Below are positions 1-64,000 of a DNA stretch of 64,000 nucleotides, one piece after another. A program made the translations under genes and the position numbers. Within the stretch, counting starts at the first letter, position 1; each line of letters starts with the position of its first letter. The stretch covers positions 1-64,000 of the forward strand of contig DAIDLI010000118.1 in assembly GCA_027449545.1 (NCBI GenBank), given 5' to 3'. The notes under the pieces were generated by a model, which worked only from the letters and a program-made list of their open reading frames with translations, was not told the origin of the DNA and did no database searches. Source of the stretch: Acidobacteriaceae bacterium (lineage in GTDB: Bacteria > Acidobacteriota > Terriglobia > Terriglobales > Acidobacteriaceae).

Positions 1-2677
1 GGAAGGCGACCGCATCCTTGTCCATATCGATGCGCGGGAACGACGGGAACTGGTTAAAGCTGGCCAGAGACCCGTTGTAGTCGGTGTTATTGGGGTCCGG
101 CACGGCCATGCCTTTCCCGGTGAGCTGCTGCAGAGGTCCGCGCCCCGACATATCATCGCCGCACATATGACCGCGAGCGCAGGACATATTGCGGAGGAAG
201 ACGCCGACGACCGGGCCCGACTGCGTACCCGATTGCTGAATCGACACGCTAGCCGATTCTTCGCCCGATCCTCCTGACCCTCCAGACTCACTTCCCGCCC
301 TCGATTGGCCCTTGAAGACCACCATGCCATGGTTATTGATGGAAGGCTGGTTGTAGCTGTTGAAGACGATCGTCGACCCATCCCGAACGGGCGTCTGGTT
401 GTTCACGACCGTCTGGAAGTCGAGCTCGGCCCGCTCATGCACAACAAGATTGAGCGGCTCGGAGTCGCCGCCACCCGGCTCGGCATTTTCGGCTGTGAAG
501 ACCAGGGTCCCCGCCGCGGCGAGATCGGCTGCGGGAACGGAGAGGGTGATGGCCGTCTCCTCGATGGATTGAGGCGTTACGGTCACGGTGCCCGCCGTGC
601 TGCTCGTCATGGTCACGGTGGTGTCCGGAGTGAAGCCGGTGCCGTTCAACACCACGGTCAGGTTTGCGGTGCTGGTGGTGGCGCTGGTAGGCGATGCGGT
701 GCTTAGCTCAGGCTTGGGATTCGCCACCGCGACCTGAAGGGCGCTGGAGGTGCCTCCGCCCGGCCCCGGGTTGGTCACGCTCACATCCACCTGCCCGGTG
801 TGGGTGAGCGCCGTTGCGGGAACGGACACGGTGATTTCTGTGGGCGTGTAGGTGCTGGGAACCAGCGTGGAGTCCCCAAACAACACCGTGCTCTGATGGA
901 CAAAGCCGGAGCCGGTAAGAGTGAGTGTGGTGTTCTTGCTCAGCCGGATGGCGGATGATGGCGAGATTGCGCTCAGGGTTGGATCAGGGTTGGTGATCGT
1001 AAACACCAGCGCATTCGACGGGCCGCCTCCCGGAGTGGGATTGCTGACGAGAATCGGATATTCGCCGGCATCGAGCAGGTTTTCGGCAGGAACGGCGACG
1101 GTGATCTGCGTATCCGAAACTGCCGTGGGTATGAGCTGAGCACCGCCCAGGCTGACGACGCTGCCCTGGACGAAATTCGTGCCGGTGAGAATCAGATCAA
1201 AGGCTGCACTGCCCGCGGTGGCGCCATTCAGCGATAGAGTGGTCAGCGTCGGCACCGGGTTCTCGACCGTGAATTCGAGCGCGTTCGATTGGCCGCCGCC
1301 GGGTTCCGCTGTAACTACATCTACGGAGAGCGTACCGGTCTGGGCGAGGGCGGATTTCGGAACGACAACCGGGAGCTGTCCGGAATCGGTCGCAGTGGGA
1401 GTTAAGGTCAGGGATCCGAAGTGGACAGTGGTCTCTTCGGAGACGAAGCCGGAGCCGGTGAGATTGAGCGTCAGGTCGTCGCTGCCAACGAGCACTTTGG
1501 TAGCCGAGAGCGAGGCCAGCGAAGGCGCCGGATTTTTGACCGTGAACTGATGCTCATTGGAGGTGCCGCCGCCGGGGCCACCATTGGCCACGGTGACCTT
1601 GTCAATGGCGGATTTTCCGAAGGCCCTGCTCGGAACCATCACAATCGCCCGAGTCGAGGTGATTTCAGACGGCTCGAGGAGGTGGGGTCCAAAGTTCACC
1701 TTCATTCCAGGCGCAAATCCAGTTCCGGTGATCACCAGCGCCAGATCGGAGCTGTTCAACACAGCCTCTTCCACGGACAGGGAGGTGATGGTGGGCAGCG
1801 GATTGAGCACGGTAAAGCTGAGAGGGGCAGAGTTGCCTCCGCCGGGGCTTGGGTTCGCAACTGCGAGGTCCAGAACTTGCGCGGTGGTGAGCAGCGCATC
1901 GGGAATGGCTACGGTCAGGAGTGTGGGGCTCAGCGCGGTCACGGTCAGCGGCGTGCCGCCCAGTGTGACTACGCTGCTGGGCAGGAAGTTGCTTCCGGTG
2001 ACGTCGAGAGCTACAGCAGTGCTGTTCAGCAGCGTGCTCTCCATCGACAGCGCCGAAACCGCGGGCGCCGGATTGAGGACGCTGAAACTGACGGGCGTCG
2101 AGCTGCCTCCTCCGGGTCCGGGGTTCACTACCGCGAGGTCGAGAATCTGCGCTGTGGCGAGGAGCGCGTCGGGAATCCCTACGGTCAAATGGGTGGATGT
2201 GAAGGAACTGGGTTTCAGAACCGAGTCGCCCAGCTTGACCGCGCTGGTGGAAACAAAATTGGATCCGGTGACGTCCAGCGAGAGCGAAGTGCTGTTGAGC
2301 AGCACTTGAGATTGCGACAGGCTGGATACGGCGGGCACGGGATTCTTGATGGTAAACGGGAGCGGCGCTGAGGTCGGGCTGCCGGTGACGGCCACGTTCA
2401 CCACCCCGGCATTGGCAACTGCCGAACTGGGAACCGTCACTTGCAGAAGAACGGATGTCGCAACGCTCGGCGTCAGCGTCTGGCCGGCGAAGACGACCTT
2501 GGTTTCAGGTCTGAAGTTGGAACCGCTCACAAGCAGGGTGAAGTCCTTGCTGCCCGCGGTGACTTCAGACGGCGTGAGGGTGGAGACGGTATAGAGGCCT
2601 GGGCTTGAACTGCATCCAGTGAGGAGTGCAATTGCAAAGCCAATCAGCAATGCAAGGAACCTCCCTCGAGTGTGCAT
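1..2677 (-). CDS. IPT/TIG-repeat surface lipoprotein (partial, C-terminus beyond left edge)
   Basis: The frame is open from an ATG at 2677 to the window edge (892 codons), so the C-terminus is missing. AGGAGA lies just upstream of the ATG. The N-terminus is a lipoprotein signal ending in the lipobox LLTGC followed by SSS. Eight tandem units of about 90 residues follow; most end with NPxPGGGxSNxLxFTVxNPxP and start again with xLS, and each contains a GSxF or GTxF turn, as in IPT/TIG immunoglobulin-like domains. After the repeats a distinct region rich in G and S leads into a sequence with four cysteines or more (around CARGHMCGDD). Such proteins are normally exported and used for carbohydrate binding or surface display. 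The specific ligand cannot be inferred. It is transcribed away from the FecR-like gene to its right. Confidence 0.85.
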   Translation of the reverse strand, partial: MHTRGRFLALLIGFAIALLTGCSSSPGLYTVSTLTPSEVTAGSKDFTLLVSGSNFRPETKVVFAGQTLTPSVATSVLLQVTVPSSAVANAGVVNVAVTGSPTSAPLPFTIKNPVPAVSSLSQSQVLLNSTSLSLDVTGSNFVSTSAVKLGDSVLKPSSFTSTHLTVGIPDALLATAQILDLAVVNPGPGGGSSTPVSFSVLNPAPAVSALSMESTLLNSTAVALDVTGSNFLPSSVVTLGGTPLTVTALSPTLLTVAIPDALLTTAQVLDLAVANPSPGGGNSAPLSFTVLNPLPTITSLSVEEAVLNSSDLALVITGTGFAPGMKVNFGPHLLEPSEITSTRAIVMVPSRAFGKSAIDKVTVANGGPGGGTSNEHQFTVKNPAPSLASLSATKVLVGSDDLTLNLTGSGFVSEETTVHFGSLTLTPTATDSGQLPVVVPKSALAQTGTLSVDVVTAEPGGGQSNALEFTVENPVPTLTTLSLNGATAGSAAFDLILTGTNFVQGSVVSLGGAQLIPTAVSDTQITVAVPAENLLDAGEYPILVSNPTPGGGPSNALVFTITNPDPTLSAISPSSAIRLSKNTTLTLTGSGFVHQSTVLFGDSTLVPSTYTPTEITVSVPATALTHTGQVDVSVTNPGPGGGTSSALQVAVANPKPELSTASPTSATTSTANLTVVLNGTGFTPDTTVTMTSSTAGTVTVTPQSIEETAITLSVPAADLAAAGTLVFTAENAEPGGGDSEPLNLVVHERAELDFQTVVNNQTPVRDGSTIVFNSYNQPSINNHGMVVFKGQSRAGSESGGSGGSGEESASVSIQQSGTQSGPVVGVFLRNMSCARGHMCGDDMSGRGPLQQLTGKGMAVPDPNNTDYNGSLASFNQFPSFPRIDMDKDAVAF

Positions 2678-3046
2678 AATGACTTTCTCCTATCGTTGCA
2701 ATCGGAAAGCAATCCGGTGGGAGGAGCTGTGAGAGGTACGGCGGGCATGTCTTCCCTACGGTGCAATATTGAAGTGCACGAGGCACACCAATGTTTAGCA
2801 GCAGGAAACCTCGTTGTTTTCAATTGGTTGGTGCTCGCGCTCTGGCGGACGTGGCGCTATTTTCGTAAAAAGTTTTGAACGAGTGTTCGAGTCTTTGAAC
2901 AAGGAAGGTACGGCGGGCGAGGCGGTCTGCAGCCATGACAGGTCTGCAAATGCTTTGATTTCACGCGATCCGGTATTCTGAGCCACCAAAACTTTTTCTG
3001 CGTTTCCGGATTTATACAGGTGGTGAGAAAAAACGAGGAAAATCCG
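2678..3046. other. Divergent intergenic region
   Basis: This 369-base gap separates the minus-strand lipoprotein from the plus-strand FecR-like gene, so it must carry both promoters. A TATACA hexamer at 3013-3018 is a possible -10 for the rightward gene, without a convincing -35. The string GGTACGGCGGGC occurs twice (near 2735 and 2907). I see no coding region or RNA gene. Confidence 0.4.
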
Positions 3047-4165
3047 ATGAAAACCTGGAGGATTACAACCGCGATCGCCACATTGCTGGGCATAGGCACG
3101 TTGATTGCGCCCGCGATTGCCACCGGGCAAGAGACTGCGCAGAACGTGGAACCGGCTCGTCCCGGTGCGGTGAACTACGTAGAGGGTGTCGCCTATCTGG
3201 ATGGCAGCCCGCTGCAGCAGAAGGATGTGGGCACCGCAGCCATGGAAGCAGGCCAGGAGATTCGCACCAGCGAAGGTAAGGTCGAAATCCTGCTCAACCC
3301 CGGCATTTACCTGCGGATGGACAGCAACAGCGCGGTGAAGATGATCTCGCCGTCGTTAACTCCGACGATCGTCGAGCTGGAGCACGGCCACGCTTCTGTA
3401 GAAGTGGACCAGCTTCTGAAAGAGAATGTCGTACAGATTTTGGACAATGGCGTCCGAACGCAGGTGGTGAAGACCGGCTATTACGAGTTCAACGGCAACA
3501 GTCCCATGGCGCGCGTCTTCAAAGGACAGGCGGAGGTCGAGTACCGGCCGCACAAATGGGAGAAGGTGAAGGGCAACCACGAGCTGGTGCTCCTTCCCAA
3601 CGCACATGAGAAGGCTCGCAAGTTCCATCCCGATATGGCGGAAGATCCGCTGATGGCCTGGAGCAAGCTGCGCTCGCAGTACCTGGCTGAAGAGAATCAG
3701 CAGATCGCCTCGAACTACTACGGCGGCGGCTACGATCCCGGCTGGTACTGGGATCCGTACGGACCGGGCTACACCTTCGTCGGGATGAGTCCTTTCTATA
3801 GTCCCTTCGGTTGGGGCTACTACCCCATGGGTTGGGGCGGCGGCTGGGGCTGGGGCGGTGGCTGGGGCCCGGGCTACTACGGTGGTTATTACGGCGGCGG
3901 CTACTATGGCGGGCGCGATTTCGATGGCGACGGTGGGGCAGCATACGGAGGTCAGGGCTTCCGCGCAATCGGTAACGGACGCTTCATCGGCGGCCGAGGC
4001 GCGGGCTTCCGCGGTGCGGGCGGCTACCACGGCGTGGGCGGTTTCCATGCTGCCGGCGGCGGATTCCATGGCGGTGGCATGGGCGGCGGTTTTCATGGAG
4101 GCGGGATCGGCGGTGGGGGCTTCCACGGAGGCATGGGCGGCGGAGGCTTCCACGGAGGACGCTAA
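3047..4165 (+). CDS. Exported FecR-domain protein with Gly/His/Phe-rich tail
   Basis: A 372-residue protein. I chose the ATG at 3047, preceded by GAGGAA, because it places a signal peptide (MKTWRITTAIATLL...APAIA) at the N-terminus; an in-frame GTG at 3020 is less likely. Residues of about 40-165 resemble the FecR periplasmic fold, a beta-rich domain with EGKVEILLNPGIYLRMDSNS followed by VELEHGHASVEV. From about residue 225 the sequence turns into aromatic/glycine repeats (YYGGGY, GWGGGWGWGG) and then GGGFHGG-type repeats to the end, a low-complexity tail typical of surface or matrix proteins. There is no sigma factor or TonB receptor next to it, so the classical FecR signalling role is not supported. 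A strong terminator follows directly. Confidence 0.8.
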   Translation: MKTWRITTAIATLLGIGTLIAPAIATGQETAQNVEPARPGAVNYVEGVAYLDGSPLQQKDVGTAAMEAGQEIRTSEGKVEILLNPGIYLRMDSNSAVKMISPSLTPTIVELEHGHASVEVDQLLKENVVQILDNGVRTQVVKTGYYEFNGNSPMARVFKGQAEVEYRPHKWEKVKGNHELVLLPNAHEKARKFHPDMAEDPLMAWSKLRSQYLAEENQQIASNYYGGGYDPGWYWDPYGPGYTFVGMSPFYSPFGWGYYPMGWGGGWGWGGGWGPGYYGGYYGGGYYGGRDFDGDGGAAYGGQGFRAIGNGRFIGGRGAGFRGAGGYHGVGGFHAAGGGFHGGGMGGGFHGGGIGGGGFHGGMGGGGFHGGR

Positions 4166-4207
4166 CCGCCAGAGAAGAATCCTGCAGTAAATTCTTTCTG
4201 CGTTCAC

Positions 4208-4249
4208 GATCCGGGTGAGGACGAATCCTCTCCCGGGTCCTTTTTTTTT
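4208..4249 (+). terminator. Rho-independent terminator after the FecR-like gene
   Basis: GATCCGGGTGAGGA pairs with TCCTCTCCCGGGTC (one mismatch) across the loop CGAA and is followed by nine T residues. Confidence 0.9.
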
Positions 4250-4446
4250 GAGCACTTTGCCGGCTTCTTTCCACGCAGATCATTGAAATACGGCGGCCAT
4301 TTAGGGAATATCTCGCGGATTTGCACAGGTACTTCCTCGGTTTCAAACCACAAAAACCACAGAATTGTGTATTCTGTGATTGCACCCGTTCCTCCGCCGA
4401 ACCGCTCGACCCGGCGCCCGAACCAATTCAGCCACGAGGAAACCTG

Positions 4447-5625
4447 ATGATCCGCAAAACCCGGCTCTACACTCCTGGTCCGACGCCACTGCTGCCCGCC
4501 GCGCAGTTCGCGATGGCCGCCGCCGACATGCACCACCGCACCCCTGAGTTCCGCGCCCTGTTCCAGAAGGTGCTGGCCCAGCTCAAGGTCTTCGTCGGCA
4601 CCAAGAACGATGTGCTGCTGCTCTCCAGCTCGGGAACCGGTGCCATGGAGGCTTCGGTGTCGAACCTGACCTCGCCTGGCGATCCGGTGCTGGTGCTCAC
4701 TGCCGGCAAGTTTGGCGAGCGCTGGGTAAGCCTGGTGAAGGCCTTCGGCTGCAAGCCGGATGTGGTTTCCGCACCCTATGGCGAGACCTTCGACATGGCC
4801 GAGGTGCGCAAGGCTCTCAAGCCCGCGCACAAGGCGATCTACGTGCAGGCCAACGAAACCTCCACGACCGTGCGCCACGACATTCAAGCGATCGCCAAGC
4901 TGCGCGACGAGATCGCGCCGGAGACGATCCTGGTGGTGGACGGCATCACCGGTCTGGGCACCACGCATTTCGACGTGGACGGCTGGGGCGTGGACATCAT
5001 CATCGGCGGCTCGCAGAAGGCGGTGATGATTCCTCCGGGTTTGGCTTACCTGAGCGTGAGCGAGCGGGCCTGGGCGGCGATGGAGAAGAGCACCAATCCG
5101 CGCTTCTACTTCGACCTGCGCAAGGAGCGCAAGAACGCCAAGAACGGCGAGAGCGCCTATACGCCCGCGGTGGCGCTGATCGCCGCGCTGGGCGCGGCTC
5201 TGGACTACATCGCCGGGCAGGCCGGCGGCGATCTCGAGAAGGGCCGCATCGCGCTGGTCAACAACGCCGAGGTGAACGCAGCCGCTACCCGCGCGGGCTT
5301 GCAGGCGCTGGGTTTCAAGCTGTTCGCGCCTACCGCGCCCGGCGCCGCCGCCACCGCCGTCTCCGTGCCGGAGGGCATGGATTCGGGGGATGTGGTCAAG
5401 GCGCTCAAGAGCCGCTTTGCCATCGTGCCCGCCAACGGCCAGGGCGAGATGAAGGGTAAGATCTTCCGGGTTGCGCACCTTGGTTTCTTCGATTACCTCG
5501 ACACCATTGCGCTGATCGGCGCCATGGAACACATCGCGAAGGACACGCTCGGCCTGAAGGTTGAGTTCGGCCAGGGCGTGGCGGCGGCACAGAAGGTGTT
5601 TGCAGAGGCTGCCGCGAAAAGCTAG
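4447..5625 (+). CDS. Class V pyridoxal-phosphate aminotransferase (alanine/serine-glyoxylate type; possible phosphoserine aminotransferase)
   Basis: A 392-residue fold-type I aminotransferase of class V. The start ATG at 4447 follows AGGAAACCTG. The N-terminal YTPGPTP motif is characteristic of the alanine-glyoxylate/serine-pyruvate branch. D165 in VVDGITG should contact the pyridine nitrogen, and K191 in GGSQKAVMIPPGL is the expected Schiff-base lysine. The next gene, 94 bases downstream on the same strand, is SerA, which makes 3-phosphohydroxypyruvate. Class V enzymes of this branch replace SerC in some lineages, so a role as phosphoserine aminotransferase is a reasonable inference from context; serine-glyoxylate or alanine-glyoxylate transamination is the alternative. 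Confidence 0.85.
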   Translation: MIRKTRLYTPGPTPLLPAAQFAMAAADMHHRTPEFRALFQKVLAQLKVFVGTKNDVLLLSSSGTGAMEASVSNLTSPGDPVLVLTAGKFGERWVSLVKAFGCKPDVVSAPYGETFDMAEVRKALKPAHKAIYVQANETSTTVRHDIQAIAKLRDEIAPETILVVDGITGLGTTHFDVDGWGVDIIIGGSQKAVMIPPGLAYLSVSERAWAAMEKSTNPRFYFDLRKERKNAKNGESAYTPAVALIAALGAALDYIAGQAGGDLEKGRIALVNNAEVNAAATRAGLQALGFKLFAPTAPGAAATAVSVPEGMDSGDVVKALKSRFAIVPANGQGEMKGKIFRVAHLGFFDYLDTIALIGAMEHIAKDTLGLKVEFGQGVAAAQKVFAEAAAKS

Positions 5626-5703
5626 CAGCTTGCAGCCGGTGGCCAGCAGCTCGGATGTGCCTGAGAGAAAGCTACTGGCTGCCGGCTGCTGGCTAGAGGC
5701 TGA
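5623..5703. repeat. Imperfect inverted repeat between aminotransferase and serA
   Basis: CAGCTTGCAGCCGG...GGCCAGCAGC on the left is mirrored by GCTACTGGCTGCCGGC...TGCTGGCTAG on the right, forming an imperfect GC-rich hairpin across most of the gap. It could be a terminator or attenuator without a T-run, or a dispersed intergenic repeat. Confidence 0.5.
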
Positions 5704-5718
5704 ACCAACGAGGAATCC

Positions 5719-7536
5719 ATGGCAGAACTCACGTTCGGCGAAAAGCTGCTGATCGCGCGCAAGCAGCTTGACCTGTATCAATACCAGATGGCGGAGCGGC
5801 TGGGAGTTCATCCCAATTCGCTGACGAAGTACGAGCGGGGCGAGGGCAAGCCGCATGCGGCGGTGGTGCGCATGTTCGACCTGCTGTGCGCGCAGCATGG
5901 CATCAAATTCGATGAATACGCATCCGGCGAAACAGATAAGGGAGAGGCAATGAAGATCGTTCTGGCGGAGAAGGTTTCTCCCGCGACGCTGGCAGTGTTT
6001 GCGGCGGAGCAGGGTTGGGAAGTGAAAACGCACGACCAGCTCAGCGAAGGCCTGCCGGCCGCGCTGGCCGAGGCCGATGCGCTGGTGGTGCGCTCGGCGG
6101 TGCAGGTGGATGACGCGCTGCTGGAGCACGCGCCCAAGCTGCGGGTGATCGGCCGCGCCGGCGTGGGCGTCGACAACATCGACACCGACGCGGCAACGCG
6201 CCGCGGCATCGTGGTGATGAACACGCCCGGCGCCAACGCCATCGCGGTGGCGGAGCTGACGCTCTGCCTGATGATCGCGCTGGCCCGCAAGCTTCCCGCG
6301 GCCAATGCGTCGATGCACGCCGGCCGGTGGGAGAAGAAGTCGCTGCAAGGCACCGAGCTGCGCGGCAAGACGCTGGGCATCCTCGGCCTGGGGCGCATCG
6401 GCCTCGAAGTGGCCAGGCGCGCTCGCGGTTTTGGCATGGAGATTGTCGGCAGCGATCCCTTTGTTTCGCCTGCTGTCGCACGCGAGAACGGCATTGTTCT
6501 GGTTCCGGTGGAAGAGCTCTTCGCGAAGGCGGACTATCTTACGCTGCACGTAGGTCTGACGCAGCAGACGCAGGGCATCATCAACACCAAGACGCTGGCC
6601 ACCATGAAGAAGGGTGTGCGCATTATCAACTGCGCGCGCGGCGAACTGGTGGAGGAAGCGACCCTGGTCGAAGCGTTGAAGAGCGGCCAGGTTGGCGGTG
6701 CGGCGCTCGACGTGCTGACCGAGGAGCCGCCCAAGAACTCGCCTTTCTTCGGGCTGGACAATGTAATCCTGACGCCGCACATCGCCGGCTCGACCAACGA
6801 GGCGCAGGAGGCAGTGGGTATTCAGATCGCGCGCCAGGTGCGCGAGTACCTGAAGCTGGGTGTGGTGCAGAACGCAGTCAACCTGCCCTCGCTCAGCCAC
6901 GAAGAGTACCTGCAACTTGCGCCTTACATCGATCTGGCCGGGCGGCTCGGCTCCTTCCTGGCGCAGGCGGGCAAAGGCGGCATCGAGTCCATCCACCTGG
7001 TCTACGGCGGCACGCTGGCCGAGGCCAAGACCGAGCTGATCCGCAACGCGGCCATCGCCGGGTTGCTGGAAGGTTCGGAGAACGTGAACCGCATCAACGC
7101 AGCGGCCGTAGCGCAGGAGCGCGGCATTCGCGTCCATGAGGAGAAGCAGGAAAGCCATCGCGGCGGCGCTGCCACGGTGCTGACCATCGAACTGCACACG
7201 ACCGCGGGCAGCAGCCGCGCCTCGGCCACCGTGATTCACGGCGAGCAGCCGCGCCTGCTGGAGTTCGACGGCATCGACGTGGAGGCTCCGCTGGAGGGGA
7301 CGCTGATCGTGTGCCGCAACATCGACGTCCCCGGCGTCATCGGGCGGATCGGCACCATCCTGGGCGAGCACGGCGTCAACATCGCCAACTTCGCCCTGGG
7401 TCGTGAGCGCGCCGGCAATCAGCCGGTCAAGGCGGTCTCGGTGGTGCAGGTGGATACGCCGGTTCCCTCTAAGGTGCTGGAAGTGCTGCACACCATGGAA
7501 GCAATGCTGGAAGCCCGGCTGGTGAAGTTGGGATAG
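5719..7536 (+). CDS. serA: D-3-phosphoglycerate dehydrogenase SerA with in-frame N-terminal XRE-type HTH domain
   Basis: The reading frame encodes 605 residues. Residues 78-605, from the ATG at 5950 (MKIVLAEK), form a complete long-type SerA of 528 residues: a substrate domain, an NAD-binding Rossmann motif LGILGLGRIG, a catalytic Arg in NCARGELVEE, Glu in DVLTEEPP, His in LTPHIAGST, the intervening domain and a C-terminal ACT domain (DVPGVIGRIGTILGEHGVNI). It oxidises 3-phosphoglycerate, the first step of serine synthesis, and ACT domains usually bind serine. Residues 1-77 read as a small XRE-like helix-turn-helix (QMAERLGVHPNSLTKYERGEG) with no stop before SerA. Both ATGs have plausible ribosome sites: GAGGAATCC before 5719 and GGGAGAGGCA before 5950. 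The locus therefore makes either an HTH-SerA fusion, SerA alone by internal initiation, or both. Confidence 0.9.
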   Translation: MAELTFGEKLLIARKQLDLYQYQMAERLGVHPNSLTKYERGEGKPHAAVVRMFDLLCAQHGIKFDEYASGETDKGEAMKIVLAEKVSPATLAVFAAEQGWEVKTHDQLSEGLPAALAEADALVVRSAVQVDDALLEHAPKLRVIGRAGVGVDNIDTDAATRRGIVVMNTPGANAIAVAELTLCLMIALARKLPAANASMHAGRWEKKSLQGTELRGKTLGILGLGRIGLEVARRARGFGMEIVGSDPFVSPAVARENGIVLVPVEELFAKADYLTLHVGLTQQTQGIINTKTLATMKKGVRIINCARGELVEEATLVEALKSGQVGGAALDVLTEEPPKNSPFFGLDNVILTPHIAGSTNEAQEAVGIQIARQVREYLKLGVVQNAVNLPSLSHEEYLQLAPYIDLAGRLGSFLAQAGKGGIESIHLVYGGTLAEAKTELIRNAAIAGLLEGSENVNRINAAAVAQERGIRVHEEKQESHRGGAATVLTIELHTTAGSSRASATVIHGEQPRLLEFDGIDVEAPLEGTLIVCRNIDVPGVIGRIGTILGEHGVNIANFALGRERAGNQPVKAVSVVQVDTPVPSKVLEVLHTMEAMLEARLVKLG

Positions 7537-7691
7537 AAGCAGGGAACGAGGAGCGAGAACGCCTCTCTCCTCGTTCCGAGTCCCCGCCGTCTCGCAATCT
7601 TTGGCGCTCCACCTGCCCCGCAGGCGGGCGAGGCCTGGAACTGGCGTCCTGATCTTCGCGTATGATGACTGCGAAGCTCCTGGAGGTCCCG

Positions 7692-8261
7692 ATGCGCCTG
7701 CTCTACGAGTTCCTTATTCAGAGCCTGTGGATCGCCTTTCTCGCCTACTGGTTCCTCCTGGCCGCCAACGTGAAGAAGACGGAGCGGCTGGAACCCGCAG
7801 GTGCGCGCGCGCTGCGCCTGCTCCTGTTCGCCGCAGCGATCGTTCTGCTCTGTGCGCCGCTGCGGTTTACCTGGGTCGATGTGCGCCTGTGGCCAGCGAG
7901 CCGGCTGAGCTTTTTCGCTGGCGCGCTCATTACCCTGGCGGGCTTACTGTTCGCGGTGTGGGCGCGGGTGCATCTGGGCCGTAACTGGAGCCGCTCGGTC
8001 ACCATCAAGGAGGGCCATGAGTTGATCGTCACCGGGCCGTACGCGCTGGTCCGCCACCCGATCTACGCCGGGCTGCTGGCCGGCTTTGTGGGCACCGCGC
8101 TGGCCATCGGCGAGGTGCGCGGGGTGGTGGGGTTTGCGCTGGTGGCGATGGCGCTGCTGCTCAAGCTGAGGCTTGAAGAGAAGTGGATGCGGGAGCAGTT
8201 CGGGGCGGCTTACGCGGCCTATGCGGGGCGAGTGGCAGCGCTGGTGCCGGGAGTGCGGTAA
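7692..8261 (+). CDS. Isoprenylcysteine carboxyl methyltransferase (ICMT) family membrane protein
   Basis: A 189-residue integral membrane protein with about four to five hydrophobic segments. I chose the ATG at 7692 because GGAGG sits five bases upstream; an ATG at 7662 lies further out. The C-terminal half has the family signature GPYALVRHPIYAG followed, after a membrane segment, by EEKWMREQFGAAYAAY, which together make the S-adenosylmethionine site of ICMT/PEMT-like methyltransferases. Bacterial members are widespread and their substrates mostly unknown, so the natural substrate is not predicted. Confidence 0.85.
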   Translation: MRLLYEFLIQSLWIAFLAYWFLLAANVKKTERLEPAGARALRLLLFAAAIVLLCAPLRFTWVDVRLWPASRLSFFAGALITLAGLLFAVWARVHLGRNWSRSVTIKEGHELIVTGPYALVRHPIYAGLLAGFVGTALAIGEVRGVVGFALVAMALLLKLRLEEKWMREQFGAAYAAYAGRVAALVPGVR

Positions 8262-8425
8262 GCAGCGGGTCTTCGGAGTTCGAGGCTGCCAGGTGCACAA
8301 GGCGAGACCGCGAGGGGCGGGATTCTCTGCCCTCCCGAGGGTTCTGGCGCAACTATTCCAGGCGGTTGCTGTCCGTATCTTATAACGAGCAGTCCATCTC
8401 CTGTTGTGCTTCGCCGGTGACTTTC

Positions 8426-10030
8426 ATGCACCTTTCCAGGAAGTGTGTTTTTGCGGCCTTTGCCGGGGTTTTGCTGACCGCGACGGCCGTTTCCGCCCAG
8501 AGCAACGCTTTGGATCAGCCGCTTACACAGACCCCGACCTTCAGTATCACCTCCACGCTGGTCTATCTGGACGTGAGCGTGCTCGACAAGAAGGGGCGTC
8601 CGGTGGTCTCCGGGCTTACGCGCAAGGACTTCCGCATCACCGAGGATCGGCGGCCGCAGCGCATCTTCTCGTTTGAAGCGCCGCAACTGCACGTCGAAGA
8701 ACCCGGCGCAGCCAATCCAGCGGGCAAAGCGCCGGTCACGATTCTCGTGCTCGACCTGCTCGACTCGAGTTTTGCCAACTTTGCCTATATCCGCTATGAA
8801 ACGCGCCGCTTCCTGATGCGCCAGCCGGCGCTGCTGACTTCGCCGATGGAACTGATGGTGGTGGGCAACGACTCGCTGTCCATGTTGCAGGGCTACACCC
8901 GCGACCGCGACGATCTGGTGCACGCGCTCGACCGGCTGCCGGCAGCGCTGCCCTATAAGGAGATGAACGCCTCATTCTTCTGGGAGCGGTTCGCCCAGTC
9001 CGTCGATGCACTGCAACAGATCGCGCTGCAGAACAAGGGTGTCCCGGGCCACAAGATCGTGATCTGGATGGGCCGCGGCGGCCCGGGACTGTTTGTGCAG
9101 AATCTATTGCTTTCCGCGAAGGAGCGGGCGATGCTGCTCGCGTACGCGCACCATACCACGAATCTGCTGGTGAACTCGCGGATGAGCCTATTTGTCGTCT
9201 ACCCTGGACTCTCGGCCCGGAGCAGCACGTTCAGCTACAACGCGGCCGAGGCGGGCATGGACTTTGGCGACATGGATCCGTTTGCCGGCGACATCAGCTT
9301 TGGCACATTTGTGAACACCACCGGCGGCGAGCTCTACTACAATCGCAACGACCTGGCCAGGTTGATGAGCAACGCCGAGCATATCGGCTCCGAGTACTAC
9401 ACGCTCACCTACCAGCCCGACGACGCGATCAGGAACGGGCGGTTCCGGCGCATCCGGGTGATGGTGGATAACCCCAATTACCACGTAGTAACCAAGACCG
9501 GCTACTACGCCGCCAGCGGCAGTACGCCGGTCAGCCAGCGACAGCGCAATGTAGAGAACCTGACCCAGGCGGCCATGGCCACAGTGCCGTTCACGGCGCT
9601 TCATGTCCGCCTGAAATCGATGGTGCAGCACCCCGATACGCGCACGGTGGATGTAACGGTGCAGGTGCAGAACCAGCACCTCGACTGGAGTCCCGGGCTG
9701 GACGGCAAGCAGCAAACCACGATTCTTCTGGCAGCGTTCTGCACCGATCGCTACGGGCGGGTGGTAGCCTCCCATGGGCTGCGCTATGGCTTTACGACGC
9801 CGATGACAGATCCGAGCGCGCATTCCGGGGTGGAGTTGACGATGAAGGTGAACGTGCATTTTCCGCGCCATGCCGCGCGCATCCGGGTGGCCGTCGAAGG
9901 CGCCAGCGGAGGCCGCATCGGTGCACTCGATGTGACCCGCAAGAACGTGGAAGCGGCACCGGTGGCGCCGACGCCCGCAGAGGAATTGGATGTGCGTCCC
10001 GCCACCGCCCAAGCCGCGCCCGCCAGGTGA
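8426..10030 (+). CDS. Exported VWA-domain protein (acidobacterial VWFA-related type)
   Basis: A 534-residue protein. The frame is open from 8183, but the ATG at 8426 places a clean signal peptide (MHLSRKCVFAAFAGVLLTATAVSA) first. The segment LVYLDVSVLDKKGRPV, then GLTRKDFRITEDRRPQRI, is the hallmark N-terminal part of the VWFA-related domain abundant in Acidobacteria. The VWA-like core follows (ILVLDLLDSSFAN, KIVIWMGRGGPG); the metal-site motif is degenerate. A beta-rich C-terminal part ends in a proline/alanine tail. Likely periplasmic or surface-attached; partners unknown. It is convergent with clpB, with a GC hairpin between the two genes. Confidence 0.8.
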   Translation: MHLSRKCVFAAFAGVLLTATAVSAQSNALDQPLTQTPTFSITSTLVYLDVSVLDKKGRPVVSGLTRKDFRITEDRRPQRIFSFEAPQLHVEEPGAANPAGKAPVTILVLDLLDSSFANFAYIRYETRRFLMRQPALLTSPMELMVVGNDSLSMLQGYTRDRDDLVHALDRLPAALPYKEMNASFFWERFAQSVDALQQIALQNKGVPGHKIVIWMGRGGPGLFVQNLLLSAKERAMLLAYAHHTTNLLVNSRMSLFVVYPGLSARSSTFSYNAAEAGMDFGDMDPFAGDISFGTFVNTTGGELYYNRNDLARLMSNAEHIGSEYYTLTYQPDDAIRNGRFRRIRVMVDNPNYHVVTKTGYYAASGSTPVSQRQRNVENLTQAAMATVPFTALHVRLKSMVQHPDTRTVDVTVQVQNQHLDWSPGLDGKQQTTILLAAFCTDRYGRVVASHGLRYGFTTPMTDPSAHSGVELTMKVNVHFPRHAARIRVAVEGASGGRIGALDVTRKNVEAAPVAPTPAEELDVRPATAQAAPAR

Positions 10031-10035
10031 GTAGA

Positions 10036-10053
10036 GGCCGGCTAGCGCCGGCC
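10036..10053. terminator. Hairpin between convergent VWA and clpB genes
   Basis: GGCCGGC and GCCGGCC pair across the loop TAGC. There is no T-run next to it, so it is at best a bidirectional terminator. Confidence 0.45.
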
Positions 10054-10156
10054 CCCGGCACTATGCTTTCTCCTTTTTGACACCGCTGAGTTGCGGCGGC
10101 TAGCGGCGCCCCTGAGGTGCGCCGCGAGCGCGAAGCGCGGCTGCTGCCTGTAAGGC

Positions 10157-12781
<2,625 letters not shown>

Positions 12782-12790
12782 AAAAACCTC

Positions 12791-12815
12791 AGTTGTCAGT
12801 TGTCAGTAGTCAGCA
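12791..12815. repeat. CAGTTGT short tandem repeat upstream of clpB
   Basis: CAGTTGT, CAGTTGT and CAGTAGT follow each other directly. The repeat lies in the clpB leader and also forms the last codons of the preceding minus-strand gene. Confidence 0.6.
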
Positions 12816-13456
12816 TCATCGCCAGCCGATGGACTTTTGTAATCCAGGACAGGCAAGTTGTCGGCCTCGCTAACTCCTAGTTCTTTTCGCGCCGCAATAA
12901 TAACGGCGTTGTGCAATTTCGCAAGTTCTAACCGAGCATCGGAATTGTATTGCGCTGTTCCATTTTGAATTCCCTTTAAGCGATTGGCGGCGCACTGAAA
13001 ATATGCTGAGGCTGCCCTTGATAGCGCTCCGTGGATTGCAAGGTCTGCAAGCGTATGCGCTCTCTGGTAAGCAGACGTGCATAGGCGAGAGAGTTGTACC
13101 GCCTCGACTCTCTTGCTCTTAAGGTAAAGCTGTGCCTCCTCAGTCAGATTCCCGGGTGGCGTCAAAAATGCATTGCTGAATTCGTTTACGGCTCCGTCAA
13201 GGTCAGCCAAAGAGCGAATCACACCAAACACAACGTCGCGCCTCAACTCCCACTGACGTTGCCGATCCCATACATTGTCAGAAATCTCTCCCTTGATTAC
13301 CTCCGCGATCCTAGTCAGCTCCGCAATGTCCTCTTTTGTCGCGAGGTTTTCTCCCTTCCTGGCCGAATAGGAGCCCAGAAACGGCTTGCATACATATGCG
13401 ACAAAGCAGCCAAGAACAAACGACACAAGGTAGCCAAGCGGGTTGAGAGCATCCAT
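12803..13456 (-). CDS. Hypothetical single-pass membrane protein
   Basis: A 217-residue protein that I do not recognise by name. An N-terminal transmembrane helix ([21 protein letters not shown]) is followed by the segment [23 protein letters not shown], seen in many small bacterial membrane-anchored proteins of unknown function, then a mostly helical cytoplasmic domain. It ends 22 bases before clpB on the same strand, so the two may be cotranscribed. Its last codons run into the CAGTTGT repeat, suggesting the natural stop has drifted. GC and codon use look lower than in clpB, so recent acquisition is possible. Confidence 0.6.
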
Positions 13457-13580
13457 TGCGATTTCCCTTCCGAGGAGACCACGATCAGGCCGTCAGAAGC
13501 AGTATGCACCCAAGGCGGCGTAGCCAGGACCAACTCCAGAGCATCGTCCCTACGGGACTGGTGATCTAGGCACCCGCCTT

Positions 13581-13600
13581 CCCCGCGCTGAAGCGCGGGG
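13581..13600. terminator. GC-rich hairpin in the hsp20-hypothetical gap
   Basis: CCCCGCGCT and AGCGCGGGG form a 9-bp stem around GA. It sits in the 302-base stretch 13457-13758, which otherwise holds no gene; a shorter GCGCC/GGCGC dyad follows near 13612. Sequences of this type are common dispersed intergenic hairpins in high-GC genomes. Confidence 0.5.
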
Positions 13601-13758
13601 CTAACAACCATTTGCGCCTCCGGCGCGAGATTTGTCCCGACGTTGAAGCGTTGTCAGAGAGGTATGGGATCTCAGCAATGAGACTCTAAGGATCTGCGGC
13701 TGGCAGGAGTGAACTTCTGTCAGCCGCAAGACTGACCGGTGATAACTTACAACTGCCT

Positions 13759-14211
13759 TTACGCCGCCAGGGTTTTGCCCACGTTCACCTTGATCTGCTT
13801 GGGCTGGGCTTCGGGCTTCTTCTTGAGCTCCAGCTTCAGCACGCCGGCGTTGTACCGGGCGTCGATATGCTCAACGTCCACGGTCGGAGGCAGGGTGAAG
13901 GCGCGGAAGAAGCTGCCGTAGCGGCGCTCGATCCGATGGAAGTTCTCCTCCTTCTCTTCCTTCTCCAGCTTGCGCTCGCCCTTGACGGTGAGGGTGTTGT
14001 TCTCGACGCTGACGTCCAGGTCCTTTTCTTCAATGCCGGGCACTTCGACCTTGAGCACAACCTTCTTGTCGTCTTCATAGATGTCGACGGCGGGCACAAA
14101 GCTGGCCGTGGTCAGAGCGCTGTCGGATTCGTTGAAGTCGCGGAAGAGCGCGTTCATGCGATTTTGCAGAGCCTGAACTTCCCGGAAGGGGTCCCAACGA
14201 GTGATAGCCAT
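13759..14211 (-). CDS. Small heat-shock protein, Hsp20/alpha-crystallin family
   Basis: A 150-residue chaperone of standard length. The N-terminus MAITRWDPFREVQALQNRMN is the conserved opening of class A bacterial Hsp20. The alpha-crystallin domain spans about residues 40-135 (VPAVDIYEDDKKVVLKVEVPG, then NNTLTVKGERK, then the A-G-V-L-K motif YNAGVLKLELKK), followed by a short tail. It binds unfolding proteins without ATP and passes them to DnaK/ClpB. The ATG at 14211 follows CTGGAGGATCATC, a strong ribosome site. A perfect dyad lies upstream in the promoter region. Confidence 0.95.
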   Translation of the reverse strand: MAITRWDPFREVQALQNRMNALFRDFNESDSALTTASFVPAVDIYEDDKKVVLKVEVPGIEEKDLDVSVENNTLTVKGERKLEKEEKEENFHRIERRYGSFFRAFTLPPTVDVEHIDARYNAGVLKLELKKKPEAQPKQIKVNVGKTLAA

Positions 14212-14283
14212 GATGATCCTCCAGAGACATCGGAATTTTGATGGGGTGGGAGGGGTAATCCCAGCCGCACACTTGTTGGATAG

Positions 14284-14329
14284 AAATATAGCACAATCGA
14301 TTCATAAAATATGAGCGCATAACGCTCAT
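14284..14329 (-). promoter_or_regulatory. Probable hsp20 promoter with operator-like dyad
   Basis: On the minus strand, TGC-TATATT reads as an extended -10 about 75 bases before the hsp20 start. Upstream, at 14311-14329, ATGAGCG and CGCTCAT form a perfect 7-bp inverted repeat with a 5-base spacer near the -35 position. It matches neither CIRCE nor the HspR HAIR consensus as I know them; an unknown repressor site is the best reading. Confidence 0.45.
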
Positions 14330-14472
14330 CTGTGAGTTGTGTCTGTATCTTACTGCAAATATGGAAGTTGGGTTCCGGGGGTGGCCTGCGGGCCGCCTGA
14401 CGCGTCTAGCGAGCGTCGAAGTTGCTGATTCTGCGGGATGTAACCAGGGCTGGCCCTCTACAATAGGGGGGA

Positions 14473-15303
14473 ATGACCATCTTTGCTGGTCCTGTTTCCG
14501 ACGCATTCTTCGCGGACATGAATTGGCGCTGGATCTGGTTCACGGCCGCGGCCTTTCTGGCCGGGGTGCTCAATGCCGTGGCCGGGGGCGGCTCGTTTCT
14601 GTCATTTCCGGCGATTCTGGGCATGGGCGTGCTGCCAGTGCAGGCCAACGCCACCAATACCGTGGCGATCTGGCCGGGGCAGCTGACGGCGCTGGCCGGC
14701 TATCGCGAGGACCTGCGCCGCAACCTGCATACCGCATGGCCTCTGGCGATCGCGGGCGTGCTGGGCGGCACGGGCGGCGCGTTCCTGTTGCTGCACACGC
14801 CGCAGCTCACCTTTCTGCGCCTGGTACCCTGGCTGATCCTGGGCGCGGCGGGGCTGTTTGCCATCAGCGGGCCGGTGACGCGCTGGCTGGCGCGCCGCAA
14901 GCTGGCGCAAATTGAGGATGCGCGTTCTGGGCACGCACATCGGCCCCACCGCCTGGCACTGTTTGTGGTGACGATTGCGGTGTCCGTCTACGTTGGCTAC
15001 TTCGGGGCCGGCTCGGGGTTCCTGATGATCACGACGCTGTCGCTCTTCGGCTATCAGGACATGCACACCATCAACGCGTTGAAGATCGTGGCCAACGTGC
15101 TGGCCAACGGCACGGCGTGCGTGATCTTTATTGTGAGCGGGCAGATCGTGTGGGGGTACTGCCTGGCGGCCATGATCGCGGCGGCGATCGGCGGCTACTC
15201 CTCGGCGCGGCTGGCCAAGCGGGTGCCGCAGCCGGTGTTGCGGGCGCTGGTGGTGGCAATCGGGATCGTGATGGCAACCTGGTTCTTTGTGAAAAACCCG
15301 TAG
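14473..15303 (+). CDS. TSUP (TauE/SafE) family permease
   Basis: A 276-residue membrane protein with about eight hydrophobic helices and the family motif AGVLNAVAGGGSFLSFPAILGMGV near the N-terminus, plus a second half-repeat GYFGAGSGFLMI. TSUP proteins export or import small organic or sulfur-containing anions such as sulfite, sulfoacetate or taurine-derived compounds; the substrate is not predictable here. ATG at 14473 follows a G-rich ribosome site. A second, distant TSUP gene lies at 19314. Confidence 0.88.
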   Translation: MTIFAGPVSDAFFADMNWRWIWFTAAAFLAGVLNAVAGGGSFLSFPAILGMGVLPVQANATNTVAIWPGQLTALAGYREDLRRNLHTAWPLAIAGVLGGTGGAFLLLHTPQLTFLRLVPWLILGAAGLFAISGPVTRWLARRKLAQIEDARSGHAHRPHRLALFVVTIAVSVYVGYFGAGSGFLMITTLSLFGYQDMHTINALKIVANVLANGTACVIFIVSGQIVWGYCLAAMIAAAIGGYSSARLAKRVPQPVLRALVVAIGIVMATWFFVKNP

Positions 15304-15350
15304 AGGCAGGGAGAGCGCCGTCGCAAACCGACTGCCGGTAGACTAGAGAT

Positions 15351-15806
15351 ATGAGTCATGAAGGAATCCGATTCGTCTCGAAGGAAGAGCAGGCGCGGGA
15401 AGACGAGGAGAGCCGTCCGCTGGCGCGCGAGGCGGTTACCCCTGCCAAGGTGCGGGTGCTGCTGAGCGAAGGCAAGGGGCTGGAGATCGACTGGGCCGAC
15501 GGGCACGCGAGTGCGTGGAGCTTTCCCTGGCTGCGCGAGGCCTGTCCCTGCGCTACCTGTGTGGAGCAGCGCGCCCTGGAGGGCCGCAAGCCCGGCGAGG
15601 CCAAGGTGAAGAAGACCGAACTGCTGCCCATGTATGCCCCCCCGGTGAAGCCTAGCAGCGCGCATGCCGTGGGCCGCTACGCGCTCGAGTTTGCCTGGAG
15701 CGACGGGCATCGCGCCGGCATCTATTCCTGGGAATACCTGCGCCGTAATTGTCAGTGTGGCGAGTGCCGGTTTGCGCGGGCCAAAACGGAGGGCGTACCC
15801 AATTAG
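15351..15806 (+). CDS. DUF971 (GBBH-like N-terminal) protein
   Basis: A 151-residue protein. Residues of about 30-145 match the DUF971 domain, which is also the N-terminal part of gamma-butyrobetaine hydroxylase: LEIDWADGHASAWSFPWLREACPCATC, later LEFAWSDGHRAGIYSWEYLRRNCQCGEC. The paired cysteine clusters (CPCATC and CQCGEC) may bind a metal; the same domain occurs fused to Mrp/NBP35-type iron-sulfur carriers in other bacteria, so a link to Fe-S handling is plausible but unproven. It follows the TSUP gene by 47 bases. Confidence 0.8.
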   Translation: MSHEGIRFVSKEEQAREDEESRPLAREAVTPAKVRVLLSEGKGLEIDWADGHASAWSFPWLREACPCATCVEQRALEGRKPGEAKVKKTELLPMYAPPVKPSSAHAVGRYALEFAWSDGHRAGIYSWEYLRRNCQCGECRFARAKTEGVPN

Positions 15807-16102
15807 CAGCTCAGGCGACGCTCCACGCGATCTTTGATGTTGGGGCCGCACTTGCTGAAGCCCTTTTCCTCGATGTTGCTTTCCGGTATGCCTGAAGAGA
15901 TCAGTTCCGGAGTCTTCAGCGAAGCCTCCGGCTGCAAGTGATCTGCGACACGGCCTGGACGGCATGCGATGCCGGAGGATGGCGTGGGAGACAGGGGTGC
16001 TTTTTGATTCCCGACAACATACCGCAATCCTATGCAACGCGAACGGATCGACGGGCCGAAGGTTGAGCAGAAGGAATTTCTAACCTGAAGGTAGGTGCCG
16101 AG

Positions 16103-16993
16103 ATGAAGGTTGGCTTCCTGGGAACGGGTAAGATGGGCGCGGCGATGGCGCGCCGGTTGCTGCTCGCCGGACACGAACTGCGGGTATGGAACCGCAGCGA
16201 GGGCAAGACCGAGCCGCTGATTCGGGAAGGCGCGATTGCGGCGGGCACGCCCGCCGAGGCCGAGCTGGGCGCTGACGCAGTCTTCACCATGCTGTTTGAC
16301 GATGCGGCGCACGAAGAGGTGCTGTTCGGCGCCAATGGGCTGCTCGATGCGCTTTCGCCGGGCGCGGTGCATATCGCGTGCAGCACCATCAGCGTGGGAT
16401 TGAGCGAGCGGCTGACGGTGGAGCATGCGCGGCGCGGCCTTGAGTTCGTGGCGGCGCCGGTTTTCGGCCGACCCAATGTCGCCGAAGACGGCCGCTTGTG
16501 GACGGTGGTGGCCGGGGCGGATGGCGCGGTGGCCAAGGCACGGCCGCTGCTGGAGGCCTTCTCGCGCGGCATCTCGGTGATCGGCAGCCATCCGCCCATG
16601 GCGCACGCGCTCAAGCTGGGCGGCAATTTTCTGATCAGCGCCATGATCTATTCGCTCAGCGATGCGTTTGTCTTCGCCGAAGGGCAGGGAATCGATCCGG
16701 AGATCTTCTTTGAGACGGTGAATAGCGCTCTGTTTCAGTCGCCGTTTTATGCCAATTATGCGAAGGTGATGCTGCATCCGCCCAAGGAGCCCGGCGCCAC
16801 CATCGAGCTGGGCGCAAAGGATCTGCGGCTGCTGCGCGCCGCCGCGGCCGGCAAGGGAACGGCGATGAGCCTCTCCGACAGTCTGGCCGAGATGTTTGCC
16901 GAGGCCAAGAAGCTGGGTCTGAGCAAAGAAGATTGGGCGGCGGGACAGTACCGCGTCGCCCAGCTTCGCAGCGGCAAAGGCGAGTCTGCTTAA
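16103..16993 (+). CDS. NAD(P)-dependent beta-hydroxyacid dehydrogenase (3-hydroxyisobutyrate dehydrogenase family)
   Basis: A 296-residue two-domain oxidoreductase. The N-terminal Rossmann motif is GFLGTGKMGAAMARRLL, the substrate-binding stretch is ACSTISVGLSERL, and the catalytic lysine is in HALKLGGNFLISAM. The C-terminal all-helical domain is complete. It resembles the GLYR/succinic semialdehyde reductase branch rather than true 3-hydroxyisobutyrate dehydrogenase, so reduction of a short semialdehyde such as glyoxylate or succinic semialdehyde is likely. It lies 35 bases before an SDR gene, probably in one operon. The roughly 300 bases before it hold no gene I can support. Confidence 0.85.
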   Translation: MKVGFLGTGKMGAAMARRLLLAGHELRVWNRSEGKTEPLIREGAIAAGTPAEAELGADAVFTMLFDDAAHEEVLFGANGLLDALSPGAVHIACSTISVGLSERLTVEHARRGLEFVAAPVFGRPNVAEDGRLWTVVAGADGAVAKARPLLEAFSRGISVIGSHPPMAHALKLGGNFLISAMIYSLSDAFVFAEGQGIDPEIFFETVNSALFQSPFYANYAKVMLHPPKEPGATIELGAKDLRLLRAAAAGKGTAMSLSDSLAEMFAEAKKLGLSKEDWAAGQYRVAQLRSGKGESA

Positions 16994-17028
16994 CTGCAAC
17001 GACAAAACTCCCGGTAGAAAGAGGAAAC

Positions 17029-17808
17029 ATGCCGAAGACGAGTATGAAGGGAAAGATTGTTTTCATTACCGGAGCCAGCGCGGGCATTGGCGCCGCGACG
17101 GCGATGGCGTTCGCGGCCGAGGGCGCCCGGCTGCTGCTGGCGGCGCGCCGTTCCGGCAAGCTGGCGGAGACGGCAGCCCAGGCGCTTGAGCTTGGAGCGG
17201 AGGCGGTGCATTCGTTTCATCTGGACGTGCGCAACCGCAATGCAGTGCAGCGCGCCATCGACGAGTTGCCGCCGGAGTGGGCGGAGATTGATGTGCTGGT
17301 GAACAACGCCGGCCTGAGCCGCGGCATGGACAAGCTTTACACCGGCAAGCCCGAAGACTGGGACGAGATGATCGACACCAATGTGAAGGGGCTGCTTTAC
17401 GTTACCCGCGCAGTGGTGCCGGGCATGGTGGTGCGCGGGCGCGGCCACATCATCAATCTAGGGTCCATGGCGGGAGAGATCGTGTATCCCAACGGCGCGG
17501 TGTATTGCGGTTCGAAGGCTGCCGCACGCGCCATCAGCGACGGTCTGCGTGAAGATGTGCTGGGCACGCCGGTGCGGGTGACGAGCATCGATCCGGGACT
17601 GGTGGAGACGGAGTTCAGCCAGGTGCGCTTCCACGGCGATGCGGGCCGCGCTGCCAAGGTGTATCAGGGACTGACCCCGCTCACGGGAGAGGATATTGCG
17701 GACGCCATCGTCTGGGCAGCGACACGGCCGGCGCACGTCAATATCGCGCGCATCTCTCTTTCCTCAATCGATCAGGCGAACACGCTGCTGCTGCACCGCG
17801 AAGAGTGA
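17029..17808 (+). CDS. Short-chain dehydrogenase/reductase (YdfG-like)
   Basis: A 259-residue classical SDR. Cofactor motif TGASAGIGAATA, then NNAG, catalytic Ser in NLGSMAGEIVYPNGAVYCGSK with the YxxxK pair intact. The C-terminal half resembles YdfG/NADP-dependent 3-hydroxy acid dehydrogenases that act on serine, 3-hydroxypropionate or malonic semialdehyde. ATG at 17029 follows GAGGAAAC. The preceding gene reduces related hydroxyacids or semialdehydes, so a joint detoxification or catabolic role is an inference. Confidence 0.88.
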   Translation: MPKTSMKGKIVFITGASAGIGAATAMAFAAEGARLLLAARRSGKLAETAAQALELGAEAVHSFHLDVRNRNAVQRAIDELPPEWAEIDVLVNNAGLSRGMDKLYTGKPEDWDEMIDTNVKGLLYVTRAVVPGMVVRGRGHIINLGSMAGEIVYPNGAVYCGSKAAARAISDGLREDVLGTPVRVTSIDPGLVETEFSQVRFHGDAGRAAKVYQGLTPLTGEDIADAIVWAATRPAHVNIARISLSSIDQANTLLLHREE

Positions 17809-17871
17809 GAGACGGGGGCCAGATTTCCTGCTCAATCAGAAGCCGCTGGCCAGCTCCAGATCGGGAGCGGA

Positions 17872-18126
17872 TCAACCCAGAGCTTCGATCTGGGCTTCGA
17901 TCTGGGCGAGCGCGGCTTCGAGAGCGGAGCGGCGCGCCGGATTCGAGGTTCTCTGTGAGAGGATGTTTTCGCGCTGCAATTGCAGAGCCTGTTTCTGTCG
18001 TTCCTTGTCCGCGCGGTGCAACGCGGCTTGACGCCGGTCACTGTCGCTTGCGGGACCGGCAACCGGATCTTGCACGGCACTTGCCATTTGTTCCTCCACG
18101 GATTTACTTTCCCAGCCACGAGCCAT
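17872..18126 (-). CDS. Small conserved hypothetical protein
   Basis: An 84-residue soluble protein. Its opening MARGWESKSVEEQ is, as far as I recall, shared by small acidobacterial proteins of unknown function. The rest is predicted helical and charged (RADKERQKQALQLQRENIL, then EAALAQIEAQIEAL), suggesting a short coiled coil. It is divergent from the dehydrogenase at 18206 and convergent with the SDR. Confidence 0.65.
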   Translation of the reverse strand: MARGWESKSVEEQMASAVQDPVAGPASDSDRRQAALHRADKERQKQALQLQRENILSQRTSNPARRSALEAALAQIEAQIEALG

Positions 18127-18205
18127 AGTTTTATTTTACGAGGGTTTGAGCAGCGCAATCCCGCCGTGTGAACCGGCACGTTGCATCCCAAGAGGAGGAG
18201 ACGGC

Positions 18206-19210
18206 ATGCGCGTTTGGCAGATTTCGTCGTTTGGCATTGATTCTCTGGAATTTGCGGAGCGGCCCACGCCGGTGCCCGGACCGGGCGAGGTGCGGGTAGC
18301 GGTCCGCGCAGTTTCATTGAATTTTCGCGATCTGATGATGGTGAAGGGGCTCTACAACCCCAAGATGAAGCTGCCGCGCATTCCTTGCTCGGACGGAGCG
18401 GGCGAGGTGGTCGAAGTGGGCCCGGGCGTGACCCTGTGGAAGCCCGGTGACCGCGTCGCCGGTATCTTCATGCAGAACTGGATCGACGGCCCGTTGACGG
18501 CCGCTCGCGCCAAGGGTGCGCTGGGCGGAGACATCGACGGGATGCTGAGCGAGCATGTGGTTCTGCGCGAGCTGGGCTTGGTCGCGATTCCCGAGCACAT
18601 GAGCTTTCAGGAAGCGGCCACACTGCCCTGCGCAGCGGTGACGGCGTGGAATGCGCTGGCCGCCGGAGAGGTGAAGCCCGGCGCTACGGTTCTCATTCAG
18701 GGCACCGGCGGAGTATCCATGTTCGCACTGCAATTTGCGCGGCTGAATGGGGCCCGGGTGATCGGCGTCTCTTCCAGCAACGAAAAGCTGGCGCGCGCCG
18801 CCGCGCTGGGATTGGATGCCGGGCTGAATTATCGTGAGCATCCCGATTGGGAGGAATGGGCTCTGGAGCAGACCGGCGGCGAGGGCGTGGACCTGGTGGT
18901 GGAAGTGGGCGGATCGGGCACGCTGCCGCGATCGCTGAAGGCGATTCGTTACGGCGGCACGGTTGCGCAGATCGGGGTGCTGGCCGGCGTGGCGGAGCCG
19001 CTGGCGATTCCTCTCATCCTGCACAAGATGGCGCGCATTCATGGCATCTACGTGGGCTCGCGGCGCAACTTCCTGGAGATGAACCGCGCCATCACGCTCG
19101 CGCAACTGCGTCCCATCGGCGAGGCCTTCCACTGGGCGCAGACCCGGGAGGTGCTGCAGAAGATGGAAGAGGGCAGCCACTTCGGCAAGCTGGTGCTGAC
19201 CATCGAGTAG
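18206..19210 (+). CDS. Zinc-independent medium-chain dehydrogenase/quinone reductase-like protein
   Basis: A 334-residue MDR-superfamily enzyme. The GroES-like N-terminal domain has the signature GEVRVAVRAVSLNFRDLMMVKG and lacks the cysteine ligands for catalytic zinc. The Rossmann part contains VLIQGTGGVSMFALQFARLNGARVIG. ATG at 18206 follows AGGAGGAG. It is expected to reduce C=C or C=O bonds with NADPH; the physiological substrate is unknown. Confidence 0.87.
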   Translation: MRVWQISSFGIDSLEFAERPTPVPGPGEVRVAVRAVSLNFRDLMMVKGLYNPKMKLPRIPCSDGAGEVVEVGPGVTLWKPGDRVAGIFMQNWIDGPLTAARAKGALGGDIDGMLSEHVVLRELGLVAIPEHMSFQEAATLPCAAVTAWNALAAGEVKPGATVLIQGTGGVSMFALQFARLNGARVIGVSSSNEKLARAAALGLDAGLNYREHPDWEEWALEQTGGEGVDLVVEVGGSGTLPRSLKAIRYGGTVAQIGVLAGVAEPLAIPLILHKMARIHGIYVGSRRNFLEMNRAITLAQLRPIGEAFHWAQTREVLQKMEEGSHFGKLVLTIE

Positions 19211-19313
19211 CCGGAGTAGGGCGATCATGCGCTGGTCGCGTATAAAGGCGGTAGCGACCCAAAGCTCAGCGGCTGTGTGAGCTGCATCGTATTCTGCTTG
19301 AGCGGGGGATCGC

Positions 19314-20045
19314 TTGTCGCCTGAGGCTCTCAAGTGGATTGTGCTCCCAGTGGTGGCGCTGATTGCGGCGACGCTGGCGGCGGTGACCGGGTTTGGCGGC
19401 GCCGCGGTGTTGCTGCCGGTGCTGGTGGCGGTATTCGGCATCCGCGCCGCAATTCCCATTCTCACGGTCGCCCAACTGATCGGCAACGGCGCGCGGGTGT
19501 GGTTCAACCGCGACGAACTCGAGTGGCGCGTGGTGGGCTGGTTCTCACTGGGCGGCGTTCCTTTGGCGTTGGTGGGGGGCTACCTGTTTGCGGTGGCGCC
19601 GCTGCCGGCGTTGACGCGATTGCTGGGCGCGTTTCTTCTGCTGATTGTTATCTGGCGGCACGCGCGGCCGCAGCAGACGAAGTCTTTCCCGGCGCCGGCG
19701 TTCGCAGGCATCGGCGCCGGCTCCAGCCTGCTCTCGGCGCTGCTGGGAAGCGTGGGTCCGCTGATGGCGCCTTTTTTTCTGGCCTACGGATTAGCCAAGG
19801 GTGCTTATATCGGCACGGAGGCCATGTGCACGGTAGTGATGCACGTGACCAAGCTCGTCGCCTATGGGCAGACGGCCGTGCTCACCGGTCCGGATGTGCT
19901 CGATGGTCTCTGGCTGGGGCCGCTGATGATTGCCGGATCCTATCTGGGCAAGCGGATTGTCGACCGCCTGCCCAGAAGTTTGTTTGTGGCCATCATTGAG
20001 ATCGTTCTGATTGTCGCCGGGCTTGATTTTCTATTGAGGGGCTAG
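19314..20045 (+). CDS. TSUP family permease (second copy)
   Basis: A 243-residue membrane protein with seven to eight predicted helices. It is TSUP-like, with TGFGGAAVLLPVLVAVFGIRAAIPI in the first half and GIGAGSSLLSALLGSVGPLMAPFFLAYG in the second. The start is TTG at 19314 after GGGGGA; no ATG gives a full first helix. It is only distantly related to the TSUP protein at 14473. The ABC transporter operon follows at about 100 bases, so cotranscription is possible. Confidence 0.8.
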   Translation: MSPEALKWIVLPVVALIAATLAAVTGFGGAAVLLPVLVAVFGIRAAIPILTVAQLIGNGARVWFNRDELEWRVVGWFSLGGVPLALVGGYLFAVAPLPALTRLLGAFLLLIVIWRHARPQQTKSFPAPAFAGIGAGSSLLSALLGSVGPLMAPFFLAYGLAKGAYIGTEAMCTVVMHVTKLVAYGQTAVLTGPDVLDGLWLGPLMIAGSYLGKRIVDRLPRSLFVAIIEIVLIVAGLDFLLRG

Positions 20046-20150
20046 CCTCCCGGTCTGGCAATTGCTCCGAATCGGGAAATGTGGCGTCGTGCGCGGCCCC
20101 CATTTGATGCTACAGCGATGGCCTCTGGGGGCTCTGCCGATAAACGAGGC

Positions 20151-21056
20151 ATGGCGGATTTAGCTCTGAGCCTTGCTGGAGGAGAACCGCGTCCTGCGCG
20201 TGCTGCTGTGCGGAAGCTTGCGCGGCATCTGGCGCGCATCCTGGTGGTGGTGCTGCTGGGCGGGTTTCTGGGAGCGACGCTGGTGCGGGTGGCTCCCGGC
20301 TATGGCGTGGACGCGCGGGAACTGGATAGCCGCCTGAGCGCGGAGAGCCTGCGGGCGGTGCGCCGGGCCGCTGCGCCGCGAGAGGGACTGCTCCCCTTCT
20401 ATCTGCATTTCTGCGAGCGTCTGCTGCATGGGGATCTGGGCGAGTCGCGGCTGCTGCACATGCCGGTGCGGCAACTCGTCGCCGAGCGGTTTCCGGAGAC
20501 GGCCAAGTCGGTGGGGCTGGGGCTGGCGCTGGCGTGGACTGCGGGACTGGGGTTGGCCGCGGCAGCGGTGATGACCTGCGCGGGCGGGGTCGATCTGCTG
20601 GCCGGATTGCTGGCCAGCGTGCTGGTGTGCATTCCGGCGGCGGTGCTGGCGCTGCTGTTCGTGATCATGCAGGCGCCGGAGCGGCTGGCCATCGGACTGA
20701 TTCTGTTTCCCAAGGTCTTTCAGTACGCGCGCAACCTGCTGGCGGATGCTGCCGCACGTCCCCACGTGCTGGCGGCGCGAGCCCGGGGCGCGGCTGGCGT
20801 TCGCGTTTTCCTGCGTCATATCTTGCCGGGGGCTGCGCCGCAGTTGCTGGCTTTAGGCGGCGTCTCGGTGAGCATGGCTTTTGCGGCGGCGATTCCCGTT
20901 GAGGCGCTGTGCGATCTTCCCGGGATTGGGCAGTTGGCCTGGCAGGCAGCCATGGGCCGCGATCTGGCGCTGCTCGTAGACCTGACGATGATCGTGACAC
21001 TGCTTACGCTGCTGGCCAACTCGGCGGCCGACCTCGCGGGACTGGGCCGGCCATGA
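20151..21056 (+). CDS. Peptide-type ABC transporter permease (DppB-like)
   Basis: A 301-residue inner-membrane permease of the DppB/OppB family: first helix ILVVVLLGGFLGATLVRVAPG, a periplasmic segment containing HFCERLLHGDLGES, and a C-terminal EAA-type loop (ARARGAAGVRVFLRHILPGAAPQLLALGG). The start is uncertain: the ATG at 20151 gives the expected short cytoplasmic tail, but ATGs at 20079 and 20118 are in frame. It overlaps the next gene by ATGA. Confidence 0.85.
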   Translation: MADLALSLAGGEPRPARAAVRKLARHLARILVVVLLGGFLGATLVRVAPGYGVDARELDSRLSAESLRAVRRAAAPREGLLPFYLHFCERLLHGDLGESRLLHMPVRQLVAERFPETAKSVGLGLALAWTAGLGLAAAAVMTCAGGVDLLAGLLASVLVCIPAAVLALLFVIMQAPERLAIGLILFPKVFQYARNLLADAAARPHVLAARARGAAGVRVFLRHILPGAAPQLLALGGVSVSMAFAAAIPVEALCDLPGIGQLAWQAAMGRDLALLVDLTMIVTLLTLLANSAADLAGLGRP

Positions 21057-21859
21057 AGACGATGCGCGCGGTAGCGCTTGTGTTTCTGGCCGCGGTTCTG
21101 GCGGCCAGTATTGCGGCCAACTGGATCGCGCCTGCTTCCTACGCGAGGCAGTTCCGCGATCAGCCCGATGCCGCGCCATCGGCGCAGCATCTGCTGGGCA
21201 CCGACGATCTGGGCCGCGACCGCTTCTCGCGGCTTTTGTACGGCACGCGCATCTCGCTGCTGCTGGCGCCGGCGGCTGCGCTGATGTCCACGGTGCTGGC
21301 CGGCGCGATCGGTGGAGCGGCGGGGTTTGCCGGAGGATGGATCGAGGTTTGCGTCACGGCGGCCACGGACCTGTTCCTCTCGCTGCCGTGGCTGTTTCTG
21401 CTCATTACCGTGCGCGCCTGCCTGCCGCTGAACGTATCCCCGGTGGTGTCGGTGGCGATCACCTTTGTCCTGCTTGGCTGCCTGGGATGGGCGGCGGCGG
21501 CGCGGGTGGTCTGTGCGGATGTGCGCAGCTTCCGGAATTCAGATTTCGTGTTGCTGGCGCGCGCCTCGGGTGCGGGTGGAGCGCGGCTGCTCATGCGGCA
21601 CCTTGTTCCCAACCTGGCGCCGGTGCTGGCAGCGCAGTTCTGGATCTCAATTCCGGTTTTCATTCTCACCGAAGCGAACCTGGGCATCCTCGGATTGGGC
21701 GTGGCCGAGCCGCTGCCGAGCTGGGGCAGTTTGTTGCGCGAGCTGGAGAGCTTCTCGGCGTATTCCGCACAGCCGTGGCTCTTTGCTCCGCTGCTGCTGC
21801 TGGTGCTTACGGTGAGCAGTTTTCAGATTGTGCTGCACAACGAGGAGGTGGCGGGATGA
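21053..21859 (+). CDS. Peptide-type ABC transporter permease (DppC-like)
   Basis: A 268-residue permease. It has the DppC signature HLLGTDDLGRDRFSRLLYGTRISL after the first helix and the EAA loop ARASGAGGARLLMRHLVPNLAPVL. The ATG at 21053 overlaps the stop of the DppB-like gene, and its own stop overlaps the ATG of the binding protein, so all are translationally coupled. It pairs with the DppB-like protein to form the channel. Confidence 0.88.
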   Translation: MKTMRAVALVFLAAVLAASIAANWIAPASYARQFRDQPDAAPSAQHLLGTDDLGRDRFSRLLYGTRISLLLAPAAALMSTVLAGAIGGAAGFAGGWIEVCVTAATDLFLSLPWLFLLITVRACLPLNVSPVVSVAITFVLLGCLGWAAAARVVCADVRSFRNSDFVLLARASGAGGARLLMRHLVPNLAPVLAAQFWISIPVFILTEANLGILGLGVAEPLPSWGSLLRELESFSAYSAQPWLFAPLLLLVLTVSSFQIVLHNEEVAG

Positions 21860-23484
21860 AGCGCTGGATCCTATGTCTGGGGTTGATATTTGCGACCGTT
21901 TCGACGAGATGCGCGGGGGCCCAGCCGGGCAGCGAGCTTCGCTTTTGCATTCCCTCCGATCCGCGCACCTGGAACCCGCTGCTGGTGGAAGATGATGCTT
22001 CGGAGACAATCCGCTACCTGACCGGCGGCGTGCTGGTGCGGCTCAATCGCCAGACGCAGCAACTGGAGCCGGAACTGGCGACGGCCTGGAAGGTGAGCCG
22101 GGCCGGCAATGCGATCCGCTTCACGCTGCGGCGGAATGTGCGTTTCTCCGATGGATCGGCGTTTACGGCCCGGGATGTGGCGTACACGATTGCGCAGCTG
22201 ATGGACCCGGCCCTGCACTCGCCCACTGGCGACGCCTTCCGGGCGGCTCCGGGGAAGGTGATCACGCGCATCGCGGATCCCTACCAGATCACGATCGTAT
22301 TTCCTGCCCCGGTGGTCGGGCTCGCGAAGCTCTTCGATCAGGTGGCGATGCTTTCAGCCACTTCGCCGCAGCACGAACGTGCCGTGCTGGGGCCATACCA
22401 GGTTGCCGACTACAGGGCCGGCAGTTTCGTTTTGCTGCGGCGAAATCCGAATTACTGGAAGCACGACTCGGCGGGCCGGCCGCTACCCTATATCGAGTCG
22501 GTGCGGCTGGACATCGAGCAGAATCGCGACATCGAGTTGCTGCGGCTGACGCGCGGCGAGATCGACTTGATTGGTTCTCTCAGCCCCGAGTCCTACGATC
22601 GTCTGTCCGCCAAGGCGGCGGGGATGGCTGTGGACGCAGGCGTTTCGCTCGACTCCGAGCAGATGTGGTTCAATCAGGCGCCGGGGGCGCCGATTGCGGA
22701 GTACAAGAAGACATGGTTCCGATCCACCAACTTCCGCCGCGCGGTCTCTGCGTCCATCCATCGAGACGATATTGTCCGCATCGTCTTTCATGGTCATGCG
22801 CGGCCCGCGGTGAGCTGGATCTCGCCCGCCAATCGCGCGTGGTTTGACAGCAAGCTCGCTCCGCACGCATTCGATCGCAGCGACGCTTTGCGGCTGCTGG
22901 CTGACGACGGGTTCACTTTGGTGAATGGGGTTCTGCACGACCGTTCCGGTCACGCAGTGGAGTTCTCGCTGGTGACCAATGCCGGCAATACCGCCCGGGA
23001 GCGCATGGCCGCAATGATCCAGCAGGACCTGGCGGCGATCGGCATCCGCGTGCATGTGGTCACGCTCGACTTCTCTTCGCTGATCGAGCGCATCACGCGC
23101 AGTCTGAACTACGAGGCCTGCTTGCTGGGGCTGGTGAATGACGATCTCGATCCCAATGCGCAGATGAACGTGTGGCTGAGCTCTGGCGAGAATCACCAGT
23201 GGAATCCTGGGGAGAAGAAGCCCGCCACCGCATGGGAGGCAGAGATCGATCGGCTGATGCGGGCACAGGCAGCCAGTCTCGACGCGAAGAAGCGCAAACA
23301 GGATGTGGACCGCGTGCAGGAGATCGTTTGGCAGCAGGAGCCATTCATCTATCTCGTCGACAAAGACGCTCTGATGGCTGTCTCGCCGAACCTGCACAAT
23401 GTCAGCCCGGTGGCGTTGCGGCCGCAGGTTTACTGGAATATCGATTGGCTGTGGCTGAGCAACTCCGGATCGAGGAGACCCTGA
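21856..23484 (+). CDS. ABC transporter substrate-binding protein, family 5 (peptide type)
   Basis: A 542-residue extracytoplasmic binding protein. Although the frame is open upstream, the ATG at 21856 (overlapping the DppC stop) begins a signal peptide MKRWILCLGLIFATVSTRCAGA. The family-5 signature is present: LEPELATAWKVS, then FTLRRNVRFSDGSAFTARDVAYTI, and GPYQVADYRAGSFVLLRRNPNYW. Family 5 binds oligopeptides, nickel complexes or sugars; the ligand is not evident. No lipobox is seen; a cysteine occurs at residue 19, near the end of the signal peptide. Confidence 0.9.
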   Translation: MKRWILCLGLIFATVSTRCAGAQPGSELRFCIPSDPRTWNPLLVEDDASETIRYLTGGVLVRLNRQTQQLEPELATAWKVSRAGNAIRFTLRRNVRFSDGSAFTARDVAYTIAQLMDPALHSPTGDAFRAAPGKVITRIADPYQITIVFPAPVVGLAKLFDQVAMLSATSPQHERAVLGPYQVADYRAGSFVLLRRNPNYWKHDSAGRPLPYIESVRLDIEQNRDIELLRLTRGEIDLIGSLSPESYDRLSAKAAGMAVDAGVSLDSEQMWFNQAPGAPIAEYKKTWFRSTNFRRAVSASIHRDDIVRIVFHGHARPAVSWISPANRAWFDSKLAPHAFDRSDALRLLADDGFTLVNGVLHDRSGHAVEFSLVTNAGNTARERMAAMIQQDLAAIGIRVHVVTLDFSSLIERITRSLNYEACLLGLVNDDLDPNAQMNVWLSSGENHQWNPGEKKPATAWEAEIDRLMRAQAASLDAKKRKQDVDRVQEIVWQQEPFIYLVDKDALMAVSPNLHNVSPVALRPQVYWNIDWLWLSNSGSRRP

Positions 23485-24299
23485 TGGAATCGCAGCCGCT
23501 GTTGTCGGTGCATCTGTCTGCCGGATACCGCGGCAAACCTGCTGTGCTCAAGGATGTGTGTTTTGAGATGCAGCGCGGCGAGGTGCTGAGCCTGGTAGGG
23601 CAGAGCGGCTGCGGCAAGAGCACATTGGCTCTGGCGGTTCTGCGGCTGTTGCACTGGAAGCAGGCGACCGCGAAAGGGCGCATCGTCTTCAACGGCCGCG
23701 ATCTGATGGCGGTGAGTGAGCGGCAGATGCGTGCGATGCGCGGCCGCGACATTGCGCTGGTACTGCAAAGCCCGCTTTCCGCTCTTAATCCCGCGCGCCG
23801 CATCGGCGCCCAGCTTGAGGAGGCGTGGCAGATTCATCGCCGCACCAGCGTCACCGAGCGCCTCGACGCTGTGCACGCTACCCTGCGGCAGGTGAGCCTG
23901 CCCAGCGATCGCGCCTTTCTGCGCCGCTATCCTGCGGAACTGAGCGTAGGCCAGGCGCAGCGCGTCCTGATTGGCATGGCCATCCTGCACCGTCCGGCCT
24001 TGCTGATTGCCGATGAGCCCACCAGCGCGCTCGATATCGTGACACAGGCAGAGATCCTCGAGCTCTTCTCGCGGTTGAGCCATGATCTCGGCATTGGCAT
24101 CCTCTACATCTCGCACGATCTGCTATCGGTGGCGGCAATCAGCAATCGGGTCGCAGTCATGGACCAGGGGCGCATCGTCGAGTGCCAGCCGACCGCCCGC
24201 CTGTTCACGCGCCCTGCTCATCCGTTTACGCAGAAGCTGATTGCGGCACTGCCCGCAATGCCGCAGTTCGGATGCGCCGCGCAGGCGCAGATTGCCTGA
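23484..24299 (+). CDS. ABC transporter ATPase (DppD-like), variant signature LSVGQ
   Basis: A 271-residue nucleotide-binding subunit whose ATG overlaps the stop of the binding protein. Walker A GQSGCGKST, Q-loop LVLQSPLSALNP, Walker B LLIADEPTSALD and switch His in ISHDLLSVA are intact. The ABC signature reads LSVGQAQR rather than the canonical LSGGQ. The C-terminal peptide-transporter extension (FTRPAHPFTQKLIAALP) is present. Only one ATPase is encoded, so it probably works as a homodimer instead of the usual DppD/DppF pair. A hairpin follows the gene. Confidence 0.88.
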   Translation: MESQPLLSVHLSAGYRGKPAVLKDVCFEMQRGEVLSLVGQSGCGKSTLALAVLRLLHWKQATAKGRIVFNGRDLMAVSERQMRAMRGRDIALVLQSPLSALNPARRIGAQLEEAWQIHRRTSVTERLDAVHATLRQVSLPSDRAFLRRYPAELSVGQAQRVLIGMAILHRPALLIADEPTSALDIVTQAEILELFSRLSHDLGIGILYISHDLLSVAAISNRVAVMDQGRIVECQPTARLFTRPAHPFTQKLIAALPAMPQFGCAAQAQIA

Positions 24300-24454
24300 G
24301 GCTTTCCTGAACAGCCGCCCCCTGGATGCCTGGCGCGATCGGGTAATGCGGGGTGCGCGGTTAGGGTCGGCAGGAGATCCTCGCACGAGCCGGTCAGGAT
24401 AGCGCGCTATACGATTCGGCCCTGGCTGAATTTGGAGGACGGGGTGCCCAAGAA

Positions 24455-24482
24455 CAATGCCCGGCAGCGGCGCCGGGCATTG
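24455..24482. terminator. Terminator-like hairpin between convergent genes
   Basis: CAATGCCCGGC and GCCGGGCATTG form a perfect 11-bp stem around AGCGGC. It lies between the ABC ATPase (+) and the S8 protease (-), where a shared terminator would be expected; no T-run follows. Confidence 0.6.
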
Positions 24483-24541
24483 CTGTTAAAACGATTGGAC
24501 TGCATTCGGGGAGCTTGTTTTCTGCCCCGGGCGACCTGGCA

Positions 24542-26497
24542 TTAGAACTGGTCACCATGGAACGCTGCCTCAGCTGCGGGAGAGCGTGCACCCCAGGCAG
24601 CATTGTGGGTGAGGGAACTCAGCCAGCCTTGGAGAGCGCTGCTGCCCCAGTTAGAGTTGTCGGGTGCTGTGGTACTGCCGCCCCAGATGACGCTCTGCGA
24701 GGAGTTGGTGCTTCCGCCCCAGATCACGCTGGCTGCGTCCACTGTGCTTCCGCCCCAGATCACGCTTTCGCTGGCGAGGGTGCTGCCACCCCAGATCACG
24801 CTTTCCGAAGAGGTTGTGCTGCCTCCCCAAATGACCGAGCCGCCCCAGATGACGCTCTCGTTTTGAGGTGAGCTGCCGCCCCAGATAACGGAACCACCCC
24901 AAATGACGGAGCCTCCCCAGATGACCGACCCACCCCAGATCACCGACTCGCCATTCATGGGCGTTCCGACGGCCATGACCACGTTTCCGGAGGAGTCCAC
25001 CTGGGCGAAAGGCGATATGGCGCTGGTGCCGGCGGGCGGGGGCGCCGTCACTGCGTTGACCGCGGCCTGGAGATCCAGGTAACCCGCGCCGACGGTGAAG
25101 ATGTCAGCCTGCATGTTGAAGGTCTGGCCGCTGACCGGATCGGTGACGGTGGAGTACTGGATGAGGTTCTTGTCGGCGGTGACCATGAGGAGAGCCTTGA
25201 CCTGGTCAGGGGTGAGGCTCGGGTTGGCCTGCAGCATCAGCGCCGCCGTGCCGGAGACCATGGGCGCGGCCATGCTGGTGCCGCTGAGGACGAAGTACTC
25301 ATTCGACGGCATGTTGTCGCCGGGCTTCAGGTAGAGGGAGTGGGGAACGACGTTCCCTGGGCTCTCTTTCGCCAGCGTCTCCTGAGGAGTGTAGAGGGAC
25401 ACGATGAGATTGCCGGGGGCGACCAGATCCGGTTTGATGACATGATCCACCAGCGAAGGCCCCTTGGAACTGTAGCTGGCCGGGATGTCGTCGGTGCGGT
25501 CGGCCGTGCCCAGCGTGTTCATTGCGCCCACTGTGATCACATAAGGATCGTTGGCGGGAGCGGTGATGGTGCCGTAGCCGTTGGTGCCGGCGGAGTCGTT
25601 GCGGCCCTCGTTGCCCGCGGAGATCACCACCACAATGCCGGCTTTGTAGGCCTCTTCCACTGCCTGGTCGAGGGGGTCTGTGGTGTAGCTCTCGTAGACC
25701 CCGCGGCCCAGAGACATGTTGATGATGCGGATGTTGTAGGTGTCCTTGAGTTCGATTGCGCGCTGAATGGCGGCAATCACTTCGCTGTCGCTGCCGGCGC
25801 CGGTCGAGTCGAGCACGCGCAGGTTGATGATGTTGGCGGCCGGAGCGATGCCCTTGAAGGTGTAGATGGAGCCCAGCCCAGTGGAGTCATGGCCGCTGCC
25901 GGCGATGATGCCGGCAACATGGGTGCCGTGGCCGTAGCCGTCATTGGCATTGCCGGAGCCAGTGAAGTCTTCGCTGTAGACAATGTGGGATGCGGTGAGA
26001 TCGTCGACGGGCGAGACGCCGCTGTCAATGACTGCGACGCCGATGCCGGCGCCGTTCAAACCCTGGTTCCAGCCGGCGGCGGCGTTGATGGTTTCCAGGT
26101 GGTGATCGAGGGCCGGCACGATGCCCCCGGTTGTAGCGGGCGCAGGGGCAGGCGGAGCAAAGCCATGCACCGGGCGATCGGGTGAGATGTAGGCCACATC
26201 CGGGTCGTCGGCCAACTTGGCGAGGCCAGCGGCAGGAATGCTGTAGGAGCCGCCGCGGATGCCGCGCAGCTCATGCCGCAGCACACCCCCGCGCCGGATG
26301 GCCTTCTGGTGCATGGCCGGTCCGACCGGCTGCCGATACTGCACAATGACATTGACCGTACCGGTGGTGTTTTCCAGATCGCGGGAGATCTTGCGGGAAT
26401 ACGGAGCGCCAAACAGCAGAGTGGTGCTCGCAAACAGAGCGCACACAGCAAGGAATTTGCGTCCCCACATGGCACTCCGGACTGATTTGGGTTTCAT
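24542..26497 (-). CDS. Secreted subtilisin-family (S8) protease with C-terminal SVIWGG repeats
   Basis: A 651-residue secreted protease. The ATG at 26497 follows AAGGAGAACAG and starts a signal peptide (MKPKSVRSAMWGRKFLAVCALFASTTLLFG...). Residues of about 45-115 form an inhibitor-I9-like propeptide. The catalytic triad is Asp in VAVIDSGVS, His in GYGHGTHVAGI and Ser in LSGTSMAAPMVSG, with the oxyanion Asn in ISAGNEGRN. After a linker (TAPPPAGTSAISPF) the C-terminus contains ten SVIWGG units, the first four in tandem and the rest spaced by six to seven residues, then a short tail without an obvious sorting motif. The repeats may be a structural or surface-binding module. Confidence 0.92.
   Translation of the reverse strand: MKPKSVRSAMWGRKFLAVCALFASTTLLFGAPYSRKISRDLENTTGTVNVIVQYRQPVGPAMHQKAIRRGGVLRHELRGIRGGSYSIPAAGLAKLADDPDVAYISPDRPVHGFAPPAPAPATTGGIVPALDHHLETINAAAGWNQGLNGAGIGVAVIDSGVSPVDDLTASHIVYSEDFTGSGNANDGYGHGTHVAGIIAGSGHDSTGLGSIYTFKGIAPAANIINLRVLDSTGAGSDSEVIAAIQRAIELKDTYNIRIINMSLGRGVYESYTTDPLDQAVEEAYKAGIVVVISAGNEGRNDSAGTNGYGTITAPANDPYVITVGAMNTLGTADRTDDIPASYSSKGPSLVDHVIKPDLVAPGNLIVSLYTPQETLAKESPGNVVPHSLYLKPGDNMPSNEYFVLSGTSMAAPMVSGTAALMLQANPSLTPDQVKALLMVTADKNLIQYSTVTDPVSGQTFNMQADIFTVGAGYLDLQAAVNAVTAPPPAGTSAISPFAQVDSSGNVVMAVGTPMNGESVIWGGSVIWGGSVIWGGSVIWGGSSPQNESVIWGGSVIWGGSTTSSESVIWGGSTLASESVIWGGSTVDAASVIWGGSTNSSQSVIWGGSTTAPDNSNWGSSALQGWLSSLTHNAAWGARSPAAEAAFHGDQF
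24664..24957 (-). repeat. DNA encoding ten SVIWGG repeats
   Basis: On the + strand CCGCCCCAGATGACG/GATCACGCT-type units recur ten times, alternately adjacent and separated by 18-21 bases. The codons for the repeat vary slightly (ATC/ATT, GGG/GGC), so it is not a very recent expansion. Confidence 0.85.
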
Positions 26498-26914
26498 TCT
26501 GTTCTCCTTCCTTGACCCTGGTTCGTGTCTTTTCCGGTCTGCATTGCACGTACCTGTATGGAACAGCGGCACAGACCTGGTGTGGCCGCCCAGAGCGGCA
26601 GTTGCTCGGCGGATGCAGGCCGGCGGAGCAACTGGTCGCCGAGGCAGCCGGGGCGAACTGGAATCCTCATGAGAGGCTTCTCATGCCTGAGGGGCTCATC
26701 GGCCCCTTGTGAGAATCCATTAAGGTTTCGCGATTCCAAGGTAATGTGGTGCCGGTCAGGAGCCAGGCGGTTCTGCCACTTTCGTCTTTAATGCCTTCCT
26801 GTTTGGCCGCCGATGAATTCAGCTGGAGTGCGTCCGGCCGGCCTGCGCAGCGGCTCGCGAAGGGTCCAGCTCTCTGCGCCGGCGTGCCGGTGAAGGTATA
26901 CGAGGGTCGAGGGA
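26498..26914. promoter_or_regulatory. Divergent promoter region of the S8 protease and HD-GYP genes
   Basis: A 417-base gap between divergent genes. At 26668-26685 CATGAGA and TCTCATG form a perfect dyad around GGCT, a candidate operator. I see no coding sequence, and nothing matching a c-di-GMP riboswitch before the HD-GYP gene. Confidence 0.4.
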
Positions 26915-29401
26915 ATGGGGCAATCGCTGCCAATCCGAGCCAGGGTATTTGTCGGGATCACGGCCGCTTACGGTGTGGCCGTGCTCGCCTTCTCGTTCCT
27001 GCACTGGCAGTCGACCAACCTGCTCAAATTTGGCTGCTACTTCGTGATTGCTGTGCTGGCTTCGACGATGAAGGTGCGGCTGCCGGGTATGGAAAGCACC
27101 ATGTCGGTGCATTTTCTCTTCGTTCTGCTGGGCATCCTGGAACTCTCGCTGCCGGAGACGCTGGCGATCGGCTGCGCGGCAGCTCTCCTGCAGAGCATGT
27201 GGAAAGCTCCTCAGGGTGTGGAGCCGGTGAAGGTTCTGTTCAATGTGGTGAGCATGACCGCACCGGCGATCTTTCTGACGTATCATGCCTATCATTCTGC
27301 GGAGAGAATGCTGCAGCACAGCGTTCCGCTGCTGCTGGTGGTGGCGGCGTTCGTCTATTTTCTGAGTAACACGATTCCGGTCGCCGTGGTGATTACGCTG
27401 GCGCAGGGCAATTCGCTGCGCAAGGTCTGGTCGGAGACCTATTTCTGGTCGCTGCCGTATTACATCATCGGAGCCGCCATCGTGGGGCTGATCAGCTACG
27501 TGGATCAGTTCATCGGCTGGGAAAACGCGCTGCTGATTGTGCCGATCATGTACTGGATCTACCGGTCCTATCTGCTGTACCTGGGGCGCCTGGAGGACGA
27601 GCGGAAGCGGGTGGAGATTGAAGCCCGCCAGGTGGAGGCGGAGAAGCGGCATGTGGAGGAGGTCTGTGCGCTGCACCTGCGCACCATCGAGGGCCTGGCG
27701 CTGGCCATCGATGCCAAGGACCACACCACGCACAATCATCTGCACCGTGTCCGCACCTATGCGGTGGAGATCGCCAAGGATCTCGGCCTGGACGAGCAGC
27801 AGACGGACGCGCTGCGCGCGGCGGCTTTATTGCATGACATCGGCAAGCTGGCGGTGCCGGACCACATCATCAACAAGCCCGGCCGTCTGACTCCCGCGGA
27901 GTTCGAGAAGATGAAGATTCATCCCGCGGTGGGGGCGGAGATCCTGGAGAAGGTGGCGTTTCCCTATCCCGTGGCGCCGATTGTGCGGGCGCATCACGAG
28001 AAATGGAACGGCAAGGGCTATCCCGACGGGCTGAAGGGCGAAGAGATTCCGATCGGGGCGCGTATTCTGGCGGCCATCGACTGCCTGGATGCGCTGGCCT
28101 CGGACAGGCAGTACCGCAAGGCGCTGCCACTCGATGAGGCGATGAAGAAAGTCAGAGAAGAGTCGGGACAATCGTTTGACCCTCGGGTGGTGGCGATTCT
28201 GGAGCGCCGCTATCGGGAACTGGAGGAGCTCGCGATGCGCAGCCTGGAAGAACACAGAATGGATTCTCTAAGCTTCTGCGGGCGGGTGGAACGAGGCGAG
28301 CGGCCGGCGAATGGCTTCGAAAGCGAAGGCAGCCATCGCGGCAGTCCCAGGGATTTCCTCTCCTCGATTGCATCCGCGCGCCAGGAGGCGCACACGCTTT
28401 TCGAACTCAGCCAGGACCTGGGCAACTCCCTGAGCCTGGATGAAAATCTGTCGTTGATGGCCATGCGGCTGCGCAAACTGGTTCCCTACGACTCGATTGT
28501 CGCCTTCATTCGCAAGGGCGATATGCTGGTTCCCGAGTTCGTGAGCGGCGACAATTTTCGTCTGTTTTCCGCGCTGGAGATACCCATCGGCACCGGGTTG
28601 TGTGGATGGGTAGCGCAGAACGCGCGCCCGATCTTAAATGGCAACCCCGCCGTGGAAGCTGGCTTCCAGCATGATGCCCAGAATCTGAATCAGCCGCGCT
28701 CTGCGCTGGCTGTCCCGCTGGAAGGGGTGACGGGCCTGGTCGGCGTGCTGGCTTTGTATCAGGCTTCTCCCGACGCCTTTACCAATGATCACCTGCGTGT
28801 GCTGCAGGTGATTACCTCGCGCGTGGCGCTGTTCATCGAAAATGCCTTGAAGTATCGCGAGGCGGAGAGTTCGGCCACCGTCGATTACCTGACCGGCATG
28901 GCCAATGCACGCGCACTTTCCATGCACCTGGAGCAGGAACTGGCGCGTTGCCGCCGGGAAAGCGGTACGGTGGCCGTGATGGTGTGCGATCTGGATGGAT
29001 TCAAGGAGATCAACGACCGCTATGGTCATCTGGCTGGAGACAAAGTTCTCAAGCTCTTCGCTGCGATGATGCGTGAGTCCTGCCGGCAGACGGATTACCT
29101 GGCGCGCATGGGGGGAGATGAATTTGTAATCATCGCCCCCAACATGCCTCCGGCATCTTCGAATGAGCGGGCGCTGCTTTTCAGCTCGCTGGCCCAGCGC
29201 GCAGGGCGCGAGATTTGCGGCAAGAACTTTCTCTCGCTGAGCCTGGGGGCGGCCTTCTATCCGCAGGACGGTTCGGAATCCGAACAGCTTCTGGCGGAGG
29301 CCGACCGGAAGATGTATGCCGCCAAGCAGCGTCATTATGAGGAGACCGGAACGCACGGCGGGCATGCTTCGCCCCGGCCTCATCTGGCAGTGGTGCGATG
29401 A
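26915..29401 (+). CDS. Membrane HD-GYP phosphodiesterase / GAF / GGDEF diguanylate cyclase
   Basis: An 828-residue c-di-GMP enzyme. Residues 1-225 form about seven transmembrane helices (MASE-like sensor), followed by a coiled coil to about 250. The HD-GYP domain has the metal pair HD at 307-308 (LLHDIGKLAVPDHI) and GYP at 368-370 (HHEKWNGKGYPDG). A GAF domain covers about 460-640. The C-terminal GGDEF domain keeps the active motif at 733-737 (ARMGGDEFVII) and CDLDGFKEINDRYGH. Both opposing activities therefore look catalytically intact, and the GAF and membrane parts probably decide which dominates. Confidence 0.93.
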   Translation: MGQSLPIRARVFVGITAAYGVAVLAFSFLHWQSTNLLKFGCYFVIAVLASTMKVRLPGMESTMSVHFLFVLLGILELSLPETLAIGCAAALLQSMWKAPQGVEPVKVLFNVVSMTAPAIFLTYHAYHSAERMLQHSVPLLLVVAAFVYFLSNTIPVAVVITLAQGNSLRKVWSETYFWSLPYYIIGAAIVGLISYVDQFIGWENALLIVPIMYWIYRSYLLYLGRLEDERKRVEIEARQVEAEKRHVEEVCALHLRTIEGLALAIDAKDHTTHNHLHRVRTYAVEIAKDLGLDEQQTDALRAAALLHDIGKLAVPDHIINKPGRLTPAEFEKMKIHPAVGAEILEKVAFPYPVAPIVRAHHEKWNGKGYPDGLKGEEIPIGARILAAIDCLDALASDRQYRKALPLDEAMKKVREESGQSFDPRVVAILERRYRELEELAMRSLEEHRMDSLSFCGRVERGERPANGFESEGSHRGSPRDFLSSIASARQEAHTLFELSQDLGNSLSLDENLSLMAMRLRKLVPYDSIVAFIRKGDMLVPEFVSGDNFRLFSALEIPIGTGLCGWVAQNARPILNGNPAVEAGFQHDAQNLNQPRSALAVPLEGVTGLVGVLALYQASPDAFTNDHLRVLQVITSRVALFIENALKYREAESSATVDYLTGMANARALSMHLEQELARCRRESGTVAVMVCDLDGFKEINDRYGHLAGDKVLKLFAAMMRESCRQTDYLARMGGDEFVIIAPNMPPASSNERALLFSSLAQRAGREICGKNFLSLSLGAAFYPQDGSESEQLLAEADRKMYAAKQRHYEETGTHGGHASPRPHLAVVR

Positions 29402-29567
29402 TGCTGCTCCGCGGCAGATGCGATGCGCACGGTCGGCCGGGCACTGCTCTGGCTCTGCATTTTCCTGTATCCCGAGCAACCTATTTTGGTTTGGTGTGTT
29501 CCTGCTCTGTGTGAGAGGATCAAACTGTTTGTTTGGCTCGAGTGCGAATCGAAAGGGAGATTGGAGA

Positions 29568-29963
29568 ATGAGAAGCAACAATCGTGAAGCCAGCGCAGCT
29601 CACAGCAAGCGAGCGTGTTACAGCCTGCTGGGAACGGCTCTTTTATTTGCTGTGCAGGCTGCGAGTACCGCCCCGGCGCTGGCCGCACAATCGCCTTCGC
29701 CGGCGGTCAAGCACGGAGAGACGATCTTTAAAACCCGCTGCGCGGTGTGTCATACCAAAAAGCCTGGGGATACTTCCCCATTCGGGCCGCCGAATCTGTA
29801 TCAGGTGTTTGGGGCGAAGCCGCCGGCACTGACCGCGGAGCAGGCAGAGCAGATCATCAAGCATGGAAAGGGTCAGATGCCGGCTTTCATGGGCGTGCTG
29901 ACAACCACCGATATGCAGGATGTGATCGAATATCTTCGCACAGAGGGGCGCAAGAAGCAGTAG
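29568..29963 (+). CDS. Exported monohaem cytochrome c
   Basis: A 131-residue protein. The ATG at 29568 follows TTGGAGA. An N-terminal signal peptide (LLGTALLFAVQAASTAPALA) is followed by one class I haem site CAVCH, with the likely distal Met in KGQMPAFMG. It carries electrons in the periplasm; the partner is unknown. A strong terminator follows. Confidence 0.88.
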   Translation: MRSNNREASAAHSKRACYSLLGTALLFAVQAASTAPALAAQSPSPAVKHGETIFKTRCAVCHTKKPGDTSPFGPPNLYQVFGAKPPALTAEQAEQIIKHGKGQMPAFMGVLTTTDMQDVIEYLRTEGRKKQ

Positions 29964-29994
29964 CGCCTTTGCGGGCTCTTCTCCACACGAAAAG

Positions 29995-30030
29995 AAGCTC
30001 CTTCGAGTGACAGGCTCGAAGGAGCTTTTT
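29995..30030 (+). terminator. Rho-independent terminator after cytochrome c
   Basis: AAGCTCCTTCGAG and CTCGAAGGAGCTT make a perfect 13-bp stem around TGACAGG, ending in a run of T. Confidence 0.93.
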
Positions 30031-30209
30031 GTTTGCCGTGCAAGATGAAGCGAGCAGTTCTATCCCTCTGCGGGGCAGGCCTGCTCTACAGGCTTTGTAT
30101 GGCAGCGTTCGAGCGGAGAGGCGCGAGCGATAGAATGATCTGACTGCGCCATCCCGCCTACCTCGGAGAGGCGCCATACCCGTGATCGTGGATTGCATCC
30201 GGAGGAATT

Positions 30210-31343
30210 TTGTTGCATCGATACCGTGTTTTCTCCGCCGCGCTGGCACTGCTCGCCGCGATTCCGGCTCAATCGAAGGGACACAAGAGCGTCTCATCCA
30301 GAGAGCTGAAGATCACCGTTGTTGATGTAGAGGGCGGCGCGGCCACTCTATTTCTCACTCCGGAGGGCAAGTCGCTGCTCATTGACACTGGTTGGCCGCC
30401 GGACGTGGGCGGTCCGCAACCCACGCCGGGAGAGCTTCCGCCGCCACCGGCCAGATCGAGCGCCGATCGCATTGCAGCCGCTGCGGCCGCCATGGGCATC
30501 ACTCGAATCGACTATCTGGAGATGACCCATTACCACGTCGATCATGTCGGCGGCCTGCAATCGCTCCTGAAGAAGCTGCCGGTGGATACGTTCATCGATC
30601 ACGGCCCCAACCAGCAGGAACTGCCGCCGAATGCGAATGCGCGCGAGCGCGCTACTTCTCCGGCCACGCTCTACCCGGGATGGGTGGCGGCGTATCAGGG
30701 GCATCACCACATCACGGTTCACACCGGCCAGACGCTGAAGATCGGTTCGCTCCATCTTCAATTCGTGGCCAGCGCCGGCAAGGTGATCAACATGCCGTTG
30801 CCCGGTGCAGGGGAACTCAACCCGCTGTGCACGCATGTTGCGCAGAAAGCGCGCACCGGGGGCGAAGAGAACGTTCGCTCGCTGGGCACCCTCATCACCT
30901 TCAGCAAGACGCGTATTCTCGATCTTGGAGATTTGACCTGGAACAAGGAGCTGGAGTTGCTCTGCCCGGTGAACAAGATCGGGAAGGTGGACGTATACTT
31001 TGTGACCGGTCACGGTATGGATCTTTCCAGCAGCCCGCCCACCGCAGCATTCGATCCGCTGGTCGCGCTGATGCAGAACGGCCCACGCAAGGGTGGAGAC
31101 CCGGACGTGGTTCGAACCGTGGACCAGTTCCCCGCTTTGGAAGGGTTTTGGCGGCTGCACGCCAACGCCCAGTATCCGGAGATGGACGGCGATCCGCATT
31201 ACATCGCTAACCTGAACGGCCAACCGGATCACGCCTATCCGCTCAGGCTGGTGATTACGTGGGACGGCAAAATCACAGTGACTAATCCACGGAATGGGAT
31301 GAGCAGGACCTACCAGGCGCGCGCTACCGAAGCGGGATACTGA
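30210..31343 (+). CDS. Secreted metallo-beta-lactamase-fold hydrolase
   Basis: A 377-residue protein starting at TTG (30210) after GGAGGAATTT. It has a signal peptide (HRYRVFSAALALLAAIPAQS) and a ComEC-like MBL domain: ITVVDVEGGAATLFLTPEGKSLLIDTGW, then the metal motif THYHVDHVGG, an Asp in LDLGDLTW and a His in VTGHGMD. The substrate is unknown; related exported proteins are annotated as competence-like hydrolases. Confidence 0.82.
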   Translation: MLHRYRVFSAALALLAAIPAQSKGHKSVSSRELKITVVDVEGGAATLFLTPEGKSLLIDTGWPPDVGGPQPTPGELPPPPARSSADRIAAAAAAMGITRIDYLEMTHYHVDHVGGLQSLLKKLPVDTFIDHGPNQQELPPNANARERATSPATLYPGWVAAYQGHHHITVHTGQTLKIGSLHLQFVASAGKVINMPLPGAGELNPLCTHVAQKARTGGEENVRSLGTLITFSKTRILDLGDLTWNKELELLCPVNKIGKVDVYFVTGHGMDLSSSPPTAAFDPLVALMQNGPRKGGDPDVVRTVDQFPALEGFWRLHANAQYPEMDGDPHYIANLNGQPDHAYPLRLVITWDGKITVTNPRNGMSRTYQARATEAGY

Positions 31344-31353
31344 CGGCGCCGGA

Positions 31354-31884
31354 ATGCCTGCAATTCTGCGCGCGCTCGGCGCCATCGACATCCCGGTGGC
31401 CAGCGCCGGGATTGCCGGTCCCAACACCACGACTTGGGACTATCCGATCGACGCGTGGCGGCAGGTCACTGATGTGAATCTGAATGGCGTCTATTACTGC
31501 TGCCGCGCGGTGGTTCCGTACATGCTCAGACAGGAGTACGGCCGCATCGTGAACATCGCTTCCATTGCGGGCAAAGAGGGCAACCCCAACGCGCCCGCCT
31601 ATAGCGCCTCGAAGGCCGGGGTGATTGCCCTTACTAAATCGCTGGGCAAAGAGCTTTCCAAACACAATATCGCGGTGAACTGCATCACCCCAGCGGCCTG
31701 CCGCACACGCATCTTCGACCAGATGACCCAGCAGCATATTGATTACATGCTGAGCAAGATACCCCGTGGACGCTTCGTGGAGTTGGAAGAGATTGCCGCG
31801 ATGGTTGCCTGGTTGGTCTCGGCCGAGAACTCCTACACCACCGGCGCCGTATTCGATCTGAGCGGCGGCCGCGCCACCTACTGA
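31354..31884 (+). pseudogene. 5'-truncated short-chain dehydrogenase
   Basis: The frame reads only the last two thirds (176 residues) of a classical SDR of about 250 residues. The cofactor-binding TGxxxGIG segment and the first 75 or so residues are absent, and the NNAG motif has become VASAGIAGP. The catalytic SIAGKEGNPNAPAYSASK region is intact and the C-terminal end is complete. It starts 11 bases after the MBL gene stop, so a deletion probably joined the two. Without an NAD(P) site it is unlikely to be active. Confidence 0.8.
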
Positions 31885-32085
31885 TCCCCATTCAAGCCAT
31901 GCAGCAGAGCAAAGCTGGGGTCGCGCAGCTCGCGGGCGTCCGCTTGAGCAGCAGCCGGCGGCTGTGAGCTGGGGCACTGCTGAACACCGCCGCGGCCCAC
32001 GAATCTGTGCTGGAGCGGGCCCGCGTGTAGAATTCAGCGGAATTCGAAGCATCGCCCGTTGCGATATCCAAAATGGAGCGAGGAT

Positions 32086-34170
32086 ATGAAACTGAAATCT
32101 CGAAACACTCTCCTTGTGTTGGCGCAGATTGCGCTTCTGGTGTGGCTGGCTTCGCCGCTGCTTCTGCACGGTGAAGAAGGTATGTGGACCTTCAACAATT
32201 TTCCGTCGCGCACGGTGGCAGCACACTACGGATTCGCTCCCTCCCAGCAATGGCTCAATCACGTCCGATTGTCGTCTTTGCGCATCGCGGAAGGATGTTC
32301 CGCCTCCTTTATCTCACCGCACGGCCTGGTGATGACCAATCACCATTGCGTCCTGGAATGCGTACAGCAGCTCTCCACGGCCGGGCACGACTTCGTCCAG
32401 AACGGATTCATCGCCCAGAGCGCGGCGGAAGAGAAGGAGTGTCCTGTCTTCGAGCTTGACCAACTCATGCAGATCAGTGACGTCACCGCCGAAGTGCAGA
32501 GAGCGATTGCCGGCAAGACGGGCGCCGCTGCCTCTGCCGCGTTGCATGGGAAGGAAGCGGAGCTTGAAAAGAGCTGCGACTCCGATTCTTCCACTCTCTG
32601 CCAGGTCGTCTCGCTCTATGAGGGCGGCGTCTACAATCTTTACCGCTATAAAAAGTACACCGACGTGCGCCTGGTCTTTGCGCCAGAGATGTCGGTGGCG
32701 CAATTCGGCGGTGATCCCGACAACTTCAATTTTCCGCGCTTCGATTTCGACATCGGCATGGTGCGCGTTTATGAGAACGGTCATCCCATCTCGAGCCCCA
32801 ACTATCTGAAGTGGAGCGCAGACGGCTCGAAGAAGGGCGAACTCGTATTCGTCTCCGGCAATCCCGGTGGAACCAGCCGCCAGCTTACCGTGGCGCAACT
32901 CGCATTCGAGCGCGACACGGATCTCCCCAATCTGATCCCCGCCATCTCCGAGCGTCGCGGGCTTCTCGAGCGTTTTAATGCCGAGAGTCCTGAGCGCGCT
33001 CGCCAAGGCGGCGAAGCGCTGTTCTTCGACGAGAACACCTATAAAGTGATCTTTGGCCGCGAGCAGGCGTTGCTCGATCCCGAGTTTTTTGCAACCAAGG
33101 TCGCCGAAGAGAAGCATCTGCGAAGCGCTGTGGATGCCAATCCGAAACTTGCCGTCGATCGCTCGGCCTGGAACGACATCGTGCAAATCCAGAAGGTGCG
33201 CGCCGATCATTTTGACGGGGAATTTGCCATCGGATTGTTCCGTTTTTCGACTCTGTTGAACGATGCCGTCGCGCTCGTACGCTCAGCCGATCAGCGCAAG
33301 CTACCCAACAGCGAGCGACTGCGCGGGTACACCGATCAGGGGCTCGCTCGCATGCAGCACAACCTCGCCGCGCGTGTGCCAATTTACAAGGATTTGGAAG
33401 AGATGCAACTCGGCTGGATCTTCTCCGCGGCCCGCCGCCAACTCGGGGTCGACGATCCGCTGGTGGTAAAGATGCTGGGCAAAGAGTCACCCGAACAGCT
33501 CGCCCAGCGGCTGGTGGCCGGTACGTACCTGGACGACCCAGCCGTCCGCGCGGATCTGTACAAAGGTGGCGAGGCCGCCATCCAGGCCTCCACAGATCCC
33601 ATGATTGTGTTCGTACGCAGCATCGAGCCGGACCTGCTCGCGATCGTGAAAAACTCTGAAGCGCAGATTGACGCTCCAACTCGCGCCGCCGCCGAACGCA
33701 TCGCCAAAGCGCGCTTCGCTATTTACGGGACCAGCATCTATCCCGACGCGACCTTCACGCCGCGTCTCAGCTACGGTACCGTGAAGGGCTTCACGGACGC
33801 ACGCGGCCATGTCGTGCAGCCCTACACCACGCTCGGGCAGCTCTTCGAACGCGCTACTGGTGCGCCGCCCTTCAAGCTGCCGCCCAGCTGGATCCATGCC
33901 CAATCCAGCTTGAACTCCTCCACGCCGATGAACCTGTGCACCACCAACGACATCATCGGCGGCAACTCGGGCAGCCCAATGGTGAATGAAAAAGGGGAGA
34001 TCGTCGGGCTCATCTTCGATGGCAACATCTATTCCATCGGCGGCGATTACGGCTATGATGCGGCCAAGAATCGTGCTGTCGCAGTCGACAGTCGCGCGCT
34101 GATCGAAGGGCTGGGCAAGGTTTATCACCTTACCCGCATTGTGGATGAGATTCAGTCCGCCCGTCAGTAG
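32086..34170 (+). CDS. S46 family dipeptidyl-peptidase (DPP7/DPP11 type)
   Basis: A 694-residue exported exopeptidase; the ATG at 32086 follows GCGAGGAT and a signal peptide precedes EEGMWTFNNFP, the mature start typical of S46. The chymotrypsin-like triad is His in VMTNHHCVLE, Asp in FGGDPDNFNFPRFD and Ser in GGNSGSPM. Eighteen residues after the catalytic Ser is Gly (LIFDGN), the position reported to be Gly in DPP7 (hydrophobic P1) and Arg in DPP11 (acidic P1); this points to DPP7-like specificity. It removes dipeptides from peptide N-termini in the periplasm. Confidence 0.92.
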   Translation: MKLKSRNTLLVLAQIALLVWLASPLLLHGEEGMWTFNNFPSRTVAAHYGFAPSQQWLNHVRLSSLRIAEGCSASFISPHGLVMTNHHCVLECVQQLSTAGHDFVQNGFIAQSAAEEKECPVFELDQLMQISDVTAEVQRAIAGKTGAAASAALHGKEAELEKSCDSDSSTLCQVVSLYEGGVYNLYRYKKYTDVRLVFAPEMSVAQFGGDPDNFNFPRFDFDIGMVRVYENGHPISSPNYLKWSADGSKKGELVFVSGNPGGTSRQLTVAQLAFERDTDLPNLIPAISERRGLLERFNAESPERARQGGEALFFDENTYKVIFGREQALLDPEFFATKVAEEKHLRSAVDANPKLAVDRSAWNDIVQIQKVRADHFDGEFAIGLFRFSTLLNDAVALVRSADQRKLPNSERLRGYTDQGLARMQHNLAARVPIYKDLEEMQLGWIFSAARRQLGVDDPLVVKMLGKESPEQLAQRLVAGTYLDDPAVRADLYKGGEAAIQASTDPMIVFVRSIEPDLLAIVKNSEAQIDAPTRAAAERIAKARFAIYGTSIYPDATFTPRLSYGTVKGFTDARGHVVQPYTTLGQLFERATGAPPFKLPPSWIHAQSSLNSSTPMNLCTTNDIIGGNSGSPMVNEKGEIVGLIFDGNIYSIGGDYGYDAAKNRAVAVDSRALIEGLGKVYHLTRIVDEIQSARQ

Positions 34171-34187
34171 GGAAGTGGGCGAACTGA

Positions 34188-34273
34188 GGCCGTGGTCGAA
34201 AGAGGCCGTCAGACAAATTGCTTGTGTGGCGCCGCCCGTGCAACGCAATGGAGTCGCGAGGGCGACCACGGCC
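34188..34273. repeat. Long-range inverted repeat downstream of S46 gene
   Basis: GGCCGTGGTCG (34188-34198) and CGACCACGGCC (34263-34273) are perfect complements enclosing 64 bases. It fills most of the gap between the peptidase and tRNA-Arg and may be a terminator structure or part of an unknown RNA. Confidence 0.5.
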
Positions 34274-34307
34274 AGGTTCTGGGGGAATCCAGATGAACGG
34301 CTGATTC

Positions 34308-34384
34308 TGGTAGGCGAGGCGGGAATCGAACCCACAACCCCCGGCTTAGAAGGCCGGTGCTCTATCCAGTTGAGCTACTCGCCC
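34308..34384 (-). tRNA. tRNA-Arg (anticodon TCT)
   Basis: The minus strand folds as a cloverleaf: acceptor GGGCGAG/CTCGCCT, D-arm GCTC...GAGC, anticodon stem CCGGC/GCCGG with loop CTTCTAA, T-arm GTGGG-TTCGATT-CCCGC. The 3' CCA is encoded. Confidence 0.95.
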
Positions 34385-35439
34385 CTGCCCCTCATTGTAC
34401 CGTTTGTGGTGTGGCTCTCTGCGTCGGGGCGGCCAGGATCGCCGGGGGCGTCGGCTGCGAACTCCTGCAGAAAGCGAACGAGCATCGCTTCAGCCCAGTG
34501 AATCTCCTCACCGCGCCCGCGACCCAGGAAGGCGCAGTGGCCGCCGTGGCGTGTTTCCACAAACTGGATGCGGGGATTGGCCGCTATCCGTGCGCGCGTC
34601 TCCGGCAGCAGGCGGATGAAGGGATCGTCCTGCGCAGACAGCACCAGCGTAGGCACGGCGATACGGTCGATCACCCGGGCGCTGGCGACGCGATAGTAAT
34701 AATCGTCTGCGTTGGCGAAGCCGCAATGCGGAGCCACAATCTTGTCGTCAAACTCGCGGATCGAGCCGACGGGCCCGAGTCCTTCGAGCCGGTAAATCTC
34801 CGGATACAGCTCGGCTTTCCTGCGGATGCGGCGCATCAGGCCGCGCAGAAAGTGCCACTCGTAGGCGCGGTTGGCCGGCTCGTGCAGGGCGTCCGCGCTG
34901 GGGGCGAGGTCGATCACCGGACAGACAGTTGCAACTGCCGCCAGAGGAGGACGGCCTCCCCACTCGCCGGCCAGTTTGAGGACCAGGTTGCCGCCCATCG
35001 AATAGCCCACCAGCGCGACCCGCTCGAGCCGGTGGGCGCGCGTGAAGTGCTCCACGACCGCGGCCACGTCCGCGGAGCGGCCGGAGTGATAGAGGGTGGG
35101 AGTCAGCGCCTCGGTGCCGTTGCAGTTGCGCATGTTCATGCGAACCACGTTCATGCCCGCTGCCCAGGCGCGTCCCGCGATTCCGCGGATGTAGCGGGAG
35201 TCGGAGGAGCCCTCCAGGCCGTGCAGCAGAACCACGGTCAGCCGTCCGGAACGAACCGCGGGCGGTTGCCAGTGGGAGTGACACAGTACATGGCTGCCGT
35301 CGCCGGCATCCACCTCCACGGTTTCTTCTTGCGTCTGCAATGGGAAGGGAGGGCGGGGCCAGAAGTTGCCAAAGATGGTTTGCAGGTGTCCGCTGCGCAG
35401 GCCGCGGCGCGGTTCATACCTGGTCATCCAGTCGGGCAT
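34375..35439 (-). CDS. YheT-like alpha/beta-hydrolase (COG0429)
   Basis: A 354-residue hydrolase from the ATG at 35439 (MPDWMTRYEPRRGLRSGHLQ); the frame stays open up to tRNA-His, but the upstream part is not protein-like. An ATG 12 bases later (35427) is an alternative. The family opening RSGHLQTIFGNFWPR is present. The triad is Ser in LVGYSMGGNL, Asp in LSAQDDPF and His in RHGGHCAFLG; the oxyanion segment is LLHGLEGSS. It is a predicted esterase of unknown substrate. The stop codon lies ten bases inside the tRNA-Arg gene, which is unusual. Confidence 0.88.
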   Translation of the reverse strand: MPDWMTRYEPRRGLRSGHLQTIFGNFWPRPPFPLQTQEETVEVDAGDGSHVLCHSHWQPPAVRSGRLTVVLLHGLEGSSDSRYIRGIAGRAWAAGMNVVRMNMRNCNGTEALTPTLYHSGRSADVAAVVEHFTRAHRLERVALVGYSMGGNLVLKLAGEWGGRPPLAAVATVCPVIDLAPSADALHEPANRAYEWHFLRGLMRRIRRKAELYPEIYRLEGLGPVGSIREFDDKIVAPHCGFANADDYYYRVASARVIDRIAVPTLVLSAQDDPFIRLLPETRARIAANPRIQFVETRHGGHCAFLGRGRGEEIHWAEAMLVRFLQEFAADAPGDPGRPDAESHTTNGTMRGRGE

Positions 35440-35547
35440 CCCGGGAAGGGAACTGCCGGGTGACGCTTGATTCGAGCGGATTTCGGGGCGACGGGGCGTG
35501 TGGGAAGGCACGGAAGGAAAAAAGCCGCTCACGCGGCCCAGGCGAAC

Positions 35548-35623
35548 TGGGGCGGCTAGTGGGGATCGAACCCACGACATCCTGAGCCACAGTCAGGCGT
35601 TCTGCCGCTGAACTATAGCCGCC
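35548..35623 (-). tRNA. tRNA-His (anticodon GTG)
   Basis: The minus strand gives an 8-bp acceptor (GGCGGCTA/TAGCCGCC) that includes the G at position -1 paired with C73, as expected for tRNA-His. Anticodon loop CTGTGGC, T-arm GTGGG-TTCGATC-CCCAC, CCA encoded. Confidence 0.95.
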
Positions 35624-35676
35624 GTCTACGTTCTTGATTGTAGCATCGAAGATAATGTCCGCGCCCGCTGGGATTT

Positions 35677-36237
35677 GTGCGCGCGCTGGGCGCCGCTGCA
35701 CGCGCGATGCAAGGAGCCGACGCCATCTCGCACCGTCCCCAGCCGCCGGGTACCGAGCCCGGACCGCGCTGGCGGTTTGGCGCCCGGCTGTTCCGGAACG
35801 AGAGCCTCGAGGATCTGGAGTTTCTGCTCGATGAGGTGTTTCGGTTGCCGGGGACGCGGATTCGCTTCGGCTTCGATGGTCTGGTGGGGCTCATCCCCGG
35901 TATCGGGGATCTCGTGGCGGGATTGCTCTCGTTGCTGTTCCCCCTGGCCGCCTGGAGCCGCGGTTTGCCCAAGGTGACGCTGCTTCGGATGGCCGTCAAT
36001 CTTGCCATTGGCGTGTTGGTCGGTTCGATTCCGTTTGCCGGCGACGCATTTGACATTTGGTGGAAGCCCAATCGCCGCAACCTCCGCCTTTTGCGCCGTC
36101 ACATCGGCCGGCCGCACCGCCATACCTGGCGCGACTGGGCGTTTTTGATGCTTCTGGGGATCTGCCTGGTCGCCGTCTTTGCTCTTCCGCTGGTGGTGCT
36201 GGCATGGATCGTGCTCTGGGTGTGGCATCATCGCTGA
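35677..36237 (+). CDS. DUF4112 membrane protein
   Basis: 186 residues from GTG at 35677; the ATG at 35707 is an equally possible start and would remove ten residues. The DUF4112 domain begins LEFLLDEVFRLPGTRIRFGF and continues DGLVGLIPGIGDLVAGLLS, with two hydrophobic segments and a third near the C-terminus (FLMLLGICLVAVFALPLVVL). Function unknown; widespread and usually monocistronic. It is the last gene before tRNA-Pro and the accessory region. Confidence 0.8.
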   Translation: MRALGAAARAMQGADAISHRPQPPGTEPGPRWRFGARLFRNESLEDLEFLLDEVFRLPGTRIRFGFDGLVGLIPGIGDLVAGLLSLLFPLAAWSRGLPKVTLLRMAVNLAIGVLVGSIPFAGDAFDIWWKPNRRNLRLLRRHIGRPHRHTWRDWAFLMLLGICLVAVFALPLVVLAWIVLWVWHHR

Positions 36238-36305
36238 GCTAGGGCGGAGCCGCGGTTTCCCAGGCTGCCGGGCGGCGCGTGCCGGGTTACAATCGAGGGG
36301 AGGTT

Positions 36306-36382
36306 CGGGGCGTAGCGCAGTCTGGTAGCGCATCTGCTTTGGGAGCAGAGGGTCGGGGGTTCGAATCCCTCCGCCCCGACCA
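36306..36382 (+). tRNA. tRNA-Pro (anticodon TGG)
   Basis: Acceptor CGGGGCG/CGCCCCG, anticodon stem TCTGC/GCAGA with loop TTTGGGA, T-arm GGGGG-TTCGAAT-CCCTC, discriminator A and encoded CCA. It marks the change from core to accessory genes and is a plausible integration site. Confidence 0.96.
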
Positions 36383-36546
36383 TCGTAAACAACAGATATT
36401 TCAAGCGATATGGCCGGCTCCGGTCACGCATCTGCTTTTTACCGCTACATGGGTGTCGATGATTTTGTAGCGGTCGCATCCTCGCTGTATTTCCCACTGA
36501 TATTCCACGTAGCAAGTTTCTTGGAATCCATGCGAACCGCCGGGCG

Positions 36547-37213
36547 TTATTCCACCAGCGTAACGCCAATCATCCTCATCGTGCTTTCCAGCGTTGAATA
36601 CTGCGCTGCATTTTTCGCAAATTCCCCTTCGAGCGACTTCTGAAAGAACTCGCTTTTGGGATTCGGATCAAAACCGATGTATCCGCGCATCCGTGATGGG
36701 GCACCTGTTCGCAGGAGGGTGCGGTAGTAGCAAATGCTTCGTCCGCTGCCGTCCTCGGCGTAAAGCGAGGCACCTTCCAACCGCTCGCCCGGTGTCGGCG
36801 GGCGAAGAATAATCGCGTAGTCATCGCTCCATACGTTTGCCCAAAGCGGGCCATACCAGATCGGCAGGGGATTTCGATTGGGAATCCAATCTTCCAGTTC
36901 TCGGGTGCCTTTGAGATTCTTGAGCACTCGGCTGGCCTTGAAAATATGATTCACCACCGCGATGTTTCCGATGTCGTCCACGGAAAGCTCAACTAATCCC
37001 CACTGTGCGAAACCGCTCAAGACCCCTTGTTTGTAGTCGCTTTCGCGGCGTAAATCCTCGCGATAGCACTGCCTTCGCCAGCAAGGCAGTACGCCAGCAC
37101 TATGATCACGCACTACGTTTGTAGTGCGTGATCATAATGCTGGAAATGGAAGGTGCGTTTTCGTGTCGAATTTCCAACTCGGCTGTTGAAAGTGGCCTTG
37201 CCATCGTTTGCAT
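36547..37213 (-). pseudogene. Frameshifted unknown gene (13-base templated insertion)
   Basis: An ATG at 37213, nine bases after the stop of the upstream gene, opens a frame MQTMARPLSTAELEIRHEN...ITHYKRSA that stops at 37106. The remainder continues in another frame from SAGVLPCWRRQCYRED to the stop at 36547. Removing 13 bases (GTGATCATAGTGC, minus strand) restores one continuous frame HYKRSAGVLPCW of 217 residues, and the total length then becomes an exact number of codons. The same insertion perfects a hairpin. I recognise no family in the protein (motifs NRNPLPIWYGPLWANVWSDDY, GYIGFDPNP). It is the last member of a four-gene minus-strand cluster. Alternatively a shorter protein starts at GTG 37113. 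Confidence 0.65.
37094..37143. repeat. Near-perfect 50-base palindrome inside the frameshifted gene
   Basis: CCAGCA-C-TATGATCACGCACTAC pairs with GTAGTGCGTGATCATA-A-TGCTGG around GTTT: 23-base arms with one mismatch, the inner 16 bases perfect. A second hairpin (ACTGCCTT/AAGGCAGT) lies just to its left. No T-run follows on either strand, so it is not a terminator. Confidence 0.9.
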
Positions 37214-37221
37214 GATCGCTC

Positions 37222-37698
37222 TTAAATCGCCGTGCCGGAAATGATGAGTCGCATGTAGATGTAATCCTGCTTGAGCCGGTGCCGCAGTTTTTCCTTCCAT
37301 TCGTGGAGCGCGCGAAGATCACCGCCGGTGAAGACCCCGTCCACTTCCATGCGCACAAGTTCATCCGGCACGCCCGTGTTCTTGGTTTCGTCCCAATACC
37401 ACCCGGTTGCCCGCGTAAGGGTGTACCCGCTGAACATCTGTTGCACTTCGTTGATCGTCCTCTGTATCAATGCCTTTGAAACCGGCTTCCGGTGGCCTTT
37501 CAAGTCTGGGTTATGGAAAAGCGGCAAGAGGAGAATAAGAGTTTGCCAATGGTGTGGATTATCTGAACACCGCGTCTTATTCCCTGTCGTGGCAAGAGCC
37601 ACGCCGCTTCCGATGCGCCTTTTCGGGTGGCGCGGGCGTCGAAACGCCGGGAAGGTCGGCCGTAAGGGTCCGTCGGGTTCGAGAGCGACAGTTGGCAT
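37222..37698 (-). CDS. Hypothetical protein
   Basis: 158 residues from the ATG at 37698, which follows the stop of the upstream gene by seven bases; AAAGAGA lies before it. The first 55 residues are basic and proline-rich (LRPTFPAFRRPRHPKRRIGS), the rest is folded-looking: LLPLFHNPDLKGHRKPVSKA, then RATGWYWDETKNTGVPDELV and a C-terminal ALHEWKEKLRHRLKQDYIYM. I do not recognise the family. The tight spacing places it in an operon with the winged-helix and receiver-like genes. Confidence 0.65.
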   Translation of the reverse strand: MPTVALEPDGPLRPTFPAFRRPRHPKRRIGSGVALATTGNKTRCSDNPHHWQTLILLLPLFHNPDLKGHRKPVSKALIQRTINEVQQMFSGYTLTRATGWYWDETKNTGVPDELVRMEVDGVFTGGDLRALHEWKEKLRHRLKQDYIYMRLIISGTAI

Positions 37699-37705
37699 AA
37701 TCTCT

Positions 37706-38248
37706 TTACCCCATGGAGCTTCCGTTGACATGCGCGAATTCACATGGAAGGGCGAGGCGGTATGCAGTGATATTGAGTAAGTCCGTTGGTTCGGAGACGA
37801 GAATCTTTTCCGGACGCATATCCAGTCCTGCCTGTGCGGACGCCTTGGCGAGCAGCCTGCGGAAGCGAGAGATGAACACCTTGATGGACCGTCGGGCCAA
37901 TCGAATGGCTCGTCTCTGCTTGCTCGCCGTATTTGTGCCGAGATGCGTATAGAAAGGATGAGAGGCGGCAATCTGTTCAATTTGCGCGGCGCTCAAGAGC
38001 ATTGACCGTTTACGCGCGAGAATATCGACAACGACGAGTCCTGTAGGGGAGAGCGCGAGTGCGATCAAGCATCCGCCTACTCCAAGGAAAACCTGGTCGA
38101 TTGTTTCTCCGCTGTGACAGGCGGTGCCCGGCTGATGGTGACCGTGCACAATCACCAATCGAGCTTGCGCGGACCGCGTCTGTTTTCGTTTCGCAACAAG
38201 ATAATCGACCGCAAGGGCGACATGTGCGAAGCTTAAGCTAATGCTCAT
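37706..38248 (-). CDS. Winged-helix (OmpR-type) DNA-binding protein, probable
   Basis: 180 residues from ATG 38248, overlapping the end of the upstream gene by 11 bases. The middle and C-terminal parts resemble the OmpR/PhoB effector fold: LIALALSPTGLVVVDILARK, LLSAAQIEQIAASHPFY, recognition-helix region RSIKVFISRFRRLLAKA and a closing ILVSEPTDLLNITAYRLALP like the terminal beta hairpin (GYRL). It is probably a transcription regulator whose target may be its own divergent promoter region. The N-terminal 60 residues are unassigned. Confidence 0.6.
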   Translation of the reverse strand: MSISLSFAHVALAVDYLVAKRKQTRSAQARLVIVHGHHQPGTACHSGETIDQVFLGVGGCLIALALSPTGLVVVDILARKRSMLLSAAQIEQIAASHPFYTHLGTNTASKQRRAIRLARRSIKVFISRFRRLLAKASAQAGLDMRPEKILVSEPTDLLNITAYRLALPCEFAHVNGSSMG

Positions 38249-38561
38249 GCTGCACCTCGATTCCCAATGCATCCCCGAACAAACGGTCCGCCGGACCTTG
38301 CGGTGTCCATCGGAGAATGCATAGTACGGCTGGATGATCGACGCGGGATTTGAGGGTAGCGCAGGCGGAACTGAGTTGCTCCTTCCAATCGTGGGGAGAC
38401 GGCGGAACCACGATCAGCACATCCGTTGCTTCGGCGATACACTTTGCTATCGCAAGCCTTGTATCGGTGCAGGTCTCGATGGATCGGTCCATGCGGCGGA
38501 GCGCACGGGCGAGTGCATCAGCATGAGCGGCATCACTGTCGAGAATGAGAATTCGATCCAT
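38238..38561 (-). CDS. Degenerate receiver-like protein
   Basis: 107 residues from ATG 38561. The opening MDRILILDSDAAHADALARA has the beta1-alpha1 pattern of response-regulator receiver domains with the acidic cluster DSD. At the position of the phosphorylated Asp the sequence is DVLIVVPPSPHDW, so the acceptor Asp is missing and it would be a pseudo-receiver. The following gene overlaps it and carries a winged helix, so the two may be a split response regulator. The frame is open further upstream but without protein-like sequence. Confidence 0.55.
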   Translation of the reverse strand: MDRILILDSDAAHADALARALRRMDRSIETCTDTRLAIAKCIAEATDVLIVVPPSPHDWKEQLSSACATLKSRVDHPAVLCILRWTPQGPADRLFGDALGIEVQHEH

Positions 38562-38682
38562 CGCGAGGCCCTCGCAGAGCAACGATTCTCCGCGATTCAC
38601 CGCGAGGTGATTTCCTGGATTGGATGAGGCGACCGCATTGCACCCCACCGCTCGGGATGCCGAACTATGTCCGAGAGGCCTT

Positions 38683-38722
38683 TTGACAGGTCTGGTATCT
38701 CGTGCATAATACAAGAGATACC
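38683..38722 (+). promoter_or_regulatory. Sigma-70 promoter embedded in a perfect dyad
   Basis: TTGACA (38683-38688), 16 bases, CATAAT (38705-38710). GGTATCTC (38694-38701) and GAGATACC (38715-38722) are perfect inverted repeats on either side of the -10, as in a repressor site. The winged-helix proteins encoded on both sides are candidate binders. Confidence 0.7.
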
Positions 38723-38885
38723 GCACGATAGTGCCATTCGGGCTGAGCGATGGTGGCGCGTTGGGTGTTCGCCTGCCTTACAGGTGAATACCTACCGCGG
38801 ATCATTGCGGTACCCAGGGTGGTGTTTTGACCACCACCCTGGGACTTCATTTCGTACCGTTCTGCACCCGAAGGGTGCAGTTTTT
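38717..38885 (+). ncRNA. Candidate small RNA or attenuating leader
   Basis: The stretch starts at the expected start site of the TTGACA/CATAAT promoter and ends at a strong terminator (CTGCACCC-GAA-GGGTGCAG plus five T, 38862-38885). Between them are hairpins TACCGC/GCGGTA (38793-38812) and the perfect 12-bp stem CCCAGGGTGGTG/CACCACCCTGGG (38813-38843). No convincing open frame lies inside. The winged-helix gene starts 86 bases past the terminator, so it could be either a free RNA of about 170 bases or a transcription-attenuating leader for that gene. I cannot match it to a known family. Confidence 0.5.
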
Positions 38886-38970
38886 CTGTTTTCATGAGTA
38901 GGTTAGTCCACGTGCGACATCGCTCACTGAATCGACGCTGAACTGTCGCTGAATTCTCGCGGAGACTTTG

Positions 38971-40359
38971 ATGGAAGGTTCCGGTGGTGGGTTCGGAGAA
39001 CAAGGAAAATTCGAAATCGATCTTGATTTCCAGTGCCTCTATTATGAAGGCACTCTTATCGATCTCGACGCCACGGAATTTCGCGTCTTCCGCGTGCTTT
39101 ATGAAGCGAGCCCTGCGTATCTCTCGATCACAAAAATCCTTGAGCAGGCTTGGGAGAAGGGCGACTCGCCCCGCTTTGTAGAGCCTAGCAGTGTGCACCA
39201 ATCGGTCGCGAAACTCCGCAGGATTCTTGCCACCCATAGCAGAAGCATTTTCATCGCAAGCAAGCGTCATCGCGGATATCGTTTGGCGTGGTCTGGAAAA
39301 GACAGTGACGGAAACCGTTTTATTGTGCAGAAATCGCGCAGAGAGCCTTCGCGCGAGACCCCACCGCCGGGGCCTCTCGCGCATCTCGAACTGTCAGAAA
39401 CGCATATCGTCGGGTTCGATCTTTCGGGCGCGCGGCTTTGGTCGTATCGATTCCCGTCTCCTTTGCGTCGAAGCATTCTTGACCGGGACGAATGGCGTGT
39501 TCAACTGGTCGACTTCCAAGGCGGCGGCAATCCCGGCGCGCTGGTCATTGCAAAATTCAGCGATGCTCGGAAGCCGGATTCGATTATCTTTCTCGAACCT
39601 ACCGGCAATGTGGCTTGGATTCTCAACGTCAGTCCAGACCTCATCGATCACGATGGGGGAGCACTACCGCGGGCTTGGGCGATCCGACATGTGGTTCCCT
39701 ACCGCACGTCACAAGGCGTGCTGATCTGGGCGGCACTTGCGAATGACGCCGGGTGGTCCGGATGCGTGCTGAGGATCGATTCCCGAGGCAATGCCACTAC
39801 TCACTTTGCAAATGGCGGGTTCGTCGAATGGCTCTGCCCGGGGACTATTAATGGCACCGAATGTCTGGTTGCCTGCGGAGAGAATAACGCGTTCGATCTT
39901 CCGTTCGCCGCAATCTTCGGCGTCAATGATGCTCCCTGCTCTTCTCCGCCCGGAGGGAGGCCCCGCTACCGGTACCGTAATGGGCCGACTGGATTCCCTA
40001 GAAAGTACATTCTCTTTCCGAGAACGGAAGTCATCGATGCGCTCGCAAGGCCTTATGGCCACGCTCATCGGATGGACCAGTCGGAGAACAATCTCATTGT
40101 CCAGGTTGAAGCTGCGGATTCAGGAGCGCATTTCCGATATCACTTTACCCCGTCTCTCGAACCTAGATATGTATTCCCCAGCGGAAACTATGAATTTGCG
40201 CATCGCGACTTAGAGCGAACCCATCGACTCAATCATCGCTTAGCCGATTGCCCAGAACTAGCACAGCCGTTGCCTTTGAGAATCTGGACGTCTCAAGAGG
40301 GATGGCATGATAGCTCGATTCCTTGGAGAGACAACCCGTGGCGTGAAGCGAGTATGTGA
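38971..40359 (+). CDS. Winged-helix (Trans_reg_C) protein with large C-terminal beta-rich domain
   Basis: 462 residues; ATG 38971 with GGAGA upstream. Residues of about 12-110 are an OmpR-type winged helix (ATEFRVFRVLYEASPAYLSI, then VEPSSVHQSVAKLRRILATH and IASKRHRGYRLAW). The remaining 340 residues are unlike a receiver or TPR domain and contain repeated beta-strand pairs such as IIFLEPTGNVAWILNV and GCVLRIDSRGNATTHFANGG, suggesting a propeller-like sensor. The same C-terminal domain is encoded again by the next gene. Located behind the possible leader RNA. Ligand and targets unknown. Confidence 0.75.
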   Translation: MEGSGGGFGEQGKFEIDLDFQCLYYEGTLIDLDATEFRVFRVLYEASPAYLSITKILEQAWEKGDSPRFVEPSSVHQSVAKLRRILATHSRSIFIASKRHRGYRLAWSGKDSDGNRFIVQKSRREPSRETPPPGPLAHLELSETHIVGFDLSGARLWSYRFPSPLRRSILDRDEWRVQLVDFQGGGNPGALVIAKFSDARKPDSIIFLEPTGNVAWILNVSPDLIDHDGGALPRAWAIRHVVPYRTSQGVLIWAALANDAGWSGCVLRIDSRGNATTHFANGGFVEWLCPGTINGTECLVACGENNAFDLPFAAIFGVNDAPCSSPPGGRPRYRYRNGPTGFPRKYILFPRTEVIDALARPYGHAHRMDQSENNLIVQVEAADSGAHFRYHFTPSLEPRYVFPSGNYEFAHRDLERTHRLNHRLADCPELAQPLPLRIWTSQEGWHDSSIPWRDNPWREASM

Positions 40360-40370
40360 AATTCTGACAA

Positions 40371-41294
40371 TTGGAGTTCGCACACGCACTTCGCGATTAT
40401 CGCCCAGATGAAGCCATGTGGCGGATTCGCATTGTCGATCTTGAGGGAAAGGGGGAGCGCGGCGTTCTCCTTGCCGCAAAATTTCTCTCGTCGAGTATTC
40501 CCGAGACGCTTTTCTACTTTTCACCGAAGGGCGAAATTATCTGGCAGCTTGAAGCTGCTCCACCTCTTCTTAATCGGGATGGCGATCCATTCGAGCGGGC
40601 ATGGGCGTTGAAACATGTTGTGGTCGCCCCCCTAGGAGGGAAGCAGGTCATATGGGCGGCACTTGGCAACGATGCGGGATGGGCCGGGTGCGTGCTGCGC
40701 ATCCACGGAGATGGAGCGGCGTCTGTCCAGCTCGCAAATGCTGGATTTGTCGAGCGAGTATGCCCTGTCCGCCTGCCTGATGGGGATTTTCTCATTGTGT
40801 GCGGCGAAAACAACGACTATGACGATGCCTTTGCTGCTCTGCTCAGCGTCGAAGATCCTCCCTCCTGTTCCGTCCCTGGGCAGAGGCTCGTCTATCGCTT
40901 TTCAAACACCCCCGCTGGCACGCCTCGTAAGTACGTTCTGTTTCCTAAGTCAGATGTGATTCTCGCGCGCAAACGGCCGTATGGCCACGCATGCCAGATA
41001 GTCGAGCATTTGGATGGAATCATTGTGGAGGTGGAGACCGGGGAGGACGGCGCGCATCTGCGCTATCACTTCTCAAAGGATCTGGAACCGCGCTATGCAT
41101 TTCCGAGCGGGAATCATGAATTTGTCCACCGGGAACTCGAAAAAGCCGGAGCGATCTCGCACGCTCGGCTCGATTGTCCCGATCTGCAGGGTCCGCTCAT
41201 GCTACGCATTTGGGAACCGGACTCCGATTGGTATGACAGACCAATTCCGTGGCGTGACAATCCATGGAAGGAGATCCAGCGCACGGAGCCATAG
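40371..41294 (+). CDS. Truncated paralogue of the preceding winged-helix protein (C-terminal domain only)
   Basis: 307 residues from TTG 40371, or 292 from ATG 40416. It aligns without large gaps to the C-terminal domain of the preceding gene; both share WAALxNDAGWxGCVLRI, CGENN, PYGHA, RYHF, LEPRYxFPSGNxEFxHRxLE and IPWRDNPW, while lacking the winged helix. It begins 12 bases after the previous stop. Either a duplicated sensor domain kept as a separate protein or the remains of a second full-length gene; homology already present before the ATG at 40416 hints at loss of the 5' part. Confidence 0.7.
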   Translation: MEFAHALRDYRPDEAMWRIRIVDLEGKGERGVLLAAKFLSSSIPETLFYFSPKGEIIWQLEAAPPLLNRDGDPFERAWALKHVVVAPLGGKQVIWAALGNDAGWAGCVLRIHGDGAASVQLANAGFVERVCPVRLPDGDFLIVCGENNDYDDAFAALLSVEDPPSCSVPGQRLVYRFSNTPAGTPRKYVLFPKSDVILARKRPYGHACQIVEHLDGIIVEVETGEDGAHLRYHFSKDLEPRYAFPSGNHEFVHRELEKAGAISHARLDCPDLQGPLMLRIWEPDSDWYDRPIPWRDNPWKEIQRTEP

Positions 41295-41515
41295 ATTGTG
41301 TCGTAATTGGCCTTTTCGCGCAGGAATGCGGTGGAATGATTCGCGTTCAGAACCGCGAACTGATGACTTCTGAACCGTTCTTCTGGTCTGTGGTGCCACC
41401 ACAGAAATCCCGCGGATACCACCTCTGCGTGCAAAATGTGCCATCTTGAGGCGGCGCGCCTGCTTGCTAGACTTAATGCAAACGGTCGAAACAAATACGC
41501 CGATCAGCACAAACC

Positions 41516-41869
41516 ATGACGTTCCATCCGAACGGCGCGCCTCTTCGGACACTGCGTAAGAGAAGTGGCCTCAGCCAGCGGGAATTGGGGCAACTTCTTG
41601 GATTCGAAACGGGAGTTCCTACTTTCCGGCACGAGTGCTCACGGACGTTTCCTGATTTGCGGACGGCGCTTGCGTACGAAGTTATCTTCCGAGTTCCCAT
41701 TTCGTCCCAGTTTCCAGCGCTCTATCGATCCGTTGAACCGGTCATTGAAAATCGCATTTTGGAGTTGAAGGTCCGGCTTGAGGCGCTGTCCGGCAAGGGT
41801 AGAACTGCGGCGCGAAATGCCCGCAAGCTTGAATTCTTCTGGGAGCGGGAGAACGGTGACTTTGAATAA
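41516..41869 (+). CDS. XRE-family HTH protein
   Basis: 117 residues. The N-terminal helix-turn-helix is LRTLRKRSGLSQRELGQLLGFET, followed by a helical domain and a basic C-terminal tail (SGKGRTAARNARKLEFFWER). It lies nine bases before the RuvC-fold gene and presumably shares its transcript, so a regulator or partner of that protein is the likely role. The 220 bases before it hold no clear gene. Confidence 0.75.
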   Translation: MTFHPNGAPLRTLRKRSGLSQRELGQLLGFETGVPTFRHECSRTFPDLRTALAYEVIFRVPISSQFPALYRSVEPVIENRILELKVRLEALSGKGRTAARNARKLEFFWERENGDFE

Positions 41870-41877
41870 CGCCACCG

Positions 41878-42414
41878 ATGAGACTCCGCATCTATGATCC
41901 CGTGGTGCTTGCGCTCGACCTCCGGCACCGGCGTTTCGGATACGCCGTCTTTCAGGGGCATAGAACGCTTCTCGAATGGGGGCAGCGGGTCTATCCGGCG
42001 GTCGGAGAGGCAGAGCGCGATCTCGCCCAACGAAGGATCGCAAAATTGCTGGACGGCTTCGTACCCGATTTGATCCTGCTCAAGCAGGAGCGCTGGGACA
42101 GGGGACACACGGATCATCATCTGAGTAATCCGCTCGCGGCATTGCAGACGGAAGCGCAACGGCACGGAGTTCCCATCCGCCTGATCCCGGAAAGCAGTGT
42201 GAGGAGCGCATTCGCGGTCTTCGGATGCCGCACCAAACACGAGATTGCCGCGACGCTCGCCAGCCTGTTTCCGGAATTGCTGCGCAGCCTTCCTCCGCCC
42301 CGGAAAACCTGGCAGGCCGAGCATCCGAGGATGACGGGCTTCGATGCAGTCGCACTCGGAATTGCCTACTGGCATAGAGAAAGCGATCACATCGTCGTGG
42401 ACCGTGGACGATAA
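41878..42414 (+). CDS. RuvC/RNase H-fold protein (Holliday-junction-resolvase-like)
   Basis: 178 residues. The fold pattern is an N-terminal beta strand with Asp (VLALDLRHRRFGYAVFQG, D14), a later strand with acidic E71 (DLILLKQERWD), a basic helix containing RTKHEIAATLASLFPELL, and a C-terminal helix with D156 (GFDAVALGIAYW). That spacing matches the RuvC-like nuclease family, so metal-dependent cleavage of branched DNA or RNA/DNA is possible. It is not the housekeeping RuvC. Paired with an XRE gene inside the island. Confidence 0.65.
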   Translation: MRLRIYDPVVLALDLRHRRFGYAVFQGHRTLLEWGQRVYPAVGEAERDLAQRRIAKLLDGFVPDLILLKQERWDRGHTDHHLSNPLAALQTEAQRHGVPIRLIPESSVRSAFAVFGCRTKHEIAATLASLFPELLRSLPPPRKTWQAEHPRMTGFDAVALGIAYWHRESDHIVVDRGR

Positions 42415-42580
42415 CCGCTGAGCCTCTTCCTCGGCCCCTCACGTGGCGTATAGACCAATGACTGGTCCGCCATAAAGATGAGGGGCCGAAAAAGGGGTTT
42501 GAGAGGGGAAGATACCCACCACGCCGGGATGGCTCTCTTTCCCGGCAGTTTCCTTCGGAATTTCTCATTGCCGTCGCAAT

Positions 42581-42610
42581 GGATCGCCAGCCTTGCCGGG
42601 TTGGCGATCC
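42581..42610. terminator. Hairpin between convergent RuvC-like and recombinase genes
   Basis: GGATCGCCA and TGGCGATCC are perfect 9-bp arms around 12 bases. No T-run; either a bidirectional terminator or a recombinase-associated site. Confidence 0.4.
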
Positions 42611-42634
42611 TGTCCTACGATGAGCGGGATGGGC

Positions 42635-44167
42635 CTATTCTCCGAGCCTTAAGTCGATTCCGGAGTGCTGGCTAAAGTACTCGAAGATGTGGGCAAAAGT
42701 ACGGGCAGGAGTTCGAGCTATCTCCGAAGATGGTCCACCATCTGTTTCCGGCTCGCGTTCTGCGAGCATTTGAAACGGAATAAAGTAGGTAAAACCAAGC
42801 GTTTTTCGATCTGCCGTACAGTTCGACATCAGTAATCTGAGCAATCTGCGCTTTTTCTCGACGGACGCGTTCCGATACAGCGAATATGCGCTTCCTGCCA
42901 GTTCGACAAATTTTTCCAGTTCGTCCGGCACCGACGCCCTGTTCGCCTCAAAATCGGCGCGCCGGTCGGCGAGTGCACGCCGCTCCGCAATCAACCCCGC
43001 CTTTCTCTCCTCGAACATCTCCCGGTCAAGCGCACCGTCAATCCATGCGTCGGTCACACGATTCAGGCGCTCGGAAAGCTGCTCGATCTTGATCGAGAGC
43101 GCTTCGGCTTCCCGTTCTCGGTCGGCGAACCACGTGGCTTTGAGCGTGCGGATGCGCGTCGCGAAATAGTCCCTTTCGACATGCGTGAATCGCAGGGCGG
43201 CAAGGCGGTGTTCGACCTCTGCCGCGATGATGTCCTCCCGGAGACTCGTCGTCGGGCATGTCCTCGTGTGGCAGCGGTAGTAGACGCGGCCCTTTTTCAG
43301 ATCGCCGATCAGTGAGCGTCCGCAGTGGGCACATTTCACGAACCTCCGAAACACAAAGTCGTGCACTTGGGTCCGCGTGCCCACGCGCCCGTGGAGGACG
43401 TCCTGGACCGTTTCGAAGAGGCGCGTGCTGACAATCGCCTCGTGATTGCCTTCGTACATCTGGCCTGATGCGTTGATGCGGATCACGCCTGTGTAGAAAG
43501 GGTTCCGCAGGATCTTATGGAGGCCATTCACGGTCACTCTGCCTCCGCCGCGATTTCGCAAGCCGCGCCGATGCAGTTCGTCCACAAGCCTCGGCAAGGA
43601 CCACTGTGCGGTCGCGTACAAGTCAAAGGCCTGCCGTACGAGCGGCCCCTTTATCGGATCAACCGTTTTGGGCTTTGCCGCGCCATTGTCGCAGTATCCG
43701 ACGGGCGCGCGCATGGGATAGTATCCCTGCTTCAGGCGTCCATAGATGCCCTTCTTGGCCTCTTCCCGAAGGTTGCGGATGTAGTCTGAGGCAACCACTG
43801 CCTGGATGTCGGCGGACAGTCGGCCGCCACGGGAGTTGAGGTCCAATGATTCGTTGGCGAAATGCACCTCGATGCCATGATCGATCAGTTCCCCGAGGTC
43901 GGCCCAGTCCCGAAGATTTCTCGCCGAGCGGTCGATCTTGTGGATGATGACTCCCCGGATTTTGCCCGTTCGCAATTCCTTGAGCATTCGGGCCCAGACA
44001 GGCCGTCCTCGTTTCGCTGCGGTCTCTCGTTCTTCGAACCACTCCGAGATCGTGAGGCCTGCCTTGGAGGCATATCGCTCAATGGCCGCCTTCTGCTCCG
44101 GAAGCGACACGCCACGCTCGCCCTGCCGCGCGGTCGATACCCTGATATAGCCAAGATATGTATTCAG
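42635..44167 (-). CDS. Large serine recombinase with non-standard CTG start
   Basis: From CTG at 44167 the frame encodes 510 residues: resolvase domain starting xNTYLGYIRVSTARQGERG with the nucleophile Ser11, DNA-contacting GVIIHKIDRSARNLRDWADL, recombinase domain (PFYTGVIRI), a zinc ribbon with CAHC and C-x5-C pairs, and a long coiled coil near the C-terminus. The first standard start, GTG at 44110, would begin after the catalytic Ser and give an inactive protein; a TAA closes the frame 12 bases before the CTG. So either CTG initiates, or an ATG was lost by mutation. Such enzymes integrate and excise mobile DNA at short attachment sites. Confidence 0.85.
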   Translation of the reverse strand: MNTYLGYIRVSTARQGERGVSLPEQKAAIERYASKAGLTISEWFEERETAAKRGRPVWARMLKELRTGKIRGVIIHKIDRSARNLRDWADLGELIDHGIEVHFANESLDLNSRGGRLSADIQAVVASDYIRNLREEAKKGIYGRLKQGYYPMRAPVGYCDNGAAKPKTVDPIKGPLVRQAFDLYATAQWSLPRLVDELHRRGLRNRGGGRVTVNGLHKILRNPFYTGVIRINASGQMYEGNHEAIVSTRLFETVQDVLHGRVGTRTQVHDFVFRRFVKCAHCGRSLIGDLKKGRVYYRCHTRTCPTTSLREDIIAAEVEHRLAALRFTHVERDYFATRIRTLKATWFADREREAEALSIKIEQLSERLNRVTDAWIDGALDREMFEERKAGLIAERRALADRRADFEANRASVPDELEKFVELAGSAYSLYRNASVEKKRRLLRLLMSNCTADRKTLGFTYFIPFQMLAEREPETDGGPSSEIARTPARTFAHIFEYFSQHSGIDLRLGE

Positions 44168-44237
44168 ATATTTCTTGAGTTATGGTTTCTGTTCGACCTT
44201 TCCCGCCCTTGTATCGTTGCCTGGATTCCAAGGATGG

Positions 44238-44390
44238 TCAAGGCTCGTCCAGCGGGCATTCAGCCTCCTGCATGATTTCCCACGCAAGGGCGAGATACTG
44301 ATCAAGGCTTTCGGCGGTGCGTTGGAGTTCCTCATCGGTGAGGCCGGGGAACAAGGCCCGCAGTGCGTCGGTCGGCATGGAAGGGAGCAT
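44238..44390 (-). CDS. Small acidic helical protein upstream of the recombinase
   Basis: 50 residues from ATG 44390 (or 46 from 44378). Sequence pattern LRALFPGLTDEELQRTAESL, then DQYLALAWEIMQEAE, is a compact two-helix unit of a kind I recall from short hypothetical proteins near recombinases. It ends 71 bases before the recombinase CTG, on the same strand. Function unknown. Confidence 0.6.
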   Translation of the reverse strand: MLPSMPTDALRALFPGLTDEELQRTAESLDQYLALAWEIMQEAECPLDEP

Positions 44391-44484
44391 ACCAGCGGGA
44401 CATATGCGGACAAGGTAGCATCACTTTCGTCTGTGGATGCTGTCCGATGCATCTTCTGCCGGTATTGAAAGGGAGTTTATCCCC

Positions 44485-44513
44485 AGTGCAGAAATTCACA
44501 GATTTCCTATACT
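44485..44513 (+). promoter_or_regulatory. Possible promoter of the DGR-target gene
   Basis: TATACT at 44508-44513 is a good -10; the -35 17 bases upstream (AGTGCA) is weak. The local string GATTTCCTATACTT recurs almost exactly before hsdR (58720-58733). Confidence 0.45.
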
Positions 44514-44531
44514 TAAGGCATATCCTCTTCA

Positions 44532-46040
44532 ATGCCGCACCTTTCTCTCGGCAACCTGATCTCTCCCCGGCGAGCCTTCACCCTCATCGAGCTTCTCGTT
44601 GTCATCGCCATCATCGCCATCCTTGCGGTCGTCGTCGTCCTCACCTTGAATCCCGCCCAGCTTCTCGCGCAATCAAGGGATGCAAACCGGGTGTCCGACC
44701 TTGCCACCCTCAATTCCGCGATCAATCTGTACGCCACCGATCAGGCAGGTTCGTCCAATTTCTCCCTCGGCTCTCCCACGGTGACATACCTCTCCATTCC
44801 CGATCCGAATGCCACGACGACCGCCGGCACGGACTGTTCCCTCATGGGCAGCAACTTCCTTGCGGGAGGATACTTCCACTGCGCGGCAACCAGCACGTAC
44901 CGCAATGTCTCCTCGACCGGATGGCTCCCTATCGATTTCAATGCCATCAGCGCGGGCTCTCCCTTCGGCTCCCTCCCCGTGGACCCCGTGAATTCCACCT
45001 CCAGCAACTTCTATTACACCTACTGGTCGAACGGCTCCACGTATCGCCTCACGGCCAACCCGGAATCCCAGAAATACCAGGCGGAGCTTGCGCAGAATCC
45101 CCAGATGTTCACTGCGGGCTCGGCTGCGAACCTCGCGGGCACCTGGGTGCCCGTCCCTGGCAACAGCGCCTTCGGGACAGGCAACTTCATGGTGATGAAG
45201 TACGATGCTTCGTGCGCGAGCATGACGACGGGAACGGGTCTCACGAGTCCTTTGGATGGTACGGCGGTGAACGGTTACAACAACGGGGGCACGGGCGTGG
45301 GCCCCGATAACTGCTCTGTCGCGAACGGCTATGTGCCGACCTCCCAGGCGACGGGGTACCCGATCGTCGACGTGTCGGAAATCCAGGCAAAGACATATTG
45401 CGCGGCGATCGGCGCCCACCTCCTCACGAACGACGAATATATGACGATCGACACGAACGCGGTCAACCAGGGATCGAACTGGACAGGAGGATCCGTGGGG
45501 TCCGGCGGCGCATATCTTGGCAACGCGAACAACGCGAGCGCCTATGTCGCCGATCCGAACGACGCGAATGGGTGGGCGGGGGAGACGAACAAGACCGTCA
45601 CGAACACGAATGACGAACGCCGCACCTATACCCTCTCGAACGGATCGGTCGTCTGGGACATGGCGGGCAATCTCTGGCAGGAGGTGCAGCGGAGCCAGAT
45701 GAATCAGGGGGATAATACCAATACCATCACGCCGCCCACCTGCTCGAATGGCACCGCCGGATGGGAATGGTGCCAGTGGAACTCGACCGCCCCCTATGTG
45801 ACGGCATACAATGACTCCTCATTCAGCGCGGCGACGGTCGCGCCCCCGAACAACACCTGGACGAGCGCGCAGGGTATGGGTCAGATTTTGACGTGGGGTT
45901 CCGGTGTAAATCAGAGCACCAATACGTTCATTCGTGATGGCAATTGGAACGCTGGCGCGGGCAGTGGTCCGTTCGCGTTGTACCTGGCTTGGCACACCAG
46001 CGACGAGAGCTACTCTGTGGGGTTCCGTTGTGCACGGTAG
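44532..46040 (+). CDS. Prepilin-type protein with FGE/C-type-lectin domain; probable DGR variable protein
   Basis: 502 residues. Residues 1-40 are a type IV prepilin signal: leader ending RRA, then FTLIELLVVIAIIAILAVVV, with Ala at the cleavage position and Glu5 of the mature chain. After the pilin stalk a formylglycine-generating-enzyme (SUMF1)-like C-type-lectin domain spans about residues 215-502 (VSEIQAKTYCAAIGAHLLTN, VVWDMAGNLWQEV). The end, FIRDGNWNAGAGSGPFALYL then AWHTSDESYSVGFRCAR, has the frame of a DGR variable region: constant R-x-GNWN, PFAL and GFRCAR blocks with variable residues at positions usually templated by AAC/AAT codons. No reverse transcriptase or template repeat is in the window. 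It should be displayed on the cell surface as a pilus-like fibre and bind variable ligands. Confidence 0.85.
   Translation: MPHLSLGNLISPRRAFTLIELLVVIAIIAILAVVVVLTLNPAQLLAQSRDANRVSDLATLNSAINLYATDQAGSSNFSLGSPTVTYLSIPDPNATTTAGTDCSLMGSNFLAGGYFHCAATSTYRNVSSTGWLPIDFNAISAGSPFGSLPVDPVNSTSSNFYYTYWSNGSTYRLTANPESQKYQAELAQNPQMFTAGSAANLAGTWVPVPGNSAFGTGNFMVMKYDASCASMTTGTGLTSPLDGTAVNGYNNGGTGVGPDNCSVANGYVPTSQATGYPIVDVSEIQAKTYCAAIGAHLLTNDEYMTIDTNAVNQGSNWTGGSVGSGGAYLGNANNASAYVADPNDANGWAGETNKTVTNTNDERRTYTLSNGSVVWDMAGNLWQEVQRSQMNQGDNTNTITPPTCSNGTAGWEWCQWNSTAPYVTAYNDSSFSAATVAPPNNTWTSAQGMGQILTWGSGVNQSTNTFIRDGNWNAGAGSGPFALYLAWHTSDESYSVGFRCAR
45900..46037 (+). other. Putative DGR variable region (VR)
   Basis: The region runs from about TGGGGTTCCGGTGTAAAT to the last codon. 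Constant blocks (CGTGATGGCAATTGGAAC, GGTCCGTTCGCGTTG, GGGTTCCGTTGTGCACGG) alternate with codons for A, Y, A-W-H, D-E and Y-S where DGR templates usually carry AAC. The left limit is approximate because the template repeat is not visible. Confidence 0.65.
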
Positions 46041-46107
46041 CCCTAAAGCCAAACAAACGTCTTGCAGGGCAATTCCACATCGACTGAGACTGAAATTAAC
46101 CGCTTGG

Positions 46108-47094
46108 TCACCGCTCGCCGCGAAGTTCAGCGATTGATTCCGTCCAGAAAAACAGGACATCGCGAAAGTCGGCGTGCGCATCTTCTCGCTGGTAGGGGGC
46201 GATGGTGGCTTCAAGCCTCCCAACTTTTCCTGACCCGTTAGGTAACTCTTCGAACGCTTCCGCTACGCACCCGTCGGACGCCCTATAGACTACGGATCCT
46301 TGGTCGAACGATTTGTTCCAGTGAATACGGTACCGACTATCGCAGGCCTCAGATAGGTGCAGCGATTGCCTGCGGTATTTGGGGACCACTTCCGTGGAAC
46401 GAGTCCTCAGGTCTGAAAAAAGTGTCTGCTGGTCGCACTCTCTTGCCAAGAGCCGGGTCTCCGGCAAGGTAAGACGATATTTCAGGAGTCCCGCAACCGC
46501 TCTGCTCGGATGCGCAGTCGCCAATCGGTACGTAGTCGCTTCATAGGAGCTACCAAAGAAGGCCGACAGCCGTTCAACACCGTTAAGGCTGTAGTCGCCC
46601 GCTGCGACTCGCTGGAAGTCCTCGATGGGCATAAGGAGTTCCGCCCCGCCCAAATCGCAAAGCCGCTCAAGCTCGTTGGCTTCCTTAGAATCCGACTCAT
46701 GGATGTTGCGGAACCTTGCCCCCGTGCTGGTGCTTGGGAAGAATGTATGAGAAATCTCGTGGCCGATTGAAAATGCGACTCGCTGCGGCGGGCGATCTGG
46801 ATTGTAGAGGATTTGCCGTCCTTTTGGCGTTTGAATCAGAACTGCATCTCGCTCCTCACCACGCCGATGTTCGATGTCCATCGCCGTCACCCTGATTCCC
46901 AGGAGTGAGGCGATTATGATCATGCGCTGGAGCGGGTTGCTGAACCCTGGATCGTACTTGCGGTAATCAGCATTCACCTTGCGCGCTTGGTGAAGGACCG
47001 CGGAGCGCGGGCCCACTAATCCGCCAGCTGCCGCAGAAAGGGCAATGACGTCGGGGTCCGAATATTTGCGCCCAGCGATCCGTACTGTTCCCAT
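46108..47094 (-). CDS. ImmA/IrrE-family metallopeptidase
   Basis: 328 residues; ATG 47094 directly follows the XRE gene stop (TGAATG). The zinc-protease motif is SIGHEISHTFFPS, with a following acidic residue in ESDSKEANELERLCDLGGAE, as in the ImmA/IrrE (DUF955) family; a C-terminal domain of about 150 residues is extra. In mobile elements such as ICEBs1 the partner cleaves the cognate XRE repressor and releases the element's operon. Here it is coupled to an XRE gene and divergent from the ubiquitin-like operon, so the same arrangement is likely. Confidence 0.85.
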   Translation of the reverse strand: MGTVRIAGRKYSDPDVIALSAAAGGLVGPRSAVLHQARKVNADYRKYDPGFSNPLQRMIIIASLLGIRVTAMDIEHRRGEERDAVLIQTPKGRQILYNPDRPPQRVAFSIGHEISHTFFPSTSTGARFRNIHESDSKEANELERLCDLGGAELLMPIEDFQRVAAGDYSLNGVERLSAFFGSSYEATTYRLATAHPSRAVAGLLKYRLTLPETRLLARECDQQTLFSDLRTRSTEVVPKYRRQSLHLSEACDSRYRIHWNKSFDQGSVVYRASDGCVAEAFEELPNGSGKVGRLEATIAPYQREDAHADFRDVLFFWTESIAELRGER

Positions 47095-47568
47095 TCACTC
47101 TTGCGGGGGCCGCTGGGCGACTACCTTTATGGCATCCCACAGAAACCGCCACGCCTCCTTATCTTTTGGTCGATGCCCCCGAAAATTCAGATGAGAGAGC
47201 ATCTCTGTCTCCTGGTCAGAAAGATTCAGTTCCTGCTGTAGTTCCGCCAAACCAGGAGGTAGCTCCTCGGCCTGCGGAGCTGAACGCTGTCTGGCAGGAC
47301 GGCTCGCCGCATCGTCCAAAAGCTCGTCCAAAGTGACATCGAACGCGACAGTTATCGAAAACATGTATTGTATGTTGGGTTTGCCTGCCTCGCCGTTCTC
47401 CAGGTCCGAGATGTACGCCTTCGGAACTCCTGAATTTTCCGCCAAATTGGCCTGCGACCACCCCTTCCCCTGGCGAAGAAACCGCACACGCGCACCGAGC
47501 TTCTTAAGGTCGATTCTCGCGATATCCACTATTTTCCAATCCGTTGCAAATTTGTGTTGACACTCCAC
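47095..47568 (-). CDS. XRE-family repressor (ImmR-like)
   Basis: 157 residues from GTG 47568 (a second GTG at 47529 would remove 13 residues). The HTH is LGARVRFLRQGKGWSQANLA, then ENSGVPKAYISDLENGEAG; a C-terminal helical part contains LNLSDQETEMLSHLNFRG. Its promoter (TTGCAG, 17 bases, TACCAT) overlaps the palindrome at 47602-47622, so it probably represses itself and the divergent operon. The adjoining metallopeptidase is its likely inactivator. Confidence 0.82.
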   Translation of the reverse strand: MECQHKFATDWKIVDIARIDLKKLGARVRFLRQGKGWSQANLAENSGVPKAYISDLENGEAGKPNIQYMFSITVAFDVTLDELLDDAASRPARQRSAPQAEELPPGLAELQQELNLSDQETEMLSHLNFRGHRPKDKEAWRFLWDAIKVVAQRPPQE

Positions 47569-47636
47569 CGCACCCGCAGGATAATTCCAACAGGTCGTAA
47601 TAAACCGATGGTAGCTCGGTTTAATGAGGCCTGCAA
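47557..47636. promoter_or_regulatory. Divergent promoters and shared operator of XRE/ImmA and ubiquitin-like operons
   Basis: Rightward: TTGACA (47557-47562), 17 bases, GATAAT (47580-47585). Leftward: TTGCAG (complement of 47631-47636), 17 bases, TACCAT (complement of 47608-47613). AAACCGA and TCGGTTT (47602-47608, 47616-47622) are perfect arms with a 7-base spacer that cover the leftward -10 and the start of the rightward transcript. Confidence 0.75.
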
Positions 47637-47875
47637 GAGAAATTCAGCTAAGGAGGATCTCACGGCGAGCGGATGCGATACCGGCTTGGATGGCCGCTGC
47701 CGGGATGCAGACGGCTCAATCCGACGGAAGCGCGGGGGATACGCTCGTGAGGACCCTTCGCGAGGATTACGGCCCCCATTTTGCACCCGGAGTTCGCGGG
47801 GACATGCGACTTGACACCTTGCTCGATAGAGCTCGTGTGCCTTCGCTCAGCGAATACCTCCGGAACTTGAAGTAA
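47624..47875 (+). CDS. Small hypothetical protein, first gene of the ubiquitin-like operon
   Basis: 83 residues from ATG 47624; the start is uncertain because the operator sits directly before it and the only strong ribosome site (AAGGAGG, 47655 region) is inside; ATGs at 47690 and 47705 are alternatives. The C-terminal half is the most protein-like part: TLVRTLREDYGPHFAPGVRG, then DTLLDRARVPSLSEYL, a pattern seen in short proteins of mobile elements. Function unknown. Confidence 0.5.
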   Translation: MRPAREIQLRRISRRADAIPAWMAAAGMQTAQSDGSAGDTLVRTLREDYGPHFAPGVRGDMRLDTLLDRARVPSLSEYLRNLK

Positions 47876-47920
47876 TTTTTCGATTTCCCGGCCATGATCC
47901 GGAGAAAGGAGGTACGCTAC

Positions 47921-48103
47921 ATGGCTAATCTCGGTCAGCAGTTCCGCCCAGGTGAGCAGGTTCCCGTATCGGGAATCTACGCCTGCACCGGATGTCGCAC
48001 AAGCGCAAGTTTCAGCACGGACGTGAAAGGCCACATCTTTCCGCCGAGCCATTGCCACGGTTCGCAATGGCAGCTGGTACAAGCCACGCCCCATTCGCGG
48101 TGA
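47921..48103 (+). CDS. YjzC-like small zinc-ribbon protein
   Basis: 60 residues from ATG 47921, preceded by a strong AAAGGAGG. The opening GQQFRPGEQVPVSGIYAC matches the YjzC-like family (FKPGExxPxxGxY), continued by CTGC and later HCHG, which could bind one zinc. The terminal part (QWQLV) also fits. Role unknown; its place between the regulator and the conjugation genes suggests it belongs to the system. Confidence 0.7.
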   Translation: MANLGQQFRPGEQVPVSGIYACTGCRTSASFSTDVKGHIFPPSHCHGSQWQLVQATPHSR

Positions 48104-48183
48104 TCCTGTCGGGGCAGGCGGAACATCGCTTGCCCGCGGCAATCGACCATTGGACATTTTGTGAACCGCCTGGAGGACGATCG

Positions 48184-48336
48184 ATGAGACGAGAGCAACT
48201 GATTATTGTTGGTGCTTTGCTGATATTTCTTGCGTGGTGGCTATACCAACAAAGGAGATGTAATCGCGGGTGCCAGATGTTCGCCAATTCTCTCTTGCGG
48301 TTCGGACTGAGTGATCTCAGTGCCGGATTATTCTGA
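48184..48336 (+). CDS. Small single-pass membrane protein
   Basis: 50 residues from ATG 48184 after GGAGGACGATCG. One transmembrane helix, LIIVGALLIFLAWWLY, follows a basic N-terminus and precedes a tail with two cysteines (CNRGCQ). No family recognised. It lies between the YjzC-like and ubiquitin-like genes on the same strand. Confidence 0.6.
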   Translation: MRREQLIIVGALLIFLAWWLYQQRRCNRGCQMFANSLLRFGLSDLSAGLF

Positions 48337-48391
48337 AGCTGAATCACAACGCTGACAATTGCAAACCGAGCACAAACCAACAAGGAATTCC

Positions 48392-48655
48392 ATGACAAAT
48401 CAAACAGATCACAACGAGCACGAGCATTCGATTCACTACATCGTTGACGACGAACCTGAATCGACACTGAAGACAGTTCTCACACCCATCGAGATAATGA
48501 GTGACGCGGGGATTGACCCCAAGACCAATTATCTGGAGCAACTGATCCACGGAGACAAGCCGGTCTCGTACAAAGACAACCCCGAAGAAAAGATCGAGAT
48601 GAAGAACGGAATGCGCTTCATCACGAAGCCAATTGGACCGATGCCGGTCTCCTAG
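48392..48655 (+). CDS. Ubiquitin-like protein (multiubiquitin-family domain)
   Basis: 87 residues from ATG 48392. After an acidic, His-rich N-terminus comes a single beta-grasp-like unit: IHYIVDDEPESTLKTVLTPI, EIMSDAGIDPKTNYLEQL, KIEMKNGMRFITKPIG. The pattern of a short hairpin, the AGID helix and a final strand ending in G matches the multiubiquitin (PF14452-like) family as I know it. The chain ends PIGPMPVS: there is no C-terminal Gly-Gly, but G82 is followed by five residues that could be removed by the JAMM peptidase encoded two genes later. It would be the modifier of the conjugation system. Confidence 0.72.
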   Translation: MTNQTDHNEHEHSIHYIVDDEPESTLKTVLTPIEIMSDAGIDPKTNYLEQLIHGDKPVSYKDNPEEKIEMKNGMRFITKPIGPMPVS

Positions 48656-48668
48656 AGCAGAGGAAATC

Positions 48669-49040
48669 ATGTTTGGTAAAGATGCCTTCATTCAGGGCCT
48701 GAAGGAGCTTGGGTACACGGCCGAGGACCTCGGTGCGAACCGCGTAGCATTTGAATACACGATCAAGGACGGGCGCTTTAAGGATCGAATAATCAAAGTT
48801 GGGATCGAAGTTCCCGCGGATTTTAATGTGACCTGTCCAACCGGACCTCATATTTCTCCGAGCCTCATTCCCTTGAATCCGAGTGGTGCGGGGAATGACC
48901 GCGCCGCGGGTAGTGGATTTGGGCAGGAATGGCAGTATCTGAGCAGGCCATTCAGGGACCAGCAGGAGGGATGGAATCGGACGAAAAGGGACGTCAAAGC
49001 GTACCTTCGCCACGTGCGGCACATCCTCGACACGCTATGA
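48669..49040 (+). CDS. E2-like conjugating protein (prokaryotic E2 family)
   Basis: 123 residues from ATG 48669 after GAGGAAATC. The E2-like core is a N-terminal helix (FIQGLKELGYTAED), strands (VAFEYTIKDGRF, KVGIEVPADFNV), the segment TCPTGPHISPSLIP with C56 as the candidate catalytic cysteine, and the strongly conserved closing EWQYLSRPF...YLRHVRHILDTL. This matches the prokaryotic E2 group that accompanies multiubiquitin genes. The stop overlaps the ATG of the JAMM-E1 gene. It should receive the ubiquitin-like protein from E1 and transfer it to a target. Confidence 0.75.
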   Translation: MFGKDAFIQGLKELGYTAEDLGANRVAFEYTIKDGRFKDRIIKVGIEVPADFNVTCPTGPHISPSLIPLNPSGAGNDRAAGSGFGQEWQYLSRPFRDQQEGWNRTKRDVKAYLRHVRHILDTL

Positions 49041-50539
49041 CCTACAGCGCCGCATTAACCTCAGACGTAGATCGGGCTCTCAGGGCACATCTTCTTCGAC
49101 CCGACGGTCAGGAAGATCTCTGCTATGCGCTCTGGTTCCCCGGACAAGGCGCGAACCGACTCACAGCACTTATCTCCGAGCCGATTCTTCCGGGCGAAGG
49201 CGAGCGTCATATTCACGGTAATGCAAGCACCACAGGGGACTATCTCGGGCGAGCAATCGAATTAGCGAGCGCAAAAGGTGCGGGCATCGCATTCCTCCAC
49301 AGCCATCCTCACTCCGGATGGCAAGGCATGAGCCCAGACGACATTGCAACTGAGAAGCGGCAGGCAATCGCCGCAAAGGCGGCAACGGGGCTGCCCCTCC
49401 TCGGCCTCACCCTCGCAATGGATGGCGCATGGAGCGCACGATTCTGGATCAAGACGGCACCAAAGATCTATGAGAGGTATTGGTGCGAATCCGTGCGCGT
49501 AATCGGCGCTGGCGGGCTGGAAGTTACCTTTGCTGACGAACTTCTTCCGCCACCACAATTTCGTGAAGAGCTAATAAGAACGGTATCCGCATGGGGGACG
49601 ACTGCTCAAGAGAAATTGGCGCGCTTGACCTTCGGCGTGGTGGGTGTCGGTAGTGTAGGATCGGTCGTCGCCGAATGTCTCGCACGTATCGGCATCCAAC
49701 GGATCAAGTTGATTGACTATGACGGCATCGAGCGCCACAACCTCGACCGTCTTCTGCACGCTCATTCGCATGATGCGGCGGCAGGAAGGCGCAAGGTCGA
49801 TGTGATAGGAAAAGCGATCCAGCAAAGTTCCACCGCTGCCAATCCAATCATCGAGTCACATCCATTTGCGGTGACAGAGATCGACGGGTTCAACGAGGCC
49901 CTCGATTGTGACATCCTCTTTAGCTGTGTGGATCGGCCGTGGGCTCGACACGTTCTCAATTACATCGCTTACGCATATCTCATTCCCGTAATCGACGGTG
50001 GAATTTTGATCCGCATGCGCAATGACCGCTTGCGCCATGCAAGCTGGAAGAGTCATGCGATCTACCCTGCGACACGCTGTCTGCAATGTCTTGGCCAATA
50101 CGACCCTGACCTCGTCAATGTTGAGCGTCGGGGCGATCTCGATGATCCGACGTACATTGAGAATCTTCCCGGCGATCACGCATTGCGAAGGAACGAAAAC
50201 GTGTTCCCATTCAGCGCCAATCTCGCATCATCGCTCGTCATGCATGCATTGCACGTGGCCTTAAACCCTGTTGGGATTTCGAATGTCGGTGAACAGATAT
50301 ATCACTTCGTTGATGGGAGCATCGATCGGACTCAATATGCGACCTGCTATGACGGCTGCTATTTCCCGACTGTCATTGCGAGAGGAGACGCTGAGGGTCT
50401 CCCGATCACTGGACTCGATCTGGGTGCGGCAAAAGTCAGACAGAGAATGCAGCGACAAACCCCCACTTTCTCGGCCAAGATTGCCTCTGCGTGGAGCAAG
50501 TTCGCCGGTCTAATCGGGAAGCTAAATGCGCGATTCTGA
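49037..50539 (+). CDS. JAMM peptidase-E1 (ThiF) fusion
   Basis: 500 residues. Residues 1-150 are a JAB/MPN domain with a complete metal site: Glu in ISEPILPGEGE or nearby, HSHP at about 88-91 and S-P-D-D after seven residues (GMSPDD). From about 170 to 460 it is a ThiF/E1 adenylation domain: GVVGVGSVGSVVAECLARIG, LIDYDGIERHNLDRL, and a CLQC pair near 348 for zinc. It adenylates the C-terminus of the ubiquitin-like protein, and its JAMM half could process precursors or cleave conjugates. No separate deconjugase is encoded. Fusion of both functions in one chain is known from computationally described bacterial ubiquitin-like operons. Confidence 0.85.
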   Translation: MTYSAALTSDVDRALRAHLLRPDGQEDLCYALWFPGQGANRLTALISEPILPGEGERHIHGNASTTGDYLGRAIELASAKGAGIAFLHSHPHSGWQGMSPDDIATEKRQAIAAKAATGLPLLGLTLAMDGAWSARFWIKTAPKIYERYWCESVRVIGAGGLEVTFADELLPPPQFREELIRTVSAWGTTAQEKLARLTFGVVGVGSVGSVVAECLARIGIQRIKLIDYDGIERHNLDRLLHAHSHDAAAGRRKVDVIGKAIQQSSTAANPIIESHPFAVTEIDGFNEALDCDILFSCVDRPWARHVLNYIAYAYLIPVIDGGILIRMRNDRLRHASWKSHAIYPATRCLQCLGQYDPDLVNVERRGDLDDPTYIENLPGDHALRRNENVFPFSANLASSLVMHALHVALNPVGISNVGEQIYHFVDGSIDRTQYATCYDGCYFPTVIARGDAEGLPITGLDLGAAKVRQRMQRQTPTFSAKIASAWSKFAGLIGKLNARF

Positions 50540-50941
50540 CAAAACTCAGCAACACTGAACTGTCTGTTCTCAGGCGGAATTTGCGATGCAGGGAGAAATT
50601 GCGCGCAACACCGGGGCCCCTTCTCCGAGATAAGCTGGTGCCACCTTGTTGCAGTTCGGAGGCGGCGTACTGTTATCGTGGGCCGCTTAACGGGTAATCG
50701 CCAGTCGAAGGGCGAAGATGGCGGTACCGCAGGTTCCATTCTCCTTCCTGCGGCTCCACGTACCCGGGCTCAATAGTGACGAGCGGCCCGCTCGTCCATC
50801 GCCGGAATGCCAATACCGCATCGGCGCGCAAACAACGCCACCTTGAGGCAATCTGCTGACGGAATAGGATGAGTGGACGCTTCGGGAATCATAAAGGTCG
50901 GCCCGAAGCGCAAATAACAATTCCCTCGGATTACCCATCCC
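50540..50941. other. Gene-free stretch with three inverted repeats
   Basis: In 402 bases I see no supportable gene but three dyads: CCGCAGG/CCTGCGG (50727-50753), GACGAGCGG/CCGCTCGTC around one base (50778-50796), and CGCTTCGGG/CCCGAAGCG (50878-50910). The last lies 31 bases before the methylase gene and may be its operator; the others could be terminators or parts of an attachment or origin region. Confidence 0.5.
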
Positions 50942-51697
50942 ATGCGAGGTCCTCTCGCCTACATCGGCGGCAAGCGAGCCGTCGCGAAAGAAATCATCGC
51001 GCTCCTGCCGAGCCACGTGACCTACGTGGAACCTTTTGCGGGAGGCGCGCAGATTTTCTTCGCAAAGCCCCCGTCGAAGGTCGAAGTTCTGAACGATCTC
51101 GACGGCGAACTCGTGAACTTCTACCGCGTGATTCAGCGCCACTACGAGGAACTCGTCCGGTACATGCGGTTTACTATCGTGAGCCGCAGGCATTACGACC
51201 TCCTGAAGGCCACGCAACCGGAGACGCTCACGGACATCCAGCGCGCCGCGCGCTTCCTGTATCTCCAGAAAACGAGCTACGCCGGGCGCGTGACGAAGCA
51301 GAACTTCCGCACCGGCATCGTGAACCCTCCGGGGCTCAACCCGGAGCGCATCCCGGAACTCATCGAAGAAACGAACCACCGGTTGGCGCGCGTGCTCATC
51401 GAGTGTCTCCCGTACGAAAAAATCCTCGCGAAGTATGACAGCGCATCTACCTGTTTCTACATCGATCCGCCGTACTACGAGATCAAGCATTACAAGTTCA
51501 ACCTCGATCCCGATGACTTTCGGGTGATGGCGGAGCGTCTTGGCGCGGTGAAGGGCTCGTTCGTGCTATCGCTGAACGACGTTCCAGAAGTGCGTACGAT
51601 CTTTGGCGCGTTCCGGATTCGGGGGATCGAGATGCCGTACACGGCGCAAAAGATCGCAGGCAAGCGGTATAAGGAAGTTCTCATCACGAACTTCTGA
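50942..51697 (+). CDS. D12-class DNA adenine methyltransferase (Dam-like)
   Basis: 251 residues. Motif I is PLAYIGGKRAVAKEIIALLP with VEPFAGGAQIF, and motif IV is FYIDPPYYEIKHY (DPPY). This is the fold of Dam/M.DpnIIA N6-adenine methylases. There is no cognate restriction gene next to it, so an orphan methylase protecting or regulating the element is likely; it precedes the transfer genes. Confidence 0.9.
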   Translation: MRGPLAYIGGKRAVAKEIIALLPSHVTYVEPFAGGAQIFFAKPPSKVEVLNDLDGELVNFYRVIQRHYEELVRYMRFTIVSRRHYDLLKATQPETLTDIQRAARFLYLQKTSYAGRVTKQNFRTGIVNPPGLNPERIPELIEETNHRLARVLIECLPYEKILAKYDSASTCFYIDPPYYEIKHYKFNLDPDDFRVMAERLGAVKGSFVLSLNDVPEVRTIFGAFRIRGIEMPYTAQKIAGKRYKEVLITNF

Positions 51698-51812
51698 CCG
51701 TCGCGATGGGATTCCGGTCAAGCGGAAGAAATGAGGTGCAACTTATTGAATCCTCAGGTTCCGCGAGTCCCGCTGTTACCGATTTTGTCAGCCCCCTCCC
51801 CATACTGCCCTC

Positions 51813-53192
51813 ATGTTGCGATTCGTCGAAGAACTCATCATCGCGTGGTGGGACCGGATTCAAGGCCACCGGCGGGAGCGCGGCGCACCCTCGAAGGGCG
51901 CGGTGCTCCTTGGCCGTCGCGTGGTGGAAGACCGGCCCACCGATCAGCGGGTGACCATCAGCCAGACCCGCCTCACGACCCACCTGGGCATTGTCGGAAA
52001 GACCGGGAGCGGCAAGAGCTCCTTCCTGAAGGGGCTCTGCACGCAACTCATCACGCGGGGCCTTGGATTCTTCTTTCTGGACCTCCACGGCGATGCGACC
52101 CCGTTTCTTCTGCGGGCCATCGCCGCCGAAGAACGCACGCGGCACCGGGACCTCGCCGACCGGCTCACCCTGATCGACCTTTCGGACCGCGACACGTCGG
52201 TGGGTCTGAACCCCTTGGAATGCCGGGAACCGGATTTCGTGCACATTGCGGAATTCGCCGAGGTGCTGCGGCAGCGGTGGGGGCTTGACCACTTCGGCGC
52301 GCGTACCGACGAACTGCTCCGGAACGCTCTGTTCGTCCTCGCGGCGAACGGTCTCACGATCCTTGAGATCGCGCCGCTCCTCACGGACGGCGCATTCCGC
52401 GCGACGCTACTCCTCGGGGTGCGAAACGAGGAAGTCCGCGCGTACTTCGAATCGCGGTACGGCGCAGCAAGCCCGCAATTGCAGGCGGTGATGCGCGAAC
52501 CGATCCTCAATAAGGTTTCGGTCTTCACGAGCGATGAGCGGTTTCGGCATATCGTCGGACAATCGCAGTCCACGTTTTCATTCCGGGAAGCGATGGACGG
52601 CAATGCCTGGGTCATTGCGCGGCTGGAGAAGGGGAAGCATGGCGCACAAGCGCTCACCCTTGCGAGCCTCCTCTTCACTGTCGCCAAGAACGCGCTCTTC
52701 GCCCGCGAGCGCACCATGCCCTGGGTGATGGTGCTCGATGAGTTCCAGAACCTCGTGTCGCAATCGACCGACGTGGAGACGGTGCTTTCGGAGGCCCGCA
52801 AGTTCGGTGTGGGCATTGTGGCGGCGAACCAGTATCTCGATCAGTATCCGCCCTCGATGCGTGCGGCGCTCCTCTCCATCGGCACCCACGCCTTCTTTCA
52901 GCTCTCAAGTGCCGACGCCGGGAATGTCGCCCAGATGCTCGACGGTGGGAAGTCGCTTGCGGAAAAGCTCAAGAACCTTCCGCAGCGCCATTTCGTGGTG
53001 AAGACCGGCAGCGAATCGTGGCGGGAGGCGGTGGTGCCCACCGTGGTGGACCCGGGCGGCAGCTACGCCGACCTTCTCCGCCGCTCTCGCGCCGTCCACG
53101 CGCGCCCGCGCGTCGAAATCGAGCGCGAGATTGCGGCACGGCAGCAAGGATTCTCCAAGAAATCACACGAGGCACTCCATGACTGGAACTAA
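51813..53192 (+). CDS. Conjugative-transfer ATPase (TraD/VirD4- or TraM-like)
   Basis: 459 residues. P-loop GIVGKTGSGKSSFLKGL, a Walker B-like segment WVMVLDEFQNLVSQ, and an arginine-rich C-terminal linker. The order FFLDLHGDATPFLLRA, DRLTLIDLSD, VGLNPLE, and GVGIVAANQYLDQYPP is typical of the single-strand DNA-pumping ATPases of type IV secretion/coupling and related DUF87 families. It lacks an obvious N-terminal membrane pair apart from a short hydrophobic stretch (VEELIIAWW). It overlaps the next gene by 14 bases. It probably moves DNA or a relaxase complex, but no secretion channel genes are in the window. Confidence 0.8.
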   Translation: MLRFVEELIIAWWDRIQGHRRERGAPSKGAVLLGRRVVEDRPTDQRVTISQTRLTTHLGIVGKTGSGKSSFLKGLCTQLITRGLGFFFLDLHGDATPFLLRAIAAEERTRHRDLADRLTLIDLSDRDTSVGLNPLECREPDFVHIAEFAEVLRQRWGLDHFGARTDELLRNALFVLAANGLTILEIAPLLTDGAFRATLLLGVRNEEVRAYFESRYGAASPQLQAVMREPILNKVSVFTSDERFRHIVGQSQSTFSFREAMDGNAWVIARLEKGKHGAQALTLASLLFTVAKNALFARERTMPWVMVLDEFQNLVSQSTDVETVLSEARKFGVGIVAANQYLDQYPPSMRAALLSIGTHAFFQLSSADAGNVAQMLDGGKSLAEKLKNLPQRHFVVKTGSESWREAVVPTVVDPGGSYADLLRRSRAVHARPRVEIEREIAARQQGFSKKSHEALHDWN

Positions 53193-53979
53193 CCACACGC
53201 CTGTGCGCCGTCGCGGCCTCAACATCCAACCGCGCGACCTCGAACTCCTCCGGGAAGCGGGGATCATGCGCGTCGCGGATCGGGACCAGTTGAAGGTTGC
53301 CGCCGGGTTCCATTCGACGACGCGCATCAACGCGCGCCTCCTTGCCCTCGTCCGCGCCGGTCTTCTGCGCCGCTTCTTCATCGGCGCGGGTTCCGGGCGG
53401 AAAGCGCTCTATGCGCTTTCCCGGAAGGGCGGCCAACTCGTGAACCTGCCGCTGCGCGGACCGCGCCGTAGGCAGAATGAGGTACTCGTCGCCGACTTCT
53501 TCGTCCTGCACCAGCTTGCGGTGAATGGCGTGTACGCCGACCTGAAGTTCGGCGAGGCACTCCCGCACGGAGTCCAGTTCGTGAATTGGTTGGCGTTCTT
53601 CGAGCCGATCTCGCCTGCGGTGAGCCTCATCCCCGATGGGTATATCGAAGTGCGCGCACACGGGGGGACCGTCGCGGCATTCCTCGAAGTGGACCTCGGG
53701 CATGAACGGCTCGCGGTCTGGACCGCGAAGGCGAAGCACTACGTGCAGTTGGCCGTCTCGGGCGAATACGCGCGGCGCTTCCACCATCCCCAGTTCCGCG
53801 TGCTCGTACTCGTGAACTCCAAGCGCCGCCTGTTGTCGATCCGTGCGGCGGTCGCCGCAGTCACCGAAAAAATCTTCTGGTTTGCCACCTTGGATGATGC
53901 GCGAGGCGACAAGTTTGCGGGTTCGTGGCTCCGGCCCGAGGGAGATACCTACCAACCGCTATTCGAGGAACCGTCATGA
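53179..53979 (+). CDS. Replication-relaxation family protein
   Basis: 266 residues from ATG 53179, the frame being open slightly further up. The N-terminal winged helix is DLELLREAGIMRVADRDQLK, then STTRINARLLALVRAGLLRR; the rest matches the replication-relaxation (PF13814-like) family: LYALSRKG, FEPISPAVSLIPDGYIEV, AFLEVDLGHER. Such proteins accompany transfer ATPases in actinobacterial and other mobile elements and are thought to act as relaxase-like or replication initiator factors. No classical HUH relaxase lies nearby. Confidence 0.78.
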   Translation: MTGTNHTPVRRRGLNIQPRDLELLREAGIMRVADRDQLKVAAGFHSTTRINARLLALVRAGLLRRFFIGAGSGRKALYALSRKGGQLVNLPLRGPRRRQNEVLVADFFVLHQLAVNGVYADLKFGEALPHGVQFVNWLAFFEPISPAVSLIPDGYIEVRAHGGTVAAFLEVDLGHERLAVWTAKAKHYVQLAVSGEYARRFHHPQFRVLVLVNSKRRLLSIRAAVAAVTEKIFWFATLDDARGDKFAGSWLRPEGDTYQPLFEEPS

Positions 53980-54386
53980 AATTCTGCTACGCCTGCGGTT
54001 CCCTCACGCCCGGAGACCCTCAGTACTGCCAGAAATGCGGTTGCACGTATGACGTGAAGCTCTGTGCGCGTCACCACGCGAACCTTCGCGGCGCGGAAGT
54101 CTGCGCGAAGTGCGGGAGCAAGGACCTCTCGAAGCCGCAGCCGCGCATCCCGGCGGGGCTCCAGCTTCTCGCGCTCGTGGCACGGCTCGCCCTCGCACTC
54201 CTGCTCTTCTACGCCACCCTCGCACTCCTTGTCGCGTTATTGCGTGCGGAGCAGGTTCGACAGTTCTTTGTGGCAGCAGGGATTCTCCTTGCCGTGCTCT
54301 GGGGGCTATGGACCAAACTGCCTGACTGGTTTCAGGAAGCGATCAGGGAATTCGTAGTGAGGAGGCGCGAACGCGATGACGACTGA
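53976..54386 (+). CDS. Zinc-ribbon membrane protein
   Basis: 136 residues from ATG 53976, overlapping the previous stop. Two zinc-ribbon pairs lead: CYAC...CQKC and later CARHH...CAKC. Two transmembrane helices follow (LLALVARLALALLLFYATLA and FFVAAGILLAVLWGLW), then a basic tail. Probably a small membrane component of the transfer module; unnamed family. Confidence 0.65.
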   Translation: MKFCYACGSLTPGDPQYCQKCGCTYDVKLCARHHANLRGAEVCAKCGSKDLSKPQPRIPAGLQLLALVARLALALLLFYATLALLVALLRAEQVRQFFVAAGILLAVLWGLWTKLPDWFQEAIREFVVRRRERDDD

Positions 54387-54696
54387 ACACGCGCACGAGG
54401 GATATAAGGCAGGTTTCGACCCCGCAGAGAAGTACTTGGAAACGTTGGGGATTTCTGCGGATGGCCTCGGGCAGCGCTACCCGCAGGGGGACCCGCAGTC
54501 GGCGGACCCCTTGGGCGAGGCGCTCACGATCCGCGACGTGGCAAAGCTCCTCGGCTGCTCGCCGTGGACGGTGCGCCATTCGTACCTGCCCCGAGGCTTG
54601 CCGTTCCTGCGGTCAGGGCCTCTCGGCAAATTGACCTTTTACCGCACGCAGGTCGTGCGCTGGATTCTCGAACACCAACGAAAAGGAGGGAAATAA
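54376..54696 (+). CDS. Excisionase-like HTH protein
   Basis: 106 residues. The C-terminal half is a MerR/excisionase-type DNA-binding domain: LTIRDVAKLLGCSPWTVRHS, then YRTQVVRWILEHQ. The N-terminal 45 residues are acidic and unstructured-looking. It lies four bases before the integrase gene, the normal place for the recombination directionality factor. Confidence 0.8.
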   Translation: MTTEHAHEGYKAGFDPAEKYLETLGISADGLGQRYPQGDPQSADPLGEALTIRDVAKLLGCSPWTVRHSYLPRGLPFLRSGPLGKLTFYRTQVVRWILEHQRKGGK

Positions 54697-54700
54697 CCCT

Positions 54701-55876
54701 GTGTCGCTCTACAAACGCAATGCGATCTGGTGGTTCTCGATCTTCCTCGATGGCGAGCGCGTGTGCGAGTCCACCGGAACGTCGAACCGCCGCAAGGCGG
54801 AGACGATCGAGCGACAACGCCGGGAAGAACTGAACGACCGACGCCAACGCATCCCGCAAATGAACCTCACGATCACGTTCGGCGCGCTCACCGCCCGCTT
54901 CATCGCGGAAGGAATGAATACGCCGTATTCCTTGGACCGGCTCCAGCATCTCCTGCCGTTCTTTGCGGACATTCCCGTGCGGGATATTAACCAGTCCCTC
55001 ACGCGGAAGTATCGCCAGGAACGGTATGCAGCGCGGGAGTCGCTGAAACCCGCCACCGTAAACCGCGATCTCTCAGTGCTCCGCCGCGTCCTCAATTGGG
55101 GAGCGGAAGAGGGGATCATCACCGCGAATCCTCTGGGGAAATTGCGCCTGGAGCGCGAACGGAGAACCAAACGACCCGTGATGAGCGTGCGCGAGGAACA
55201 ACTCCTTCTCGCGCACGCCCCCGTCCACCTCCAGCGGATCATCCGGTGTGCGCTCGATACCGGAATGCGGAGAGGAGAGATCCTCACGCAGCGCTGGGAA
55301 GATGTGGATTTCGACAACCGCATCCTCCACGTAAGTCACTCGAAAACTCCGGAAGGCGAGTCGCGGATCGTGCCGCTCACAGGACGGCTGCATGACATGC
55401 TCGCGTCCTTCCGCAAGAGTCGGGGAATCGTCTTCACGTATTCCCCGAGCACCCGCACCACGCCCGCCCCGGAGAATGGCGGCGGCGAACCTGCCGAAGC
55501 GTCCTCCGGAAACCCCATCAAGATCGTGAAAACGACGTGGGCGGCAAGCCTCCGCCGTGCGGGGCTCCGCCACTTCCGATTTCACGATCTCCGCCACACG
55601 GCGAATACGCGCCTGATGCTCGCCGGAGTCCTTCAGGAAATTCGCCGCGAGATCATCGGGCACTCGTCGCAGCACTCGCGCGATGTGAATGACCGCTACA
55701 GCCAGATCGGCCTTGCGGAGCTGAAAGACGCCATCGCGAAGCTCGAAGTCTGGCTTGCGGCGCAGGTCAACCAGCTTGCGCACTCGTCGGCAACATCCGA
55801 CGCACCTAGCCACCAGCCACAGAACCCAAAGGAACCACTCCATGACGGACACGAAGACACCCCCCAATCCGCCTGA
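54701..55876 (+). CDS. Tyrosine recombinase (integrase)
   Basis: 391 residues from GTG 54701. An SAM-like N-terminal DNA-binding domain is followed by the catalytic domain with Arg in DTGMRRGEILTQRWEDV, the HxxR box in FRFHDLRHTANTRL, His in IIGHSS and nucleophile Tyr in VNDRYSQIG. The C-terminal extension (after about 350) is proline/histidine-rich. It would integrate the element at an attachment site. It lies in the middle of the accessory region, so tRNA-Pro may be the site of this or of a larger element. Confidence 0.93.
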   Translation: MSLYKRNAIWWFSIFLDGERVCESTGTSNRRKAETIERQRREELNDRRQRIPQMNLTITFGALTARFIAEGMNTPYSLDRLQHLLPFFADIPVRDINQSLTRKYRQERYAARESLKPATVNRDLSVLRRVLNWGAEEGIITANPLGKLRLERERRTKRPVMSVREEQLLLAHAPVHLQRIIRCALDTGMRRGEILTQRWEDVDFDNRILHVSHSKTPEGESRIVPLTGRLHDMLASFRKSRGIVFTYSPSTRTTPAPENGGGEPAEASSGNPIKIVKTTWAASLRRAGLRHFRFHDLRHTANTRLMLAGVLQEIRREIIGHSSQHSRDVNDRYSQIGLAELKDAIAKLEVWLAAQVNQLAHSSATSDAPSHQPQNPKEPLHDGHEDTPQSA

Positions 55877-56069
55877 TTGGAACTCCGACGCGGCACTCCG
55901 CGCACGGATTCTCGACCGGGCGAAAACGATCACGACCGACATCATCGACCGCCTTACGGTGGCCGTGGCCGACCTCACGGACGGCAAGCACTTCGCCGCG
56001 CTCGGCGCGCTCGATGGCATTGAGCGCGAACTTACCACCGTGCGCAGCATCCTGCTCCTGCTCTCGTAG
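55842..56069 (+). CDS. Small hypothetical protein
   Basis: 75 residues from ATG 55842, overlapping the integrase 3' end by 35 bases. It is all-helical in appearance (ARILDRAKTITTDIIDRLTV, then ALDGIERELTTVRSILLLLS). No family recognised; probably translationally coupled to the integrase. Confidence 0.55.
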   Translation: MTDTKTPPNPPDWNSDAALRARILDRAKTITTDIIDRLTVAVADLTDGKHFAALGALDGIERELTTVRSILLLLS

Positions 56070-56119
56070 CAGGAGCCTGGCACCTTCACCACTCAACCGA
56101 TACCGCACAAGGAGGCGAT

Positions 56120-56317
56120 ATGACCCCGCAAAAACCATCTGCACAAGAATCGGCTTCGAGCCGCAAGAGCTGGGTTCCCAAGACCCCGGCACAAGTGGTC
56201 CTGGAGCAAATCACGCGCCAAGAGAACCGGGTGCAAGCACTGCGCGATGAACTCGCGCACGAAGAGCACGAACTCGGCAAGTTGCAGAATGCCCGCAAAG
56301 CGCTCGAGGCGCAGTAA
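56120..56317 (+). CDS. Small coiled-coil protein
   Basis: 65 residues with ACAAGGAGGCGAT directly upstream. After a Ser/Pro-rich N-terminus, residues 27-65 form one heptad-rich helix (VVLEQITRQENRVQALRDEL). Function unknown. The gene is followed by another with a strong ribosome site, so the group is one operon. Confidence 0.6.
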   Translation: MTPQKPSAQESASSRKSWVPKTPAQVVLEQITRQENRVQALRDELAHEEHELGKLQNARKALEAQ

Positions 56318-56370
56318 CCACAAGGGAGTTGTCCATCGGCAACTCCCTTTTTCCAACCAAGGAGGAACTC

Positions 56371-57549
56371 ATGCCGAATGCAACCCGTCGTATGCAACGT
56401 GACACAGGAAAGATGCAGCGGATCGATGCCCTCGCCTTCTACCTCGGCGCGCACGGAATAGACCCGACGCCCACGAAGGACGAGATCGAAGCAAAGTTCG
56501 TTCAGGACACATTGGAAGAGAAGGAGGAGCCGCTCCGCAAACTGCACGGCCTTGAAGCGCGACTGCAGCAGGTGAAGAAGGAGCGGCCCGAAGCAGAGGA
56601 CCTCTGGGAGAAGGTGCGCGAATCGCTCGGCGACACCGCGCCGCCGTATTTCCATGCACTCTCAATGGCGCTATTCGGGCTTTTCGCGCTCGTCGTCGAT
56701 GTGCTCGTGTTGGCCCCGAGCATGGACATGCTCGGGATCGCTGACCCTGCATTCCAGTATGTGGCCGCATGCGGCTTTGCGGCACTCTTCACCGCATGGT
56801 TCGAACTGTCGGGCCTCTGGTACATGCGCGCCAACGACGTGATCCACAAGGGTGCGGCGCTCGCCATCGGATCGTCGGCGGCGCTCACGCTCCTCGTGTG
56901 GGGACTCTTGCGGGGACAACAACTGCAATTTGCCGCAGGGGTCGAGGGGAGTCCGCTTGGCAGCTTCCTCGGAGCGCATCCATTGCTCGCCTCCGTATTT
57001 TTCATCCTTGTTACGCTTGCGACGCCGATGGTGGGCGCATTCGTGCTTCTTTCGGCATGGCGCGATTTCTTCCACGCCCGGACGTGGCGCCATGCGCGTG
57101 AAACCTTCACGGGGCTCCGCAAAGAGGAAATGGAGCTGCCCCGCACGATTGCGGCGGAGGAAGAGCAACTGGAACACTTCGAGCGACGCAAAGAGGCCGA
57201 AAGCCGCGAATGGAAGGAAATCTTCAACCATTACTATAACCGGGGCCAGAAGAACGGTGCACGCCGAGAACCCTTGTGGTCCGTGCTCTGGAAGAGTGCG
57301 CTCGGAGTGATCGTTGGCTCGATGTTCGCCGTGTTCCTGCCTGTGGCCATCTTCCCGGCCGAGTTTCTCCTTCCCGTCATTCCGGGGTTGGGACTCTTCC
57401 TGTATTTCAACCACCGTCGGCTCCATCCCACTCCCGAACAGTACCTGGGCCGGGAGAACACAAAGTTTGCCGTGATTCCCGACCTCCCCCTGAGACACGA
57501 GATTCCGCCGTCGCCAATTCGCCTGCTCTCGAAAGGAGAAGAAGAATGA
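56371..57549 (+). CDS. Multi-pass membrane protein with coiled coil
   Basis: 392 residues from ATG 56371 after AAGGAGGAACTC. A N-terminal coiled coil (about residues 35-80) precedes four transmembrane segments (FHALSMALFGLFALVVDVLV; AACGFAALFTAWFELSGLWY; ALAIGSSAALTLLVWGLL; SVFFILVTLATPMVGAFVLL), a cytoplasmic coiled-coil region (ELPRTIAAEEEQLEHFERRK) and a further hydrophobic pair (ALGVIVGSMFAVFLPVAIF, EFLLPVIPGLGLFLYF). I do not recognise it. Coupled by ATGA to the VWA-like lipoprotein gene, so a membrane complex of the element is a fair inference. Confidence 0.65.
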   Translation: MPNATRRMQRDTGKMQRIDALAFYLGAHGIDPTPTKDEIEAKFVQDTLEEKEEPLRKLHGLEARLQQVKKERPEAEDLWEKVRESLGDTAPPYFHALSMALFGLFALVVDVLVLAPSMDMLGIADPAFQYVAACGFAALFTAWFELSGLWYMRANDVIHKGAALAIGSSAALTLLVWGLLRGQQLQFAAGVEGSPLGSFLGAHPLLASVFFILVTLATPMVGAFVLLSAWRDFFHARTWRHARETFTGLRKEEMELPRTIAAEEEQLEHFERRKEAESREWKEIFNHYYNRGQKNGARREPLWSVLWKSALGVIVGSMFAVFLPVAIFPAEFLLPVIPGLGLFLYFNHRRLHPTPEQYLGRENTKFAVIPDLPLRHEIPPSPIRLLSKGEEE

Positions 57550-58304
57550 TCCGGACACGCATGATACTCTCGCTTCTTCTGGCAGTCCTGGCCGGATGTA
57601 CCCACCGCGTCCCCACGGCAACCGTGGAGCTGATCGACACGAGCCTGAGCATTACCCCGCAGGCCGAGAAGGCCGCGCTCGATGCCGTACGAGGCCAAAT
57701 TCTCGCCATGGGGAGGGGAGACACGCTCGTGCTCATCCCCATCACCGGCAATGCCGAAAACAACGCAGGGGGGCGCATTCTGCGCCTCCAGGCCCCGATC
57801 CGCCGGGAAGCCTACGATGCCGACCTGCGCCGCTTCCGGGATACCGCCCAGAAGCAATTGGCGGCCTGGACGGCCGCGCTTGGCGCGGAGCCTTGCCGGA
57901 CTGACATCTTGGGCAGCCTGGATGCCGCACGACAGGAGTTAGCCGCCATTCCTAAGGGCACCACCCAGCGACTCATCATCGTGTCCGATTTTCTTGAGGA
58001 TGATGGCGAATACGACTTCACGTCCGACCGTGCGCTTGGAAAACCCGCCACTGCGCACGATCTCGCCTCCCGGCTTCGTGCCGAGCACGGCTTCACGCTG
58101 CACGGCGCGGTGCTATGCCTGGGGCGGCTTGGAAGCGTTCAGTTCGAGTCGTTGGCTCAGGCTCGCAAAGAGGCGATCCGAGCTTTCTGGACCGCGTATT
58201 TTGCCGAGAAGGGCCACACGCCAGACATTCAACTGGATGGCGTTGGGATGCTCGCCGGAAGCGCCGCCGTATGCACGGCCACACCCGCCGGAGCAATACG
58301 ATGA
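57546..58304 (+). CDS. VWA-like lipoprotein
   Basis: 252 residues from ATG 57546, overlapping the previous stop. Lipobox LAVLAGC precedes a VWA-like fold: VELIDTSLSI is a DxSxS metal motif, TDILGSLDAARQELA supplies a conserved Thr/Asp position, and LIIVSDFLEDD the next Asp. Extracytoplasmic and possibly metal-dependent in adhesion or complex assembly. Its neighbours are membrane proteins of the same operon. Confidence 0.72.
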   Translation: MIRTRMILSLLLAVLAGCTHRVPTATVELIDTSLSITPQAEKAALDAVRGQILAMGRGDTLVLIPITGNAENNAGGRILRLQAPIRREAYDADLRRFRDTAQKQLAAWTAALGAEPCRTDILGSLDAARQELAAIPKGTTQRLIIVSDFLEDDGEYDFTSDRALGKPATAHDLASRLRAEHGFTLHGAVLCLGRLGSVQFESLAQARKEAIRAFWTAYFAEKGHTPDIQLDGVGMLAGSAAVCTATPAGAIR

Positions 58305-58600
58305 ACGATCTACTTCACCTGTGGGATGAAATGGCAGCCTCGTTGGCGGTCATCGTGATCGTGATGACTGCCATCGGGCTGATGCTACGGTTGGTGGAAC
58401 CGACTCATGCGTTCAAACGTGTGGGGTTGGTCCTCGGATGCCTGATATTACTGCTGATCCTGCCGCCCATCCTCGTGGGCATCTGGCGCTCTCTGTCGAT
58501 AGGGCAGCAACTCGGAACGATCATCCTTGCGATAGCTCTGGGGGTGATTTCGTCCCGCGCAGTCACGCCCAAGGCGAGAATACGAAAGCGGGAACACTAG
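58301..58600 (+). CDS. Small membrane protein
   Basis: 99 residues; the ATG overlaps the stop of the lipoprotein gene. Three hydrophobic stretches (ASLAVIVIVMTAIGLMLRL, LVLGCLILLLILPPILVGIW, LGTIILAIALGVISS) and a basic tail. Unknown function; last gene of the module before the restriction operon. Confidence 0.6.
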   Translation: MNDLLHLWDEMAASLAVIVIVMTAIGLMLRLVEPTHAFKRVGLVLGCLILLLILPPILVGIWRSLSIGQQLGTIILAIALGVISSRAVTPKARIRKREH

Positions 58601-58703
58601 AAACGATCAGTGTTTCCCTATCCGCATGAGCCGCTGCTTGTAACAACGGTAGACCCATGATTGCGATCTCTCTACGCTGCGAAGTGACTGCCGCAGCAAT
58701 TTG

Positions 58704-58732
58704 TTTACATAAGTGGCTGATTTTCCTATACT
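58704..58732 (+). promoter_or_regulatory. Sigma-70 promoter of the hsd operon
   Basis: TTTACA (58704-58709), 17 bases, TATACT (58727-58732), 23 bases before the hsdR ATG. Confidence 0.75.
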
Positions 58733-58755
58733 TTTCTTGAACCACGTACAAATCC

Positions 58756-61452
58756 ATGACCCCGGCGACCCCCTCAAATTCCGAGTGGCTGACGCGCAAA
58801 CTTCTGATTGACGGCAAGCTCAAGGCTGCAGGCTGGCGCGTCGTTCCTTTTGTGCCCGAAAAATCGTTGGATTCCTATGCTAAATGTGCGATTGAGGAAT
58901 TTCCGACGGCCAGCGGCCCCGCCGACTACGCGCTGTGTTTGGGCGGTCAGATAGTCGGGATTGTCGAAGCGAAGAAACTGACCCTCGGCCCCCAGAACGT
59001 ACTCTCCCAGGCGGAACGGTACTCGAAGGGGTTCCCGCAACCGGCGTTGCAGGCAGGCGACTTCGGCGTACCGCTACTCTACTCGACGAATGGCGAAGTC
59101 ATTTGGTATCACGACGTGCGCGATCCTTTCAATCGTTCGCGCCAGATTGCTGATTTCCATACCCCCGAGGCCGTCGCCGAAATCATCGGCTTCGACTTCA
59201 ATGCCGCGCTCGCGCGATTGAAGGCGCTTCCGAACAAACAGGCGAAGCTGCGTCCTTATCAAATCGAGGCTAACAACGCGATAGAAGATGCCATCGCCGC
59301 GCGGAAGCGCACCATGCTCGTCGACATGGCGACCGGTACCGGCAAGACCTTCACCATGGTGAATGAAGTCTATCGCCTCATGAAATCCGGCGCGGCCCGT
59401 CGCGTGCTTTTCCTTGTGGACCGCCGGGCGCTCGCGGCACAGGCGGTCAGGGCATTTGGCTCCTTCGATGCGGATCAGGGTCTCAAGTTCGACAAGGTGT
59501 ACGAGGTCTACAGCCAGCGCTTCCAAAAGGAAGACTTCGGGGAGGAAGAAAAATTCGATCCCAAGGTGCTCCCGAAGTCGTATCTCGAAGCTCCCAAGCT
59601 GGGCAGCGCTTTCGTGTACGTTTCGACCATTCAGCGCATGACCATCAACCTCTTCGGGCGCGAAGCCGCAATGCGCGATGAAGACGCAATCGATGAGGAT
59701 GCGGAGAAACTCAATATCCCCATCCATGCATTTGACCTCATCGTCGCCGACGAGTGCCACCGTGGATACACTTCATCCGAGGCTGCCATCTGGCGCAAGA
59801 CACTCGACCATTTCGACGCCATCAAGATTGGCCTCACGGCAACCCCCGCCGCGCACACCACGGCCTTTTTCCGCGATACCGTGTATCGCTATGAATACGA
59901 GCGCGCGCTGCGCGAAGGCTACCTCGTCGATTACGACGTGGTGAAGGTTCGCTCTAACGTTCGCATGAATGGCGTTTTCCTCAACGAAGGCGAAGAGGTT
60001 AGCCTCGTCAATCCGGAGACCGGATCAACCAAGATGGACAACCTTGAGGACGAGCGCACCTTCGATGCCGCCACCATCGAAAGGGAAATCACTGCGCCGG
60101 ATTCGAATCGGAAAATCCTCGAAGAGATCAAAGCGTATGCCACGGAACACGAGCAACAGTGCGGACGCTTCCCAAAGACGCTGATCTTCGCGGCAAATGA
60201 TCTCCCGCATACGTCTCATGCGGATCAACTTGTCGATCTAGCCCGCGATATCTTCGGCAGGGGAGACTCCTTCGTCCAGAAGATCACCGGCAGTCCCACG
60301 GTAGACCGCCCGCTCCAGCGCATCCGCGAATTCCGCAACCGTCCCAATCCGGGCATCGTGGTTTCCGTAGATATGCTGACCACCGGCGTGGACATTCCTG
60401 ACCTCGAATTCATCGTCTTCCTGCGCCCCGTGAAGTCCCGCATCCTCTTCGAGCAGATGCTCGGGCGCGGCACGCGCAAGGGCGAGAAGTATCCCGACAA
60501 ATCGCACTTCGTCGTTTTCGATTGCTTCGATGGCACGCTCCTCGAATACTTCCGCCAATCGACGGCCATGACCGCCGACCCGCCCACGGGCGTCACGCGA
60601 TCCATAGCGGAAATCGTCGAAGACATCTGGGCCAATCGCGACCGGGAATACAACGTCCGTTGTCTCACCAAGCGCTTCCAGCGCATTGACAAGGAGATGC
60701 ACGGCGACGCCCGCGCCGACTTTGCCGCCTTCGTGCCCGAAGGCGATCTCGCCGCGTTCGCCAGGAATCTCACAGCGGCCCTCCAGCAGAACTTCACACC
60801 CGCGATGGGTCTGCTGCGGAATCCTGACTTCCAGCGTCTGCTCCAGGACTACAAACGCAAACCCCGCGTCTTCTTCGTCGCACACACGGCACAGGATGAG
60901 GTCTCATCCGAATGGCTTGTGCGTGGGCTCGACGGCAAGGAATATAAGCCCGACGACTACCTCGCCGCCTTTGCCGCCTACGTTGCCGCCCATCAATCGG
61001 ACATCGACGCCATCGCAATTCTGCTCAAGCATCCGCAGAAATGGAACCCCGAGGCGCTCAAGTCCTTGCGCGATACACTGGCCGCCACCCCGCAGCGGTT
61101 CACCGTGCCCAATCTGCAAAAGGCATTCGAACTGCGCCGCCACAAGGCGCTTGCCGACATCATCTCCATGGTGAAGAACTCCGCCGACGCGCAAAACCCG
61201 CTTCTCAACGCTGCGGAACGCGTGGACCGGGCCATGAGTACAATCAAAGACGGCAACACCTTCACTGCCGATCAACTCCTCTGGCTTGACCGCATCCGGA
61301 CACACCTCCAGGAGAATCTCTCCATCGATCAGGACGACTTTGAAAGCCAGCCCGTCCTCAGCGACTTCGGCGGATGGGGCAAAGCGGTGCGTGTCTTCCA
61401 AGGTCGTCTCCCGCAGCTGATTCAGGAACTTAATAAGGCCATCGCAGCATGA
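58756..61452 (+). CDS. hsdR: Type I restriction enzyme R subunit
   Basis: 898 residues. The N-terminal PD-(D/E)xK nuclease is seen in GPADYALCLGGQIVGIVEAKK. The SF2 translocase follows: Walker A MATGTGKTFTMVNE, DECH box IVADECHRGYTS, motif III LTATPAAHT, and motif VI-type EQMLGRGTRKGEKY. The C-terminal helical domain contacts HsdM. It cuts DNA after ATP-driven translocation from unmethylated sites. The stop overlaps the hsdM ATG. Confidence 0.95.
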   Translation: MTPATPSNSEWLTRKLLIDGKLKAAGWRVVPFVPEKSLDSYAKCAIEEFPTASGPADYALCLGGQIVGIVEAKKLTLGPQNVLSQAERYSKGFPQPALQAGDFGVPLLYSTNGEVIWYHDVRDPFNRSRQIADFHTPEAVAEIIGFDFNAALARLKALPNKQAKLRPYQIEANNAIEDAIAARKRTMLVDMATGTGKTFTMVNEVYRLMKSGAARRVLFLVDRRALAAQAVRAFGSFDADQGLKFDKVYEVYSQRFQKEDFGEEEKFDPKVLPKSYLEAPKLGSAFVYVSTIQRMTINLFGREAAMRDEDAIDEDAEKLNIPIHAFDLIVADECHRGYTSSEAAIWRKTLDHFDAIKIGLTATPAAHTTAFFRDTVYRYEYERALREGYLVDYDVVKVRSNVRMNGVFLNEGEEVSLVNPETGSTKMDNLEDERTFDAATIEREITAPDSNRKILEEIKAYATEHEQQCGRFPKTLIFAANDLPHTSHADQLVDLARDIFGRGDSFVQKITGSPTVDRPLQRIREFRNRPNPGIVVSVDMLTTGVDIPDLEFIVFLRPVKSRILFEQMLGRGTRKGEKYPDKSHFVVFDCFDGTLLEYFRQSTAMTADPPTGVTRSIAEIVEDIWANRDREYNVRCLTKRFQRIDKEMHGDARADFAAFVPEGDLAAFARNLTAALQQNFTPAMGLLRNPDFQRLLQDYKRKPRVFFVAHTAQDEVSSEWLVRGLDGKEYKPDDYLAAFAAYVAAHQSDIDAIAILLKHPQKWNPEALKSLRDTLAATPQRFTVPNLQKAFELRRHKALADIISMVKNSADAQNPLLNAAERVDRAMSTIKDGNTFTADQLLWLDRIRTHLQENLSIDQDDFESQPVLSDFGGWGKAVRVFQGRLPQLIQELNKAIAA

Positions 61453-62864
61453 GTGACATCGTTCAAAAACTCTGGGGCTTCTGCCACACTCTGCGTCATG
61501 ACGGCGTGGATTACGGCGACTACATCGAGCAGTTGACCTATCTGCTCTTCTTGAAGATGGCCGATGAACGCGCCGTCGAGATTCCCAAGGGCTGCGACTG
61601 GACCAGTCTGAAGACGCTCTCCGGAACCGACCTCACCGACCATTACAACGACGTACTGCGCAAGCTGCGTGCTGCCGAGGGGCTTCTCGGCGACATCTTC
61701 ACCCAGGCCACCTCGCGTTTCAACAATCCCGTCAATCTCCGCCGCCTCATCGACATGATTGATGAAGAGGAGTGGTCCTCGCTCGACGTGGATGTGAAGG
61801 GCGCGGCCTTCGAGGGCCTGCTCGAAAAAGCTGCGAGCGAAGGCAAAAAGGGCGCGGGCCAATACTTCACGCCTCGCGTGCTCATCCAGACCATCTGCCG
61901 CGTCATGAAGCCCGACCCGCGCGGGCGCAAGGACTTCACGATTGCCGACCCGGCGTGCGGCACCGGCGGATTCCTCGTGAGCGCCTACGAATGGCTCGTC
62001 GCCGAGAGCAAGGGCGTCTTTGACCGTACCGACGCCAAGCGCATCCGCACGCAGACCTATTACGGACAGGACCTTGTGCCGCGTCCCCGCCGTCTCGCGC
62101 TTATGAATCTTTACCTGCACGGTGTGCAGCCGCACATTTATCTCGGCGATACGCTCTATGAGCCGGATCGCGGCGAGCGCTACGATGTCGTGCTCACCAA
62201 TCCACCCTTTGGTACAAAGGGGGCCAATCAAGCTCCCGAGCGCGAAGACTTCACGATTGAGACCAGCAACAAGCAACTCAACTTTGTCCAGCACGTCGTG
62301 AACACACTCAAGCCCGGCGGTCGCGCTGCCATGGTACTTCCCGACAACTGCCTTTTTGAGGACAAGGCGGGCGAAGTCTTCGAAATTCTCATGCAGGACT
62401 GCAACCTGCACACCGTCCTGCGCCTGCCGCGCGGCACCTTCACGCCTTACAGCCAGGGCGTCAAGGCAAACGTCATCTTCTTTCAGAAAGGTATGCCGAC
62501 GGAGAAGGTCTGGATCTTCGACGCCCGCTCCAACGTGCCCGGCATCACCAAGAAAGACCGCCCCCTCACCCGCGATCACTTCACCGAATTCGAAAAGGCC
62601 TACGGCAAGGACCCGAATGGTCAGAGCAAGCGCACCGATGGCGGCGAGACCGGACGCTTCCGCAGCTTCCCGCTCGCAGCCATCAAGGAGCGCGGCTACA
62701 AACTCGACATCACCTGGCTGAAGGATGAATCCCTCGAAGATTCGGACGACCTGCCGGAGCCGCAGGAGCTTGCCGCCGAGGCGATTACTGAACTCGAAGC
62801 CATCGTGGACAGCCTGCGAGAGATTGTCGTCCTCGTGGAAAAAGAGGAAGGCGTGGAAGTATGA
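61449..62864 (+). CDS. hsdM: Type I restriction enzyme M subunit
   Basis: 471 residues. N-terminal HsdM helical domain, then the N6-adenine methylase with SAM motif IADPACGTGGFLVSAYEW and catalytic VVLTNPPFGTKG (NPPF). With HsdS it methylates the recognition site, and with HsdR it forms the restriction complex. ATGA overlap on both sides couples the three genes. Confidence 0.96.
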   Translation: MSDIVQKLWGFCHTLRHDGVDYGDYIEQLTYLLFLKMADERAVEIPKGCDWTSLKTLSGTDLTDHYNDVLRKLRAAEGLLGDIFTQATSRFNNPVNLRRLIDMIDEEEWSSLDVDVKGAAFEGLLEKAASEGKKGAGQYFTPRVLIQTICRVMKPDPRGRKDFTIADPACGTGGFLVSAYEWLVAESKGVFDRTDAKRIRTQTYYGQDLVPRPRRLALMNLYLHGVQPHIYLGDTLYEPDRGERYDVVLTNPPFGTKGANQAPEREDFTIETSNKQLNFVQHVVNTLKPGGRAAMVLPDNCLFEDKAGEVFEILMQDCNLHTVLRLPRGTFTPYSQGVKANVIFFQKGMPTEKVWIFDARSNVPGITKKDRPLTRDHFTEFEKAYGKDPNGQSKRTDGGETGRFRSFPLAAIKERGYKLDITWLKDESLEDSDDLPEPQELAAEAITELEAIVDSLREIVVLVEKEEGVEV

Positions 62865-64000
62865 CTGACGAACTTCCCGAGGGTTGGGCTTCCGCTCTGC
62901 TAAGAGAGCTGACAAAGGTGGAATGGGGCGATACAAGCATCACAAAGAAGTCGTACGTCCCAAAGGGATTTGTTGCTTTTAGTGCATCTGGACCAGATGG
63001 ACTCCTCCCGTCATTCGAATGGCAAGGGCCGGCGGTGGTTCTATCGGCTATTGGCGCGAGATGCGGAAAGTGCTTTATTGCAGATGGGAAGTGGACCGCA
63101 ATTAAAAACACCATCGTAATTCAGGGGAATCCCGATTACGTCGACCATCGCTTTCTTTTTCATTACCTGAATGACGAGCGCAAATGGAATATTTCTGGAA
63201 GTGGTCAGCCGTTTATAACAATGGGCTCAGCAAGTGAACTTGTTGTTCCAGTGGCACCCATTGCCGAACAATCGAGAATCGTAAAAAGGCTGGAGAAGCT
63301 GCTTGCGGAAGTTGAGCAGTGCAAGGAGCGCATGGCGAAGATTCCGCTGCTGCTCAAGCGCTTCCGCCAATCCGTTCTCGCCGCCGCCTGCTCCGGCCGC
63401 CTCACCGCCGATTGGCGAGAAGAACAAAATGACACTATCGCATCGACTTCCGAAAATGGGAACGAGAAAATTGTAGAAGTTCCCGAAGGGTGGAATTGGC
63501 ACCCTCTTGTGGAGCTTTGCGATCCGGATCGGGCAATTTGTTACGGCGTAATCAAACTCGGACCGGAAGTGGACGGCGGTGTTCCATGTCTGCGAACAAG
63601 TGACGTAAAACCTTTGCGAATTGATTCATCGAATGTGAAAAGCATCGCGGATGCCATTTCGGATGAGTATCGCAGAACCGTATTACGCGGCGGCGAGGTG
63701 CTCGTTAATGTACGCGGCACTCTGGGCGGTGTCTCGGTGGTTCCAGAATCCATGCGCGATTGGAATATTTCGAGAGAAGTGGCGATGGTCCCCATTCAAA
63801 AGGCAAGCGCTGAGTATATTGCATTCTGGATAGCCTCGCTTCCGACTCAGAATTGGCTGACTTCCGTTGTGAAGGGAGTGGCGTACTCTGGGATCAACAT
63901 AGAAGACTTGCGGGAACTTCCTGTAGCGTTGCCACCATCTGAGGAACAACAAGAAATCATTCAGAGGGTTAAGAAACTCCTCGCACTCGCGGACCGCATT
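62861..64000 (+). CDS. hsdS: Type I restriction specificity subunit (partial, runs off right edge)
   Basis: 380 codons are open to the window edge. The first target-recognition domain (from LPEGWASALLRELTKVEWGD to FITMGSASELVVPVAPIAEQ) is followed by the conserved spacer helix (IVKRLEKLLAEVEQCKERMA) and the second domain starting VPEGWNWHPLVELC; the sequence stops in the second conserved helix (LPPSEEQQEIIQRVKKLLAL). It sets DNA sequence specificity. The C-terminal residues are missing only because of the window limit. Confidence 0.93.
   Translation, partial: MTDELPEGWASALLRELTKVEWGDTSITKKSYVPKGFVAFSASGPDGLLPSFEWQGPAVVLSAIGARCGKCFIADGKWTAIKNTIVIQGNPDYVDHRFLFHYLNDERKWNISGSGQPFITMGSASELVVPVAPIAEQSRIVKRLEKLLAEVEQCKERMAKIPLLLKRFRQSVLAAACSGRLTADWREEQNDTIASTSENGNEKIVEVPEGWNWHPLVELCDPDRAICYGVIKLGPEVDGGVPCLRTSDVKPLRIDSSNVKSIADAISDEYRRTVLRGGEVLVNVRGTLGGVSVVPESMRDWNISREVAMVPIQKASAEYIAFWIASLPTQNWLTSVVKGVAYSGINIEDLRELPVALPPSEEQQEIIQRVKKLLALADRI

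Follow-up and report, generated by a model that had tools for sequence, protein, structure and literature searches.

A ubiquitin-like conjugation operon of an Acidobacteriaceae bacterium, probably inducible by DNA damage and sister to Bub

Most known ubiquitin-like proteins (Ubls) end in glycine, and most E2 proteins use a cysteine. Type II CBASS employs E1, E2 and JAMM chemistry through Cap2 and Cap3, with an E1-E2 fusion that acts on a CD-NTase. In Bub, oxyester intermediates have reportedly been found by Ye et al. The Citrobacter Bub proteins BubA, BubB and BubCD are represented by structures deposited as PDB 9ea4, 9ea5, 9ea8, 9eae and 9eav. The available part of an EMBO J 2026 study (PMC13373217) states that CapW, or CapH together with CapP, adjoins 219 of 544 Bub operons, and that ssDNA activates CapP, which then cleaves CapH. 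In the accessible sections of Iyer 2006 (PMC1779556), operon type 6e combines a JAB domain fused to the N-terminus of an E1 with one to three Ubl domains and an E2-fold protein that lacks a conserved cysteine. The same sections regard such E2-fold proteins as inactive and RWD-like, owing to the missing cysteine, and mention Ubl families, beyond those named, that have no glycine or other highly conserved residue at the C-terminus. Bil (BilABCD), as described in the available portion of a 2024 review (PMC11354881), consists of four separate proteins, with an E2 whose catalytic residue is Cys138 and a Ubl that is matured to a C-terminal glycine.

The DNA analyzed here is a 64,000-nucleotide stretch of an Acidobacteriaceae contig, hereafter the window. 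A preliminary description had placed at 48392-50539 an operon for a Ubl, an E2-like protein and a single chain carrying both JAMM and E1, which together would make a minimal conjugation set. The three genes follow one another on the + strand, and the start ATG of the last overlaps the stop codon of the second:

48392-48655, + strand: Ubl (BubA-like), 87 aa, one beta-grasp domain
48669-49040, + strand: E2-fold protein (BubB-like), 123 aa; S92 codon at 48942-48944, C56 codon at 48834-48836
49037-50539, + strand: JAMM-E1 fusion (BubCD-like), 500 aa; JAMM at about 1-178, ThiF/E1 at about 180-470

Folds, motifs and recurrence across loci confirm this operon, and the folds together with homology to BubCD support its reading as a minimal conjugation set. 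We consider it probable that this ubiquitin-like conjugation operon is induced by DNA damage, forms a sister to Bub and works by the steps proposed in the following sections.

Relatives, folds and the closest described systems

In the window's own genus, 3 of 40 genomes (its own counted) have a JAMM-E1 match at E<=1e-20, and the other two proteins are 32-34% identical. Of 396 genomes of the phylum, 31 (again with its own counted) reach E<=1e-10; in many of these the match is confined to the ThiF part. Apart from the window's own genome, seven encode proteins with 43-49% identity across most of the length. A single-protein scan of species-genome contigs found no relative. A profile scan of species genomes (alignment A2) returned 193, and the 80 best were retained; the titles of these 80 span many phyla, Patescibacteria among them, and many of the relatives are metagenome bins that may carry a wrong phylum label. 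Loci of Bradyrhizobium and Zobellia are among the relatives. Viral contigs (one scan) and phage records yielded no relative, which counts against the main reading. With the Ubl as query, the window's own genome returned this locus and no other; with Pfam Multi_ubiq as query, that genome gave no match, and neither did the control genomes.

The three genes keep company. A JAMM-E1 ORF was detected at E<=1e-20 in 102 of the 105 loci scanned (absent from L049, L050 and L116); the 102 include three repeats of contigs already in the set and one additional near-copy. Among ORFs upstream of JAMM-E1 on the same strand, which is where the search was made, a Ubl was detected in 100 of 102 loci and an E2-fold protein in 99. 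Both were present in 98 loci, arranged as Ubl, E2, JAMM-E1 in 85 and with Ubl and E2 fused in 13. Given this recurrence, the arrangement exceeds chance.

A tree of 100 JAMM-E1 rows separates 14 rows of a Citrobacter-like (Bub) group, here called far, from 86 rows of the window's group, here called near, with an SH-aLRT of 100 and branch lengths of 2.41 and 0.68 on either side of the midpoint; the method was a quick one, and several long far branches are possibly misplaced. The far rows come from the phylum search plus Citrobacter only, and the scan patterns were derived from near-type JAMM-E1s, so that the near set was selected on JAMM-E1 and not on the Ubl end or S92. Six plasmid rows were assigned to the far group by identity below 30% rather than by the tree. 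We read the near branch as a sister variant of Bub.

Three further loci deserve mention in their own right. A plasmid of the archaeon Haloplanus (L155, 1562-4087) carries a far-type set of Ubl, E2-like protein and JAMM-E1; the Celeribacter indicus plasmid pP73C (L157, 507-3703) has an IS256 transposase gene between E2 and JAMM-E1; and a Bub-type operon of Rhizobium has, after DUF6527, a gene with the annotation Clp protease proteolytic subunit (L156, 4277-4885), which may connect the system to degradation.

Structure prediction, which the preliminary description had proposed as a check, recovered both the beta-grasp and the E2 fold. The AlphaFold model of the Ubl (pLDDT 86.3) has as its best Foldseek match 8u38 (E 4.6e-5), a molecule labelled Ubl-BilA, and bacterial multi-ubiquitin proteins are among its best matches. 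BubA is matched at a Foldseek E of 1.4e-3 and, with a second aligner, at Z 9.5 and rmsd 3.0; most rows ranked above BubA have an rmsd >6 because those matches span two domains. The Ubl sequence alone found no solved structure with confidence. The label multiubiquitin-like, applied earlier to this protein, holds for its family and fails for its architecture of a single beta-grasp domain. Multi_ubiq is matched by 12 of 38 relatives at E<=0.01.

For the E2-fold model (pLDDT 88.9), the best VIA match is Citrobacter BubB (Z 11.0 over 112 residues, rmsd 3.4), and eukaryotic E2s rank behind it at Z 9.4 and below. Foldseek alone placed BubB 17th (E 0.30), with no E2 match below E 0.08 and nothing below 0.001. 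An HMM restricted to the E2s of the window and the near group had BubB as its sole match below 1e-3 (two chains, best E 3.7e-5). Because Foldseek alone is not significant, it takes the second aligner and this profile match together to assign the protein to E2. In the profile searches that had been suggested, ThiF is found in JAMM-E1 (Pfam E 6.5e-29), and 37 of 58 relatives match Prok-E2_E at E<=0.01, but the window's own E2 reaches 17.6 bits against a Pfam cut-off of 25 and its Ubl matches no Pfam family. JAMM-E1 itself aligns with Citrobacter BubCD over residues 7-328 by phmmer (E 1.9e-26) and over positions 6-363 by a profile built without Citrobacter (E 8.9e-35). A match obtained with alignment A1 was set aside because A1 includes a Citrobacter relative.

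Bub is the closest described system. The window operon shares with it the JAMM-E1 fusion with an intact JAMM motif, the Ubl and E2 folds, a serine at the S92 position and, as in part of the Bub operons, regulators of CapH/CapP type. It differs in that the near group forms a separate branch of the tree and in that near Ubls end in Val-Ser/Ala, whereas those of the Bub branch mostly have glycine. DUF6527, which we take to be BubE, was absent from all 87 near loci, including the 81 with at least 1 kb of downstream DNA, and present in 9 of 11 far loci; it may not define Bub, because none is annotated in the far-type archaeal set of Haloplanus either.

The earlier analogy with Bil gives way to Bub. 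Bil shares the four functions (Ubl, E1, E2 and JAMM) within one operon and the 8u38 fold match with its Ubl-BilA label, but an E2 without a conserved cysteine and the fusion of E1 with JAMM rule out membership. The composition of type 6e, including an E2-fold protein without a conserved cysteine, is found in the window operon; the Val-Ser/Ala end and the invariant E2 serine of the near group differ from the unconserved Ubl C-termini and the inactive E2 in the accessible sections of Iyer 2006 (PMC1779556). Type II CBASS differs, as the window operon has no cyclase gene and PADLOC E1-E2 models cover only parts of the ThiF domain.

Regulators and genomic setting

Upstream of the operon and divergent from it lie adjacent genes for a CapH-like repressor and a CapP-like peptidase, the layout of a regulator pair. 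They and the other features of the surroundings are as follows:

46108-47094, - strand: CapP-like M78/ImmA-IrrE peptidase (PADLOC capP E 2.1e-19, PF06114, HEISH motif)
47095-47568, - strand: CapH-like HTH repressor (PADLOC capH E 2.9e-10, PF01381 HTH_3), divergent from the operon
47557-47585, + strand: promoter-like TTGACA-17-GATAAT at the capH start
47591-47633, unstranded: imperfect inverted repeat with 18-nt arms, 78% complementary, beside the promoter-like site; candidate CapH operator
50942-51697: D12 methylase (Pfam)
58756-62864: hsdR/hsdM-like type I restriction-modification genes

Promoter-like sites of this kind number three in the stretch and 2.6 by chance, which is not above expectation. 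Among the 72 near loci with both flanks, a CapP-like gene lies within 2.5 kb upstream in 52 and downstream in 1, and it is upstream in 57 of the 80 near loci that have 2.5 kb of upstream DNA. Within 5 kb upstream of the 87 near loci, a CapP-like gene was found in 60, a CapH-like gene in 48 and both in 43; 27 have no CapP-like gene in that range, which tells against the main reading, although 7 of the 87 have less than 2.5 kb of upstream DNA. The upstream CapP-like peptidase points to DNA-damage control. By analogy with the known CapH/CapP pair, the CapH-like repressor would keep the operon silent until ssDNA activates the CapP-like peptidase to cleave it.

Three small ORFs (60, 83 and 50 aa) lie between capH and the Ubl gene. 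The 60-aa ORF (47921-48103, + strand) is YjzC-like (PF14168 E 8.9e-5, below the cut-off) and has a Shine-Dalgarno-like sequence ahead of it; beside relatives it has no match, and the 83-aa ORF has a single one there, at 44% in L041.

The preliminary description had located the operon in a mobile region near restriction genes, and this is borne out by a serine recombinase, a HerA/TraG-like ATPase, a replication-relaxation protein and a tyrosine integrase as well as by the D12 methylase and the hsdR/hsdM-like genes. The neighborhoods of relatives were compared by counting PADLOC families at E<=1e-10, of which there were 274 for 140 flanking ORFs at 14 near loci and 9 for 127 control ORFs. The direction alone counts in this comparison. 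Regulators that belong to the operon are part of the case set (6 members are matched by capP models and up to 3 by RmrA models, to which the window's regulators respond as well), PADLOC contains many near-duplicate models, and the controls are other genomes of the window's phylum whereas the case set draws on several phyla. CBASS cyclases and restriction-modification are among the families in the matches listed (25 of the 274). Plasmid copies of the operon are flanked by AbiE, restriction, DarT and Abi genes.

Given the CapH/CapP-like regulators and such neighbors, an antiphage role is plausible, and the context suggests that the likely purpose would be defense against phages or mobile DNA. 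Alternatively, the conjugation may be real and serve a general stress response or mobile-element addiction instead of phage defense. We hold this to be quite possible, if somewhat short of even: control of the CapH/CapP type responds to DNA damage, the neighbors of the operon include a serine recombinase, a replication-relaxation protein and an integrase, and protection against phage has not been demonstrated for Bub operons according to the available part of the EMBO J 2026 study (PMC13373217). The defense-gene neighborhood of the near loci and the AbiE, restriction, DarT and Abi genes that adjoin the plasmid copies argue against it. The three-protein set would be a compact means to ask how Ubl tagging could defend cells.

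Two further features of the region were recorded. A type IV pilin-like protein with an N-methylation motif (44532-46040, + strand) adjoins the serine recombinase; it has a weak FGE-sulfatase-like part, below the cut-off, and self-BLAST of the 3' end of its gene for a diversity-generating repeat gave no convincing copy within the window. At 37094-37143, self-BLAST revealed a 50-bp imperfect palindrome that is 88% identical to its own reverse complement.

The Ubl end, the E2 serine and the JAMM-E1 chain

The window Ubl terminates in GPMPVS (Val-Ser codons at 48647-48652) and has no C-terminal glycine. In the near group, 52 of 87 loci have a Ubl that ends exactly in Val-Ser and 16 one that ends exactly in Val-Ala (68 of 87 together). 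The 11 near Ubl-E2 fusions all have V[SA] at the junction, where the next residue is Asp (9), Glu (1) or Tyr (1). Four of the remaining Ubls have short tails after Val-Ser, one ends in VG and one in TS; the 87 also include one faulty gene model (L103) and one locus whose Ubl was not found and is probably off the contig (L126). VA is also the end of three additional near Ubls, from plasmids. Of the 82 near Ubls measured (86 entered, 4 missed), 75 have the Ser/Ala 11 residues from a conserved Phe, by a pattern that is rough for fusions. In far Ubls, a glycine lies 1-2 residues closer to that Phe, and in most cases a tail or the E2 comes after it. By eye, this glycine is present in 10 of 11 far loci (the exception is L043) and 6 of 6 plasmids, or 16 of 17, with L039, whose Ubl was not found, left uncounted.

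The natural reading of these ends is that the mature near Ubl would end in Ser/Ala and that the JAMM peptidase would cleave just after it. As the junctions suggest, the JAMM half would cut after Val-Ser/Ala to free the tailed or E2-fused Ubl precursors of some relatives, and it may also strip Ubl from targets. This reading predicts the cleavage site to single-residue precision. A literature search found no report of a Ser/Ala-ended Ubl; the principal Bub papers fell outside its coverage.

In the E2-fold protein, the S92 column is serine in 86 of 86 near rows, in 9 of 9 far rows and in BubB, in which the serine of QRWSRH aligns under S92 in the profile match; nine of nine additional plasmid E2s (three near, six far) have it by eye. 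The window motif is YLSR, compared with RWSR or YWSR in Bub-type E2s. In the proposed relay, the E1 half would adenylate the carboxylate of the C-terminal Val-Ser/Ala, and S92 would carry the Ubl as an oxyester before a target receives it. Whether the whole branch, a large one that occurs in genomes with the labels of many phyla, has given up both hallmarks of ubiquitin chemistry and activates and attaches its modifier by a C-terminal Ser/Ala after Val, through an oxyester on the E2 serine and with an E1-fused JAMM that cuts after Val-Ser/Ala, seems to us evenly balanced between yes and no. If so, the Ser/Ala ends and the invariant E2 serine would show how far Ubl chemistry can drift.

The E2-like protein might instead be a catalytically dead RWD-type scaffold that binds the Ubl while the E1 transfers it directly to targets. 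The lack of a conserved cysteine fits such a protein, and the family is called inactive in the available parts of both Iyer 2006 (PMC1779556) and the 2024 review (PMC11354881). A scaffold would not need a serine that is present in all 96 compared rows beside a conserved Trp/Tyr motif, and BubB has the same serine, so we regard this reading as unlikely. A branch with Ser/Ala ends and an invariant E2 serine would make the inactive label testable.

Classical thioester chemistry through C56, the candidate in the preliminary description, is highly improbable: the window protein does have this cysteine, but the column is Cys in only 8 of 86 near relatives, otherwise mostly Pro, Val or Ala, and Met in BubB. 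The E2 fold of that description stands and C56 is rejected as the nucleophile, with S92 invariant in its stead.

Loss of the JAMM/E1 residues in close homologs had been named as a result that would speak against the operon; they are retained. E26, H88, H90, S99 and D102 of the JAMM motif are conserved in all 87 near rows and all 14 far rows, in an alignment that holds one near-identical pair (L078/L079) and omits L054, the C-terminus of which is apparently frameshifted. In the E1 half, G203, G208, N235, R238, K253 and D299 are invariant in both groups, and D292 (86 of 87 near rows) and R304 (84 of 87, with Lys in the other 3) are present in all 14 far rows. A search for an E1 nucleophile in the crossover region found no invariant Cys, Ser or Thr: position 393 has Ser in 77 of the 87 near rows but Asn or Thr in 13 of the 14 far ones. 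This counts against the proposed relay, in which the transfer from E1 to E2, with or without an ester on the E1 itself, is hypothetical.

Four cysteines of the E1 half, C348, C351, C437 and C441, are kept in 87, 86, 83 and 86 of the 87 near rows, respectively, and probably bind zinc, to judge from their pattern. They are not a mark of the branch, because three of the four are common in the far group too (C348, C351 and C441, in 10, 11 and 11 of 14 rows), and Citrobacter has Thr/Asp/Ala/Ala at the four positions. MoeB and ThiF have a zinc site, and a ThiF-type E1 with possible zinc cysteines could fit a sulfur-carrier pathway of the ThiS/MoaD kind, a reading that has next to no chance given a Ubl without a glycine tail, the E2-fold protein that accompanies JAMM-E1 in 99 of 102 loci, and no rhodanese or thiamine/molybdopterin gene among the scanned window neighbors.
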